From the NCBI GenBank assembly GCA_021836125.1, contig JAKBJF010000004.1, positions 1 through 51,851 of the forward strand: a stretch of DNA of 51,851 bases, written 5' to 3'. The translations under genes were made by a program, and so were the position numbers. A model generated the notes under the pieces. That model was given only the letters and a program-made list of their open reading frames with translations, did no database searches and was not told the origin of the DNA. Shown here piece by piece: positions 1 through 51,851 of the stretch. Within the stretch, counting starts at the first letter, position 1. The number at the start of each line of letters is the position of its first letter. Source of the DNA: Nanobdellota archaeon. Its GTDB lineage: Archaea > Nanobdellota > Nanobdellia > Parvarchaeales > Parvarchaeaceae.

Positions 1-436
1 TAAACGTTTTCTCTAAATCAGATACTGGATAATAAAATTGCTCCCCTTTTTCCATTGTATAACCAAAAAATAAACGCCGCGGCAATCTGAACACAGAGAT
101 GTTCATGCCCATCGATTTCCTTTGCCCGGTCCTAACAATGCGAGTTGTTAATATGACTCTGTTCGCGCGTTCCTCCCATATGTTATGGTATGATAATGCA
201 TCGGCAAGACCATAATAAAAGGGAGAGAACGCAAACCCTATCACTTCGGTACTGCCGTGTATCGTGTATACTCCTTTAGCGACCCTAAAAATCTTTTTTC
301 CGTGGATAAGATTTTGTATGAATCTTTTGGAGTATGTTTTACCTGCTTTGTTATAGCACAGAAAACGTTCTGCATCTTTCATAGTGAAAATCGGTGTGCC
401 AAAGAAATGCTTTAAGAAAATATCAACGTATTTCAT
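1..436 (-). CDS. AbiEi-like antitoxin / transcriptional regulator, C-terminus cut by window edge
   Basis: I translated this reading frame directly. It begins with an ATG at 434-436 (MKYVDIFLKHFFG) and stays open to base 1, giving 145 residues with the C-terminus outside the window. An N-terminal winged-helix-like part (FTMKDAERFL, then KIFRVAKGVYTI) is followed by the AbiEi-type core: AFSPFYYGLADALSYHNIWEE, a strand ending in TTRIVRT, then RLFFGY and a terminal SDLEKTF. AbiEi proteins are cognate antitoxins of AbiEii nucleotidyltransferase toxins and repress their own operon. The start overlaps the end of the upstream toxin gene by 14 nt, so translation is probably coupled. Toxin before antitoxin is the reverse of the usual abiE order. 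The family assignment comes from pattern recognition. Confidence 0.8.
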   Translation of the reverse strand, partial: MKYVDIFLKHFFGTPIFTMKDAERFLCYNKAGKTYSKRFIQNLIHGKKIFRVAKGVYTIHGSTEVIGFAFSPFYYGLADALSYHNIWEERANRVILTTRIVRTGQRKSMGMNISVFRLPRRLFFGYTMEKGEQFYYPVSDLEKTF

Positions 437-1076
437 AATGCCTTTTTATGTAGTCTAAAATTTCATTGAAACTCGGTATCAGTCCGTCGTAGACCAGTTG
501 CGATAAAGTGTTTTCATCTACAGGGCGCTTTATTCCGCGCAAAAATCTTGTAATATCAGAACTGGTCTCATTTACGTTCGCAATATGCGCAAGAATAAAA
601 AGGTCATACATGTCTTTTATAGCCTTGCGTGAATTGTAAGCGTCTATTTTTTCGGTAATTAGCGATTCTGGCGACAATGAGAAGATATCAGTCCGCGAAC
701 CGTCCACTTTGGTGTAAGTAGCTATAATCCTATCTACAACGCGCTTTTGGCAGAATTCTAGTGTTATAAAAGCCTTGCCATTTGATACTACATAATAAGA
801 TATTGGTCTTGCGCCTTTGCGCACCTTTGTATTCTTAATCGTAAGACCATACCTTCTTAGATTGTTTACGCTCTTGATTGCCACACCTATAGATTTAGCA
901 TAAATGTCTAAATCATATGAGAATCTCTTTCCTCCGTAGCATCTCCAAATTGAGGTCCCTCCATGAAAAGTAAACTTATTATCCACCGAGTATAATCTCG
1001 AAATGACTTCATCTTGAAGTCTTGCAATCTCTAAATAGTCCTTGTTTTTTAACAGCATTTCCAATGGCAAATCCAT
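423..1076 (-). CDS. AbiEii/AbiGii-family nucleotidyltransferase toxin
   Basis: A 217-residue protein with the nucleotidyltransferase signature of the AbiEii family: HGGTSIWR (residues 38-45), then RFSYDLDIY with the metal-binding aspartates D55 and D57. Later comes the conserved helix SLITEKIDAYNSRKAIKDMYDLFIL with its Lys and Asp. Family members are type IV toxins that transfer nucleotides; some add pyrimidines to tRNA acceptor ends. The gene is promoter-proximal. A TATA-like box lies about 25 nt upstream of its ATG, and a perfect inverted repeat lies just beyond. It overlaps the AbiEi-like gene by 14 nt. The family call is firm; the actual substrate is unknown. Confidence 0.88.
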   Translation of the reverse strand: MDLPLEMLLKNKDYLEIARLQDEVISRLYSVDNKFTFHGGTSIWRCYGGKRFSYDLDIYAKSIGVAIKSVNNLRRYGLTIKNTKVRKGARPISYYVVSNGKAFITLEFCQKRVVDRIIATYTKVDGSRTDIFSLSPESLITEKIDAYNSRKAIKDMYDLFILAHIANVNETSSDITRFLRGIKRPVDENTLSQLVYDGLIPSFNEILDYIKRHYEIR

Positions 1077-1096
1077 GCGGTGTAAACGCAGTGCAA

Positions 1097-1105
1097 GTAT
1101 ATAAA
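1097..1105 (-). promoter_or_regulatory. TATA box of the abiE-like operon
   Basis: Read on the minus strand this is GTTTATATAC-like. It is centred about 25 nt from the toxin ATG at 1076, so the predicted transcript starts at or within a base or two of the start codon (leaderless). Confidence 0.6.
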
Positions 1106-1108
1106 CCT

Positions 1109-1130
1109 AAGTAACAATAATTTGTTACTT
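1109..1130. promoter_or_regulatory. Inverted repeat, probable operator of the toxin-antitoxin operon
   Basis: There are two perfect 9-bp arms, AAGTAACAA and TTGTTACTT, separated by TAAT. The repeat sits immediately upstream of the TATA box, overlapping the place where the BRE/TFB contacts would be. AbiEi proteins are known to bind inverted repeats at their own promoter, so autoregulation is a natural inference. No binding is shown by the sequence itself. Confidence 0.6.
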
Positions 1131-1231
1131 TAGTTAAAATACGTGAACTGGCTCAACGTTAAGCGCATTCAAACGCTTCGTAAGTCATTTAAAGACTATT
1201 AAAACACTAGACCTATTAGAATATCCCAAAA

Positions 1232-1828
1232 TCAATATAGGGTTCTAAATACGCTTTTTCTTTTCGTGGTCTCTAGGCTAAGGAAACCTATCGCTGCCAA
1301 AAACGTGCCAATAGCACATACTGCGAACGCCGCAGCCAGTATGTAAACGGTATAATTATCCAGATACAACAAGGATATGACCACCAGCACTGCGCCGAGA
1401 ATGTTGAAAGTCGATAACCTGAGAAAACCGTCCTTGAAGATCCTTTTTAGCGAAAGGAATTCCATCGTCGAGTACGCCAACCACATAGCGAGTATCGCTA
1501 TTACGTTTATTATGTGCGCCAGATTCGATAACGAAGGTATATTGACTGCATACTGCAAAAGACCGGAAAACGCATAGACCATCAGTACTCCCAGGATAAT
1601 CACCGCGCCGCCCGTTATGAAATAAAATCTCTTCATAGCAGCCTTTCCGAATTCCATCCACGCGACGCCGCGCAACATTATGCCGGCTACAAACAAGGGC
1701 ACTATCAGTATGAAAAAAGGGGATATCTCTATGGATATCGAGTACTGTACGAAGAATAACGACAGCATAACAAGGACGATAGTCGAGAGCAGGAAACCGG
1801 CGGTGCCTAAAATATTGTATATTTCCAT
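1232..1828 (-). CDS. Six-helix membrane protein of unknown function
   Basis: A 198-residue, strongly hydrophobic protein with about six membrane spans (roughly residues 8-30, 35-52, 68-90, 102-122, 140-158 and 161-184) and a short basic tail (ETTKRKSVFRTLY). I do not recognise a family. It begins two bases after the stop of the PH-domain gene upstream on the same strand, so the two are almost certainly one operon. They may act together at the membrane, but nothing in the sequence gives a reaction. Confidence 0.75.
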   Translation of the reverse strand: MEIYNILGTAGFLLSTIVLVMLSLFFVQYSISIEISPFFILIVPLFVAGIMLRGVAWMEFGKAAMKRFYFITGGAVIILGVLMVYAFSGLLQYAVNIPSLSNLAHIINVIAILAMWLAYSTMEFLSLKRIFKDGFLRLSTFNILGAVLVVISLLYLDNYTVYILAAAFAVCAIGTFLAAIGFLSLETTKRKSVFRTLY

Positions 1829-1830
1829 CC

Positions 1831-2412
1831 TTACTGTGCCTTGTTATCGGAGACTTCCTTTATGTCCTCGGGCTTCAGGACCAGCTTAAGCATGCTGTTC
1901 TGGAAGGATTCCGGTTTCGGCACACCATAGAAGATTATCTGTGATTTTCCTTCTTCTTCAGGGCGGATTATCACTTTCCCTACGCCCAACATACGTTCAA
2001 GCAGGCCTATGTCCACTGAAACATCCGATATGGTCTTGGGTACTATTATGTTAAGGTCTTTGACCAGGATACCGTGTCTTTCTATTACACGTAGGTTTGT
2101 CACGAAGTACCTGTGGAAATAAGAATGAAGTTCTGCATAAGCTACGAAGAGAAGCCCAATTACATCAAGAAGAGTCGCTATACCTGGCAGATCCGATATC
2201 AGGGGTATCTGAGGTATCCCAAGGAGAAAAAGGAACCGCCCTACCGTGCTCGAGTAACCTGGGAAAACGAAAAAGTTAGAATACGAGTTCAAAAAAACAA
2301 ATACGGAAATCGCAATGAAGACAAGCCCAGCCCAAAATTTTCCAGTTACGAGGACAGAAGGCCTGCAATAGTCGATTATCTTCTCGCCCGGCATCGGGTC
2401 GAAATCTGTCAT
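1831..2412 (-). CDS. Membrane-anchored bacterial-type PH-domain protein (YdbS/bPH2-like)
   Basis: The protein is 193 residues. The N-terminal half holds membrane segments at about residues 25-45 and 60-95. The C-terminal half (YFVTNLRVIERHGILVKD followed by VPKTISDVSVDIGLLERMLG) matches the bacterial-type PH domain of YdbS-like proteins, where a strand pair with TN.R....G is followed by a helix with GLLER.LG. These domains occur on small membrane proteins of unclear function, often in pairs or beside other membrane proteins. It is the first gene of a two-gene operon that diverges from the unknown gene at 2463. Confidence 0.78.
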   Translation of the reverse strand: MTDFDPMPGEKIIDYCRPSVLVTGKFWAGLVFIAISVFVFLNSYSNFFVFPGYSSTVGRFLFLLGIPQIPLISDLPGIATLLDVIGLLFVAYAELHSYFHRYFVTNLRVIERHGILVKDLNIIVPKTISDVSVDIGLLERMLGVGKVIIRPEEEGKSQIIFYGVPKPESFQNSMLKLVLKPEDIKEVSDNKAQ

Positions 2413-2433
2413 ATATTAATATAGCAAAGTCAG

Positions 2434-2447
2434 GGTTATATATTAAT
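2434..2447. promoter_or_regulatory. Near-palindromic TATA box probably shared by two divergent genes
   Basis: The core TTATATATTAA reads as a TATA box on both strands. Its centre lies about 22 nt before the ATG at 2463 (+) and about 29 nt before the ATG at 2412 (-), both fitting leaderless or very short-leader transcripts. No second good TATA box serves the plus-strand gene. Confidence 0.5.
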
Positions 2448-2462
2448 TGTGCCACTAATTAA

Positions 2463-3059
2463 ATGTCAAAAATGGAAAAGAATAACATAGATCTTTCGGA
2501 TTTAGTCGGAAAACTCTATGAAAAAGACATAACAAACGAACTGGAAAGCTTCATAGAGAAGGACTTGGAAATAGCCGCCGGGTTTGCCATATTCGGACAG
2601 CAAGTACCGTTGATTCATCTTGAGCAGCATTCTAGACCATACATAGAATACAGGCGCGAAGGAATAATACACAGACGGCTTAGGCCATATCTCATACTTC
2701 CTTATCTTGAAAGGAACTTTAAGCTTACCGGTTTGGATTATACGATAAATAGCGCAAACAACAGAGAAGAAGTGGTCACGACCGAAGACATCGAGCAGTT
2801 ACAGATTATGCGCAGCGTCGCGGATATCGGCGGAACCGACGGAGCCACTACCCTGCTTGTTAACGAACCGCTCCATAGCGCAAGGGACGTCGAAAGACTA
2901 TTCCCGGAGTTCACAAGTAATAACGTAGAAGTAACACTGATAGTCGACATGAAAGAAAAAAAGGACAGCTTTTCGCCACAAACCACCGCTATCCCGCTGC
3001 CGATGAACGCTACAAGGGTGAGTGCAGTCATAAATACGCGGATAGAATACCGCGTGTGA
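2463..3059 (+). CDS. Hypothetical soluble protein
   Basis: A 198-residue soluble protein with no family that I recognise. It starts with a charged helix-rich part (residues 1-45), then a region rich in RR and PYL motifs (HSRPYIEYRREGIIHRRL), then an alternating beta-like C-terminal half. No signal peptide, membrane span or cysteine motif is visible. The TATA box lies 22 nt upstream of the ATG, shared with the divergent PH-domain operon, and codon use looks like the neighbours', so I take it as real. It is followed after 34 nt by dph6, which has its own TATA-like box. Confidence 0.72.
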   Translation: MSKMEKNNIDLSDLVGKLYEKDITNELESFIEKDLEIAAGFAIFGQQVPLIHLEQHSRPYIEYRREGIIHRRLRPYLILPYLERNFKLTGLDYTINSANNREEVVTTEDIEQLQIMRSVADIGGTDGATTLLVNEPLHSARDVERLFPEFTSNNVEVTLIVDMKEKKDSFSPQTTAIPLPMNATRVSAVINTRIEYRV

Positions 3060-3093
3060 AGCTTTTAATAAATAAAATTAACAAAAAATCAGA

Positions 3094-3774
3094 ATGAAAC
3101 TCGCATCTTTATTCACTGGAGGAAAGGATTCGACCTATTCGCTTTTTCTGGCGTCGAAAGAGAATGAGATATCGTGCCTGATCAATGCCGTGTCACGCAA
3201 CCAGGATTCATACATGTTCCACACCGTCGGAAGCAACATCGTAGAACTGCAGGCGAAAGCGCTTGGTCTGCCGTTGGAACGCTTTTCCACCAAAGGAGAA
3301 AAGGAGAAGGAGCTGGATGATCTTTTTGCGTGCCTGGAGAGAATAAAGAGAAAATACGGCATAGAGGGAGTGGTCAGCGGCGCACTCGCAAGCAAGTACC
3401 AGGCAGACAGGATAAAATCCCTGCTCGACAGGCTCGGTCTGGTGTCAGTAAATCCGCTCTGGAATTCCGATGTTTACAGCTACCTCAAAGCTTTCATAGG
3501 CGACGGGTTCAAAGCGATAATAATATCGGTGTCCGCCGACGGCATGGACAGCGGATGGCTTGGTGAAGAGATAAACACCGAGAATCTGGACAAGCTGAAG
3601 GAACTGAGCGAAAGATACGGTTTCCACCTGGGCTTTGAGGGCGGCGAAGCGGAGAGCTGCGTTATCGATGGTCCGATTTTTAAGCAGAGAATTTCGATAG
3701 ACTCTTACAAGAAGATAAACGACGGCGGTAAACATTATCTTCTTATAGACAGCGCTACCTTAGTGAACAAATGA
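3094..3774 (+). CDS. dph6: Diphthine--ammonia ligase (Dph6 family)
   Basis: A 226-residue enzyme of the PP-loop ATP pyrophosphatase superfamily. The PP-loop is at the N-terminus (SLFTGGKDSTYSLFLA, residues 5-20). The C-terminal part has the family motif GEGGEAESCVIDGPIFK-like FEGGEAESCVIDGPIF. Dph6 amidates diphthine to diphthamide on elongation factor 2. The diphthine synthase that makes its substrate is also in this window (50225-50959). A TATA-like box (TTTTAATAAATAAAA, about 3063-3076) puts transcription start close to the ATG. Its TGA stop abuts the stop codon of the convergent kinase gene with no spacer. Confidence 0.9.
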   Translation: MKLASLFTGGKDSTYSLFLASKENEISCLINAVSRNQDSYMFHTVGSNIVELQAKALGLPLERFSTKGEKEKELDDLFACLERIKRKYGIEGVVSGALASKYQADRIKSLLDRLGLVSVNPLWNSDVYSYLKAFIGDGFKAIIISVSADGMDSGWLGEEINTENLDKLKELSERYGFHLGFEGGEAESCVIDGPIFKQRISIDSYKKINDGGKHYLLIDSATLVNK

Positions 3775-4350
3775 TCAAAATCGGACGTTGTTTTCCGTCA
3801 GGATCTTTTCAAGGCTTTTTATCAGCTTTTTGGACTCGTTCCTGCCGTTATTGAGCCGGAAGTCGGAAATCTTCCGTGTGCTTTTCAAGTCATATCTTTC
3901 CTGTTGTGCAGTGTCCTGCTTCAGGAAATCCGAATAAGAATCAGGAACGTCCTCGCGTTTTCTTGAGATCAGCCTTTTGTATCTTATCTTCCTCGGAGCG
4001 TCAACGAATATGTTCACAAAATCTCCGTCAAGCTTTTTCTTATAGAACATCGCGTCGTTTGGATAGCGTATTCCCGGCACGACTATCTTGTCCTTCTTTG
4101 AGGAAATAATCTTTTTGTAGCACAGCTCCATCACAAAGTCCTTCCCGTATTTTTCGATGTATCCCTTGGTAAGCTTCTCTTGCGCTTCGCGGGTTATCTT
4201 CGCGCCGGCCCTTTTCATTATTTCTCGAGTTATATCTCCAGGAGATACTTTGTAGAAACCGTATTTATCGACAAGGATGTCTGCGATGTAATCCTTTCCG
4301 CCGCCGATGAATGCAGACACGCCGACTACGAAAACCCTTCTCTTGCTCAT
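3775..4350 (-). CDS. P-loop nucleotide kinase, dNMP-kinase / UPF0200-like
   Basis: A 191-residue P-loop protein. The loop reads AFIGGGKDYIADIL. It has GKD as in deoxynucleoside monophosphate kinases rather than GK[ST], and Ala replaces the first glycine. The downstream strand VVPGIRYPNDAMFYKK matches the D/G-R-x-P-N-E element of those kinases and of the archaeal UPF0200 group. A lid-like basic segment (RYKRLISRKRED) follows. It probably phosphorylates a nucleotide or related small molecule. The exact substrate cannot be read from the sequence, and a dephospho-CoA-kinase-like role is the main alternative. It lies downstream of fttA on the same strand. Confidence 0.7.
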   Translation of the reverse strand: MSKRRVFVVGVSAFIGGGKDYIADILVDKYGFYKVSPGDITREIMKRAGAKITREAQEKLTKGYIEKYGKDFVMELCYKKIISSKKDKIVVPGIRYPNDAMFYKKKLDGDFVNIFVDAPRKIRYKRLISRKREDVPDSYSDFLKQDTAQQERYDLKSTRKISDFRLNNGRNESKKLIKSLEKILTENNVRF

Positions 4351-4381
4351 AGTCTGTATAAAAAAGCTGTGAATAAATGTC

Positions 4382-6271
4382 TTACTTGAGTCTTACCGCG
4401 TCCAGCACGTGCGGAGCAAGAACTTCCGCCCGGAATCTTTTCCTAGTGTATCTTGAGAATTCTATTATCTTGCTCTCTTCGCCGTGTGCGAGTATTATTT
4501 TTCTTGGTTTTGGCCTTATGTCGTTCAGGAACCTTTCCAGCTGTCTTCTGTCCGAGTGGCCGGAGAACCCGTCGATGGAGAAGACAAGCGAGTTAACGTG
4601 GAAATGTTTGTAGTTTCCGTTGACTTCTATGTCCACTTCTCTTCCGCCGTTTTTAAGCGTCCTTCCAAGAGTTCCTTCGCCCTGATAGGAAACAAGGACG
4701 ATGGAGTTTCTCTCGTCCTCGCAGAGATTCGCGAAGTAGTATACGGCAGGGCCCGCATTAAGCATGCCGGAAGTCGCGAGTATGACTGCCGGACCGCCCT
4801 CGAGTATCTGTTTTCTCTCCTCTTCACTTACTACGTGCTTGAAAGAGGGAGATATGAACGGATTGTTGTTGTATTCTATTATCCTTTTCTTCGTTTCGCT
4901 GTTCATCATCTCGGGATAGGCAGTGTATATAGCGGTCACGTCCCAAAGCATTCCGTCAACTACTACCGGCACTTCTGGCGAAAGCCCCAGTCGGCTCCAT
5001 TCTTCCATCAATAGCATGAGTTCTTGTGCTCTTCCGACCCCCAAAACCGGAACTAGCACTTTTCCTCCGTTAGACAGTGTCTTGTTGACTATGTCCATAA
5101 AGAACTGTTCGGCTTCTTCGCGTGACGGCTGTTCGTCGTTATCGCCGCCATAGGTGTTTTCCATGACCAGCGCTTCGACTCTGTCAAAAATATTGTCCGC
5201 ACGGTTAAGGGTTTTTGAGTTCGCATACTTGAAATCGCCGGTGTACAGCAGGTTATAGAATCCGTTGCCTATGTTAAGATGGACCATTCCCGAGCCGAGT
5301 ATGTGACCGGCGTTGTGCATCGTTAGCCTGAAATCCGGCGTTATGTCCGTGACTTCGCGGTATGAGAGTCCTATGGAATATTTTAGCATCTCCTTTATGT
5401 CGTCTATGTCAAACAGCATCTTCGTGTTGTTTCTGTTGGCGACGTTTATGTAATCAAGGTGAAGAAGCGTCATAACGTCTCGCGTCGGATACGTAGAATA
5501 TACCGGGCCTTTGTATCCATACTTGTATAACACCGGCAGGAAACCGCAATGGTCAAGATGACTATGGCTTATTACTACTGCATCCAGTTTGCTTATGTTG
5601 AACTCCGGCGCATCCAGTCTGGGGGCAAAATCCTTGCTGTTGCTTACGTCGACTCCGCAGTCCAAAAGCACGCTGCTTATCGGCGTCTGTATTAGCATAG
5701 CAGATCTTCCGACGTGTCTGAAACCTCCTAAGGCGCTCAGCCTGACCCAGTATTTTTCGTTAACGTCTACCTTGGAGCCGTATATCTTTTCGCCTATAGA
5801 ATTGAGCAGCTTTCTCCTGAATGTCGAATTTGTGTACAACATTTCTCGTATCGCTCTTACTATGTCAGATTTTATCAGCGGATACCTTGAACAGGTGACA
5901 GACCATCCAGTCGCGCTTTTTATTTCGTTTACTATCTCTTTTTCTCGGGTGATTATCAACTCAGGCCTCAGGGCCTCAAGCGATACAAGGCTCCTGTCCT
6001 CGTCAAACCAGATTTCTTTTAGCCCTGCCTTTTCCGGTATTATCCTGTTGATTTCCTTTTTCGCTTCCTTCTCTTCGCTTATGAGGGATGGATCAAGCCT
6101 TACTTCTATTCTCTTCTTTTCTTTGTTGACTAGGTTTCTTACAAGTTCCGTGCTGTTCAGGAAAAAATCGCGGTTCTTGGTGTATAGTATTATGTTCGAT
6201 ACCTCGAAATTTATGTCCTCTACAAGGGATTTATCATTTATCTCCTCTAAAATCGATTTCTTTATTTCCAC
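4382..6271 (-). CDS. fttA: Beta-CASP ribonuclease aCPSF1 / FttA (transcription termination factor)
   Basis: The length of 629 residues is typical of the family. The N-terminal ~140 residues carry the KH-type RNA-binding domains found only in archaeal aCPSF1. The metallo-beta-lactamase core has HSHLDHCGFLP (about residues 234-244) and later zinc ligands (HNAGHILGS, YTGDFKY). The beta-CASP part has TSGMLNAGPAVYY and a C-terminal GFSGHSDRRQLERF plus LAHGEESK. FttA is a 5'-3' exo/endonuclease that terminates transcription in archaea. It stands 28 nt downstream of proteasome beta and may be transcribed with it. Confidence 0.95.
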   Translation of the reverse strand: MEIKKSILEEINDKSLVEDINFEVSNIILYTKNRDFFLNSTELVRNLVNKEKKRIEVRLDPSLISEEKEAKKEINRIIPEKAGLKEIWFDEDRSLVSLEALRPELIITREKEIVNEIKSATGWSVTCSRYPLIKSDIVRAIREMLYTNSTFRRKLLNSIGEKIYGSKVDVNEKYWVRLSALGGFRHVGRSAMLIQTPISSVLLDCGVDVSNSKDFAPRLDAPEFNISKLDAVVISHSHLDHCGFLPVLYKYGYKGPVYSTYPTRDVMTLLHLDYINVANRNNTKMLFDIDDIKEMLKYSIGLSYREVTDITPDFRLTMHNAGHILGSGMVHLNIGNGFYNLLYTGDFKYANSKTLNRADNIFDRVEALVMENTYGGDNDEQPSREEAEQFFMDIVNKTLSNGGKVLVPVLGVGRAQELMLLMEEWSRLGLSPEVPVVVDGMLWDVTAIYTAYPEMMNSETKKRIIEYNNNPFISPSFKHVVSEEERKQILEGGPAVILATSGMLNAGPAVYYFANLCEDERNSIVLVSYQGEGTLGRTLKNGGREVDIEVNGNYKHFHVNSLVFSIDGFSGHSDRRQLERFLNDIRPKPRKIILAHGEESKIIEFSRYTRKRFRAEVLAPHVLDAVRLK

Positions 6272-6299
6272 AATTTTCCTTCAAAGAAATTATCGTTAT

Positions 6300-6920
6300 C
6301 TATTGTGTAGATATGATTTTCTGTATTTCTTCCTGTGTGAGTCTCTTGTATCCTTTTTTGTTTATCACAGCTATATCAACCGCTTCTCCGGTATAAGTAT
6401 CTCGTTTTATTGACGTGTATACTGCTTTGTAAGCAAGTTTTATTGCGTCTTCCTCTTCCATGTCATCTTTATAATCCGCTTCTAGCACACCGAGTGCGAA
6501 TACGCCACCGCTTCCAGTCACGGTAAATCTATCGGCCATTTGTGAACCGACTTCGTCAAGCTCGTAAACTTGCGGTTTTGTGTCGAACCCGCCGAGTATG
6601 AATCCCCCTAAGAACGGGTTCATCGACATCCTCCCGTTGAACAGTATCGTGCTCAGAAGTCCTACTATGGCCTGGGTGCTCATCTTCATCCCTGAACGCA
6701 TCTCATGAAGCGCGATTTCAGCGCGCATTATCCTTACAACGGCCTGCACATCGCCGACGAGACCGGCTATGGTTATCCCGGCGCCATCGCTTAACTGGTG
6801 TACTTTATCTATGTTCTTGTGCGCAACAATATTGCCGGCAGTGGCCCTCTTATCGGCAGCGAGTATTACACCGCCCTTATAGACCAAGCCTATCGTTGTA
6901 GTGCCAGTTTTTGTCTCCAT
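6300..6920 (-). CDS. psmB: Proteasome beta subunit, catalytic
   Basis: The mature N-terminus is visible as TKTG/TTTIG. Cleavage would leave Thr1, with Asp17 (AADKRATAGN) and Lys33 at the spacing of active beta subunits. I choose the ATG at 6920 (propeptide METKTG). The frame extends to a TTG at 6950, but a TATA box on this strand at 6965-6973 predicts a transcript start near 6943, downstream of that TTG. The ATG gives 206 residues, close to other archaeal PsmB proteins. It forms the proteolytic inner rings of the 20S proteasome with an alpha subunit not encoded here. Confidence 0.95.
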   Translation of the reverse strand: METKTGTTTIGLVYKGGVILAADKRATAGNIVAHKNIDKVHQLSDGAGITIAGLVGDVQAVVRIMRAEIALHEMRSGMKMSTQAIVGLLSTILFNGRMSMNPFLGGFILGGFDTKPQVYELDEVGSQMADRFTVTGSGGVFALGVLEADYKDDMEEEDAIKLAYKAVYTSIKRDTYTGEAVDIAVINKKGYKRLTQEEIQKIISTQ

Positions 6921-6964
6921 ATTATTCTTTATAGAACTCTTACTTATCAATATGGATATTTTAA

Positions 6965-6973
6965 TGTATAAAA
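6965..6973 (-). promoter_or_regulatory. TATA box of psmB
   Basis: The minus strand reads TTTTATACA. Its centre is about 49 nt from the ATG at 6920 and only 19 nt from the upstream TTG at 6950, which supports the ATG start with a leader of some 20 nt. Confidence 0.5.
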
Positions 6974-7106
6974 GCCTTTCTTTTTGCAGTATGAGTCAAC
7001 ATTGGCTGGCACATGGCGGTCGTTAGTTACTTAAAGACTTAGATTTTTAATGTATGAACTTTAATCCCGCAAAAAGTATTAAACGTTTTAAGTCAATATA
7101 TATGCT

Positions 7107-9281
7107 ATGAAAGTTAAGACGCAGTCGTCGTTGGAATACATGATGACATACGGCTGGGCTATTCTCATAATAGTGCTCGTAGCTGCGGTGCTTTATTCAT
7201 TCGGGGTATTCAATCCCTCTTCAAATGTGACAAACGCGCCGCTTATAACGGGTTTCTCCGACGTGCCGATTACCAATGCCGCGGTTAATGGGAGTTACTT
7301 CAAGATAACAATAACGAATCAACAGGGTTCCTCTATACGTATTAACAACGCATCTTTGCTTGTAGGAAGCACCACATATACACAAAGCAATTGCACTGCT
7401 ATAACGCTGCAGCCAGGGCAATATGTAGGGTGCTACGTAAAGGGAAGTTTTCAGTCTGGCACGGTTTCTGCGAACGGATATATTTCTTATACTACGCTTA
7501 CAGGAACCAAGCAAAACCTTACGACTACTGGAACAATACGCGTAGCCAATTCAAATACACCTATATATCCCGGCGCTTCCAGCGAGTATACTAATTTCAC
7601 CGAATCAGGTTTACCTCTAGGCACAAATAGTCTGCTGCTTATGTCATGGAACGTCACATATGGGGGGGTTACGAACACTTCCGCAAGAGGAATATGTAAG
7701 TCTTGCGTGCCGCCAGTAGGTGGTGGAATATGGATAAATAACATTACATTTTCGACCTTTCCTGGAACATACTCTTTTTCAGTACCGATAATAAAGAATT
7801 CGACCGGCCAGTGTACGACCACTTACGCCCCGAACGTCACTTCGGGTAATCTTGCAGCGGGCAGTTTGAAGCCAATAAGTTTTTCCTCTAGCACTTCCTG
7901 CATTTCCGTATTCACAGAGTCGGGGATACCCGTCGGTACAAACGGAGGGGCATTATTTGCTTGGAATGCCACCTATGATGGCATAAATAAAAAGTCGGCA
8001 AACACTCTGTGCAAAGGCTGTCTTCCCATTAATGGCTTTGGTTACTGGGCAAATACTATAAATTTCACCACGCAACAAGGCAGTCATTCTTATTCTATAG
8101 AAAATCTGTCGAACTCCACTTATGATTACATAGACAGATACACTGCAAATAGCACATCTGGCAGTCTTACAGCAGGAAACAACAAGTCACTGTCGTTCTT
8201 GACGGACTATTCGGTTATATTTGCCTATGCAGCCAATCCTGCAGAAAATATAGTATCGGCAATAAATGCGTCATCCAACACATTGATAAAGAACATAACT
8301 ATAGGCACAGAGCCGGGCTATGTCACCTTGTCGACCAATGGAGAGTTCCTGTATGTACAGAATTATGAATCCAATACAACTAGCGTGATAAATACGACTT
8401 CAAATACATTACTAAACACGATAAATGACTATGGAACAGGCACATCTGAGAATCATTCAACGGGAGTTACGTACTTCCTGAATGCTTCTGACGGTTATCC
8501 AAAAGGCACGGTCTTCGTTCCTGGAACACCCGGCATAGACGATGTAGGCTTGATAAACGCTTCAAACAATGATTTTGTAGGAGAACGCGGTCCTAGTTCG
8601 CCAACGACAGGAGGAGTAATTATCCAACAATGCCTGAACATAAGCAATCCCCCGACCAATATTAGCTGTGAAGGTTATGTACTATCCCAGTTTGATGCAG
8701 CCTATATCGGTACCGGCTCTTACGTCCCTTTGACAGCAAATGGAAGCGGCATAGCCTTGGAGAGGTGGGGAAGCGAAGCCAATAAGATAGCTTACGTTTC
8801 TCTTCCAAAACAAAACATGGTAGTAGTGCTTAATGTTTCCTCTGTGCCGGGATCAATTTGTTCCGGAGGTCACTGCTACACGCCTAATCTTATAATAGCC
8901 AATATAACATCACCTTCAGGCTCTCCAACGGCATGGTTCAATAGCCCAAGCGCGCTGCAATTTAGCCCAGATGGAAAATTGGCTTATATTTTGAATTATG
9001 TTTCAGCACCAGGCATAGGAACGTATCTATCGGTAGTAAACGTTACCACAAGCAAAATAATACAAAACGTTACCATAACATCTACAAACACAGTTTCCGC
9101 ACTAGATCTTTCAGTGACACCAGATGGCAGATACGCGTACGTAACACACAACGACCCTTCGGGATCGTACATCTCGGTAGTGAATCTTAACACTTATGCC
9201 GTGTCCCAGGTGAGTGATGTCGCGTTAGGCGGCACTGCATATAAAGGTATAGCAGCGAATTCGAATGGTGATAGCATCTAA
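7107..9281 (+). CDS. Large surface protein with class III (pilin-type) signal peptide and YVTN-like beta-propeller
   Basis: A 724-residue protein. The N-terminus KTQSSLEYMMTYGWAIL is a class III signal peptide. Cleavage is expected before QSSLE, with Glu at position +5 and a hydrophobic helix after it, as in archaellins and archaeal pilins. Next come a beta-rich domain (residues ~40-150) and two FTESG[LI]P modules (about 165 and 272), each with a CKSC/CKGC pair. From about residue 370 there are propeller-type repeats with the pattern SNTLIKNITIG / GEFLYVQNYESN. It is probably an exported, pilin-helix-anchored surface protein. The prepilin peptidase at 50960 is its likely processing enzyme. 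A paralogue lies at 32916. Confidence 0.88.
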   Translation: MKVKTQSSLEYMMTYGWAILIIVLVAAVLYSFGVFNPSSNVTNAPLITGFSDVPITNAAVNGSYFKITITNQQGSSIRINNASLLVGSTTYTQSNCTAITLQPGQYVGCYVKGSFQSGTVSANGYISYTTLTGTKQNLTTTGTIRVANSNTPIYPGASSEYTNFTESGLPLGTNSLLLMSWNVTYGGVTNTSARGICKSCVPPVGGGIWINNITFSTFPGTYSFSVPIIKNSTGQCTTTYAPNVTSGNLAAGSLKPISFSSSTSCISVFTESGIPVGTNGGALFAWNATYDGINKKSANTLCKGCLPINGFGYWANTINFTTQQGSHSYSIENLSNSTYDYIDRYTANSTSGSLTAGNNKSLSFLTDYSVIFAYAANPAENIVSAINASSNTLIKNITIGTEPGYVTLSTNGEFLYVQNYESNTTSVINTTSNTLLNTINDYGTGTSENHSTGVTYFLNASDGYPKGTVFVPGTPGIDDVGLINASNNDFVGERGPSSPTTGGVIIQQCLNISNPPTNISCEGYVLSQFDAAYIGTGSYVPLTANGSGIALERWGSEANKIAYVSLPKQNMVVVLNVSSVPGSICSGGHCYTPNLIIANITSPSGSPTAWFNSPSALQFSPDGKLAYILNYVSAPGIGTYLSVVNVTTSKIIQNVTITSTNTVSALDLSVTPDGRYAYVTHNDPSGSYISVVNLNTYAVSQVSDVALGGTAYKGIAANSNGDSI

Positions 9282-9408
9282 TCATCGCTTATCGTTTCAA
9301 TCGTCCAGTTTTTGAACATGACACACCCACTTTTAAAATTTAAACTGTGCTGCAAAATGACTGCCGTAGTTTTAAAAAGAATTTATACTAAATAATAGAT
9401 TAAAATAT

Positions 9409-9666
9409 ATGGCCGTGCGAGCGAACACCAAAAAACATACGTCGTCGATGGGCAAGGGAGTCCTTGAAAAAATAGTTACTCTGATAATAGCAGCATTCAG
9501 TTTAGTGGCGGCTCTTGCGTGGAATGCAGCTATACAGAGCGTATTTGCCTATTTCTTTGGTACAGAATCAACAGTAATAGCAGAGCTATCATATGCGGTA
9601 ATAGTAACCGTAATTGCAGTAATTGTCACGATATATCTTTCAAAGCTATTGGGAAAAGATAACTGA
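9409..9666 (+). CDS. Small membrane protein, DUF5654-like
   Basis: An 85-residue protein with two membrane helices (about residues 22-45 and 57-80). It opens with a short basic tail and has MGKGVLEKIVTLIIAAFSLVAALAWN in its first helix, the pattern I associate with archaeal DUF5654 proteins. Function is unknown. A TATA-like box (TTTATACTA) about 26 nt before the ATG implies a leaderless monocistronic mRNA. Confidence 0.75.
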   Translation: MAVRANTKKHTSSMGKGVLEKIVTLIIAAFSLVAALAWNAAIQSVFAYFFGTESTVIAELSYAVIVTVIAVIVTIYLSKLLGKDN

Positions 9667-9734
9667 GTCGCAAAAGCATTTAATAGCAGTCCATTATCTA
9701 AGATATCATCGCAATATTATGTATAAGACGCACT

Positions 9735-11030
9735 ATGATTCAAGGACTCACTAGAATTAAACTCAAGTCACCTTGGCTTGACTATCCATACGAAGGTTAC
9801 GAAATACTGAAAGAAAACTTGGATACGGAGGTTGCCATAATAGGAGGCGGGATAACCGGCGTATCTGCCGCATATCACTTGAGCAAACTCGGCATCCCCT
9901 TTGTGCTGCTTGAAAAAGACAAAATATCTCACGGAAGTTCCGGAAGAAGCGCAGGAGGACTTGTTCCTGGCACAGAATTGGACTTTTATCAGGCTCTGGA
10001 AACATATGGAAAGCAAAAAGCAGTTGGGATATGGAAGTTCACTAAAAACGCCATAAAAGACATAGAAAGAACCGTAAAACTGGAGAAAATAGACTGCGGA
10101 TTCGAACATTGTGATGCTTTCTATTTCTCGAAGAAGCCCAAGCAAGATAAAATACTTTTCAGGGAACACGCCGCTACAAATAAATACGGTTTCGAGACAG
10201 AAATTTTGGACAGGAGAAAACTCGAAAACAGGTTTGTTACGCTGAATTGGCAATCGCTCGCACTGAGATACAGAAACGAGGCTTATATAAATCCCGCAAA
10301 GCTGGTGTATGGACTTGCACGTAAGGTCGATGGGAACGCCGTTTTCGAACGCAGCCCGGTAATTAGTATGAAAAAAGACGGATCCATGTTCTTTATCAAG
10401 ACGCCTTCCGGAACGGTGAGGAGCAGGAAACTTATAGTCGCGACCGAATCGTACACGAAAGAACTTCCCTTTTCCGTTAAGGACAAGCCGATAAAGGTAA
10501 AGATAACTGCGATTGCTACCGAAAAGCTCGATGAGAAATTTTTGAAAGAATCTGGGCTGAAGAAAAGCATGTTTTGGGATACGCGAGTACTATACAATTT
10601 TGTTAGAGTGACCTCAGATAATAGAATTATTTTGACAGGTAGGGACACGATAGTCGACAATAAGCTCAGTAGACAATCATTTAACACACTCTACTCGGAA
10701 CTGTGTGAGTTTTTTCCGCTGCTTAAAGGCAAGAGGATAGATTATATGTGGTATGGATATATGGGCGTATCGCCGCGCGTACTGCCTTTTATCGGCAAAG
10801 ACACATCGGACCCGGATCTTATGTATTCCCTCGGATACGGCGGACACGGTATACCATTCGGCTTCTCCAGCGGCAGGATCCTTAGCGAAATTTGTGCAGG
10901 CAATGAAGAAAAGGAAATAAAAGAAATAGAATCTATTCTAAGACCTGTAAAAAGCAACATCTACATGACTGCTATAAAGAGCGCGCTTATAAAAATGGCC
11001 GTGCGTTTTCACTCCCTTACCGACTCATAA
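9735..11030 (+). CDS. FAD-dependent oxidoreductase, DadA/glycine-oxidase type
   Basis: A 431-residue flavoprotein. The dinucleotide-binding motif is VAIIGGGITGVSAAYHLSKLG (about residues 33-53), followed by an acidic strand end (VLLEKD) and the family motif HGSSGRSAGG. A C-terminal GYGGHGIPFGFSSGRILSE closes the FAD site. Middle elements (INPAKLVYGLARK) match the DAO family of amino-acid and amine oxidases, including PuuB-like enzymes. The substrate is not deducible; the neighbours do not form an evident pathway. A weak TATA box (CATTTAATAG) predicts a leader of about 30 nt. Confidence 0.85.
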   Translation: MIQGLTRIKLKSPWLDYPYEGYEILKENLDTEVAIIGGGITGVSAAYHLSKLGIPFVLLEKDKISHGSSGRSAGGLVPGTELDFYQALETYGKQKAVGIWKFTKNAIKDIERTVKLEKIDCGFEHCDAFYFSKKPKQDKILFREHAATNKYGFETEILDRRKLENRFVTLNWQSLALRYRNEAYINPAKLVYGLARKVDGNAVFERSPVISMKKDGSMFFIKTPSGTVRSRKLIVATESYTKELPFSVKDKPIKVKITAIATEKLDEKFLKESGLKKSMFWDTRVLYNFVRVTSDNRIILTGRDTIVDNKLSRQSFNTLYSELCEFFPLLKGKRIDYMWYGYMGVSPRVLPFIGKDTSDPDLMYSLGYGGHGIPFGFSSGRILSEICAGNEEKEIKEIESILRPVKSNIYMTAIKSALIKMAVRFHSLTDS

Positions 11031-11157
11031 GCATACGTATCTGGTAAATAACAGCCAAAAATCCGGTTTAATCGAAAATTTAGCGTTCAAGTATGTAAAA
11101 TTCCTGGTTAGGATTTCACATAGTATATTTTAATACACGTTTCTCCATAATATTATT

Positions 11158-11985
11158 ATGAAGGCGAGAGCATCATTCACGATAGAGACGGACGTTCTAG
11201 CAAAGTTGGATGCAGTCGTCGACAACATAACATACAAGTCAAAGAGTGAAGCTGTAGAGGACATATTAAGAAAATCTTTCGAGAGGCAGAGGACAGCTGT
11301 AATACTCTGCGGCGGTAACTTTCTGCTCGAGGGCACCGACATTTACAGGCCGCTGGTAAAAGTAAACGGCACGACCGTGATAGAGAACACGCTGAATATA
11401 CTTCGGTTAAATGGTTTTAGGAACATCTTCGTGTCAGGCAAGAGCGATCTTCTTAAAAACGTTTTTAGGCTTATAAGAAATGGCGAGGGCTACGGCGTAG
11501 ATGTAAAATACATAGACGACAACGCAATGAACGGAAGCGCAAAAGCCCTTGAAAGGATAAAACAATATATAGGAGCCACTACGATCTTTATACCGGGTGA
11601 TGCCGTTTTTGACATAGATCTTAAGGACATGGTAAAATCACACATAATGCACAATGGAGTGGCTTCCATAGCCGTTTACATGACGCACGAGCAGCCTGAA
11701 GAGACGAAGGACAAGATCGTAATAAAAGGAAATCGCGTCGTCGGATTTGAAAAACTTTCTTCCGTTATAAAGAGCAAACTTATACCGACCTCAATATTGA
11801 CGTTTGAACCGGATGTTTTTAAGTACATACCGCCTGGTGAAATGGCATGGGACATAAAAGGAGACCTATTGCCGCTGCTAGCCAAGGACGGACTTTTGTT
11901 TTCTTACATATATGAAGGGAATTGGATACACGTAAAGAAGAGAGAAGACATAGAGAAAGCTAAGCAGATAATGCTTAAGCGATGA
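11158..11985 (+). CDS. Ribbon-helix-helix domain fused to an NTP-sugar nucleotidyltransferase-like domain
   Basis: The 275 residues show two parts. Residues 1-44 form a CopG-type ribbon-helix-helix DNA-binding domain (ARASFTIETDVLAKLDAVVD, then KSKSEAVEDILRKSF). Residues 46-275 form a GT-A nucleotidyltransferase fold of the NDP-sugar pyrophosphorylase type: AVILCGG, RPLVKVNGTTVIENTL, FIPGDAVFDID for the metal site, and a C-terminal GNWIHVKKREDIEKA. The usual GxGTR loop after the CGG strand is replaced by NFLLEGTDIY, so catalysis may be altered. The TATA box (TATATTTTAATAC) lies about 26 nt upstream. It overlaps the next gene by 4 nt (ATGA). Confidence 0.8.
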   Translation: MKARASFTIETDVLAKLDAVVDNITYKSKSEAVEDILRKSFERQRTAVILCGGNFLLEGTDIYRPLVKVNGTTVIENTLNILRLNGFRNIFVSGKSDLLKNVFRLIRNGEGYGVDVKYIDDNAMNGSAKALERIKQYIGATTIFIPGDAVFDIDLKDMVKSHIMHNGVASIAVYMTHEQPEETKDKIVIKGNRVVGFEKLSSVIKSKLIPTSILTFEPDVFKYIPPGEMAWDIKGDLLPLLAKDGLLFSYIYEGNWIHVKKREDIEKAKQIMLKR

Positions 11986-12281
11986 TTTATAAAATACGAT
12001 TGATAACTAATCCAATGGAATTTCACGACATGGACGAACCAACCGAGAAAATAACCCGGGAGGGCTCGAAAAACTTCATAAAGATAAACCTCACGAAGGG
12101 GAAAGAGGGGGAAAAGGAGATAACTTTTATAAGCATAAAGAAAGGTTACATGGCAGATCTAAACGGCAAAGAGGCTGAAAGGATTAAGACGAGCCTATCG
12201 CTTAGTTTTGACGAATTACCCCTGCTAATAGACGCGCTATCCAACTTCAAAAAGAAACTTGAATCCACAGGATTCGATTAG
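11982..12281 (+). CDS. Hypothetical small protein
   Basis: A 99-residue charged, mixed alpha/beta protein with no recognised domain. It overlaps the stop of the nucleotidyltransferase fusion by 4 nt (ATGA), a classic translational coupling arrangement. A start at the internal Met (MDEPTEK) is possible. The C-terminal LPLLIDALSNFKKKLEST looks like an amphipathic helix. Function unknown. Confidence 0.68.
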   Translation: MIYKIRLITNPMEFHDMDEPTEKITREGSKNFIKINLTKGKEGEKEITFISIKKGYMADLNGKEAERIKTSLSLSFDELPLLIDALSNFKKKLESTGFD

Positions 12282-12306
12282 AAAAGCTTATAAAAAGTTA
12301 CAAGCA

Positions 12307-14187
12307 ATGTTTACTATGAAGACAGTAGCTCTTTTGGCATTGCTCGTGATTATATCCTTGTTTTCAGTCAACTATTCGAAAGCTGCAAGTTACAACGTCG
12401 TTGGTACGGCAAGCCTTTACATATTCGGAGTGCAGAATGTCAATGGCACGATAACCGGCGTACCGGCAGAGCTAAACCTTACGATAACAAACGGCACTGG
12501 AAAGGTATTTTTAGGATCAACGCCGCTAACCGACACCGATACACAAGCGCAGGCAGTAATATCGGCTAACGTAGCGTGCCAGCTACTAAACGTAAATTGT
12601 CTTAAGTATAACTTTTATTACACGATAACTTCGCAGTCAGTCGAGATAGGAGGACCCAGCGCCGGTGGCGCGTTTGCGGTTGCAGCAATGTCAATACTAA
12701 GCGGCAAGCCTATCAGGAGCGATGTCGCGATGACAGGTACCGCCAATCCCGATGGCACGGTAGGGGCCGTAGGCGACGTATCCCAAAAGAGCGAGGCAGC
12801 TGCCTTAAAAGGCATAAAGATATTTCTTTATCCTTCGTCGAACAACATGTCATTGTCAGCACAGCAATACGACCAGTCGAGCGGAATGGCGACTGTGCAA
12901 GTTTCTTCGCTTTATCAGGCATACGACTACTTCACGGGATACAACGTAACACCTTCCGTGAACGCCAACATATACACGCCATTGTATAACGCGCTGATGC
13001 TAAAAACGTATCAGGAGTTCAATTCGTATCAGACCTCTTTGTATAATACAGTATCTTCGTCAACAGCAAACAGCAGCCAGATAAGCGCCCTGATTTTACA
13101 GGCCAAATCCGCGATGCTGGCGGAGAACACGCTTGCAACGCAGGGACAGTATTATGTCGCCGCAAGTTATATGGTGAATACATCAGCTACAGACTTGGTG
13201 AATGCGATTGTCCTGCAGCAGCTTTCTTCTTCCGCTAACCAATCGTCCACACTATCCGGTCTAATAGCGAACGAGGAGTCGGCGATATCTGCCACATACA
13301 ACAACGTTACGCAAAACTTTATTACGAATTCGTCTACGCTGGACGTAAAATTCATAGCTATAGACAGACTGTCTCAGGCATCAGAATTCCTTAACGATTC
13401 TATATCCGCATTGTCTTCCGGCAACATAAACGAGGCAGCATATTTCTATGCTCTTTCCGAAGTAAAGCGCGCATCCGCTCTGTTTTGGGTTTCAATATTG
13501 CCGAGGGGCGCTTCCAATTTTTCACAGTCGGATTACTCTAACATAAGCTTGTACTACCTCAACAAGGCATCGGCTTATCAGATATATTCACAACTCATCG
13601 GCGTTAACGACCCTACGCAAACGTCCAACTTACAGTATTACATAAGCCAAGCTACGGGATACTACGATGGAGGGCAATACATACCGTCGATATTCTACTC
13701 TATAGAGGCGATAGGCACCTCGGAACTGTTAATCGAGGAAGCAAGCATAGTAAACGGGTCTCTGACGCAAGTTAACTCAGGGTTGTCAACGTCTGCGCTG
13801 AACATTATAAACTCCGCTGAAAGATCCGGAATAACGCCTTTCTTAGGCATAAGTTATTATCAGTACGCAAACAGCTCTTCAAATCAGGCTAACGAGATAC
13901 TTTTCTATTCCCTTGCGAGAGGTTCTACCATTTTTGAACAGACTCTTTCGAATTCTTCTCTTATCCCATCGGTACCTGTCCAACAGCCTTACAGCGTAAA
14001 CATACCACTTTCGACTTCGCAGTACTTGCAGCTCTTGGCTTATCTGGTTCTTGGCTTTGCTTTGGGCGTGATAATAAGCGGACTAATATTTGAATATAAG
14101 CTGTTCCTCATACTTAGGAAGCACGGACTGACAAGAAAAGACCTTGCCGCCAAAAAACGACACGCAAGAATAAGGAAACGACGTTAA
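12307..14187 (+). CDS. Membrane-anchored, Lon-type (S16) serine protease without ATPase domain
   Basis: An N-terminal signal sequence (MKTVALLALLVIISLFSV) precedes a Lon proteolytic domain with the catalytic Ser-Lys dyad: Ser118 in GGPSAGGAFA and Lys161 in SQKSEAAALKG, 43 residues apart as in bacterial Lon. There is no AAA+ domain. A helical extracellular region of about 370 residues and a C-terminal membrane span (LQLLAYLVLGFALGVIISGL) with a basic tail follow. The protease domain is therefore probably outside the cell. The frame opens at a TTG at 12259, but a TATA box at 12288-12295 makes an ATG at 12307 or 12316 much more likely. Confidence 0.85.
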   Translation: MFTMKTVALLALLVIISLFSVNYSKAASYNVVGTASLYIFGVQNVNGTITGVPAELNLTITNGTGKVFLGSTPLTDTDTQAQAVISANVACQLLNVNCLKYNFYYTITSQSVEIGGPSAGGAFAVAAMSILSGKPIRSDVAMTGTANPDGTVGAVGDVSQKSEAAALKGIKIFLYPSSNNMSLSAQQYDQSSGMATVQVSSLYQAYDYFTGYNVTPSVNANIYTPLYNALMLKTYQEFNSYQTSLYNTVSSSTANSSQISALILQAKSAMLAENTLATQGQYYVAASYMVNTSATDLVNAIVLQQLSSSANQSSTLSGLIANEESAISATYNNVTQNFITNSSTLDVKFIAIDRLSQASEFLNDSISALSSGNINEAAYFYALSEVKRASALFWVSILPRGASNFSQSDYSNISLYYLNKASAYQIYSQLIGVNDPTQTSNLQYYISQATGYYDGGQYIPSIFYSIEAIGTSELLIEEASIVNGSLTQVNSGLSTSALNIINSAERSGITPFLGISYYQYANSSSNQANEILFYSLARGSTIFEQTLSNSSLIPSVPVQQPYSVNIPLSTSQYLQLLAYLVLGFALGVIISGLIFEYKLFLILRKHGLTRKDLAAKKRHARIRKRR

Positions 14188-14288
14188 TTTTTTAGAACGC
14201 ACCGGCGCACATCAATTTTTTTTGAATTTACTTTCAGTTAATATAAATTGCCCAGAAGACTTTTATATTAGAGTGGCAAGTGATATCC

Positions 14289-15764
14289 ATGGATGAAGAA
14301 GTTGTAAAGATAGCCCTGTCGCGAGGTATTTTTTTCCCATGTTCGGAGGTATTTGGTGACTCGTTCGCCGGTTTTTGGGAATACGGCCCGATCGGTATAC
14401 GCATATTTAACAATATAGTCGACGTATGGAGACGGACCATTGACGAAATGGGCGGTCTGGAGATATCCGGTAGCATCGTACTTCCTAGAAAAGTATTGCA
14501 GGCGTCTGGTCACGAAAAGAATTTCTTCGACGTTTCCGCAAAATGTTCAAAATGCAATTATGTTTACAGAATAGACAAGCTCTTATCGGAAAAAGAGAAC
14601 GGCAAGAACTTTGAAGGTCTCGCTCTAGAAGAGTACGGCAGGTTAATAGACGAAAAGAAATTGACGTGCCCAAATTGTGGCGGAAAGTTCGAAGAGCCAA
14701 AGAAGACAGGTATGATGTTTCCCGTGTCAGCAGGTTATGGGAAAAATACGGAAGCTTATCTGCGACCAGAGGCGTGTCAATCCATATTCCTTGATTTTAG
14801 GAGAGTCTATGAACTATACGGTAAAAAACTACCTCTTGCAATAGCGCAGGTAGGTAAAGCCTTCAGGAATGAAATATCACCGAGAAATAATCTTTTGCGT
14901 CAGAGAGAGTTCTATCAGAACGACATAGAAATATTCTTCTTGGAAGACTCAGAGTTTGACGTCAAGGCAGTTGACAGTCCCAGCGTTACGATCTACGACG
15001 AGAAGACGAAGAAGCAAAGCAAGACGCCCGTATCTTCGGCTCTGAAGGAAAACCTGATAGAAAACCGCGCAACTGCGTATGCCGTTCAACACATAAACGT
15101 GTTTTTAGGCAGGCTCGGTTTTAGTGCAGACGATGTGCGTTTCAGGAAACTTAACGAGGAGAAGGCATTCTACGCAAAGGAAGCCTTTGACGTGGAGATA
15201 AAAAAGGACGACGAATGGATAGAGGTCATAGCGTGTAATAACAGGGATGATTATGACCTTCGTTCTTATGAATCCGGCGGCGCAAACATTATCAAGATTG
15301 ACGGCAAGACCCCGAAAATAATGGAAATATCCGCCGGTACGGACAGATTGATGTATCTCCTTCTTCATAATTCCTTAAAGAAAGACAAGGAGAGGGATTG
15401 GCTAAAACTTAACTATGTAACGGCGCCGTTCCTGCTCGGAGTGTTTCCACTCATGGCAAAAGACGAGCTTGTAAAGGCGGCGCGGAATATAAAGACAAGT
15501 TCCAAGAGGTCCAAAGACATACAGTATTCGGACATAGGTAGTATAGGTAAGCGTTACAGACGCGCGGATGAGATAGGCATACCACTTTGTGCAACAGTAG
15601 ATTACCAGACTTTGGAAGATTCTACGGTAACGATACGGGACAGAGACAGCATGAAACAATTCAGGATAAAATCGTCCGACATCGATTCTTTGCTGTTTGA
15701 AATGCCAGAACTGTCGTTTCAGGAACTGGAAAACAAATACGCCGTGAAGACACAGGAAAAATGA
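14289..15764 (+). CDS. glyS: Glycyl-tRNA synthetase, class II archaeal/eukaryotic type
   Basis: Starts with MDEEVVKIALSRGIFFPCSEVFG and the family block FWEYGPIGIRIFNN. A zinc-binding insertion is visible as CSKC and CPNC pairs. Motif 2 is FRNEISPRNNLLRQREFYQNDIE and motif 3 is EISAGTDRLMYLL. A C-terminal anticodon-binding domain ends in CATVDYQTLEDSTVTIRDRD. It charges tRNA-Gly. The frame opens at a GTG at 14280, but a TATA box at 14262-14270 points to the ATG at 14289 with no leader. Motif 3 has Thr-Asp-Arg where Ile/Leu-Asp-Arg is usual, a small deviation. Confidence 0.95.
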   Translation: MDEEVVKIALSRGIFFPCSEVFGDSFAGFWEYGPIGIRIFNNIVDVWRRTIDEMGGLEISGSIVLPRKVLQASGHEKNFFDVSAKCSKCNYVYRIDKLLSEKENGKNFEGLALEEYGRLIDEKKLTCPNCGGKFEEPKKTGMMFPVSAGYGKNTEAYLRPEACQSIFLDFRRVYELYGKKLPLAIAQVGKAFRNEISPRNNLLRQREFYQNDIEIFFLEDSEFDVKAVDSPSVTIYDEKTKKQSKTPVSSALKENLIENRATAYAVQHINVFLGRLGFSADDVRFRKLNEEKAFYAKEAFDVEIKKDDEWIEVIACNNRDDYDLRSYESGGANIIKIDGKTPKIMEISAGTDRLMYLLLHNSLKKDKERDWLKLNYVTAPFLLGVFPLMAKDELVKAARNIKTSSKRSKDIQYSDIGSIGKRYRRADEIGIPLCATVDYQTLEDSTVTIRDRDSMKQFRIKSSDIDSLLFEMPELSFQELENKYAVKTQEK

Positions 15765-15767
15765 TTT

Positions 15768-16619
15768 TTAGTTGTGTCTCCATTTAGTTATAGTGTCGTA
15801 AACGTTGTTTATTATGTCTAGCGGAGACAGTGCCTCCTTTTTTACTCTCGAAACGGCTCTTCCGGTATATCCGTTAATGAATGCAGCTGCAGCGGCCGCG
15901 TGTAAGACTTCGTTGCCCTGTGCGATAAGGCCTGCGCATATTCCGGTTAGCGTATCTCCGGTTCCCCCTTTTGTCATATAGACGCTGTTAGTCTTGTTTA
16001 TGAAGGTTTCTTCCCCGTCTGAAATGACATCCACATGTCCCTTTAACAGGATGTTCGTATGGTATTTTTTTGCAGTATCTACGACGCACCTTATCCGTTC
16101 ACTCAAGTCCGTAGGAGGATCTACGTCGAATAAAACTTTGAATTCGTTGCTGTTGGGAGTTATCAGCATGTTGTGGTCTAAAAGGCTTTTATCTAGTATT
16201 TTCACTGCGTCAGCATCCACAACAAGACGTTTTTTTATCTCGTTTAAAACCTCGTTTACAAGAATCTTTTGATCGTTACCTGTGCCAAGACCGTTTCCTA
16301 TCGACACTACGTTGCTATTTTCGGAAAGCACGGATACGTGCTGGAACGCGCCTTCATCGAGGTCGCTCTTGTTGTACGCAATGCTTATGATTTCAGGTGA
16401 GAACCCGGCGCAAATGTCGGCGGCCCTTTTCGGCGCTAATATTTTTACAATGTCGGCGCCGCTTCTGTATGCAGCAAGCGCAACAAGTGCAGGCGAGCCG
16501 GTATATGTCTGGTTCCCGCCTATTACAAGTACTCTTCCGAAATTGCCTTTGTGCGACCAGTTTTCTCTTCTTTTGTAAAGCGACTGTATTATTTTTTCGT
16601 TTACAGTTGAAAAGTTCAT
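15768..16619 (-). CDS. nnrD: ADP-dependent NAD(P)H-hydrate dehydratase
   Basis: A 283-residue ribokinase-fold protein of the YjeF C-terminal family: NFGRVLVIGGNQTYTGSPALVALAAYRSGAD near the N-terminus, LITPNSNEFKVLF in the middle and the phosphate-binding GGTGDTLTGICAGLIAQG (about residues 218-235). It repairs damaged nicotinamide cofactors by dehydrating NAD(P)HX at the expense of ADP. Many homologues are fused to an epimerase (NnrE) domain; here only the dehydratase is present. Its start overlaps the stop of the ferredoxin-NADP reductase gene by 4 nt, a functionally sensible pairing of NAD(P)H-producing and NAD(P)H-repair enzymes. Confidence 0.92.
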   Translation of the reverse strand: MNFSTVNEKIIQSLYKRRENWSHKGNFGRVLVIGGNQTYTGSPALVALAAYRSGADIVKILAPKRAADICAGFSPEIISIAYNKSDLDEGAFQHVSVLSENSNVVSIGNGLGTGNDQKILVNEVLNEIKKRLVVDADAVKILDKSLLDHNMLITPNSNEFKVLFDVDPPTDLSERIRCVVDTAKKYHTNILLKGHVDVISDGEETFINKTNSVYMTKGGTGDTLTGICAGLIAQGNEVLHAAAAAAFINGYTGRAVSRVKKEALSPLDIINNVYDTITKWRHN

Positions 16620-17611
16620 AGCTTGAGATTAGAACTGTGGCCGCCCGAAAGCGATGCCTGCGGGCTCACGTACTGTTTGATCCAGTTTATTGCTTCGTAT
16701 GCCTCCGCGAAGTCTACTGCAAGAAGCGCAAATTTCGGCTCAAACGACAGGTTTGCAATATCGCCGGCAGCGAATATTCCTTTTACATTAGTTGAATATT
16801 TTTCGTCGACTTTTACATATCTGCCGTCATTTTCAAGCTTGACGCTTTTGAAAGCGTTTGGCTGCGTCTTGTGGCCTATAGCGATTATTATAGCATCGCA
16901 CGGTACGTTGACATCCTGATTTGTATCTGTTTTGTGCAGTACGACTGAAGTTACTTTAGACCCATCTCCAGATACTTCTTTTGTAATACTATTCACGAAG
17001 ACGGATGTCTTTTTGTCTGCAGTCACGGTCTTTACGGTGTTTTCGGCTGCGCGTATCTCAGCGTTTTTCTCGACTATGCACACTGCCGACGCAAAAGGAA
17101 GTATCTCTTCGGCCCAGTCAAATGCGGCATCGCCCCCGCCTATAATCGCAACCTTCTTGTCCTTGAAAAGGTCAAGCGACTTTACAGTGTAATACACTCC
17201 TTTGTCCGCGTATTCGGATTCCCCCGGAACATTAAGCTTGTTCGGAGTGAAAAGGCCTATCCCCGTGCACACAAGTATCGCTTTAGCAATGTACTGTTTT
17301 GTGCCATCTATTTCGATGTCAAACCGGCTGTCATCTCTTTGTACTATGTCCGTTACGTGTGACTTGAAAGCAATGTTTCCGCCCAACTCCTGGGCCTGCG
17401 TATAAAGGTCGTTTGCTATAGATATGGCATTTTTCTTAGGTATACCTGCTATGTCATAGACGAATTTTTCCGGATACAGCTCGCGCATCTGTCCCCCTGG
17501 CAGGTCAAGGCTTTCTAATGTTAACGAATCGATTCCTCTAAGGCAAGCACAGAAAGTCGCGAATAGACCGGTAGGTCCAGCGCCTATTATGACAAGGTCT
17601 TTTTCCTGCAT
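16616..17611 (-). CDS. Ferredoxin--NADP(+) reductase, thioredoxin-reductase-like
   Basis: A 331-residue flavoprotein with an FAD motif (LVIIGAGPTGLFATFCACLRG), an NADPH motif (KKVAIIGGGDAAFDWAEEI) and a C-terminal GIFAAGDIANL. The CxxC redox pair of thioredoxin reductase is absent: the equivalent stretch reads VYYTVKSLDLF. That is the hallmark of the YumC-type ferredoxin-NADP reductases. I place the start at the ATG at 17611; an in-frame upstream start at 17659 would overlap the zinc-ribbon gene and adds nothing conserved. It is the middle gene of an operon with the TFS-like protein and nnrD. Confidence 0.88.
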   Translation of the reverse strand: MQEKDLVIIGAGPTGLFATFCACLRGIDSLTLESLDLPGGQMRELYPEKFVYDIAGIPKKNAISIANDLYTQAQELGGNIAFKSHVTDIVQRDDSRFDIEIDGTKQYIAKAILVCTGIGLFTPNKLNVPGESEYADKGVYYTVKSLDLFKDKKVAIIGGGDAAFDWAEEILPFASAVCIVEKNAEIRAAENTVKTVTADKKTSVFVNSITKEVSGDGSKVTSVVLHKTDTNQDVNVPCDAIIIAIGHKTQPNAFKSVKLENDGRYVKVDEKYSTNVKGIFAAGDIANLSFEPKFALLAVDFAEAYEAINWIKQYVSPQASLSGGHSSNLKL

Positions 17612-17628
17612 AGATTTACCTATTGAAT

Positions 17629-17868
17629 TTAACTGTAATCTCTCCAGGTATTTCCACACTTAAGGCACTTATAGAATCTTGTAGGTGGCTCGTCTGAAGC
17701 TCTAGTCTGTTCAGTCCAAGATATAACTTTTCTGGCACCACATTTTGTGCAGTCCATTTTCTCGTATTCCTCTTGGGAGACGTTTTCTTCTTCTCTGGGT
17801 TCTTCTTCAACGGTCTTTATTTTAAGTTTTTTATTTCTTCCTTTTATAACGACATCATTTTCTTCCAT
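17629..17868 (-). CDS. TFS/TFIIS-like transcript cleavage factor with only the C-terminal zinc ribbon
   Basis: A 79-residue protein whose C-terminal half is a TFIIS zinc ribbon: C40-x2-C43 and C68-x2-C71, with the catalytic acidic hairpin QTRASDEPPTRFYKC (D59, E60). In archaeal TFS this ribbon inserts into the RNA polymerase funnel to rescue backtracked complexes. The N-terminal Rpb9-like zinc ribbon of full-length TFS (about 105-115 residues) is missing and replaced by a charged stretch rich in Glu and Lys without cysteines. It leads an operon with the ferredoxin-NADP reductase and nnrD. Confidence 0.88.
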   Translation of the reverse strand: MEENDVVIKGRNKKLKIKTVEEEPREEENVSQEEYEKMDCTKCGARKVISWTEQTRASDEPPTRFYKCLKCGNTWRDYS

Positions 17869-17964
17869 AGATAATTAAGATTAAGTTATGGCATTATTTA
17901 TACATTGATATTGCGCACATTTGGATGCATCAATTGTTAAATAGCAACAAAAATCTATATTTAT

Positions 17965-19545
17965 ATGCTTAAAAGAATGGCCTTGATCCTTTTGACGTTG
18001 ATGTTGGCCCTGCCGACAGTCTTTGGGGCAAACTCCGGACCCGGGATTATAGGCAACGCAACACAATCTGCTTCCGGATTTACGATAAATTTCTTGGGCT
18101 CACAGACAGCTTCGACTCTAGTAAGTGCTTTGCTTGCACTTCTGGTCTTCGTAGTAGTTTACATTGCTTTAAGCAGAGCAAGCACACTGTCGAACGGCGC
18201 TATACCGATAGCTGCGATATTCGCCGCGATAGTCTTTATTGTCATAAGTTCACAGCCACAGCTGGGGAATCTACTCCTGAACAGCCTATTTTTGAGTGCC
18301 ATCGTAGGAACTATGATAGTCCTTGTCTTCATACCGACAAAAAACGGGTCGAAATTCGGTAAATTAATAATCGCTGTCGCAGTGCTTTTGGGGATATATC
18401 TTCTTCTTTCGAATTTCCCGGCTCTGCATCAACAGATAGACAGTGCGTTGCACTTTGAGGTTTTAACGCTGGTTTCTATACTTACAGTACTAGTGATAGC
18501 CACGCTGGTGCTTTACGGCATGTATCGTCTTGCCGCAAAATCAGGGGCTTTGGGCAAATTGATCGCCATACTGATTGGATTGTTTATAATCTCGTTCTTA
18601 TTTTTCCCAGGGATATCCATTTTCATAATCTCACTGTTTGAAACATTATTCAGACTTATACTCAGCCCGATAGGACTAGTAATCATCGCGATTATCGTAG
18701 TTGCTGTACTGTGGTATATGCACTTACATAAATATACCACAGGAGGATACGAATCTTACTATACTGAGCGAGATAAGAAAGCCGATATTAAAACAGCAAA
18801 GATGCAACATAAACTTGATTTAATGCGGCAGGGAAAATCACCTCCTTCCATAACAGACAAGTATTACGGCTGGAAGGGGAATCGCTCAAAGGAGAAGGCA
18901 GATAAACTGAAAAGAGAGTGGGATAAGAAGCATCCACAGCCTCAATCGATTTCTCCGCTGCCGCCTCCAGGTGTAAAGCCAATCCCGCCGCCAGACGAAC
19001 CAAAACCGTCTTCACCACAATCACCAACAGAGCCAGATAAAAATCCACTTTGGAATGAGCATCAGCACCTTTACAAAGAGTTAAAAATAGAATCTTTAGA
19101 GCAATCACAGGTCGTTAGATATATAGCGCAATTAAATAAAGATATCAAGATGTATACTGACAGTGTCGACGCCAGAAATTCAGAATTACTAAAAGCAAGA
19201 GAACATCTTACTTTTGTGATGGCGCACATTAATTGGACGAAAGAACAACTTGTTACTGTAAAGGATGCAGATAAAGAAGTTGTCAAAAAGTTAGCCAGAA
19301 ACAGTAAAATAACTCAAAAGGACATTGATGATTGGCAGGCTAGAGTGAACGATTATTTCAGAAGTCTAAAAGAAGAGCAGGACAAGCTTGACAAAGCATT
19401 GAAGGAACTCGCAGAAAAGCAACAGAAGCAGCAGGAATTGAGCAGTAGCATACCTCAGATAGGCAACAGGCTGAACGCAATAAGGACTCAACTTAAAATG
19501 AAACAGATAATGACGGATCCAAACACAGGAATAATAATCGAATAA
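17965..19545 (+). CDS. Polytopic membrane protein with long cytoplasmic coiled-coil tail
   Basis: The 526 residues begin with a signal-like segment (MLKRMALILLTLMLALPTVFGA). Six or seven membrane helices fill residues ~45-255. After a basic stop-transfer (LHKYTTGGYESYYTERDKK) comes a soluble tail: a charged region, a proline-rich linker (residues ~325-360) and a predicted coiled coil (~375-515) rich in Glu, Lys and Gln heptads. I do not recognise a family. The layout resembles a membrane anchor that tethers a cytoplasmic rod. It is divergent from the TFS operon and precedes tRNA-Ala. Confidence 0.75.
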   Translation: MLKRMALILLTLMLALPTVFGANSGPGIIGNATQSASGFTINFLGSQTASTLVSALLALLVFVVVYIALSRASTLSNGAIPIAAIFAAIVFIVISSQPQLGNLLLNSLFLSAIVGTMIVLVFIPTKNGSKFGKLIIAVAVLLGIYLLLSNFPALHQQIDSALHFEVLTLVSILTVLVIATLVLYGMYRLAAKSGALGKLIAILIGLFIISFLFFPGISIFIISLFETLFRLILSPIGLVIIAIIVVAVLWYMHLHKYTTGGYESYYTERDKKADIKTAKMQHKLDLMRQGKSPPSITDKYYGWKGNRSKEKADKLKREWDKKHPQPQSISPLPPPGVKPIPPPDEPKPSSPQSPTEPDKNPLWNEHQHLYKELKIESLEQSQVVRYIAQLNKDIKMYTDSVDARNSELLKAREHLTFVMAHINWTKEQLVTVKDADKEVVKKLARNSKITQKDIDDWQARVNDYFRSLKEEQDKLDKALKELAEKQQKQQELSSSIPQIGNRLNAIRTQLKMKQIMTDPNTGIIIE

Positions 19546-19595
19546 AAGCGTTTCAGAAGTTAAATTAAGATTGACCTGCCTTTACCGAAATAAAA

Positions 19596-19605
19596 TTTAT
19601 TAATA
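19596..19605 (+). promoter_or_regulatory. TATA box of tRNA-Ala
   Basis: TTTATTAATA centred about 30 nt before the first tRNA base, in an otherwise non-coding stretch. Confidence 0.5.
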
Positions 19606-19629
19606 GATAACCTTGTTTTATACATTTGT

Positions 19630-19716
19630 GGGCTCGTGGCGCAACGGCAACGCGTCCCCATGGCATTATAATAACCATTTTGGGGAAGACTACGGGTTCA
19701 AATCCCGTCGAGTCCA
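19630..19716 (+). tRNA. tRNA-Ala (anticodon GGC) with a 15-nt archaeal intron
   Basis: I folded this by hand. The acceptor stem is GGGCTCG/CGAGTCC and includes the G3:U70 wobble that marks alanine tRNAs. The D-arm has G18G19. The anticodon stem is TCCCC/GGGGA, the T-arm ACGGG/CCCGT with loop TTCAAAT, and the discriminator base is A73. The anticodon loop is interrupted after position 37. Anticodon bases G34 G35 C36 lie at 19662-19664 and the intron spans 19666-19680. CCA is not encoded. The identity is supported independently by the anticodon and by G3:U70. Confidence 0.93.
19666..19680 (+). other. tRNA intron in a minimal bulge-helix-bulge
   Basis: The 15-nt intron sits at the canonical 37/38 site. 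ATGG (19660-19663) pairs with CCAT (19675-19678) to give the 4-bp central helix. It is flanked by 3-nt bulges CAT on the 5' side and TTT on the 3' side, with cuts after the second base of each. The terminal loop is only 8 nt and there is no outer helix, so this is about the smallest form of the splicing-endonuclease substrate. Confidence 0.88.
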
Positions 19717-19801
19717 TTAACTAGAAAAATCAGCGAGAAGATACTAAAAAAGCATACGAGTGTCGTAAGCTGAAATAAACCCTAGGATATAATGGCTAAC
19801 A

Positions 19802-21043
19802 TTACGTTTTTGGTTTTACTATTACGCTGACAGATTTTGTCGGATTAAAATATTTGCAAGCGCTCCTCAAATCATCAAGTGTTAATGACTCGTACATCAC
19901 GGGAGCTTCTTCGTAAAATAATGGCTCCCCGGTCACGATGTAATTAAAGCTCGTTCCGATTGCGCTTTTTAGCGTTTCTTCAGCTATTTTAATCTTATTT
20001 TCTCTGGCCTGTTGCGTCTTTATTTTTTGTACGGTTTCTGCGGAAAACTCGCCATTCGATAATTTGTTCATCTCATCGATAACGATCCCTTTGACCGTAT
20101 CGGCGTTTTCTGGCTGAGTCCCGACAACACTGGTCAAATAGCTGTACGTTTTTCCATTGTCATTTGTCACTCCAAGTGCGTAAGTCATCCCTCGTTCTTC
20201 TCGTATTTTGGTCATAAGACTGCGTTCGAGAGATCCTGCAAGTATATCGACCGCCGCCAGTTCTTTTTTTATTGCGCGTTTATAAGTAGGTAGTTTCAGC
20301 GAAAGCATAACTGCCGCCTGGTTCAATCCCGGTTTTTCTATAATGATTTCACCGCCTTTGTTTTCCGGACTCGCGGGTTCAATCGTTTTTCCGGCAAACC
20401 TGCCAGAAAATCCTCCGAACTGGTTTTCAGCAACTGTAAGAATATCCTTCTCAGGAACGGCACCGTAGACCACCAGCACGGAATTATCAGGGGTGAAATA
20501 GTCGCCGTACGTTTTTTTAACTATTTCGGGAGTTATCAACTTTTGTATGCTTTCATTGTCGCCAAGCGTCTTAAGGGCCGCCGGATGCTCGCCAAATATT
20601 TCTTTATCTCTTGCCCATCCTGCAATCTTGATAGTATCGTCTTTTTTCATCAGGTTTTCATTCAATATCACGCCTCTTTCTATCTCAATGTCAGCCGGGT
20701 CAAGCCTGGATTCGGTTATAATTTCTGAAAGCAGACTGGATAAATTTGAAAATAAGGATTTATGCGTTTTTCCGATGTAGAGCATGATTTCTTTGCCAGT
20801 CATCCCGTTAAAATAGTCTCCGCACAGATCCTTGAAAGTGTTTTTAACTTCAGCGCCAGTTTTTATTTTTTTCGTGCCGCGATAAAGCATGTGCTCAAGA
20901 AAATGAGCGCAGCCGTTGTTCTCTAGCGTTTCGTATACGGAGCCATAATTCACTGCAAACACGATGCCCACAGTTTCCATGTTTGGCATAGAACGATATA
21001 TCAATGGTAATCCGTTTTTAAGAGTTGTAACTTCGGTTTCCAT
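19802..21043 (-). CDS. M16-family zinc metallopeptidase
   Basis: A 413-residue single-chain M16 peptidase. The inverted zinc motif HFLEH is at residues 47-51 (GCAHFLEHMLYRGTKK) and the downstream zinc-ligand glutamate lies in the IEIERGVILNEN helix. The second, inactive half has RSLMTKIREERGMTYALGV with the usual R..Y pair. These enzymes act as dimers of such subunits and degrade peptides, including signal or presequence peptides. No signal peptide is visible, so it is cytoplasmic. A TATA-like box (GGTATAAATAGTC) lies about 27 nt upstream. It stands alone on this strand. Confidence 0.9.
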   Translation of the reverse strand: METEVTTLKNGLPLIYRSMPNMETVGIVFAVNYGSVYETLENNGCAHFLEHMLYRGTKKIKTGAEVKNTFKDLCGDYFNGMTGKEIMLYIGKTHKSLFSNLSSLLSEIITESRLDPADIEIERGVILNENLMKKDDTIKIAGWARDKEIFGEHPAALKTLGDNESIQKLITPEIVKKTYGDYFTPDNSVLVVYGAVPEKDILTVAENQFGGFSGRFAGKTIEPASPENKGGEIIIEKPGLNQAAVMLSLKLPTYKRAIKKELAAVDILAGSLERSLMTKIREERGMTYALGVTNDNGKTYSYLTSVVGTQPENADTVKGIVIDEMNKLSNGEFSAETVQKIKTQQARENKIKIAEETLKSAIGTSFNYIVTGEPLFYEEAPVMYESLTLDDLRSACKYFNPTKSVSVIVKPKT

Positions 21044-21150
21044 TCGTTTTCTATGAAAATACCGACTATTTATACCTTTTAGATAAGGCGCTTAAAGCCA
21101 ACTACTCCTAATCTTAAACTATATAAATAAAAAAGTATCTTAGACATCAA

Positions 21151-21642
21151 ATGTCAAAACTTTCCCGCATAATCAAAGGGAGCCGAGTACAGGTGTGTTC
21201 TGGCGGCCTTGAGAAATATCTCGGCGAGGGAACATTTCTAGGGCACGTTGGCATGTATTATTTTGAATTTCCCGATTATATAAAATCCGCTTCATCTGGA
21301 GAAACGTTTCCTAAAAATAGTGAAATAAAAAACGCCTACAAGAATGGCGGTTCTCTTAAATACTATAAACGGATGGGGAAAATAAGGCTTGATTCTGGGA
21401 AAATACTTTACGGCGTGGACTGTTGGTACGGAAACGAAAAAAAGGAAGATTTCTTGGCGTGGATGGAGAAAAAGAAAAAAGACAATGACTCGAGCGTCTT
21501 CGCTAAAATACTCAGAGATTTAAGACACGAAAAACTGACTTATTCGCAGGCGTATAAAAAGCTAAGACATAACAGGTATAAGCCTAGAACGATACATTAT
21601 TGGCTAACAAAAGAAGAGAACAGGAAACTTTGTGTAGGTTAA
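21151..21642 (+). CDS. Hypothetical protein
   Basis: A 163-residue basic protein with no family that I recognise. The N-terminal 100 residues look beta-rich (SRVQVCSGGLEKYLGEG, MGKIRLDSGKILYGVDCWYG). The C-terminal 50 are helical and strongly basic (AYKKLRHNRYKPRTIHYWL), which could suit nucleic-acid contact. A strong TATA box (CTATATAAATA, about 21119-21129) lies 27 nt before the ATG, so a leaderless transcript is likely. It is convergent with the ribosomal S3Ae operon. Confidence 0.7.
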   Translation: MSKLSRIIKGSRVQVCSGGLEKYLGEGTFLGHVGMYYFEFPDYIKSASSGETFPKNSEIKNAYKNGGSLKYYKRMGKIRLDSGKILYGVDCWYGNEKKEDFLAWMEKKKKDNDSSVFAKILRDLRHEKLTYSQAYKKLRHNRYKPRTIHYWLTKEENRKLCVG

Positions 21643-21696
21643 ACGCATTGTTTGATGGTACTTCGGCAATCTCAGAATAAATCCTAAATTTTTAGA

Positions 21697-22230
21697 TTAG
21701 ATCGGCTCGATCATTCTTACTTCAACGCTTCTTGTCGGATAAATTTTGTTAAGCTTCTTTAGCAATCTTGTCTGTAACCTGCTTGTAAGTACTTCGATGA
21801 CCAAGTCCTTTAAAGTGGTCTTCTCAGCCTCCTTTTCTATTGCGTTCTTAAGCTCTTCATCGGCGAACTTCCTGTATCTGCGTTCGTTTTTGCCGACGAC
21901 GTAGATGACCTTAACAGCATATTTCTTGTCTGCGATAAGCACCGGCAGGACTACGTCCCTCTTTGAAACGTTGTGTCTGATCATCCTGCTTATAGACTCG
22001 CGTGATAGGACAGTTCCGTCCAGAGCAGCTTCGCACACGCCCGTGCCCGCTATTTTTGAAACCTTGAACATAAGTTTGTAGCCGAACTTCGGTTTCAGTT
22101 CTTTCAGTTCCGTCGCATTTAACTCAAGTTTTCTTCCCACTAAGTTCGAACTATTACCGAACATATCGCCGAGATGCATGTTATCGAACTCGGGCGAACT
22201 GACCTTGAACCATGCGTTAGATTCATTCAT
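21697..22230 (-). CDS. rps3ae: 30S ribosomal protein eS1 (S3Ae)
   Basis: The 177 residues match eS1: WFKVSSPEFDNMHLGDMFG at the start, then SSNLVGRKLELNATEL, FKVSKIAGTG and a C-terminal LKKLNKIYPTRSVEVRMIEPI. It is shorter than many archaeal S3Ae proteins (about 190-220 residues), mostly by trimming of the termini. It is a component of the small subunit platform near the mRNA exit. Its start overlaps the uS15 stop by 4 nt, making it the last gene of the kae1-bud32-rps15 operon. Confidence 0.93.
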   Translation of the reverse strand: MNESNAWFKVSSPEFDNMHLGDMFGNSSNLVGRKLELNATELKELKPKFGYKLMFKVSKIAGTGVCEAALDGTVLSRESISRMIRHNVSKRDVVLPVLIADKKYAVKVIYVVGKNERRYRKFADEELKNAIEKEAEKTTLKDLVIEVLTSRLQTRLLKKLNKIYPTRSVEVRMIEPI

Positions 22231-22652
22231 ATCTTGACCACCAGTCTTGCGCTCTCTATCGAGTATTCGTAATCCTTAGGCATTACGTCGTTTTCTTTGT
22301 AGTATTTTATGAGTTTTTTAATCCTATTCTCGAGTATGACGAAACTTCTCTTTGATTTTTTGTCTTTTTTCTCTTTTTGTAGGTGCATGTGCATCTTTAC
22401 GGCTTTTCTGTACAATGCGATAAGATCCTCAGGCAGCGGCTCCTTTACGCCTCTTTCAATAAGCAGTTTGCTGACGTTCTTCTTTATTAGTTCTCTTACC
22501 GAAGGTATGCCGTACTGGTCCCTTAAAACAAGACCTATCTGTGACTTTGTAAGCCCTTGATTATACTTGTTTGTTACAAGCCGCTCGACCTCTTCCGGCG
22601 AATATGTAAGCCAGTGTGGCACAAACTTATTTCTAACTTTGATCGTCTTCAT
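22227..22652 (-). CDS. rps15: 30S ribosomal protein uS15
   Basis: A 141-residue archaeal-type S15 with the characteristic N-terminal extension (VPHWLTYSPEEVERLVTNKY, then GLTKSQIGLVLRDQYGIPSVREL) and the core helices ending in RIKKLIKYYKEND. It binds the central domain of 16S rRNA. It overlaps bud32 upstream by 20 nt and eS1 downstream by 4 nt. Confidence 0.95.
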   Translation of the reverse strand: MKTIKVRNKFVPHWLTYSPEEVERLVTNKYNQGLTKSQIGLVLRDQYGIPSVRELIKKNVSKLLIERGVKEPLPEDLIALYRKAVKMHMHLQKEKKDKKSKRSFVILENRIKKLIKYYKENDVMPKDYEYSIESARLVVKI

Positions 22653-23235
22653 AATATCTTCTTCTACTTTCTATATCTTTAAGATGAGTCTCTATCCCTT
22701 TAAATTCTTTTCCATATTCGGTTTTATAAGACTCCAAAAACGCAGAGAACGCATCATCATAGACTTCCGTGTGTTTGGCCTTTAGCGCTTCCTTTACAAG
22801 GAATATGTCGGTAGCTTTGTCCTCCTCCCTGCTGGACATAAAACCGAGGCCGAAGTCTATGAGATACGGCACTCCGCCGACGACCATAATATTGGAAGTT
22901 GTAAGGTCGCCGTGTACTATGTCCTTTTTGTGCATTTTTGCGGTGGTCTTAGCGGCCTTTTTTAGGGTTTCTATTGAAAATTCGTCTTTAAGCAGACTGC
23001 CATTTAATCGTTCCATATAAAGCTGGTAGCCGTCTTCGGAAATCTTTATCGGTTGCGGTACGTTTATGCCAAAGGACACGCATTTTTTAAGGATGTTGAA
23101 TTCAGAGCGCGTTCTGCTTTTCCTAAGCGCAGAGTCTATCTCTTCTATTCTGTATCTTTTTTTCTCGCGGTCCTTTATAACGACATCTTTTGATTCGTAC
23201 ACCGTCGCTTCCGCGCCTCTTGCGATCGCTTTCAT
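22633..23235 (-). CDS. bud32: KEOPS kinase Bud32
   Basis: A 200-residue small protein kinase: N-terminal GAEATVY glycine-loop equivalent, catalytic loop HGDLTTSNIM, metal loop DFGLGFMS, and the Bud32-type extension with KAKHTEVYDDAFSAFLESYK. The usual C-terminal basic tail of Bud32 is here IESRRRYYEDDQS. Bud32 stimulates Kae1 in tRNA t6A synthesis by ATP hydrolysis. In many archaea kae1 and bud32 are fused. Here they are separate genes with a TGS-domain gene between them. Confidence 0.94.
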   Translation of the reverse strand: MKAIARGAEATVYESKDVVIKDREKKRYRIEEIDSALRKSRTRSEFNILKKCVSFGINVPQPIKISEDGYQLYMERLNGSLLKDEFSIETLKKAAKTTAKMHKKDIVHGDLTTSNIMVVGGVPYLIDFGLGFMSSREEDKATDIFLVKEALKAKHTEVYDDAFSAFLESYKTEYGKEFKGIETHLKDIESRRRYYEDDQS

Positions 23236-23924
23236 AGTTTTATGAATACCCTGTCCCCGTCCGACATTTTGTACTGCATGCTTACGTGCTGGCCCTGAAA
23301 TTTGACGTTTGTGCCGTAAACGATAGCGTAACTGTCCTTTTTTATGTCAAGTCTAAGTCTTTTCGCAAGGTCAAGCACGGAATCTCCCTTCATAAATGCC
23401 ATTGCGTCTTTGCTTTTTTCCGTGTACACCCTTATTACGCCGTAATCGTTAAGGCTTTTTTCGATGTCCGGTTTATCCGTTACAATTTGGAAATTATCCA
23501 GCGGCAGCTTCGTTTTAGTAAGGACTATTTCGCTCTGATTCACTATATCCTTGTAGCGTTCTGTGTTGTTGAGAGCGACTACCTGCACATGCATGTCGTT
23601 TATTACTGCTATACCGTATTTTATGCCTTCTATGGAAGTCAACTTTAGCATGCTACTTATTAAATCGCTGTCGTAACCTACAAGGCAGACTCTAGGCCAG
23701 TGTTTCCTTATAGATACAGCATGGTGCACTTGATGCGTTTTTGCTATCGTCTTCTTCAGCAGAGACATTCTCCTTTTTAGTGCAGCGAACTCCTTCTCCG
23801 TCCCTTTGTGTCTTGGGAGCATCTTGAACATTTCCTTGAGTATTTTCTCTTTCTCTAAAGGGTCTCTTTCTTTGCTGTAACGTTCCTGCAGCTTGTAATA
23901 TTCTATCGGCGCGTTTATTGGCAT
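23232..23924 (-). CDS. DRG-like TGS protein with degenerate (P-loop-less) G domain
   Basis: A 230-residue protein with three parts. Residues 1-60 match the N-terminal helical hairpin of DRG/Rbg GTPases (MLPRHKGTEKEFAALKRRMSLLKK). Residues 75-160 keep the first strand of a G domain, but the P-loop reads VGYDSDLISSMLKLT where active relatives have VGYPxVGKSSLLNxLT, so the lysine and serine are gone and most later G motifs are absent. Residues 162-230 are a TGS domain (VIRVYTEK ... KFQGQHVSMQYKMSDGDRVFIKL). It lies between kae1 (1-nt gap) and bud32 (4-nt overlap), pointing to a role with KEOPS or the ribosome. It is probably a pseudo-GTPase. Confidence 0.82.
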   Translation of the reverse strand: MPINAPIEYYKLQERYSKERDPLEKEKILKEMFKMLPRHKGTEKEFAALKRRMSLLKKTIAKTHQVHHAVSIRKHWPRVCLVGYDSDLISSMLKLTSIEGIKYGIAVINDMHVQVVALNNTERYKDIVNQSEIVLTKTKLPLDNFQIVTDKPDIEKSLNDYGVIRVYTEKSKDAMAFMKGDSVLDLAKRLRLDIKKDSYAIVYGTNVKFQGQHVSMQYKMSDGDRVFIKL

Positions 23925-23925
23925 A

Positions 23926-24888
23926 TCACCTGTACTTCACCTCGACCATGTCAGTCCTGAAATTTGGCCTTGGTTTTAGATCGTCTTGTATGTAATCACG
24001 CATCAGATAGCCGGTGTATGCTATCATAGCGCCATTGTCGCCGGATAGGTCCCGAGGTATCTGTTTGAAGTTGCAGCTGCGATCTTCGCACATTATTCTG
24101 CCCATGTCGTTCAATCTCTGGTTAGCGGCTACGCCACCAGTTACAACAAAGCTGTTTTTTCCGCAGTAAGCTATAGTTCTTTCACTTGCTTCTATTAACA
24201 TTGCAAAGGCAGTCTCCTGAAGAGAATAACACAGGTCTTCTTTGGCATAGTCTTTCACGGCTTTTGAAAGAAATGTGTCTATACCGCCGAAGCTCACGTC
24301 CATGCCTTTGATGGAATAGGGTATTTTGACGTAATTTTTGCCCTTTTTTGCAAGTTCTTCTATAACAGGTCCTGCCGGAAAAGGAAAACCCATATGCCTC
24401 CCGAATTTGTCAAGCAAGTTTCCAACGCCTATATCCTGTGTCTCTCCGAACACTCTGTACCTTCCGGATTCAAAAGTAAGGACTTGCGTGTTGCCGCCGC
24501 TGACATAAAGCATCACCGGGTCGTCAAAGCCAGTTGAACCGCGTGCTATTTCTATGTGTGCTATACAATGGTTGACGCCTATGAGCTTCTTGTTGAACTT
24601 AGATGAAAAGAATCTTGCTATTTGAGTACCGACACGTAGACAAGCAAGTATTCCCGGGCCTTGTGAAAATGCAAAGACGTCTATGTCTGATATCTTTATT
24701 CCTGCCTTGGCAAGGGCGTTTTTTATTATTGACGGGGCCAATTCATGATGGTGTTCTGCGGCTTCACGCGGTATTATCCCGCCCTTCTTTGGCTTGTAAG
24801 TGTCTCTTTCGTTTGCTATGACTTTCCCGTCCGCTACTATACCGGCGCCGAAAGTGTGCGCCGTACTCTCTATCCCGAGCACATACAT
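23926..24888 (-). CDS. kae1: tRNA N6-adenosine threonylcarbamoyltransferase Kae1 (KEOPS)
   Basis: A 320-residue ASKHA-fold enzyme: MYVLGIESTAHTFGAGIV at the start, metal ligands H107 and H111 in NHCIAHIE, VSGGNTQVL, and a C-terminal FVVTGGVAANQRLNDM with LSGDNGAMIAYTG. It transfers threonylcarbamoyl to A37 of ANN-decoding tRNAs. It is the first gene of an operon running kae1, TGS protein, bud32, uS15, eS1. A TATA-like box (ACTATAAAGT on this strand) lies about 26 nt before the ATG. Pcc1 and Cgi121 subunits are not in the window. Confidence 0.96.
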   Translation of the reverse strand: MYVLGIESTAHTFGAGIVADGKVIANERDTYKPKKGGIIPREAAEHHHELAPSIIKNALAKAGIKISDIDVFAFSQGPGILACLRVGTQIARFFSSKFNKKLIGVNHCIAHIEIARGSTGFDDPVMLYVSGGNTQVLTFESGRYRVFGETQDIGVGNLLDKFGRHMGFPFPAGPVIEELAKKGKNYVKIPYSIKGMDVSFGGIDTFLSKAVKDYAKEDLCYSLQETAFAMLIEASERTIAYCGKNSFVVTGGVAANQRLNDMGRIMCEDRSCNFKQIPRDLSGDNGAMIAYTGYLMRDYIQDDLKPRPNFRTDMVEVKYR

Positions 24889-25023
24889 ATGTTCTTTAAT
24901 TCGATACTTTATAGTTAAATATTTAGTTTTTGGTGCGTTGAGTTTCTCTGTTCAAAAAGTCTATTAATTACCATTTTATAGTAGTAGAAAGCTATTTATA
25001 TTAGTAAATTTCATAAAAACAGT

Positions 25024-25632
25024 ATGAAAGCGGATTGGAATAGGTCTGTGACTTTGGAAAATAGGTTGAACCTGGATGTAAACAGAAGCATGTATCAGGG
25101 AAGACCTATAATACATAGAGATTCCCCTGTGGATGGAGGAGTTTCATTAGGTGGCTACTCTAGGGAGGCCATAGTCGTGGACAGTAAAAAATATTCTATG
25201 CTTGGCAAACTGTATGGTATTGCTAAGGAAAGAATTTCACGCGGTAGCAGTGTAATCAAAGCGGTTTACGATACCGTAAAAGAGACAATGCCTATACAGA
25301 ATGAGGAGGCAGTAAACGAACTCATCAGAAAATACCAAATAGCAGGGGATCAAAAGGTGCCTTTGGATTTATTCTTAAAGGAGGGCGTAGGCGTATGCAG
25401 ACACGATGCACTTACCTGTGCAGCCCTTTTAGAGATGTTTAAGACAGAGGGTTATGTCCGTGGTAAAATAAGTGTAGATAGAAATACTACCAAAGACGGA
25501 GGTCACGAGTGGTGCAGATACACCGCTTTTAATGGAGAGGTATACATTTTGGATGTCGCTCAGAGATACATAGGGAGTCTGCGCAATTCCGAAAGAGCCG
25601 GGAGGTGGCCGTATAAAAGACCTAGCGACTAA
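25024..25632 (+). CDS. Transglutaminase-like cysteine-fold protein
   Basis: A 202-residue protein with a papain/transglutaminase-like triad: Cys125 in GVGVCRHDALTCAAL, His161 in GGHEWCRYTAF and Asp177 in VYILDVAQRY. The order and spacing fit the transglutaminase-like superfamily, whose archaeal and bacterial members are mostly proteases or amidases. There is no signal peptide, so it is probably cytoplasmic. The TATA box (TATTTATATTAG) about 25 nt upstream predicts a leaderless mRNA. A second protein of the same fold follows 50 nt downstream. Target unknown. Confidence 0.75.
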   Translation: MKADWNRSVTLENRLNLDVNRSMYQGRPIIHRDSPVDGGVSLGGYSREAIVVDSKKYSMLGKLYGIAKERISRGSSVIKAVYDTVKETMPIQNEEAVNELIRKYQIAGDQKVPLDLFLKEGVGVCRHDALTCAALLEMFKTEGYVRGKISVDRNTTKDGGHEWCRYTAFNGEVYILDVAQRYIGSLRNSERAGRWPYKRPSD

Positions 25633-25682
25633 GGTTAAGCCGCAAAGAGCTAATACATTAGACATATAGGTCTGTCGCGATT

Positions 25683-26486
25683 ATGGATGCAGGAGAAAAA
25701 CTTCAAGACGTTTCAACGGAGATAGACGAGCTAATAAAGACACTGGACGCTCTGCTTTCAGAAAATGACAAGGCCATATCGGATGAAATAGCAACCGTTT
25801 ATCCCGAGTTCAGGCCGGAAAATTACGCGAGAGCGCCAAAGGCCGACGATTCTAGATATGAAAAATTGGACCCGCATAACACCCCAATAAGGAAAAACGA
25901 CGTAGTTACAGCATCTACATCGACGGTCATGGTAGCAGGATTAGGTCTGGAAGAGATAAGCAAATCACTCGAAACCGTTTTACTTCCCGCCAGCGCTCCC
26001 GAAAGAATTAATGAATATTTGAATGTAGTACATAGCATGGTACCGCATCTTTATAACAAATTGTCCCTGGAAAAAGAACTAAAAGAACGATGTTCAAAGG
26101 TATACGAAAATATGGTAGCAAATAAAATAATCCCGTTAGGAAATATTTTTACTGGATATACACCTGCCACTTGTTTTGGGCAGTCGATAGGTCTGGCGTT
26201 TTTGATAAACAATGACAGTTCCTTGTTTTCGCAAGGATTTAGGGCTTACGTAACCGTTGGTGATGTTGAAAGAGAGGACAAAACCAAGGGATACCATGCT
26301 TGGGTCAAGTTATACTGCAGAGACGGCGCCACTGAAAGACCGATAAAGTTAATGGATGCAACCTCCGGAAAAATATTGGATTTAGACAAAGACGGCCAGA
26401 TAATCTCTTCTGATGAAAGCACTAAGGGTTTATACAAGGAAATAGATCGTAGCAGTTTTTACATTTTAAGAAAGAAAAACACGTAA
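25683..26486 (+). CDS. Second transglutaminase-like protein
   Basis: A 267-residue protein with the same kind of triad: Cys164 in PATCFGQSIGLAF, His205 in GYHAWVKLYC and Asp225 in IKLMDATSGKIL. About 110 N-terminal residues before the fold are acidic and helical (EIDELIKTLDALLSENDKAI) and may be regulatory or a binding module. Sequence similarity to the neighbour at 25024 is limited to the motif regions, so this is an old pair rather than a recent duplication. Probably in the same transcription unit. Function unknown. Confidence 0.72.
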   Translation: MDAGEKLQDVSTEIDELIKTLDALLSENDKAISDEIATVYPEFRPENYARAPKADDSRYEKLDPHNTPIRKNDVVTASTSTVMVAGLGLEEISKSLETVLLPASAPERINEYLNVVHSMVPHLYNKLSLEKELKERCSKVYENMVANKIIPLGNIFTGYTPATCFGQSIGLAFLINNDSSLFSQGFRAYVTVGDVEREDKTKGYHAWVKLYCRDGATERPIKLMDATSGKILDLDKDGQIISSDESTKGLYKEIDRSSFYILRKKNT

Positions 26487-26621
26487 TCTATTTTATTAAC
26501 CTAATCCGTATCCATCCGTTGGCTCCAGTCATTATTTAAGCGAAACGGTGCTATGGAGGAACATTACTTGATGTGAAATCCTGATTTTAAATCGTAAGTT
26601 GCTCCTTAACATTATCCTTAA

Positions 26622-27065
26622 TCATTTGAGCCCAAAAACGTACCATGAGCCGCTTATTCTCCCTAACCCGGCCGACTTGCAGAATTCCATAGAGTCTGGC
26701 ATGCTGTCCGCAACAGTAATGAACATCACAGTACAGCAAGTTTTAAGGAAATCCATTGCGGCCTGTACCAATTTTTTGCCCACCCCGTGTCTCCTGTAAT
26801 TTTTGTCCACGTATATTTCCTCGATGAAGCCGGTACCTTTGTTTTTTTCGTGCTCGTATGCTATCGCCCAACAGAAACCCACCAATTTAGTCTTGTCTCT
26901 TGCTACAAACAGCTTGTTCTTGAATTTTATATTATTAGAGTATCCAAAATCCCGATAAAAAACATAAAATTTCTGTTTTTTGACGCCATGATAGCGCTTC
27001 CTGATCAGTTTAAGGGCATCTTTAACGTCTTTATTTTTAAGACCATTGATTTTGATTTCATTCAT
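26622..27065 (-). CDS. GNAT-family N-acetyltransferase
   Basis: A 147-residue protein with the acetyl-CoA-binding signature IEEIYVDKNYRRHGVGKKLVQAAMDFL (R/Q-x-x-G-x-G/A at RRHGVGKK, about residues 93-100). The preceding strand GFCWAIAYEHEKNKGTGF forms the central sheet. The acceptor substrate cannot be told. It lies 4 nt downstream of the lysine 6-aminotransferase gene on the same strand, so the two are co-transcribed and a lysine-related amine substrate is conceivable. Confidence 0.85.
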   Translation of the reverse strand: MNEIKINGLKNKDVKDALKLIRKRYHGVKKQKFYVFYRDFGYSNNIKFKNKLFVARDKTKLVGFCWAIAYEHEKNKGTGFIEEIYVDKNYRRHGVGKKLVQAAMDFLKTCCTVMFITVADSMPDSMEFCKSAGLGRISGSWYVFGLK

Positions 27066-27069
27066 GACT

Positions 27070-28389
27070 TCATGGCCTCATTTTTGTGGCCACCTTTATC
27101 ATTATCTCAAAAGCCATATCAATCTCCTCTTTTCCTACTATCAGAGGAGGCCTGAATCTAACGCTCCTTTCGCCGCATTTCAGCAGCAACAGTTTTTTCT
27201 TGAACAGTTCGCTTATGTACTTATCTCGCATCTGTTTGTCTTTCAAGTCTATCGCACACATGACTCCGCGACCGCGAGCGTTGCTGAATATCAATGGATA
27301 AGCGCTCTGTAACTCTTCGAGGCGCTTGAGAAGGTATCTACCCGATTTCTCGGCGTTTTCCAGCAGGTTTTCCTCCTTCATTATCTTTATCATCTGGGTG
27401 CTTCTGACCATGTCAGTTATGTTTCCATTCCACGTAGAGTTTATTCTGCTAGGCACGTGGAACACATTGTCCTCGACGTCATCTATTTTACCGTTCGCAA
27501 GTATGCCACAACACTGTGATTTTTTTGCAAATGTGATTATGTCCGGCTCGAAATCGAAGTGCTGGTATGCCCACCACTTGCCAGTTATTCCCATGCCGCT
27601 CTGGACTTCATCGACTATGAATAGGATGTCATTTTTTGCTGTTATTTCTCTTACGGCTTTGAAGTACTCTTCGCGGAAATGATTGTCGCCCCCCTCGGCC
27701 TGTATTGGTTCCATTATGAACGCAGCTATGTCGTTTCCGTATTTGTATATCGCTTCCTGTATCTCGTCAAGGCTCTTTTGCTCTAGCTCTTTTACCTTTT
27801 TTAGGTTTTCGTCGTTTAAGGGGAACGTTATCTTTGGATTTGTAACGCGCGGCCAGTCAAATTTAGGATAATATTTTATCTTATTGGGGTCCGAAGTGTT
27901 TGTCATGGACAGAGTGTAGCCAGTCCTTCCATGGAACGCTTCTTTCAGGTGGATGACTTTGCTACCGCGCTCTTCTGTGGCGCCATTCGACATGTTTTTT
28001 CTGACCTTCCAGTCGAACGCCGTCTTCAGCGCGTTTTCAACGGCAAGCGCTCCGCCCTCTACAAAGAACATGTGTTTCATGCTAGAGGGTGATATGCTAG
28101 CCATAGCTTCCACAAATTCGGCCATTTCAACGGTATACGTATCACCGTTAGTCACCTTGTTTACAGAAGCGTATTTTAATCTTTTTAGGAAGTCTTGCTC
28201 GAACATCTTTGGGTGGTTCATCCCTAATGGAGACGAAGCGAAGAAACCGAAGAAGTCCAGTATCTTTCTCTTATGCCGCGAATCATAAAGCCATTGCCCT
28301 TTGCTTTTTTTGAGATCTAGGATGAGGTCGTATCCGTCGTATGGCAACCACTTCTCTATAAGCGCATAGGCCTCTTCCGGAGTGACCAT
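27070..28389 (-). CDS. lat: L-lysine 6-transaminase, class III PLP aminotransferase
   Basis: The 439 residues resemble Lat more than ornithine or acetylornithine aminotransferases. The N-terminal block DGYDLILDLKKSKGQWLYDS...LDFFGFFASSPLGMNHP and NGDTYTVEMAEFVEAM are Lat-type. PLP contacts include VDEVQSGMGITGKWW, and the Schiff-base lysine lies in TFAKKSQCCGIL. The reaction is lysine + 2-oxoglutarate to allysine (cyclising to piperideine-6-carboxylate) + glutamate. The downstream GNAT gene starts 4 nt after its stop. The rest of a lysine catabolic route is not visible here. Confidence 0.9.
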   Translation of the reverse strand: MVTPEEAYALIEKWLPYDGYDLILDLKKSKGQWLYDSRHKRKILDFFGFFASSPLGMNHPKMFEQDFLKRLKYASVNKVTNGDTYTVEMAEFVEAMASISPSSMKHMFFVEGGALAVENALKTAFDWKVRKNMSNGATEERGSKVIHLKEAFHGRTGYTLSMTNTSDPNKIKYYPKFDWPRVTNPKITFPLNDENLKKVKELEQKSLDEIQEAIYKYGNDIAAFIMEPIQAEGGDNHFREEYFKAVREITAKNDILFIVDEVQSGMGITGKWWAYQHFDFEPDIITFAKKSQCCGILANGKIDDVEDNVFHVPSRINSTWNGNITDMVRSTQMIKIMKEENLLENAEKSGRYLLKRLEELQSAYPLIFSNARGRGVMCAIDLKDKQMRDKYISELFKKKLLLLKCGERSVRFRPPLIVGKEEIDMAFEIMIKVATKMRP

Positions 28390-28445
28390 AGAATATTATA
28401 CAATGTTATCAATTAATATGTTCCTTACGTGTTTGCGAAGGATCT

Positions 28446-28628
28446 TTATTTCTTTTTAAAAACAGTATACCCGCATTTACCGCAGCTTTCCCTGTTCTGG
28501 TGCTGTGCGAGAAATACGCCGCTACCGCACTTCGGGCAGCTTTTTCCGCTTAGGACGAGTTTATCGCCGCTCGACTTGTACTTTTCCCAAATCTTATTTT
28601 GCTTCTTCTTTTGGTTTTTGTTCGGCAT
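28446..28628 (-). CDS. rps27ae: 30S ribosomal protein eS31 (S27Ae)
   Basis: A 60-residue basic zinc-ribbon protein: CPKC...SCGKC with four cysteines ([16 protein letters not shown] and [15 protein letters not shown]). This is the free archaeal form of the protein that is fused to ubiquitin in eukaryotes. The gene starts 35 nt inside the end of eS24 in another frame, an unusually long overlap. Confidence 0.95.
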
Positions 28629-28908
28629 ACACTACCCCATTTTTCTTGAGAATGTGCTTTTGCACTATTCTTTTTGCGTGCGCTTCGTCCTTGTATACGT
28701 GCGCCACGCCCTTAAGCTCCCTTTTTCCGTAAGAGTTTCTCATAGTATATATGATCAGGAATCCTTCAGGGTTTTCTTCGTGCAACTTCTTTTTTATGTC
28801 CTCTCTCTTTGCAATCTCCTTCTCGCCGGTTTTTACCGAGAATTTTATTATCTTCCTGTTGAAGAACTTGTCTTCCTTTGCTTCCTCTGTTTTTATTTCC
28901 ATGATCAA
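28594..28908 (-). CDS. rps24e: 30S ribosomal protein eS24
   Basis: A 104-residue protein with the eS24 core: [11 protein letters not shown], then [44 protein letters not shown]. The start at 28908 overlaps the Spt4 stop by 4 nt (ATGA). An ATG two codons in (MEIKT) is an alternative. Third gene of the Rpo7 operon; its end overlaps eS31. Confidence 0.95.
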
Positions 28909-29090
28909 GCCACTGCAAGTGCGTATTTACCCGGTTTGGTTATGTTTAGTTTCTTCGCCGTTTCCGATTTTTCCGGACTGAATATGTATACAACACCCTT
29001 CCATTTTACTGAAAGTTCTTCGCTGCCGCATGAAGGGCACTTCTTTTCTTCTGTTATGAAACTGCAAACCTTACACGCTTTCTCGGTCAT
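28905..29090 (-). CDS. spt4: Transcription elongation factor Spt4 (RNA polymerase subunit E'')
   Basis: A 61-residue zinc protein: ACKVCSFIT and CPSCGSEELSVKWKGVVYIFSPEKSETAKKLN, exactly the archaeal Spt4 pattern. It partners Spt5 in elongation. It sits 3 nt downstream of rpo7, the conserved archaeal order. Confidence 0.95.
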   Translation of the reverse strand: MTEKACKVCSFITEEKKCPSCGSEELSVKWKGVVYIFSPEKSETAKKLNITKPGKYALAVA

Positions 29091-29093
29091 ATT

Positions 29094-29642
29094 CTATTTT
29101 TTCTCCTTTTTGTTCGTCTTTTCTTCCTTCTTCTTGGTGCCGAGCTTTCCCAGACCTGGCATCCGCATGGTCAGGCCTATTTTCAGCAGGAACTTTGTAC
29201 TTATAGCAGTTATGTTTGCAACTACGGAATCTCCTATCTTAAGTGCAGTCTTTGTCTTTCTACCTACAAGAGCATTCTTTGAAAAATCGACGAAATCATC
29301 CATCGCTTGTGAAATGTGTACTAACCCATCAACAGGACCTATGTTTACGGTAGCGCCTATCTCGCTTATATTCACTACCTGTCCGCGTACAGTCTCGTGC
29401 AAAACTGGCAGGTATGATAGTACCTTGAATATAGTGTCATAGTATACCGCAGCATCACCAGGCACTATAACGCCCTCTTCTACACTCTCTATGTCGATAA
29501 GGCCGACTATTATCATTTTATCTTCTACGACTTTGCCTAGATAATCCTGTCTTATTCTCTCCTTCAAAGCGTTTTGGCGGTCATCGCCAAGGCTTTTCGG
29601 TTCTACTCTTATCTTATCTCTCAGAGTAACTAGCTCGTACAT
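29094..29642 (-). CDS. rpo7: DNA-directed RNA polymerase subunit Rpo7 (E')
   Basis: The 182 residues match Rpo7: MYELVTLRDKIRVEPKSLG, LGKVVEDKMIIVGLIDIESVEEGVIVPGDAAVYYDTIFKVLSY in the tip domain and an S1 domain with VRGQVVNISEIGATVNIGPVDGLVHISQ. The C-terminus ends in a lysine-rich tail (KKEEKTNKKEKK). With Rpo4 it forms the stalk that binds nascent RNA. It is the first gene of the rpo7-spt4-eS24-eS31 operon. Confidence 0.96.
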   Translation of the reverse strand: MYELVTLRDKIRVEPKSLGDDRQNALKERIRQDYLGKVVEDKMIIVGLIDIESVEEGVIVPGDAAVYYDTIFKVLSYLPVLHETVRGQVVNISEIGATVNIGPVDGLVHISQAMDDFVDFSKNALVGRKTKTALKIGDSVVANITAISTKFLLKIGLTMRMPGLGKLGTKKKEEKTNKKEKK

Positions 29643-29713
29643 TCAAAATTCCTCAAAATTTTAATAGTTGTCATAACTTATAAACGCTTACCTATTTTAA
29701 TCTAGATTAATGT

Positions 29714-30631
29714 ATGGGTTTAAATAGGTTTAGTGTGCTTCTTGTCGGGGCAGGTTCTTTGGGCACGGCTATTTTAAAGTTGCTGTGCGAATTAGAGCCG
29801 AAAACGGTAGGTATAGTCGACGGTGACATAGTAGAGAGAAAAAATCTTAAAAACCAGCAAATTTATACCGTAAAAGATGTGGTAAACATTACAAACAAAG
29901 CCGATGCCTGCGTTAAGGAGCTTTCATCAAAACATAAAAAGACAAAACTAACTTCTTACCCTTTCTACATTACAGATAAGAATGCGGCTAGACTAGTTAC
30001 AAATTACGACGTGATTATCGATGCTACAGACAGCATACAATCAAGAGCTATTGTAAACTACGCCTGTATTCTTGGGGCTAGACCGCTGTTGATGGTATCT
30101 GCAAAAGACGACAATGGGCTTGCTTATATTATTACCGGTGATAGCGCGTGCTTTAACTGTATAAAAAGAAATTCTAATCTTACCGATAATTCGTGTTATT
30201 CGATAAGCATCAAACTTTCGAACGCAATAGCGGCTCTTGCAGTCGATGAACTGCTGGCTTATATTGAAAAAAGAAATGGAAAGGCGCAGATACTAGAATT
30301 TTCTTTGAAGTCAAACAGGGTAAGCAGATACTACGTGAAAAAAGATGCTGCGTGTGAAGTATGCAATTCCAGGGCGCCATATAAGCAAACCACAAATGAC
30401 ATGTTTATTCACGCTTGCGGAAATGCGCTGAAATTTTCATTTAAGAGAGAACTAGACACAGCAAAATTGAAAGTGATTTTCGGTCACAAAAGCGCCGTCA
30501 GAAACGGATATTTAATCCTAAGAGAAGGAAACAAATCGCTTTTCATCTCGAGTTTCGGTGATGTCTTGATGACCGGCTACGACGAGCGTTCCGCGCAGGC
30601 GATTCTCTCGAGGATATCCTCCGCGACATAA
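29714..30631 (+). CDS. E1-like (ThiF/MoeB/HesA) adenylyltransferase
   Basis: A 305-residue protein. The nucleotide-binding motif is VLLVGAGSLGTAIL (residues 8-21), with an acidic strand end and VERKNLKNQQIY for the ATP site. DATDSIQSRAIVN follows. Zinc pairs are C146-x2-C149 and C214-x2-C217. Cys161 (NSCYSIS) is at the position of the crossover cysteine, though not certain. After the second pair comes an extra ~85-residue domain that is not typical of MoeB/ThiF. It likely activates a ubiquitin-like or sulphur-carrier protein. No such partner is adjacent. It diverges from the rpo7 operon. Confidence 0.85.
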   Translation: MGLNRFSVLLVGAGSLGTAILKLLCELEPKTVGIVDGDIVERKNLKNQQIYTVKDVVNITNKADACVKELSSKHKKTKLTSYPFYITDKNAARLVTNYDVIIDATDSIQSRAIVNYACILGARPLLMVSAKDDNGLAYIITGDSACFNCIKRNSNLTDNSCYSISIKLSNAIAALAVDELLAYIEKRNGKAQILEFSLKSNRVSRYYVKKDAACEVCNSRAPYKQTTNDMFIHACGNALKFSFKRELDTAKLKVIFGHKSAVRNGYLILREGNKSLFISSFGDVLMTGYDERSAQAILSRISSAT

Positions 30632-30884
30632 GAAAGCCGTTTCTTACGAATAATAACATGCTTACAACTATCAAAACGACAGACATGCCAATAAGATAAT
30701 AGAAATAAGACGATTCCGTGCCGGTTACAGATGAGCCGAAAGTTATACCATATGTATGTGAGCTTTCAACGTTGTTAACCAGGAAATTGCTTATCAATGA
30801 CAGGGACAGTATTGTTATACCTATGACTAAGCCAGCTATCCCGACAAGTCGAAATGCACCTTTCCCGCGCGTTTTGAATTCCAT
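30543..30884 (-). CDS. Small two-helix membrane protein
   Basis: A 113-residue protein with membrane helices at about residues 12-34 and 61-84 and a very basic C-terminal tail (RNARRSRSSRHHRNSR). A TATA-like element about 26 nt before its ATG supports expression. The last 30 codons lie antisense to the end of the E1-like gene, an 89-nt overlap, and the basic tail may partly be a by-product of that. No family recognised. Confidence 0.58.
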   Translation of the reverse strand: MEFKTRGKGAFRLVGIAGLVIGITILSLSLISNFLVNNVESSHTYGITFGSSVTGTESSYFYYLIGMSVVLIVVSMLLFVRNGFLMSRRISSRESPARNARRSRSSRHHRNSR

Positions 30885-30904
30885 AACGCTCTATTGTTAT
30901 CAAT

Positions 30905-30916
30905 GCTTAAATAGAA
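30905..30916. promoter_or_regulatory. Single TATA element flanked symmetrically by two divergent start codons
   Basis: CTTAAATAG reads as TTAAATA on the plus strand and TATTTAA on the minus strand. Its centre is 26 nt from the ATG at 30884 (-) and 26 nt from the ATG at 30936 (+), so one element could give leaderless transcripts in both directions. The whole intergenic stretch is only 51 nt. Confidence 0.55.
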
Positions 30917-30935
30917 TGCAAATCTGTTATTTATT

Positions 30936-31517
30936 ATGTACGATATTTTGTCATTTGTAGCGAATGGAAGTGTAAACGGCACTAATAACGCCAGTAATGT
31001 TACTCATAATGCCACTACAATATTGACGGCACCAGCCCCTGCAGTGTCTCTGCTATATACAGGCATAGAGTCGTTTCTTTTCCCATTCTTACTCGTTTTT
31101 GCGATAGTGTATGGTGTACTTGAGAGAAGCAACATATTCCAAGGAAAAAAGGATATAGAATCAATTATAGCATTCGTTTTGGGTATAGTATTCGCTACAA
31201 CCAACTACACATTGCAGCTGACATACATAATCCTTCCAATAGCAGCGGTTATAGTCGTGATAGTGTTCATGATGATAATCATAGCTTCAACAGTCTATGA
31301 AGGGAACATGTCAAATCTACCGAAGAATGCAAGATCGCTCATAGCTATACTGTCAGTCGTAATAGCGATAGGTCTGATATTATGGGTAGTGACCGCGCAG
31401 AACTTCGCATTCGCAGGCCTTTCTTCCGCGGCAGCTACACACGCTATAGAGACTTACGCTCCGTATATAGGAGTGTTCGTATTCTTGATAGCGCTTGGAA
31501 TTTTGGCATTTAAATGA
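30936..31517 (+). CDS. Membrane protein, first of three tandem paralogues
   Basis: The 193 residues start with a short Asn/Thr-rich exposed segment (GSVNGTNNASNVTHNAT). Four to five helices follow: about residues 42-63 (FLFPFLLVFAIVYGVLE), 74-95, 98-122, 135-155 and 172-192. The motif F.L.F..VYGVL followed by a short basic loop and KDIESIIAFVLG recurs in the genes at 31589 and 32225. I recognise the style from DPANN genomes but know no function. It is the first gene of a run that ends in the 1144-residue surface protein. Confidence 0.78.
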   Translation: MYDILSFVANGSVNGTNNASNVTHNATTILTAPAPAVSLLYTGIESFLFPFLLVFAIVYGVLERSNIFQGKKDIESIIAFVLGIVFATTNYTLQLTYIILPIAAVIVVIVFMMIIIASTVYEGNMSNLPKNARSLIAILSVVIAIGLILWVVTAQNFAFAGLSSAAATHAIETYAPYIGVFVFLIALGILAFK

Positions 31518-31527
31518 GTTCAATAGC

Positions 31528-31540
31528 ACTACTTTGTAGT
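31528..31540. other. Short hairpin between membrane genes
   Basis: ACTAC-TTT-GTAGT forms a 5-bp stem with a 3-nt loop just after the stop of the first membrane gene and before the TATA box (TTTATATAC, 31560-31568) of the next. It could be a weak terminator or an operator; too short to decide. Confidence 0.25.
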
Positions 31541-31559
31541 TAATACTAGTTTAGAAAGA

Positions 31560-31568
31560 TTTATATAC
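31560..31568 (+). promoter_or_regulatory. TATA box of the second tandem membrane gene
   Basis: TTTATATAC centred 25 nt before the ATG at 31589, giving a leaderless mRNA. It shows the second and third genes can be transcribed apart from the first. Confidence 0.6.
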
Positions 31569-31588
31569 TAATTCCGACAAGTAAACAT

Positions 31589-32197
31589 ATGGTATTAGCA
31601 AACTCGAGCGCTGGTTCGGTTTATTCAGTAGCGAATACAGCACTAGGCTGGATAACACCTGCTAATGTTACTAACCCTGTCGAGTTCTGGCTTGCATTCC
31701 TTCTAATAGCAGTCATAATAAACACAGTTTTGATGAGTGATAAAATAGAGTTTTTCAAAGAAGGTAAAAACAAAGGATCTAGGGTTATAATCTCAATCGT
31801 GATTTCATTCTTTGCAGTCACGGTCGTTTGGGTAAATCCAGTATTGGTTTACATATCATCGACCCTCGCGATAACGGTAGTAATATTGGTTGCGATAATA
31901 ATCGTAGCATCAATTACGGGAATCGATGTAAGCAAAAGCAAAGTAGGTATGTATCTTTTCATAGCTGCTTTAGTCATACTTTTCTTAGGCGGAGGGCTTT
32001 TCTCCCACCTTTTCTTACCAGTACCAGGAAGCACTGGCTCGCCAGGAACAACATCAGGAGTTGATACATCTGGTATCTCATCGTTCCTTTCTTCGTCTGA
32101 TGTATGGTACGCTATGGCCATACTTGTCTTCATAGTAGTAGTTGCTTGGGCGCTATTAGGTCCCGGCGGAAATGGTCCCAGTGGCCCATCTAAATGA
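31589..32197 (+). CDS. Membrane protein, second tandem paralogue
   Basis: A 202-residue protein with about four helices (roughly residues 30-50, 70-88, 90-112 and 125-145), then a Gly/Ser/Thr-rich loop of ~30 residues and a last helix near residue 175. The block FWLAFLLIAVIINTVLM, a charged loop (SDKIEFFKEGKNKGSR), then VIISIVISFFAVTVV corresponds to the F.L.F..VYGVL / KD.E.IIA pattern of its neighbours. Function unknown. The third paralogue starts 27 nt after its stop. Confidence 0.78.
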   Translation: MVLANSSAGSVYSVANTALGWITPANVTNPVEFWLAFLLIAVIINTVLMSDKIEFFKEGKNKGSRVIISIVISFFAVTVVWVNPVLVYISSTLAITVVILVAIIIVASITGIDVSKSKVGMYLFIAALVILFLGGGLFSHLFLPVPGSTGSPGTTSGVDTSGISSFLSSSDVWYAMAILVFIVVVAWALLGPGGNGPSGPSK

Positions 32198-32224
32198 TAT
32201 TGACGTTCAGGGTGCAAAGAAACT

Positions 32225-32824
32225 ATGACATTTGGACTGTTCTCTAATTATGCTGTTTACTACGTACTTGTTTTTGTACTAGTGTTCTCAGTAGTCTATG
32301 GAGTATTATCAAAATACAAACTATTCCAGAAATCTGACATCATAGCTCTGATAGCAGTATCCATTGCCGCAATATCGCTTGCGTCGTCTATTTTTGTCGC
32401 TTTCATCGTAGCATTTATACCATATGTGCTGGCCATCGTGCTCTTCATATTTCTTGTGCTGCTTGGATACATGTCTGCATTAGGCCCCACAGAAAGCGTT
32501 TCTGGTTATATGAGCAGGAGCGTGCTTATACCTAGTGTGGTAATATTTCTTCTTTTCATATTCGGTTTTATAGCATACGGAGCAGCATCATCGACAGTAA
32601 ATGCAGGGCAGTCATCCAACGCTGTGCCGACTAGCAGTAGCAGCGGTTCTTCGACTAACAGCGGCTCGACATCATCTGGTCCGGCGATACGCTACTCGTT
32701 TAGTGATATAAGCTCTACTTACATAATAGAGATTCTTACAAATCCATCCGTGCTATCTCTTATATTAACTATGATGGCAATGGCAATGGGCGTTTATTTC
32801 ATGACGCGTGAAGACAAAAAATAG
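32225..32824 (+). CDS. Membrane protein, third tandem paralogue
   Basis: A 199-residue protein with helices at about residues 8-28, 38-58, 60-85, 99-120 and 170-192, and a Ser/Gly-rich loop (SSSSGSSTNSGSTSSG) between the last two. VLVFSVVYGVLSKYKLFQKSDIIALIA aligns directly with the first paralogue's VFAIVYGVLERSNIFQGKKDIESIIA. It is 91 nt upstream of the large class III signal-peptide protein, suggesting a shared role in the envelope. Confidence 0.78.
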   Translation: MTFGLFSNYAVYYVLVFVLVFSVVYGVLSKYKLFQKSDIIALIAVSIAAISLASSIFVAFIVAFIPYVLAIVLFIFLVLLGYMSALGPTESVSGYMSRSVLIPSVVIFLLFIFGFIAYGAASSTVNAGQSSNAVPTSSSSGSSTNSGSTSSGPAIRYSFSDISSTYIIEILTNPSVLSLILTMMAMAMGVYFMTREDKK

Positions 32825-32915
32825 TAACTTAGCTACAGCGCTATAAAGCGAAGTTTAGTCTTATATAATACCAAAAAATGTTTTTATCTCTATAAGATTA
32901 TGGCTATTTAGTAGA

Positions 32916-35900
32916 ATGTCTATGATTTTATATAAGAACAATAGATCACAGTCCGCCCTGGAGTACATGATGACTTACGGCTGGGCCATCCTAATAATAG
33001 TCATAGTAGCCCTGATCCTCTACACGATGGGCATATTCAGTCCATCCTCCTCAAGTCAGCCGTTCACCTATCTGGGAAGCACGGAAGTACCAATAACAAA
33101 CGTAGCAGCAAACTCGACCTTCATGCAGGTAACATTATCAAACCAATATGGCTTCACGATCCACCTTGTAAACGTAACTATCTCAGTGGATGGAAGCACA
33201 TATACTGCAGTATGTACAAAAGCAGATATCGTCCCAGTAGAATCGGTAAAATGCAACATATCGTCGTCAGGGATACCATTCCAGAACAGCAACGGTCAGA
33301 TATCCGGCAGGGATGCGGTGACCTTCAGTTCGACCGGAGTATCCTCAGGCACGTTGAAAGCCACAGGCACGTTCACCACACAGGAGACGACCTTACAGTT
33401 CGGAAAGATGACCACTTTCACCGCTTTAGCTCTCCCGCCGGGAATAACCTGGGCAGTCACCTATGCGAACACCACCATGTCCTCTTCATCCGACGTAATC
33501 AGTTTCCCGAGCAGTGCTATCGGCAACTTCTCCTTCAACGTGTCATCTCCGCAGTATACCCTTGACGGTCAGTGCGGAAAGACGCTCTCTCCTTCGCCTC
33601 TCACAGGTCATGTATCAGTCGGCAAATCCAGGAACATAACCTTCTCAGACGTCTGCAACTCCACATTCGTCGAGCACGGTCTCCCTATAGGTCATACATG
33701 GAACGTAACCTACAACGGAGTCACCAAACAGGAAAAGACGTTTGGTTATCTTTTTACTGTAAATGATAGTTCAATTAACAGCGCCCAAGCGTATATATTC
33801 AATCTCACACTGAGTGCCTATCCAAACGGCGGCAAAGAAGCTTACAACTTCTCTATTCCTCAAAATGGAATAACGATCTCTGCACCAACTCCCAATGGAA
33901 AGTACATATTACTTTCTTCTCCCAGTTATGAAAATCTATCTTTATTGAACATCACTTCTAATTTAGTAGTAGCACATAAAAAATTGACATACAGCATTTA
34001 TAGTATTGTTTTCACCAACAACTCAAAGTATGCGTATCTCGGAACCAGTGCCAGCTATATAATTTTTTTCAATCTCACATCATTTTCAATAATAAAGAAC
34101 ATAAGCTCTGGCAGTTCTCCCCAGATGGTTGTACTGTCGCCTGATGGAAAATATGTATATGCAAGTTCTGAAGGCTCAAATAACATAACAATAATAAACA
34201 CTTCATCCAATACAAACATCGCTAACGTAAGCCTCAGCAAGAGCAGTTATGTGTATGGCGTTACTTTGAATCCAAATGGCACTATACTGTATGCTCTTGA
34301 CTTTTACAATGGTTATGAAAATTTGACAACTCTAAACGCTACCGCACCATATAATATAGAACACAATTATGTACACTTTCTTCCGCAGAATTATTACACT
34401 CAAGGTTTTATCGAATCCAATTATATTTCTTCACCAGATCAGTTCTTTACATCTTCTAATGGAAGTTACATTTACGTCGCCGCAAATTGGGAAGGAGGTG
34501 GAGGTTGCTGCGCAGCGAATTTCTACAAGATATCTACATCCAGTTATACTCAATTAGGAGGCACTGGCATACAAGATATAGGCGAGGGTGCAGTTCTTCC
34601 TTCTTATAAAATTGCATATTTCGGATATGGCAGTTCTCAATCGGCGTCAGGTTTAGCAGTATTAAATCTTACCAACCCTTCATGGCAGATAAATTTAGTG
34701 ACACCTTTCGTACCAAGAGCAGTTTCATTTATGAACCAGTCTTTCATTAAATTCACTACGTCTTCTGCTTCATACACATATTCGATACCGACTCTCGTCA
34801 ACAGCACTGCAGGATGTTCTACTATATGGACTCCTTCCGTTTCTTCCGGCAATCTTCAAGCAGGTTATTCTACTTTAGTTAACTTTGTGAAGTCAAATAA
34901 CTGCACGACTACAGTGTTCACAGAGTCCGGTCTTCCCGTAAGTACGGAGTGGACAGCAACGTACAACGGGCTTAGGAAGAGTTCCAACACAAATGCCATA
35001 TCTTTCCAGACTGGTCTTGGAAGCTTGTCATTCTCCGTTAACGCCTCTTCAATCGTAAATATTTCACAGCCATTGTGCAATTCCACTTATGTCCCGACTC
35101 CTTCTTCCGGATCAAATACAGCCGGCTCTCCCCTTTCTGTCTCTTTCTCTTTGACAACAGTATCATGTACTACTACATTCGTCGAGCACGGTCTCCCTGT
35201 AGGTCACACGTGGAACGTGACATACGACGGAGTAACAAAGCAGGAGAAGGCAGTCAATCTTTTGCTATTGCCAAACGATACTTCTTTTAATTTGGCGAAT
35301 AATTCAGTTTTCAACGTTACATCCAATACACAGGCATATAATTTTTCTATTCCACAAAAAAGCATAACATTTTCAGCGACGTCTCCTAATGGCAAGTTCG
35401 TTCTGCTAGAGGGCAATCAAAATCTATCTCTGCTAAATACTACTTCCAACAGCATAATTTCGTACAAGAAAATCCCATTCAACGTATACAGCGCAGCTTT
35501 CACCGATAACTCGAAATATGCTTATCTTGGCACAGGCAACAATTTCGTTGTTTTCTTCAACGTCACGTCGATGTCCGTGATCAAGAATATATCCGCATCA
35601 TGTACATACCTTGTGACCTTGTCGAACAACGGCAGGTATCTATACGGCAACTCTCAGTGTTCCAATAATATAACAGTTATCAACACGACATCCAACACGA
35701 ATATAAAGAACGTAAGCCTCAGTGCAGGCTCTCGTATATTCCAAGTAGCGTTGAATCCAAACGATACTAAATTGTATGTTATGTCATACAATTACAACAA
35801 CGTAATAAACCTGACAATAGTAAATGCGACGAACCCCTACAACGTAGAATTGAATGACGTCCGTCCTGCTTCTATTAGCGTATGGTATCCAACTTATGAA

Positions 35901-36350
35901 TTCCCCGGACAGTTCTGGGTATCAGATAACGGCAGTTATCTGTATCTTGTCCCATACTGGTTTGACTGTTGTTCCGCGACTTTGTATAAACTTTCAGCAT
36001 CTTCGTTTTCTATTCTTAGCCAGGCAGGCATGGACCCGCCCAGTGAAGGTTCGCACACGAATAATCAAGCATTCTTTGCCACCTATGGCATCTATAGCTT
36101 CTTCTATGATGTTAATCTCATGAATATGTATCCAGGAGTGTATAACACGAGGATGAAGACATATGCTCTCGCGCTTCTGAACCAGTCTTTCATTAAATTC
36201 ACTACGTCTTCATCTTCTTATTCTTTCTCTATAGCAACACTTTCTAATTCTTCTGGTGGTCATACGACAACGTATACGCCTTCTCCGACTTCCGGCAGTC
36301 TTCAGGCAGGATACTCGCTTCTTGTTAATTTCGTGCACTCTTATGTCTAA
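32916..36350 (+). CDS. Giant class III signal-peptide surface protein with duplicated beta-propeller
   Basis: The 1144 residues open with RSQSALEYMMTYGWAIL, a class III signal peptide (cleavage before QSALE, Glu at +5). Its first 60 residues parallel the protein at 7107. An N-terminal beta domain is followed by two copies of a large unit. Each begins with FVEHGLP[IV]GHTWNVTY (about residues 250 and 754), runs through propeller repeats with SNTNI.NVSLS and YAYLGT, and ends with QSFIKFTTSS (607 and 1089). A FTESGLP module (about 668) lies between. Predicted surface exposed and processed by the prepilin peptidase at 50960. Very rich in Ser, Thr, Asn and NxS/T sequons, hence probably glycosylated. 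Confidence 0.9.
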   Translation: MSMILYKNNRSQSALEYMMTYGWAILIIVIVALILYTMGIFSPSSSSQPFTYLGSTEVPITNVAANSTFMQVTLSNQYGFTIHLVNVTISVDGSTYTAVCTKADIVPVESVKCNISSSGIPFQNSNGQISGRDAVTFSSTGVSSGTLKATGTFTTQETTLQFGKMTTFTALALPPGITWAVTYANTTMSSSSDVISFPSSAIGNFSFNVSSPQYTLDGQCGKTLSPSPLTGHVSVGKSRNITFSDVCNSTFVEHGLPIGHTWNVTYNGVTKQEKTFGYLFTVNDSSINSAQAYIFNLTLSAYPNGGKEAYNFSIPQNGITISAPTPNGKYILLSSPSYENLSLLNITSNLVVAHKKLTYSIYSIVFTNNSKYAYLGTSASYIIFFNLTSFSIIKNISSGSSPQMVVLSPDGKYVYASSEGSNNITIINTSSNTNIANVSLSKSSYVYGVTLNPNGTILYALDFYNGYENLTTLNATAPYNIEHNYVHFLPQNYYTQGFIESNYISSPDQFFTSSNGSYIYVAANWEGGGGCCAANFYKISTSSYTQLGGTGIQDIGEGAVLPSYKIAYFGYGSSQSASGLAVLNLTNPSWQINLVTPFVPRAVSFMNQSFIKFTTSSASYTYSIPTLVNSTAGCSTIWTPSVSSGNLQAGYSTLVNFVKSNNCTTTVFTESGLPVSTEWTATYNGLRKSSNTNAISFQTGLGSLSFSVNASSIVNISQPLCNSTYVPTPSSGSNTAGSPLSVSFSLTTVSCTTTFVEHGLPVGHTWNVTYDGVTKQEKAVNLLLLPNDTSFNLANNSVFNVTSNTQAYNFSIPQKSITFSATSPNGKFVLLEGNQNLSLLNTTSNSIISYKKIPFNVYSAAFTDNSKYAYLGTGNNFVVFFNVTSMSVIKNISASCTYLVTLSNNGRYLYGNSQCSNNITVINTTSNTNIKNVSLSAGSRIFQVALNPNDTKLYVMSYNYNNVINLTIVNATNPYNVELNDVRPASISVWYPTYEFPGQFWVSDNGSYLYLVPYWFDCCSATLYKLSASSFSILSQAGMDPPSEGSHTNNQAFFATYGIYSFFYDVNLMNMYPGVYNTRMKTYALALLNQSFIKFTTSSSSYSFSIATLSNSSGGHTTTYTPSPTSGSLQAGYSLLVNFVHSYV
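33663..33686 (+). repeat. Duplicated unit start, copy 1 (FVEHGLP region)
   Basis: 24 nt identical to 35175-35198, 1512 nt (504 codons) apart and in the same frame. Similarity continues for about 60 more nt with mostly third-position changes. Confidence 0.85.
34732..34765 (+). repeat. Duplicated unit end, copy 1 (NQSFIKFTTSS region)
   Basis: 34 nt identical to 36178-36211, 1446 nt (482 codons) apart in frame, within a gene whose duplicated halves otherwise differ a great deal. Confidence 0.85.
35175..35198 (+). repeat. Duplicated unit start, copy 2
   Basis: Second copy of the 24-nt identical stretch at 33663, at the start of the second FVEHGLP module. Confidence 0.85.
36178..36211 (+). repeat. 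Duplicated unit end, copy 2
   Basis: Second copy of the 34-nt identical stretch at 34732, near the C-terminus of the protein. Confidence 0.85.
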
Positions 36351-36838
36351 TATATTTTGTAGTAATTTCTAAAATCGCTGTTGAATAATGCTAATTCTTC
36401 TTGAGAAAAAGTCAAATTAATATTTGCATAATTATCAATTATGCTTTTAATATTATCTGATTTCCCTTGCAGCCTACACAGAGTTATATGTGGACTGAAA
36501 CTCCCTTCGGGTTTTAAGCCTAATGAATTGCACAATGAGTTATACTGTTCTCTTAAATCAGTGACTACATTTGCGAATATAACGCGCGGTCTTTTTAATG
36601 AGGGAAAAACGCCCAAGCTGGAAATTTCTATCCTTAATTCTCTGATAGATATTGATTTTATTGATGATATGATATTCTCTGTGGATATCGTCGTATCACC
36701 TAAAAATAGGAACGTTATATGTAGTTTTTCCCGGTCTACAAAATTGCCGTTTAATTCTGCTTTCAGTTCTTTTTCTACTGTAGTTAATTTGTCTTTTATA
36801 CTGTCGGGAAGTTCTATTGCAACGAATAGTCTTTTCAT
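36347..36838 (-). CDS. thpR: RNA 2',3'-cyclic phosphodiesterase, 2H family
   Basis: A 163-residue 2H phosphoesterase with its two HxT motifs: HITFLFLGD (His40, Thr42) and HITLCRLQG in the C-terminal half after SPH. The N-terminus MKRLFVAIELPDSIKDKL is typical of ThpR/LigT. It opens 2',3'-cyclic phosphate ends of RNA, which is relevant in archaea to tRNA splicing products. It overlaps the upstream winged-helix gene by 4 nt and its stop overlaps the stop of the convergent surface-protein gene by 3 nt. Confidence 0.92.
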   Translation of the reverse strand: MKRLFVAIELPDSIKDKLTTVEKELKAELNGNFVDREKLHITFLFLGDTTISTENIISSIKSISIRELRIEISSLGVFPSLKRPRVIFANVVTDLREQYNSLCNSLGLKPEGSFSPHITLCRLQGKSDNIKSIIDNYANINLTFSQEELALFNSDFRNYYKIY

Positions 36839-37770
36839 TTAGCAGTTTCTACAGAATCTATCTCGCCGTCGCCGTCTATATCATATCCGCGCACTACGGT
36901 GTACCACGCAGCTTCATCATTGTAAGCTCTAAAAGTGGAATCGGCGAATCGAGTGGCGCCAAGCATAGCTGCAAGGGTTCCTGTGTTTCTTATGCCGCCT
37001 ATTATTATTAGGTCTTTGGACTTATCAAAAGGGTTATGTATCTTTTCTATAGTTCCCTCATAATCTCTGCCGTGCAACCCAGTCTTGCCTTTAAGCATCC
37101 ATCCCTCTTCCTTTACGAATTTTAGCGGTAAAAACGTGTTTACGTCTCGTGTAATAAGATTAGTCACTGGACCTCCTATGAGAATCAGGTTTTCCTTGAA
37201 CATATTTCTTCCTATTATGTCCGTGTCAAGTTTTATCGGGAATACCTTCGGCAATTCGCAGAACTGGCCTAAGTACATGCCTAAGTATATTGCAAAGTGC
37301 GTATCTCTGGATATAGCTTTGTACTCGCCGTGCGGATCCGGAGACCCTACGCATATGTATCCGTTGAATTTTCCGTCCTTTATGAATTTTCTGTAGAATT
37401 TAGCGACGTTTTCGTTGTTTATGCTCTTCTCCCTTAAGTCAAGTCTTTTCTTCTGGTCATACACTTCAAGTGCGAAAGAACTAGCAAGACTCTTGTAGTT
37501 GTTTGTAATGATGCCCTTTTTATTAGAGCTCGAGATTACTTCGATCATGCCCGTTTTTTCCAACGTTTTTATCGCGGAGTATACCTTCTTTTTGTCGAGT
37601 TTAAGCTTCTTTGCTATCTCTTCCTGCGTGGAAGGCTTTTCAATCAGGCTCTTAAGGACCAATACCGCATATTCATTTGCTACGCTTTTAAGCTGATCCA
37701 GATTCTCTAACACTTTTACATCACTCGCCAGAAAATCCTTGCCATCCGTCTTTATAATGTAAGTCTTCAT
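36835..37770 (-). CDS. Winged-helix protein with S-layer-like domain and EF-hand-type calcium loop
   Basis: The N-terminal ~100 residues contain a TrmB/ArsR-type winged helix (STQEEIAKKLKLDKKKVYSAIKTLEKTGMIEVI). The rest is an alpha/beta domain with ICVGSPDPHGEYKAIS, LILIGGPVTNLITRDVN and a second IIGGIRNTGTLAA, reminiscent of the GGP-x-N repeats of archaeal S-layer-related proteins. The C-terminus carries DIDGDGEIDSVE, a canonical calcium-binding loop. No signal peptide: it should be cytoplasmic. I choose the ATG at 37770 over the TTG at 37791 because the TATA-like AATAAATAG near 37803 puts transcription start near 37778. It may be a regulator with a ligand-binding domain. First gene of an operon with thpR. 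Confidence 0.75.
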   Translation of the reverse strand: MKTYIIKTDGKDFLASDVKVLENLDQLKSVANEYAVLVLKSLIEKPSTQEEIAKKLKLDKKKVYSAIKTLEKTGMIEVISSSNKKGIITNNYKSLASSFALEVYDQKKRLDLREKSINNENVAKFYRKFIKDGKFNGYICVGSPDPHGEYKAISRDTHFAIYLGMYLGQFCELPKVFPIKLDTDIIGRNMFKENLILIGGPVTNLITRDVNTFLPLKFVKEEGWMLKGKTGLHGRDYEGTIEKIHNPFDKSKDLIIIGGIRNTGTLAAMLGATRFADSTFRAYNDEAAWYTVVRGYDIDGDGEIDSVETAK

Positions 37771-38021
37771 ATCACTTTTATTATAGAGCAATGAATCCTA
37801 TTTATTAATATCTTTTTGGAAGCTAAAATGCATATCCATGAACTATAATAGTCTAGTCTGAAACCTTTTTTATATAAAATGGCGCCAATACGCATTATTT
37901 GGCTGTTCACGAAGAAATGGCCGTAGTTACCCTCAGACCCCAAAAAATCAAAATTAGACGAAGATACGTTTAAATACTAGTTGTATTCTAACTAACCTTG
38001 TAATATTTTCAGATTCGAAAT
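37771..38021. other. 251-nt intergenic region upstream of glmS with two TATA boxes
   Basis: There are two plus-strand TATA boxes: TTTATATAAAA at 37868-37878 and GTTTAAATAC at 37968-37977. The second fits glmS with a leader of about 20 nt. The first has no gene at the right distance except a 15-codon ORF at 37879-37926 that would start too early. It could be a second glmS promoter with a ~120-nt leader or could drive a small RNA. The minus-strand promoter of the winged-helix gene is at about 37800-37808. Confidence 0.45.
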
Positions 38022-39779
38022 ATGTGCGGAATAATAGCTTACAACGGGCAAGACAACGCCGTTCCATACCTTATGGACGGCATACGTAACCTTGAATATA
38101 GAGGCTACGATAGCTGCGGGTGCGTTCTTGATGGAAATAATAATAAACTTATAATCAAGAAAGACACAGGCAGGATAGACGAAGTAATAAAGAAGTATGA
38201 TATCGGTAAATACTCTTCTACAAGAGGCATATTTCACACAAGATGGGGCACCATAGGCGACATAACCAAGGAAAATGCCCACCCATTCGCAGACTGCATG
38301 GAGAAAATAGCGGTCGCGCACAATGGTATAATCGAAAATTGGGAGGAGCTAAAAGCCGGACTTATGGCGCATAAATTCAAGTCGGACACCGATACCGAAG
38401 TGTTGGTTCATTTTCTTGAGGAAAAACTTAAAGAGGGTTTGCCAATAGAAGATGCGGTGAAACTACTATTTTCAAAAATAAAAGGACTTTCGTCCTTCGT
38501 CATAATGGATAAGGATTCCGACGACTTGATAGCCGTGAAGAATGGTTCTCCTCTAGTGTTAGGAATATCTAAAAACGGAACGTTCGTTTCCAGCGATGTG
38601 CCATCTTTCTTAAAATACACAAATAAAGTGATTTATCTTATGGATGGAGATATGGTACGTATATCAAAGAGCGGATACGCTATAGATAATCTTCTAGACA
38701 ACAAAATGAAACACCAGGTGTCTACAGTAAATTTTTCAATAAAAGACATAGAAAAGGGCCGGCACAAGCATTTTATGATAAAGGAAATACTTGAGCAGCC
38801 TAATCTTATAAGAAAGTTCGAATCGACGGATTTTTCCAAAGTTTATGCAGCTGCAGATCTAGTTAAATCCGCGAGAACCGTGTATATATTGGGTGCCGGG
38901 ACATCCCATTACGCAGGAATGCTGGGCGCAAAGTTTTTCCTGGAGAATGGTATACAGGCTGTGCCAATACAAGGACAGGAGATACTTACTTATTTGAAAG
39001 TTATTTCCCCAAGGGACGTTTTCATAATAATATCACAGAGTGGAGAAACGGCAGATATAATAAGTGCGCTGCCTCTGATAAAAAACAACAAAAAGATAGG
39101 ACTCATAAACAATGAGAGCTCCACGATTGCACGGGAAGTCGATATATTCATAGACATAGGCGCAGGCCCCGAAAAGGCCGTTGCATCAACAAAAGCGTTC
39201 ACGTTATCCTCTCTCTACACGGCCTTTATAGCAATGGCGGCATCTGGCAGGATAAACGAGGCGTTCAAAGACTTAAGACTTCTTAATCTTAACATGTATA
39301 ATCTGCTAGTACCGTCTGTGAACAGAGCCATAGATACAGCGGCAGAAAAACTAAAGGAAATGGACGATGTCTTTTATCTTGGTAGAGATCACGACTATGT
39401 ACTGTGTATGGAAGGCGCACTAAAACTCAAAGAGATAGCCTATGTCCATGCAGAAGCCATAGACGCTGCGACATTTAAACACGGGCCATTGGCATTGATT
39501 TCAAGCGACAAATATTCGATAGCGTTGGTTTCCAATAGGTTTAGGGATGCCACAACACACAATTTAGAGGAAGTCAAGGCTAGAAAGGGCAAGATAATAG
39601 GAATATCAGACAAACCGTCAAATACCTTTGACATGTTCATAAGGATACCGGATGCGGGAATGTTTACTTTCGTGTTTCAGGCTATGGCTTTGCAGCTCCT
39701 CGCATACAAAACTTCTCTGCTTAAGGGAATAGACTGTGATCATCCAAGAAACCTAGCAAAGGCAGTTACCGTAAAATAA
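38022..39779 (+). CDS. glmS: Glutamine--fructose-6-phosphate aminotransferase (isomerizing)
   Basis: The 585 residues include an N-terminal class II amidotransferase domain with the nucleophile right after Met (MCGIIAYNG), RGYDSCG, HTRWGTIG and AHNGIIENW. Two SIS domains follow: GTSHYAGMLGAKFF, SQSGETADIISALP, and STKAFTLSSLY. The C-terminal ends with ..DCDHPRNLAKAVTVK. It makes glucosamine-6-phosphate, the entry to UDP-GlcNAc, which would supply sugar for the glycosylated surface proteins of this window. It is shorter than bacterial GlmS (~610) through small loops only. Confidence 0.96.
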   Translation: MCGIIAYNGQDNAVPYLMDGIRNLEYRGYDSCGCVLDGNNNKLIIKKDTGRIDEVIKKYDIGKYSSTRGIFHTRWGTIGDITKENAHPFADCMEKIAVAHNGIIENWEELKAGLMAHKFKSDTDTEVLVHFLEEKLKEGLPIEDAVKLLFSKIKGLSSFVIMDKDSDDLIAVKNGSPLVLGISKNGTFVSSDVPSFLKYTNKVIYLMDGDMVRISKSGYAIDNLLDNKMKHQVSTVNFSIKDIEKGRHKHFMIKEILEQPNLIRKFESTDFSKVYAAADLVKSARTVYILGAGTSHYAGMLGAKFFLENGIQAVPIQGQEILTYLKVISPRDVFIIISQSGETADIISALPLIKNNKKIGLINNESSTIAREVDIFIDIGAGPEKAVASTKAFTLSSLYTAFIAMAASGRINEAFKDLRLLNLNMYNLLVPSVNRAIDTAAEKLKEMDDVFYLGRDHDYVLCMEGALKLKEIAYVHAEAIDAATFKHGPLALISSDKYSIALVSNRFRDATTHNLEEVKARKGKIIGISDKPSNTFDMFIRIPDAGMFTFVFQAMALQLLAYKTSLLKGIDCDHPRNLAKAVTVK

Positions 39780-39866
39780 ACATTACCGCTTTAAGACTAT
39801 CTTAGACTAATATTCAGAATAATAAGGACCTATAATTTGCATACTTATAGCCTGGAACCATAACAG

Positions 39867-39876
39867 AAATAAATAC
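39867..39876 (+). promoter_or_regulatory. TATA box of tRNA-His
   Basis: AAATAAATAC centred about 29 nt before the tRNA's first base, in the 120-nt spacer after glmS. Confidence 0.5.
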
Positions 39877-39899
39877 GCAAGTTTCGTTAATTATCGTAT

Positions 39900-39971
39900 G
39901 GCCGCGATAGTTTAGTGGTAGAATAAGAGGCTGTGGCCCTTTTGACCTGGGTCCGAATCCCAGTCGCGGCC
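39900..39971 (+). tRNA. tRNA-His (anticodon GTG), G-1 encoded
   Basis: Folded by hand: acceptor GCCGCGA/TCGCGGC with an extra encoded G at position -1 (39900) opposite C73, the histidine identity pair. The D-arm has G18G19, the anticodon stem AGAGG/CCTTT holds CTGTGGC with anticodon GTG, and the T-arm is CTGGG/CCCAG with loop TCCGAAT. No intron, no encoded CCA. It ends 8 nt before the ATG of polB. Confidence 0.95.
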
Positions 39972-39979
39972 CTCTTTTG

Positions 39980-42301
39980 ATGGAACTAAGGTTATTCCCT
40001 ATAGACATAGATTATGTCGTTATTGAGGAGAGGCCGGTTATCCGGATATTCGGTTTAACTGACAAAGGCGAAAAAAAGATCGTGTACGACGATTCCTTTA
40101 GACCTTACTGCTACATATCTGCGACAAAGGACAGGATAGAGTCAGCTGTAAAGCAGTTTCCATTCGTTAAGCAGATAGACGAAATTTCAAAGAAAAGACT
40201 GGGCAAAGACATCACAGTAAGCAGGGTTTTTACCGCACTACCAGAGGACGTACCAAAACTTAAGACGCTTGGCATGAACACGTACGATGCAGACATTCCA
40301 TTCTACAAGAGATATTTCTTGGACCACAACATCGGTACATTCACCGAATTGAAACTAGACATGGATGGCGATTATGTAAAAGAGATAACGGATGTTTCGA
40401 ACGGCAACCCGCCGCTTAAGGCGATAGCAATAGACATAGAGACGTTCTCCAAGAAAAATTTTCCAGATCCACGTGAAGACCCCATACTTGCAATATCGAT
40501 AGCAAATTACGGCGTGAAAAAGTGCATAACTTGGCTTGATGCTAAAGGGGACTCTATAGAAAGAGTAGCAGATGAGAGGGCTCTTCTGAAACGGTTTTCG
40601 GAATATGTATCTGAAAGTCATGCACAGGTTATAATAGGCTACAATTCAGACAGCTTTGATCTGCCTTACATAAATACCCGAGCAAGCGTTCTCGGAATCA
40701 AGCTGCTTTTTCAAGGTTTCGGTATAAAAGTCAAGGAAGGAAAGCGAAAAACATCAGAGATAAACGGGCTGATTCACATAGATGTTCTAGATTTTATACG
40801 CAACATTTATGCAGTATACAATCTGAAAACAGAAATGCTTACTCTGGATGCTGTAGCTCAGGAAATGTTGGGTGAAAAGAAGAAGTCCTTTGATTGGAAC
40901 AAGATAAGCGAAATCTTTTCGAACGCTGAACTAGCTACGAACTTGTGCGAATATTGTGCGCACGATTCTTACATTACTTATAAGATATATGAAAAGCTGT
41001 TTCCTTTGCTTTCAGAGTTAAACAGGCTTATCGGACAATCTCTTTCAGACGTTTCCAGAATGACTACGGGCGCTGCCGTGGAACACCTTATAATGAAAAA
41101 GGCAGTGGAAACCGGTGAGTTAATCCCGAATAGGCCGTCAGAATTTGAGGTGGGCGACAGATTAAGGCACGTAAACGAGGGCGCATTCGTGTATCAGCCA
41201 AAACCGGGCTTATATAAGGATGTTTCAGTGTTCGATTTTCGCAGCCTTTATCCAAGTATAATAGTTTCTTATAATATTTGTCCATCCACCATGGTACGCA
41301 CAGAAGGTAACATATCCTTTTTAGGTAAAGAAAAACGACAGGGCCTTATACCGTCTATACTGGATAATATACTGGTACTTAGGACTGATGCTAAAAAAAG
41401 GATGAAGGTGGACGATAGTCCGGCGCTAAAAGCAAGAGTTATGGTACTGAAGCTTATAGCGAACGGGTTTTATGGGTATCTTGGGTATTATAATGCGAGA
41501 TGGTACTGTTTCGAATGTGCCGGAGCAATAACGCGTTTCGGGCGAGAATATGTACACAAAGTTATAGATGAGGCTGAAAGCCACAAGTTCAACGTTATAT
41601 ACGCAGACACCGACAGCAGCTTTCTTGCGGGAGAAAGCGACTCTTTAAAGGTTGATGCCTTCTTAAAGAGCATAAATTCGAAGTTACCGTATCCAATGGA
41701 GTTAGAACTGCAGGGTATTTACCTTAGGGCAATTTTCGTTAGCGTAAAAGGCAGCGGCCAGGGTGCAAAGAAAAAGTATGCCATGGTCGATTCAAATGGA
41801 AACCTAATCGTAAAAGGATTTCAATCAGTACGAAGAGATTGGTCGGTGATTGCAAAGGAGACACAGACGACGGTGTTGCGAAAAATATTAATAGACGACG
41901 ACGTAAACGCAGCACTTAATTACGTAAGAGAAATAATATCAAATTTAAAATCGGGTAAAGTGCCTTTAGACAAGTTAGTAATACTCACACGATTGCACAA
42001 GGAACTTTCCAGTTACCAGCAGAAAGGCAGACACGTTTCGGCAGCATCGCGCAGCGGTGTAAAGTTCTCAAGCGGTGACACAATAAAATATATAATAGCA
42101 AAGGGCAAAGGAAAGGAACCTGTATCTGAAAGAGCGCTGCTTTATGATATAGCCGTAGAGAGCGGCACAAAATATGACTCTGAATATTACATAAAACAGC
42201 AGGTTTTACCTTCTGTATCTCAGATATTTTCAGTGCTTGGTTTCATGGATGAGGACATAGTAGGAGAAGGACAAAATTCTTTAAATAACTTCTTTGTCTA
42301 G
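39980..42301 (+). CDS. polB: DNA polymerase, family B
   Basis: A 773-residue archaeal PolB. Exonuclease motifs: AIDIETF (D152, E154), GYNSDSFDLPYI, and YCAHDSYITYK. Polymerase motifs: DFRSLYPSIIVSYN (A, near residue 420), KLIANGFYGYLGY (B) and YADTDSSF (C, near 541), then KGFQSVRRDW. The C-terminus carries a textbook PCNA-interaction box, QNSLNNFF. The ATG at 39980 is used; the adjoining TTG at 39977 is rejected. First gene of an apparent polB-map-fen-DUF357 operon, and it follows tRNA-His so closely that it may share its transcript. Confidence 0.96.
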   Translation: MELRLFPIDIDYVVIEERPVIRIFGLTDKGEKKIVYDDSFRPYCYISATKDRIESAVKQFPFVKQIDEISKKRLGKDITVSRVFTALPEDVPKLKTLGMNTYDADIPFYKRYFLDHNIGTFTELKLDMDGDYVKEITDVSNGNPPLKAIAIDIETFSKKNFPDPREDPILAISIANYGVKKCITWLDAKGDSIERVADERALLKRFSEYVSESHAQVIIGYNSDSFDLPYINTRASVLGIKLLFQGFGIKVKEGKRKTSEINGLIHIDVLDFIRNIYAVYNLKTEMLTLDAVAQEMLGEKKKSFDWNKISEIFSNAELATNLCEYCAHDSYITYKIYEKLFPLLSELNRLIGQSLSDVSRMTTGAAVEHLIMKKAVETGELIPNRPSEFEVGDRLRHVNEGAFVYQPKPGLYKDVSVFDFRSLYPSIIVSYNICPSTMVRTEGNISFLGKEKRQGLIPSILDNILVLRTDAKKRMKVDDSPALKARVMVLKLIANGFYGYLGYYNARWYCFECAGAITRFGREYVHKVIDEAESHKFNVIYADTDSSFLAGESDSLKVDAFLKSINSKLPYPMELELQGIYLRAIFVSVKGSGQGAKKKYAMVDSNGNLIVKGFQSVRRDWSVIAKETQTTVLRKILIDDDVNAALNYVREIISNLKSGKVPLDKLVILTRLHKELSSYQQKGRHVSAASRSGVKFSSGDTIKYIIAKGKGKEPVSERALLYDIAVESGTKYDSEYYIKQQVLPSVSQIFSVLGFMDEDIVGEGQNSLNNFFV
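42272..42295 (+). other. PIP box of PolB
   Basis: Codons for Q-N-S-L-N-N-F-F, matching the QxxLxxFF sliding-clamp binding consensus, placed four codons before the end as in other replicative polymerases. Confidence 0.85.
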
Positions 42302-42311
42302 CACTATAATC

Positions 42312-43202
42312 ATGGAAAAAAGCGAAAAGGAAAAATGGATACTGGCTGGCAAAATAGGCAAAGAGGCTCGGGATTTTGGCGTATCTTTAGCCGAACCAGG
42401 TGCAAAACTTCTTGATATAGCGCTAGCAATAGAGAAAAAAATATCCGATGCTGGTGCAAAGCCTGCCTTTCCGCCTAATTTGTCCCTAAATTATTTTGCA
42501 GCACATTACACTCCAAAATTCAAGGACGCCACCGAACTTAAAAAAGGAGACCTTCTCAAGATAGACGTAGGTGCGAGTGTTGACGGTTATCTTTCAGATA
42601 CCGCCGCGACCGTGTTAGTCGGAGGCGGAGAGAACAAGGTATTAGACGCGGCCAAGGAAGCGCTCAGTAATGCTATAAAGAAAGTTAAGCCAGGTATCAG
42701 GATAGACGAAATAAGCAAAACGATAGAAGAGGCCATAAGAGGCAAAGGCTGCAATCCGATAGTGAATCTAGGAGGGCACGGGATTGAAAGATATTCCATA
42801 CACGAGGCCGATTTCATACCGAATATCAGGGGAAATAGCAGTCACATGATAAAAAAAGAAGGGGCATTTGCCATAGAACCGTTCGCAACCGATGGAGGAG
42901 GTTACGTTGTCGATAGCCCAGAGGTACAAATACTTATGTTAGTAGAAACTAAGCCGGTTAGAAGCCAACTTGGAAGACAGATACTTGACTTTATAGCTTC
43001 AGAATATAACACGCTTCCGTTTGCGAAAAGATGGATACTCGAAAAGTTTGGTATTATGGCAGAACTAGAACTAAAACCACTGGTAAGTTCCGGCGCGCTT
43101 TATGAATTTAACGTGTTAAAAGAACAGCAGAATGGTAACGTCGCACAGTTTGAACACACACTGCTCATTGATGGTAATGAGGTGACAGTAACAACAGAAT
43201 AG
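42312..43202 (+). CDS. map: Methionine aminopeptidase, type II
   Basis: The 296 residues (from the ATG at 42312; an in-frame TTG at 42294 overlaps polB and is unlikely) contain the pita-bread metal ligands: KIDVGASVDGYLSDTAATV (two Asp), GGHGIERYSIHE (His), FAIEPFATDGGG (Glu) and QFEHTLLI (Glu). The insertion before the last ligand marks the type II (archaeal/eukaryotic) form. It removes initiator methionine. It is 10 nt after polB and 1 nt before fen. Confidence 0.95.
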   Translation: MEKSEKEKWILAGKIGKEARDFGVSLAEPGAKLLDIALAIEKKISDAGAKPAFPPNLSLNYFAAHYTPKFKDATELKKGDLLKIDVGASVDGYLSDTAATVLVGGGENKVLDAAKEALSNAIKKVKPGIRIDEISKTIEEAIRGKGCNPIVNLGGHGIERYSIHEADFIPNIRGNSSHMIKKEGAFAIEPFATDGGGYVVDSPEVQILMLVETKPVRSQLGRQILDFIASEYNTLPFAKRWILEKFGIMAELELKPLVSSGALYEFNVLKEQQNGNVAQFEHTLLIDGNEVTVTTE

Positions 43203-43203
43203 T

Positions 43204-44199
43204 ATGGGTGTAAAGCTTCAGGGACTCGCTTCGCCTAGGAAAATAAACGTTAATGATTTATCTGGCAGAGTAATAGCGATAGACGCTTTCAATTGGATAT
43301 ATCAGTTTCTCACTACAATAAGGTTGGCCGACGGGTCTCCTTTGTCCGACAAGAACGGAAAAGTGACCAGTCACTTGAATGGTATATTTTATAGGTCAAT
43401 GAACCTTTTGAGTGCCAATGTAGTACCATGGTTCATATTCGATGGAAGTTATCCAAAATTCAAACAAAATACTAATCTGGAAAGACAAAAAGCAAAAGAG
43501 CACGCCGCAAAACTTGCAGAGGAAGCGGAGACAGAAGAAGAGCGTGCGATGTACCTTAAACGTACAGTAAAAGTAGATGATTACATAATATCCTCGTCTA
43601 AAGAACTCCTATCACTATTAGGGATCCCCATATATCAAGCTCCTGCGGAAGGTGAGGCACAGGCTGCCGGATTAAACAAGGATAACATAGCTTATGCCGT
43701 CGCTTCACAAGATTATGATACGATACTTTTCGGCGGAGAAAGAATAGTAAGGAATCTTAGTATAACCAATAAAAAGAAACTGGCAGGAAAAGGCGTAACC
43801 GTAACTGTAAGTCCAGAGATGATAGAGTCTAGAAACATATTCTCGTCTTTAAACATCAATCGCGAGCAGCTGATAACCCTGGCTCTTCTCATAGGAACGG
43901 ACTATAATTCCGGAGTTAAGGGAATAGGACCCAAAAAAGGGCTCGCTTTGGTAAAAAAAGACCCAGTAGAAAAAATACTTAAGAGTTACGATTTCGATGC
44001 AGAATATCCGATAAGCGAAATATTCGAGTATTTCATGAACCCTGTTGTCGATAAAGTTAGCGAAAAGCCGGTTATTAAGTCCGTCTCAAAGGATAAACTA
44101 ATAGGATTTATGTGCGATGATCACTCGTTCGGCAGCGATAGGATACTGTCGTATTTAGAAAAAATTAATAAATCAGACAATCTTTTAACAGACTATTAG
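43204..44199 (+). CDS. fen: Flap endonuclease 1
   Basis: A 331-residue FEN1 with N-terminal and internal nuclease regions: MGVKLQGL, IAIDAFNWIYQFL (D27), FDGSYPKFK (D80), APAEGEAQAA (E149, E151), VASQDYDTILFGG and the helix-two-turn-helix LIGTDYNSGVKGIGPKKGL. It cleaves 5' flaps during Okazaki-fragment maturation and repair. The usual C-terminal PCNA-interaction box (QxxLxxFF) is missing: the protein ends in ..YLEKINKSDNLLTDY. It is in an operon with PolB, which does have such a box. Confidence 0.94.
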   Translation: MGVKLQGLASPRKINVNDLSGRVIAIDAFNWIYQFLTTIRLADGSPLSDKNGKVTSHLNGIFYRSMNLLSANVVPWFIFDGSYPKFKQNTNLERQKAKEHAAKLAEEAETEEERAMYLKRTVKVDDYIISSSKELLSLLGIPIYQAPAEGEAQAAGLNKDNIAYAVASQDYDTILFGGERIVRNLSITNKKKLAGKGVTVTVSPEMIESRNIFSSLNINREQLITLALLIGTDYNSGVKGIGPKKGLALVKKDPVEKILKSYDFDAEYPISEIFEYFMNPVVDKVSEKPVIKSVSKDKLIGFMCDDHSFGSDRILSYLEKINKSDNLLTDY

Positions 44200-44201
44200 C
44201 T

Positions 44202-44480
44202 ATGGAAACCGACGACTTGCGCGAAAGATACTTAAAACAGAAGGATAAGATGTCCAGAGTAATCTCGGAACTTCAAGTGCTTAGCAATTCGAACGAATCA
44301 AACGATTTCCTTAGTATGGCAAACAATTATTTCAACGATGCGGCTTACTTTGAATCTGCTAACAACTTCATACTTGCTTTTGAAGCGATTGTTATCAGCT
44401 GGGCTTACGTCGATGCCGGTATAAAAGCTGGTTTTTTTACCGTCCCAGAAGAGTTAAAAAACTACTTTACTACAGAATAG
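44202..44480 (+). CDS. DUF357 family protein
   Basis: A 92-residue helical protein of the archaeal DUF357 family, recognised by LRERYLKQKDKM and the C-terminal helix SANNFILAFEAIVISWAYVDAGIKAGFF. Function unknown. It starts 2 nt after the fen stop, so it is the last gene of the polB-map-fen operon. Confidence 0.85.
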   Translation: METDDLRERYLKQKDKMSRVISELQVLSNSNESNDFLSMANNYFNDAAYFESANNFILAFEAIVISWAYVDAGIKAGFFTVPEELKNYFTTE

Positions 44481-44521
44481 TAATATTTATATACTATAAC
44501 ACTGCTAAAGAATAGTGTACG

Positions 44522-45724
44522 ATGGAACAAAGAGAACGTGTATCAGCTGCAGTCGTGCTTATAATCTTTCTTATAGGAGCTATAATCGCTTATCTTATAA
44601 TAATACCGCCTCCGACAAGCTACAGCTTGGTGTTTGGTAATTTCTCTTCGAGTAGTTCCAGCGGATCACATACTCCTCCACCGGTTCAACAACCAGGGTT
44701 TTTCTATAATCTTACTTCTTACGTGGGAGGTAATCCAATAAGCGAGAATCTTACGTATCCGGTCGGCACATTCGGCGTGTTTTATAACGAAGCTAACTCA
44801 ACTTTATCGACGCAGGGCTCTTTTAGCCTGACATCATCTTTGATAGGCTCTGCATCTTACAACGTAGGTGTAAATACCAATACGCAGGATACGTATTTTC
44901 TTGTAATGAACATAAGCTCTGTATCAGGTCCGCCTATTCTAAAGGTCGCTCTCAATGGTAATTATTTCTACCAGGAAGCTCCTTCGTCAGGCGTAGTCGT
45001 GCTTAAGATGCCGCAAGCTAACAGTGGGAAGAACACGATATCAATCTATAACGATTTAAACGGCTTTGCTTTTAGTCAGTCGATAGACTTTAACAGCATA
45101 TCTGTAATACAGGAATCGCCTAACAATGTGTCGAGTGTGAATCAGGTTGTAATACCGACTTTTGATGGATTAGGCAACTTTTATGTACAATACACCCCGA
45201 TAGGAACGGGAAACCTGAATGTTGGCCTTAACGGCTATACTTTGTCTGCTGCTGGTCAGAGCAACGGCACTCCAATGACAATACGCGTCCCGCCATCTGT
45301 GATAGACCAGATGATACCTACCGGCAGTTCACCTATACTCCCTATGAATTTTGAGTTAGGATTCATCGTATCTCCGAATAGCAGATATGAAATAGCAAAT
45401 GCTGCAATGGTATATCAGACGCCATATCTTGCACAGAACAATTTAACGATCCCTTACACCGTTCAAGTCTCCAACTCAGACTATGTTCTTACGCTGTACG
45501 TTAACAGTATAATAAAATCAGGTAACATAGACTTTACGGTTTATCCGTCTGGCGCTACATTTAACATGTCCTCCAGCAAATTAACCACCGGAGAGAATGT
45601 CCTTGTGCTTCCCTACAGCGATTTCGCAGGTTCCCAATCAGGGAACAGCTACACAGGTACTATAACTATGACTTCCGACGGCCTTGTAATACCAGAATAT
45701 ATCTCATTAAGATCGACACCTTAA
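44522..45724 (+). CDS. Exported protein with N-terminal membrane anchor, first of a five-gene array
   Basis: A 400-residue protein. A short basic tail (MEQRERVS) and one membrane helix (residues 9-29) precede a Pro-rich and Ser-rich stalk (residues ~30-60). The extracellular part is beta-rich, with many Asn, Ser and Thr and no obvious cysteine pairs. Segments such as GPPILKVALNGNYFYQEAP resemble jelly-roll or Ig-like sandwiches. No family recognised. A TATA box (TTTATATAC, about 44487-44495) precedes it. It opens the surface-protein array that runs to 50221. Confidence 0.78.
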   Translation: MEQRERVSAAVVLIIFLIGAIIAYLIIIPPPTSYSLVFGNFSSSSSSGSHTPPPVQQPGFFYNLTSYVGGNPISENLTYPVGTFGVFYNEANSTLSTQGSFSLTSSLIGSASYNVGVNTNTQDTYFLVMNISSVSGPPILKVALNGNYFYQEAPSSGVVVLKMPQANSGKNTISIYNDLNGFAFSQSIDFNSISVIQESPNNVSSVNQVVIPTFDGLGNFYVQYTPIGTGNLNVGLNGYTLSAAGQSNGTPMTIRVPPSVIDQMIPTGSSPILPMNFELGFIVSPNSRYEIANAAMVYQTPYLAQNNLTIPYTVQVSNSDYVLTLYVNSIIKSGNIDFTVYPSGATFNMSSSKLTTGENVLVLPYSDFAGSQSGNSYTGTITMTSDGLVIPEYISLRSTP

Positions 45725-45787
45725 TTTCCAATTAAAGGCCAATATTTTCAGCGATAGAGTTTTAAACGGGCATTGTGTTTTGATATT

Positions 45788-47356
45788 ATGGCTATCATTA
45801 ACGGTCCAAAGGCAAATCCGCCACCACAAGGACCCGGCTGGAAATGGAATAATGCTCTTAATGCATGGATAAATCCAAGACTTAACATGGCATTCTCACA
45901 AGGAGGATATTTGACTATAAAGGATTTGTATAACAAACAAGCGCAGGTTCAGACCCCAACACCACCGCCCCCCCCCCCCCCCCCCCCCCCCGCTGCGACT
46001 CCCGGACCATCTCCTTCAAACACGCAAAAAGTGGAGCTGAAAGCGGAAAAACAGGAAGCAAATGCGATGACCGAATTCTTCAAAGCTTTGTCAGGCGGTA
46101 AAAAAGCGAAAGAAAAAATAGGCAAACGTCATTGGCTTGTCATAATAATGATTCTGATATTTATAGGACTTATAGGAGCGTTCTTCTATTCCCTGTCGTC
46201 GAGTCACTCCGGTATATTCTCTTATCAGGCAGAGTTTTATTATAGCCCATATTTATCGGCCATAGGAAGTTTCCTGACACCCATAACTTCGCTGACATCG
46301 GAGGCATCGTGCGTTTTAGGGGGTTTTAGCGGAGGATCGAATTTTTACAACTGCTTTTATACTTCCACAAAACCGGTAGTCCACAATAACGCGACGTTCA
46401 CGTCCTTTGTAAGCATATCGACACCGGCACAGACACAACAGCTTATATTAAACACGATTTCGGGCATTACGCCCCAAAGTGATCCGCAGTATGTGTATTA
46501 TACAATAAGGAACGTAGGCAACACAGAACTTGGGCCGAACTCTCCAAATAAACTTCTTGTAAGTTTGTCGTGCTCAGGAACGACGCAACCGAGCGTTTGC
46601 AGTAACTATACAGAACCATCTTCCTCTCAGAATTCCCCGCTTTTCACTCCACAACCATTCCAGACTTTATTTCCAGGACAGCAGTTTACTAATTCTACAA
46701 ATCTCGCAGTATATTGTCCATCTGTAAAGAGTATGAGACCTCCAGCGCCGATTCAGGTTAACATAGTTTCGACAGTAACGAATTATCCTTCCGCTACGGT
46801 ATTTCCTATAGTCTTTGTGAACAAACAGTACGTTAAGACACTAGTTTCCTCACAGCAGTCATTCTACGCGCAGCAGCCGTCAGAGGACTTCGTGAGCCCG
46901 GGTCCTGTAGAAATAGTAGCTAACTATCAGGGACAAATGCCGATACTGAATTCGACAAAGCTTATACCAATAACCATACAAATGACAAATTCAGGTCAGG
47001 GGAACGCGGCGATAAATTCGTTCGATGTTTTCTTCAATAGTACAGACTTTTCAGCCTCTTCGCTCATTGTCGGAGGTTACACTATAAATACAGCCGGCGA
47101 CTGCAAACCAGCGACCGCCAGTACTATTTTAAGTTTCGACCTGCCAGGAACAGGATACATGGACTGTAAAGTGCCTTCAAGCTACTTCAAGGCAGGTATA
47201 AACACTGTGATCAACCTTAACCTCAATATGGTCAATTTCAATTCAAACTTCCATTTCGATACGCTGCCAATAATACTCTATACAAACTATAACTACTCAC
47301 AGTCACAGGCGGATACGCTCAATATAGCTAATTATACGCAGGGTTGTACGAGTTGA
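45788..47356 (+). CDS. Type II membrane protein with poly-proline tract encoded by 24 consecutive C
   Basis: The ATG at 45788 gives 522 residues (a TTG at 45773 is less likely). The cytoplasmic N-terminus has a small aromatic module (GPGWKWNNALNAWINPRL, MAFSQGGYLTIKDLYNK), then a proline run, then a charged linker (KVELKAEKQEANAM). One membrane helix (HWLVIIMILIFIGLIGAFF, about residues 114-136) leads to an extracellular domain of ~385 residues with scattered cysteines and sequons. The proline run is coded by a homopolymer whose length change by one base would stop translation before the membrane helix, so the gene may be phase variable. Function unknown. Confidence 0.82.
   Translation: MAIINGPKANPPPQGPGWKWNNALNAWINPRLNMAFSQGGYLTIKDLYNKQAQVQTPTPPPPPPPPPPAATPGPSPSNTQKVELKAEKQEANAMTEFFKALSGGKKAKEKIGKRHWLVIIMILIFIGLIGAFFYSLSSSHSGIFSYQAEFYYSPYLSAIGSFLTPITSLTSEASCVLGGFSGGSNFYNCFYTSTKPVVHNNATFTSFVSISTPAQTQQLILNTISGITPQSDPQYVYYTIRNVGNTELGPNSPNKLLVSLSCSGTTQPSVCSNYTEPSSSQNSPLFTPQPFQTLFPGQQFTNSTNLAVYCPSVKSMRPPAPIQVNIVSTVTNYPSATVFPIVFVNKQYVKTLVSSQQSFYAQQPSEDFVSPGPVEIVANYQGQMPILNSTKLIPITIQMTNSGQGNAAINSFDVFFNSTDFSASSLIVGGYTINTAGDCKPATASTILSFDLPGTGYMDCKVPSSYFKAGINTVINLNLNMVNFNSNFHFDTLPIILYTNYNYSQSQADTLNIANYTQGCTS
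45968..45991 (+). repeat. Homopolymeric tract of 24 C
   Basis: Directly visible run of 24 C, in frame as eight Pro codons. One extra C leads to a TAA after about 36 codons; one fewer leads to a TGA after about 16 codons. Both stops come before the membrane helix. The opposite strand is a run of 24 G, prone to slippage and quadruplex formation. Length may be affected by sequencing or assembly error. Confidence 0.9.
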
Positions 47357-47357
47357 T

Positions 47358-48290
47358 ATGGAAAAACTTAATAAAAAAGGACAGAATGCACTTTTGGTAC
47401 TTATAGTGATAGGAGTCTTTATAGTCGTGATATTCTTCGTGCTTCCATCGTTTTTGAACGCAGGATCTAGCAGATACAATGGTCCCCTTTCACAGGGAGT
47501 AATAGTGTCGGCCGTAGATATACCTTCACAAGTATCAGCAGGCTCCACATTTGTAGCGACATTCAGTATATCAAACAATCTTAACGGCAATAATGCAAAC
47601 AACGTTCTTTTTTGCCTGGACGATTTGGGGCTCGTCGCCAATACTTCAAATACATGCCTAAGCATACTTAGTTTAGCGTCAGGGTCCACGTTACCAGAAA
47701 AATTCTTCTTAAAGGCGCCTTCAGCCAGCCAGTATGGAAACATACCGTATGCTCAGTATATAGGTTATTACCTTACGTTCTCCTATTCGACAGGTGCACA
47801 GCAATCTGTTGAATTTGCATCTTCTTCTTCGACTAGTTATCCCGCACCATCCCTGTCTTCATCGGGTCAAACAGCAGGTCCTTTGGAGATAAGCAGTACT
47901 ACACAATCCCAACCAGTATTATATGGGAGCGGCGGACAGCTTGCCGATGGCCAATTCATAGTGAGCCTGAATGACATAGGAAATGGAATAATATTAGGAA
48001 ACGCAACGGTTTATATAACAATAGAAAAAGCGATAGTAAACTTTGTAAACGTTCCTACGGAATTTAAACTCGTAAACTCAACATCGCTCACGGATACTTA
48101 TTCCATAAACCAGACCGTAGGCGCAAATACAGCACAATTACCAGCTTTAACCTTTACGCTCAATAACACGGAATACAATTATCTAACTTCAAACAGCATA
48201 CCATATGTTAGCTCTCAGATACAAATGTCAGTGAGTTATACATATGAAGAGGATGGATTTTACCCAGTATCGTTCGATACTCAACCTTGA
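47358..48290 (+). CDS. Exported protein with N-terminal membrane anchor (array member 3)
   Basis: A 310-residue protein with a short basic tail (MEKLNKKGQ) and a single helix (NALLVLIVIGVFIVVIFFVL), then a beta-rich extracellular part in which AVDIPSQVSAGSTFVATFSISNN looks like a CARDB/Ig-like domain. KKGQNALL recalls a class III cleavage site, but the +5 position is Leu, not Glu, so processing is doubtful. It follows the poly-C gene after 1 nt and is surely co-transcribed. Confidence 0.78.
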   Translation: MEKLNKKGQNALLVLIVIGVFIVVIFFVLPSFLNAGSSRYNGPLSQGVIVSAVDIPSQVSAGSTFVATFSISNNLNGNNANNVLFCLDDLGLVANTSNTCLSILSLASGSTLPEKFFLKAPSASQYGNIPYAQYIGYYLTFSYSTGAQQSVEFASSSSTSYPAPSLSSSGQTAGPLEISSTTQSQPVLYGSGGQLADGQFIVSLNDIGNGIILGNATVYITIEKAIVNFVNVPTEFKLVNSTSLTDTYSINQTVGANTAQLPALTFTLNNTEYNYLTSNSIPYVSSQIQMSVSYTYEEDGFYPVSFDTQP

Positions 48291-48329
48291 ATTGTCAACT
48301 TTAAATAGTCGTATTCCCAATAATTAATT

Positions 48330-49304
48330 ATGTCCAATAAAATAGCTGCAAACAGCGGAATGGTATTGGTTCTGATCCTTGTATTAATCATTGCTGTAGC
48401 TTTCCTTTATTTATCACCAAACTTATCTAATTTGATTCCAGGTAGTGGAGGTCCTGGCGGAAGCGGTAATCCCGGGGAATTCAGCGTTTTACCGTCAATA
48501 CAGTCCTCTTCAGTGTTAGCTGGAAGGTCAACACAAATGGTCCTTACTTACTTCAATCCATATTCCGAAGCGATGAACATGGTCGCCGTCGTTAATGTAA
48601 GTCAGGTGAACTCGATATCGGTCTCGCCTAGCACAGTTTCATTATCGCTTCCAAAAGACATGCAGAGCGTAGCGACAGTCGCGTTTAACACAACGTGTCT
48701 CAATGCTCCGGCAAATTCTAATTCAGTGTTTTCATTCCTCGTTTCAGGGTTTTCGCAGACAATAACTAGCTCCATAGTGACGTATCCGACAGGCACGGCT
48801 TCAGATCTTATCCCTAACTCAGCTACAGGCTTTTCAAACCAGGAACTGATGTCCTTATCTGCTTCGCCTATACAAATAGTAACTGGCGTGTCCCAAAATC
48901 AACAGCAAACATCTCCAAATACGCTCAATATCCTTGTTTCGCCAAATTTACCAGTAGGCGCGACGACTAAAGAGCCAACCACCTCAAGCGGATTCTCTCC
49001 AAGTGCAGCCAATAACCAGTTGTCTTCACTCGAAGTGTCTCTGAGCAACAGCAGCGGACAAATAAGCAGCGCGTTTCTGCAGTATAACGGTCAGAACATT
49101 AATCTTGTAGCTTCAACTTCGAACCCATCCGTGTTACAATACACTCTAAATAACGTGCAACTATCATTATTGCCTAATTCAGGATTAGCACTGGTTGTAA
49201 CCGCAAAGAACATAGGCGGTGTAACGTCGGAGAACATAGTAAATGTGACAACCACTTATAACTATTTCTTCTCGGAATTAGGCCCTTCGATAAGCTGTCA
49301 ATAA
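48330..49304 (+). CDS. Exported protein with N-terminal membrane anchor (array member 4)
   Basis: A 324-residue protein. The helix MVLVLILVLIIAVAFLYL (residues 11-28) is followed by a Gly-rich linker (GSGGPGGSGNPG) and two or more Ig-like sandwiches (SVLAGRSTQMVLTYFNPYSEAMNM; QVNSISVSPSTVSLSL). It has its own TATA box (CTTTAAATAG, near 48299-48308) about 27 nt before the ATG, so it can be expressed apart from the poly-C gene. No family recognised. Confidence 0.78.
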   Translation: MSNKIAANSGMVLVLILVLIIAVAFLYLSPNLSNLIPGSGGPGGSGNPGEFSVLPSIQSSSVLAGRSTQMVLTYFNPYSEAMNMVAVVNVSQVNSISVSPSTVSLSLPKDMQSVATVAFNTTCLNAPANSNSVFSFLVSGFSQTITSSIVTYPTGTASDLIPNSATGFSNQELMSLSASPIQIVTGVSQNQQQTSPNTLNILVSPNLPVGATTKEPTTSSGFSPSAANNQLSSLEVSLSNSSGQISSAFLQYNGQNINLVASTSNPSVLQYTLNNVQLSLLPNSGLALVVTAKNIGGVTSENIVNVTTTYNYFFSELGPSISCQ

Positions 49305-49339
49305 GAAACTATTAATTCTATACTAGTGCATCTTATTAT

Positions 49340-50221
49340 ATGAATCATAGTGGTCAGTCGGCTGGCGTATTTCTTATAATAATACTTGCAGTGGTAGTCA
49401 TAGGATTTTTGTATTTTGAAGGTTATCTATCATTTCCGATCGGAACAAGTCAGAGCGGAACACCCAGTTCACCCGTACCGATCTCAGTAAGCGGTTCCTT
49501 GTCATCCCCGTCAGTGTATACAAACCAGAACTTCTCATTTATAGCACAGATATCGAACAGTTGGACCGTTCCAGTCACAGTGTCTGCCATACCGTATGGG
49601 TGCCCGTTCATAACGGCTTCGTCAAAAGACGTTTCTATTTTCCCTAATGCTTCGAGCACGTTATCATGGTCGTTTTCTTCGCCTTCTCAGGCGTCATGCC
49701 AGATACAAGTTACTGCGTGTTTTAATGCGACATCGCATGCTTATTATCCTTTCACTATAAAGAATGCCACGTTTACGGGGTCAGCGCCTACCAGTTCACC
49801 GACATTTGGCATAGCTCCTTTGAGCATATCTCTTAATGGTTTTAATCCGGTGTTTCAGGCATACCCAACAAAACGCAATCAAACGCTCTATGTCGGCGTT
49901 GCCGCAGCATCTACCGTTGGCAACGTTAAAAACGGTACTCTTAAATGGCTCGACATTGCAGTAAACGGGCACGCGTCTCTTTCTCTTCAGCTTATCGCTC
50001 CATCAGGATTGTGGGGGCCATATTATGACACTAACATAAATATCACGCAACAAGGCGCGAATTCCGCCTTTATACAATTCGGTTCAATAAATATCCCATT
50101 ATATATTGGTATACCGAACACAACGCCACAAGGGGGTTTCTATTCTGATAATAGCCTAAATATAACTGCAGGATACGAATATTGTGTAACTTCATTGCCA
50201 GTCTCGGTATCAATCCAGTGA
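49340..50221 (+). CDS. Exported protein with N-terminal membrane anchor (array member 5)
   Basis: A 293-residue protein with the anchor VFLIIILAVVVIGFLYFEGYL (residues 10-30), a Ser/Pro-rich linker and beta-rich domains similar in style to array members 3 and 4 (SVYTNQNFSFIAQISNSWTVPVTVSA). Cysteines at CPF, CQIQVTAC and CVTS could form disulphides outside the cell. Convergent with dphB, which ends 4 nt away. Confidence 0.78.
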   Translation: MNHSGQSAGVFLIIILAVVVIGFLYFEGYLSFPIGTSQSGTPSSPVPISVSGSLSSPSVYTNQNFSFIAQISNSWTVPVTVSAIPYGCPFITASSKDVSIFPNASSTLSWSFSSPSQASCQIQVTACFNATSHAYYPFTIKNATFTGSAPTSSPTFGIAPLSISLNGFNPVFQAYPTKRNQTLYVGVAAASTVGNVKNGTLKWLDIAVNGHASLSLQLIAPSGLWGPYYDTNINITQQGANSAFIQFGSINIPLYIGIPNTTPQGGFYSDNSLNITAGYEYCVTSLPVSVSIQ

Positions 50222-50224
50222 ATC

Positions 50225-50959
50225 TTAATAAAGACTATCTATGAATTCTTTTTCGTTTTTACTGATATTCGCCGGTATTACAAGGGATACAGGGGGTTTC
50301 AGAGATACTTGCTCGTTTGATAGTTTGATAAATCTTTGATCCTCGCTTCCGATTCTAGACAGCACTATAACGTCATCCCAAGCAATTATATGCTTATCTC
50401 TTTTATCTTCGATGCTCTTTAGTATCTTGACTGCCCCTTCATATTCTAAGAACTCAGTTTCGCTTTTTGCCTCCAGTAACACGAGAGTATGCAGGCCTGC
50501 AGATATGTTCTTCTCTATAATATCAAAAAAGCTTTCCGGCTTGAAGTTTTCACTATATATAGGTATACTAGCAGTCGCACCGAATCTGTAAAGGGATAAT
50601 CCGCTTTCAGATATCGCGGAAAAGATGCTGGACGCGTGCACCACTTTATACTTAATGCCGGCGTCGATACATTCCTTTATAAGCGTTATATCGGTAGTCG
50701 CAGCCAAAGGATCGCCAGGCACTAAAAAAGCGACAATTTTTTCCTTCGCCCGTTTTATTAAAAAATCGCTTTCAACTTCTTCTCTAGAAAGGGCTATTAT
50801 CTTCTTTTTTATTTCTTCTTCCAAACGCGGCTTGTACGATATATCGTTAAGATTTGTATATCTTTCAAAATAAATTTCATCGCATTCTTTTAGAATATTC
50901 ACGGCTCTGAGCGGTATATCCGTTAAGTAATAAATACCGGTACCAATTAAGTATAGCAT
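50225..50959 (-). CDS. dphB: Diphthine synthase
   Basis: A 244-residue SAM-dependent methyltransferase of the DphB/Dph5 type: MLYLIGTGIYYLTDIPLRAVNILKECDEIYFERYTN, then FLVPGDPLAATTDITLI (the GDP loop) and VVHASSIFSAISESGLSLYRFG. It methylates the modified histidine of EF-2 to give diphthine, the substrate of Dph6 (gene at 3094). Its start codon touches that of the divergent prepilin peptidase. A TATA-like TTAATATTA at 50981-50989 inside that gene would serve it. Confidence 0.95.
   Translation of the reverse strand: MLYLIGTGIYYLTDIPLRAVNILKECDEIYFERYTNLNDISYKPRLEEEIKKKIIALSREEVESDFLIKRAKEKIVAFLVPGDPLAATTDITLIKECIDAGIKYKVVHASSIFSAISESGLSLYRFGATASIPIYSENFKPESFFDIIEKNISAGLHTLVLLEAKSETEFLEYEGAVKILKSIEDKRDKHIIAWDDVIVLSRIGSEDQRFIKLSNEQVSLKPPVSLVIPANISKNEKEFIDSLY
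50928..50936 (+). promoter_or_regulatory. TATA box of the prepilin peptidase, inside dphB
   Basis: TAATAAATA centred 28 nt before the ATG at 50960, lying within dphB codons near its start. With no spacer between the genes the promoter has to be inside the neighbour's coding region. Confidence 0.5.
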
Positions 50960-51808
50960 ATGACGTATTATTCACTAGAATTAATATTAGTATTTTCTCT
51001 TGTTATACTTTTTTTGGCTTCATATTTTGACATAAAATCAAGGGAAGTTCCAGATACACTCAGTTATATCCTTATCATTGGCGGATTGATATTGCAGGCA
51101 ATAAACGCGGCTTTTTTCTCGTCTTTCTCACAGATAATTTTTATGCCGATTGCGACTGGCGTGCTTTTTGGATTCTCATATGCAATGTATCGGGCAGGAC
51201 AATGGGGCGGTGGCGACGTTAAGCTTATGCTCGGGTTAAGCACAGTATTCACATCTCTATCCTGGTCTAACAATTCGTCCTTCATAAGTCTGTTTATAAA
51301 TGTGCTGATTTTCGGAGGTTTGTACGGCTTGTTTGGTACGATTGCACTGGGCGTGATACGATTCAAGAAACTAATTAAATTTTTGCATTTGTACGACGCA
51401 GCTATTTTGGTTTCTGGTGCAGTAATAATGTATTATCTACTGACTTATTTACCCGAACCCATAAATTTTCTTGCTGCATTCGCAGGCGTGATATTTCTTT
51501 CGATGAGATATATATACATAATAGCCGAAAATCTGATGTTCATGAACGTGCCAGTGTCAAAACTGACAGAAGGAGACTGGCTTGCTTCGGATGTTTTAGA
51601 TAGCAAAGGAGATAAAATAATCGGTCGAAGAAACATAGGATTAGTGGAAGAAGACATACAAAAATTGAAAAAAGCAGGACTTAAAGAAGTTCTTGTAAAA
51701 ACAGGGTTGCCGTTTGTTCCGGGTATATTTTTAGGCGCGCTTATAACCGTTATATTAGGCAATCCACTACTGTCTATGTTATTATCTTCATTTTCAGCTC
51801 AGGTTTGA
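50960..51808 (+). CDS. Type IV prepilin peptidase, A24 family (PibD/FlaK/EppA-like)
   Basis: A 282-residue membrane aspartic peptidase. The catalytic aspartates are D24 in SYFDIKSREVPD and D86 in the GxGD-type motif QWGGGDVKLM. About seven membrane helices are present, with a soluble segment near the C-terminus (LTEGDWLASDVLDSKGDKIIG, then QKLKKAGLKEVLVKTGLPF) and a last membrane hairpin. It cleaves class III signal peptides of archaellins and pilins. The large proteins at 7107 and 32916 are natural substrates. The C-terminal extension is common in archaeal members. Confidence 0.92.
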   Translation: MTYYSLELILVFSLVILFLASYFDIKSREVPDTLSYILIIGGLILQAINAAFFSSFSQIIFMPIATGVLFGFSYAMYRAGQWGGGDVKLMLGLSTVFTSLSWSNNSSFISLFINVLIFGGLYGLFGTIALGVIRFKKLIKFLHLYDAAILVSGAVIMYYLLTYLPEPINFLAAFAGVIFLSMRYIYIIAENLMFMNVPVSKLTEGDWLASDVLDSKGDKIIGRRNIGLVEEDIQKLKKAGLKEVLVKTGLPFVPGIFLGALITVILGNPLLSMLLSSFSAQV

Positions 51809-51851
51809 GTCTAGTTAAATAATGATTCGTCTCTTCCTAACTTCACCTTGC

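Follow-up and report, generated by a model that had tools for sequence, protein, structure and literature searches.

A probable DRG descendant with a lost nucleotide site, encoded between kae1 and bud32 in an order of DPANN archaea

Between kae1 and bud32 of the window, by which we mean the whole stretch of 51,851 nucleotides analysed here, lies a gene, tgs, for a protein of 230 residues that is almost certainly a descendant of the DRG GTPases in which the nucleotide site has been lost. The archaeal order to which the window belongs has kept the presumed ribosome-binding ends of the protein and removed the switch, a natural experiment that would separate binding from GTP hydrolysis. By analogy with the yeast DRG proteins, we propose that tgs, through its hairpin and TGS domain, serves as an adaptor that binds the ribosome or tRNA without switching, a reading to which we give a probability of about one half. 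The genes and the parts of the protein are as follows.

24888 to 23926, minus strand (23926..24888): kae1 (t6A synthesis), opening the minus-strand run; NCBIfam TIGR03722, 440 bits
23232..23924, minus strand: tgs, probable DRG-derived pseudo-GTPase of 230 aa (hairpin, G-domain remnant, TGS), ATG start
22633..23235, minus strand: bud32 (KEOPS kinase/ATPase); NCBIfam TIGR03724, 189 bits
22227..22652, minus strand: ribosomal protein S15 (rpS15)
21697..22230, minus strand: ribosomal protein S3Ae (rpS3Ae)
23742..23906, minus strand: N-terminal helical hairpin of tgs, residues 7–61, LPRHKGTEKEFAALKRRMSLLKK
23691..23705, minus strand: K-x-W-P-R motif, residues 74–78
23652..23678, minus strand: former P-loop site, residues 83–91, GYDSDLISS (residues 82–91 being VGYDSDLISS)
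23442..23693, minus strand: G-domain remnant, residues 78–161, from the predicted model
23235..23441, minus strand: TGS domain, residues 162–230, from Pfam and structure matches

The minus strand is thus read in the order kae1, tgs, bud32, rpS15, rpS3Ae, and the scores of kae1 and bud32 both exceed their NCBIfam cut-offs. A single T separates the stop codon of kae1 from the ATG of tgs (a spacing of 1 nt), while the TGA stop of tgs and the ATG of bud32 share 4 nt (ATGA). Downstream of bud32 the window continues with rpS15 and rpS3Ae, the genes overlapping. The preliminary description had placed tgs 1 nt after kae1 and in overlap with bud32, in an operon running on into ribosomal proteins; the junction sequences confirm the placement, and S15 and S3Ae the continuation. 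On the plus strand the reading across 23232–23924 is interrupted by stops. A tRNA scan returned nothing close to tgs, and a sigma-70/terminator scan, a type of scan unsuited to archaea, gave no clear excess over shuffles.

Is this arrangement peculiar to one assembly? The window genome belongs to an order of Parvarchaeota-type DPANN archaea, the family and the order being the same 32 genomes in our sample. tgs is encoded in 27 of these, including all eight that are at least 90% complete. A survey of kae1–TGS–bud32 synteny finds the two genes flanking tgs in every member that carries it (27/27); S15 and S3Ae then follow in 25 of the 27 loci, the remaining two being cut off by the end of the contig. 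The five genomes without tgs also have no kae1 match, so that tgs is most simply missing from five incomplete assemblies. In G013, a genome of the same species as the window, tgs and kae1 are both absent, that is, a stretch is missing.

How strictly is the gene maintained? In nine of ten close pairs, those with unsaturated dS, the dN/dS of tgs lies between 0.026 and 0.093, and in eight of nine scorable pairs it is no higher than that of bud32. Internal stops occur in none of the 27 copies. A pseudogene is excluded by these dN/dS values together with the conservation of tgs in 27 of 32 genomes; the gene is evidently kept under strong selection.

Which parts of the protein are held constant? Across the 27 sequences the mean column entropy is 0.83 bits for the hairpin (residues 1–66) and 1.09 bits for the TGS domain. 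It rises to 1.65 bits in the G remnant and to 2.17 bits at residues 85–92, the former P-loop, which are the most variable of the stretches tested. K74, W76, P77 and R78 are unchanged in all 27 copies of the order, and the WPR motif occurs in none of 61 relatives outside it. The conserved parts are chiefly the hairpin, the TGS domain and the new K-x-WPR motif beside the dead pocket; K-x-WPR may be a new contact surface. The proteins of the order are all basic (pI 9.4–9.8, n = 27), and by part the average pI is 10.1 for the hairpin, 9.1 for the TGS domain and 7.0 for the G remnant. The two most diverged copies are L028 (G002), whose TGS domain has lost the stretch KFQGQRV, and L029 (G031), in which the G remnant is shortened; the TGS surface is therefore not wholly constrained.

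What has been lost is equally consistent across the order. GK[ST] stands at the P-loop (G1) in none of the 27 copies, and neither G3 (DxPG) nor G4 (NKxD) is present in the 27-row alignment. In Pfam the window protein matches TGS only (residues 164–228; 23.2 bits, the cut-off being 22.2), and at E ≤ 1 it has no match to a GTPase family of Pfam or to anything in NCBIfam. Nor does it contain the S5D2L insert (Pfam MMR_HSR1_Xtn), or an OLA1/YchF-type N-terminal G domain with an intact GxxNVGKST. The sequence had at the outset been described as having an intact hairpin and TGS domain, a G domain cut to about 85 residues and VGYDSDLISS in the position of the P-loop. All of this stands: both ends are conserved, the remnant spans residues 78–161, and VGYDSDLISS is read at residues 82–91.

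From what does tgs descend? The family profile of the order and a profile built from 19 relatives match along the whole length (100% probability, E 3e-41), and in a search of the PDB with the family profile the four best matches are Rbg2, Rbg1 (two sequences) and human DRG1, at E 5e-7 to 1e-4. With the single window protein as query, phmmer found nothing solid in the PDB (best E 0.7). In a quick tree the copies of the order form one clade (SH-aLRT 99) on a long branch, whose placement among the relatives is left without resolution.

The AlphaFold2 model of the window protein, built from 42 sequences, has a mean pLDDT of 89.1 and a pTM of 0.66. It predicts three N-terminal helices, as expected of the DRG hairpin, and a G remnant consisting of β1, a short helix, β2–β3, a short helix, β4, β5 and α5. 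The Foldseek matches in the PDB at E ≤ 0.001 number five: three chains of Rbg1, Rbg2, and the DRG1 TGS domain. The VIA-align alignment to Rbg1, whose rows begin at model residue 20, has a Z of 10.5 and an rmsd of 12.6 Å over 202 residues, a poor whole-length superposition, so that the domain placement is not established as matching that of Rbg1. The TGS domains, on the other hand, superpose at 1.4–3.6 Å; against the NMR structure of the DRG1 TGS the domain of tgs gives a Z of 9.8 and an rmsd of 3.6 Å over 78 residues, as befits a TGS domain. OLA1/YchF come next after DRG in the fold list (Z 8.4–9.1). The suggested fold check of the G remnant had a divided outcome: taken alone it does match small GTPases, but at a Z of about 6–7, which could reflect a common arrangement, and it is therefore the sequence that identifies it as a G domain. 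In the model of a GKS-bearing relative from the Aenigmatarchaeota, α1 is followed by a loop of 16 residues (the switch I region) and β4 by a helix of 13 residues; the model of tgs has neither. The DRG-type origin first claimed for tgs is accordingly upheld by the profile, fold and tree searches, all of which tie it to DRG (Rbg1/Rbg2).

How do the DRG GTPases themselves compare? Yeast Rbg1/Rbg2, human DRG1/2 and archaeal DRG have the order of parts in common with tgs: hairpin/HTH, G, TGS. They are about 365–380 residues long as against 230; tgs is without G1, G3, G4 and the S5D2L insert, its switch I is shortened, and it has the additional K-x-WPR. OLA1/YchF share with tgs an Obg-type G domain and a TGS domain, but are without the N-terminal hairpin. 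Retention of the G fold with loss of its motifs is also found in the pseudoGTPases, such as degenerate septins and the p190RhoGAP domains, and the available part of one paper describes such loss as a repeated event in evolution (PMC10731463). Those proteins, unlike tgs, are eukaryotic, have unrelated flanking domains and lie outside ribosome/tRNA-modification operons.

If the nucleotide site was lost, when in the history of the family did this occur? Profile matches are found throughout the class, in 321 of 378 genomes and in 159 of the 191 of high quality. We read 61 relatives, comprising 59 loci of the class and two of Aenigmatarchaeota. Most are 257–311 residues long and five are 368–379; S5D2L exceeds its cut-off in all three long relatives scanned (L181, L184, L185), and is not in the two shorter archaeal relatives scanned (L154, L070). 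The reduced DRG-like proteins of the class (mostly 260–310 aa) have the N-terminal signature MPxN..PEY..AE...PKHKG and the TGS domain, as does tgs; unlike tgs, they mostly keep GK[ST] and mostly do not lie beside KEOPS genes. In aligned columns 60 of the 61 have GK[ST], the usual P-loop of the class being GxxNSGKS, whereas one of the 61 retains a strict DxPG and 15 show a G4-like motif. Since these relatives mostly keep GxxNSGKS but have lost or altered DxxG and NKxD, the P-loop would be the final loss in a decay that proceeded by steps. On this sample the switch motifs and the S5D2L insert appear to have been lost or altered before the P-loop; a graded decay in the relatives precedes the removal of the switch in the order. 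Within the window's order the P-loop was, as far as the tree of these sequences indicates, lost once (clade support 99).

The preliminary description would have been weakened by homologues restoring GK[ST] at this site. Such homologues are common outside the order, where 63 of 67 distinct relatives carry the motif (64 of 68 rows in aligned columns, L162 and L221 being the same gene), and there are none among the 27 copies within it. Because of this division, the loss is lineage-specific and old, and not an error.

Does the order possess another DRG? A TGS search finds tgs, a protein of about 380–450 residues and ThrRS-sized proteins. The proteins of about 380 residues, read in eight genomes of the order, are separate and carry an intact GxTNVGKST; we take them to be YchF/OLA1-like. 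G015 yields one TGS match of about 440 residues. S5D2L exceeds its cut-off in none of the 32 genomes, and when a canonical DRG of the class was the query, all 16 matches were to the TGS end of tgs alone. A fourth TGS match in G010 (C2:4587) was rejected as a DRG, the long ORF there reading as a nucleotidyltransferase. A separate full-length DRG combined with poor conservation of tgs, which would have told against the original view, is not what the order presents: no full-length DRG was found in it by the TGS, S5D2L or canonical-DRG searches, and tgs is in 27 of 32 genomes. These searches returned no member of the DRG family from the order other than tgs. As the window genome is 66% complete, this absence rests on its relatives.

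Is a DRG-like gene among KEOPS genes confined to this order? In two other families of the class, f9 and f6, it is not. In f9 a GKS-bearing relative stands in the run kae1–sua5–tgs with gaps of 7–8 nt (G086), and another lies downstream of kae1–sua5 (G059). The remaining f9 loci read polX–sua5–tgs–bud32 with kae1 about 4 kb upstream (G039), polX–sua5–tgs with kae1 further upstream (G066) and polX–tgs–bud32 (G080). In f6 the order is tgs–bud32–S15–RecJ-like–S3Ae, with kae1 27 kb off (G036). The names Sua5, PolX and RecJ at these loci are presumptive. Over the 61 loci, clustering places bud32 nearby at three, Sua5 at three and kae1 at one, all in f6 and f9, a count that would miss neighbours too diverged to cluster. 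The gene-order link to t6A is real in three families but is not general; it may expose a connection between a DRG-type protein and t6A synthesis. At four loci, L211 (G086), L212 (G039), L213 (G066) and L215 (G059), a Sua5-like gene precedes a GKS-bearing DRG-like gene immediately or at a short distance, and kae1 is in the same cluster, so that a t6A cluster holds a DRG-like GTPase.

What might a DRG without its switch do? In the cryo-EM structure of yeast Rbg2, as set out in the available part of the report (PMC8040806), the TGS domain touches h5/h15 of the 18S rRNA in the small subunit, the G domain and HTH touch the stalk base, the sarcin–ricin loop and H89, while S5D2L is in contact with the tRNA in the A site. 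If the two basic ends of tgs keep their Rbg2 roles, tgs would be a constitutive clamp on the ribosome, or on tRNA bound there, with no GTP on/off switch. We favour a constitutive clamp because tgs keeps the two end modules and discards the switch and the insert. Such a clamp might steady the A-site tRNA on slow or stalled ribosomes and be released by competition with elongation factors rather than by hydrolysis. If tgs is transcribed together with kae1, bud32, S15 and S3Ae, its amount would follow that of ribosomes and of t6A tRNA. Counting against the adaptor are the superposition on Rbg1 at 12.6 Å, the Z below 7 of the G remnant taken alone, an operon that fits a t6A role equally well, and the requirement of yeast Rbg1 for its GTPase activity, stated in the accessible portion of PMC3510508. 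According to the same portion, the TGS of Rbg1 is needed for recruitment to polysomes, via Tma46 (PMC3510508); since the yeast domain reaches polysomes through this partner, we can only infer that bare tgs binds ribosomes. As a family, DRG proteins are conserved across archaea and eukaryotes. Yeast Rbg1 requires its GTPase (PMC3510508, same portion); the DRG relative of this order dispenses with the nucleotide site.

The strongest rival to the ribosome/tRNA adaptor is a role in KEOPS, a minority hypothesis drawn from gene order. Cgi121 is the tRNA recruiter of KEOPS. tgs could be an accessory KEOPS/t6A protein that uses its hairpin and TGS domain to recruit tRNA or the ribosome to Kae1–Bud32 in place of Cgi121; that is unlikely, though to be taken seriously, as is the corollary that the nucleotide site was dropped because Bud32 supplies the ATPase action. 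The constant position between kae1 and bud32 (27/27) favours this, as do kae1–sua5–tgs, sua5–tgs–bud32 and tgs–bud32–S15 in the two other families (G086, G039, G036) and the finding of Cgi121, by its Pfam model, in none of the 32 genomes of the order. Yet the same model finds it in none of 141 genomes of the class, including those in which the relative sits elsewhere. The absence therefore does not single out tgs, and a replacement of Cgi121 specific to the order is weakened. (The control search missed Sulfolobus, agreeing with the absence described in the available text of PMC2948915.) Moreover, bud32 is near 3 and kae1 near 1 of 61 relatives, none outside f6 and f9; Pcc1 is present in 20 of 32 order genomes; and operons are frequently shared by translation genes of all kinds. 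tgs shares a gene run with kae1 and bud32 but has no detectable relation in sequence to the KEOPS subunits (Kae1, Bud32, Pcc1, Cgi121, Pcc2/Gon7), with no Pfam or NCBIfam match to the first four at E ≤ 1. Rather unlikely, in our estimate, is the more specific proposal of a pseudo-GTPase turned dedicated t6A factor, docking Kae1–Bud32 to tRNA or the ribosome in archaea without Cgi121; if true, it would physically join modification of the anticodon loop to translation. In the open-access literature we found no account of a DRG-type pseudo-GTPase, or of a GTPase partner of KEOPS, in archaea, and no paper that treats TGS domain, KEOPS and archaea together.

Other explanations look to the rest of the operon and to the pocket. 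The run into S15 and S3Ae (25 of 27 loci, the other two at contig ends) would suit a factor in ribosome assembly or dormancy, a DRG-derived placeholder at the subunit interface during maturation of the small subunit. Nog1-like chains of pre-60S particles are indeed among the structural neighbours below DRG, but at a Z of about 6–7, in the range of common arrangements, and neither an assembly defect nor a binding site is known; we consider this doubtful. That the remodelled pocket can still take up a nucleotide or some other small ligand, making tgs a ligand-gated factor, is very unlikely: the β core and the end of the VGY strand are retained beside an invariant K-x-WPR, but of the stretches tested the P-loop columns vary most (2.17 bits), switch I is shortened and the other G motifs are gone. 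Finally, start and stop codons that abut or overlap those of both neighbours might lock even a decaying gene into a translationally coupled operon. With a dN/dS of 0.026–0.093, no internal stops in 27 copies and a new invariant motif, such decay is scarcely credible.

Two further observations concern relatives outside the order. In family f26 (L177, L217, L218, L219) the P-loop has been lost independently and the switch I region is shortened: where GxxNSGKS is expected, one genome has GTNGSDKT and three have SPKS (GVANSPKS/GVLGSPKS), while two other f26 genomes (G108, G134) retain GKS. Bacteria encode DRG-like hairpin–G–TGS proteins of about 330 residues with GxPNxGKS (at least L076, L081, L084, L093, L100, L110, L122 and L124), which share the N-terminal signature and the TGS domain with tgs. 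The carriers include planctomycetes, Armatimonadetes, a Thermotoga MAG, WOR-3 and deltaproteobacteria, among others, in contrast to the available text of a review that places DRGs in archaea and eukaryotes and not in bacteria (PMC8629797).
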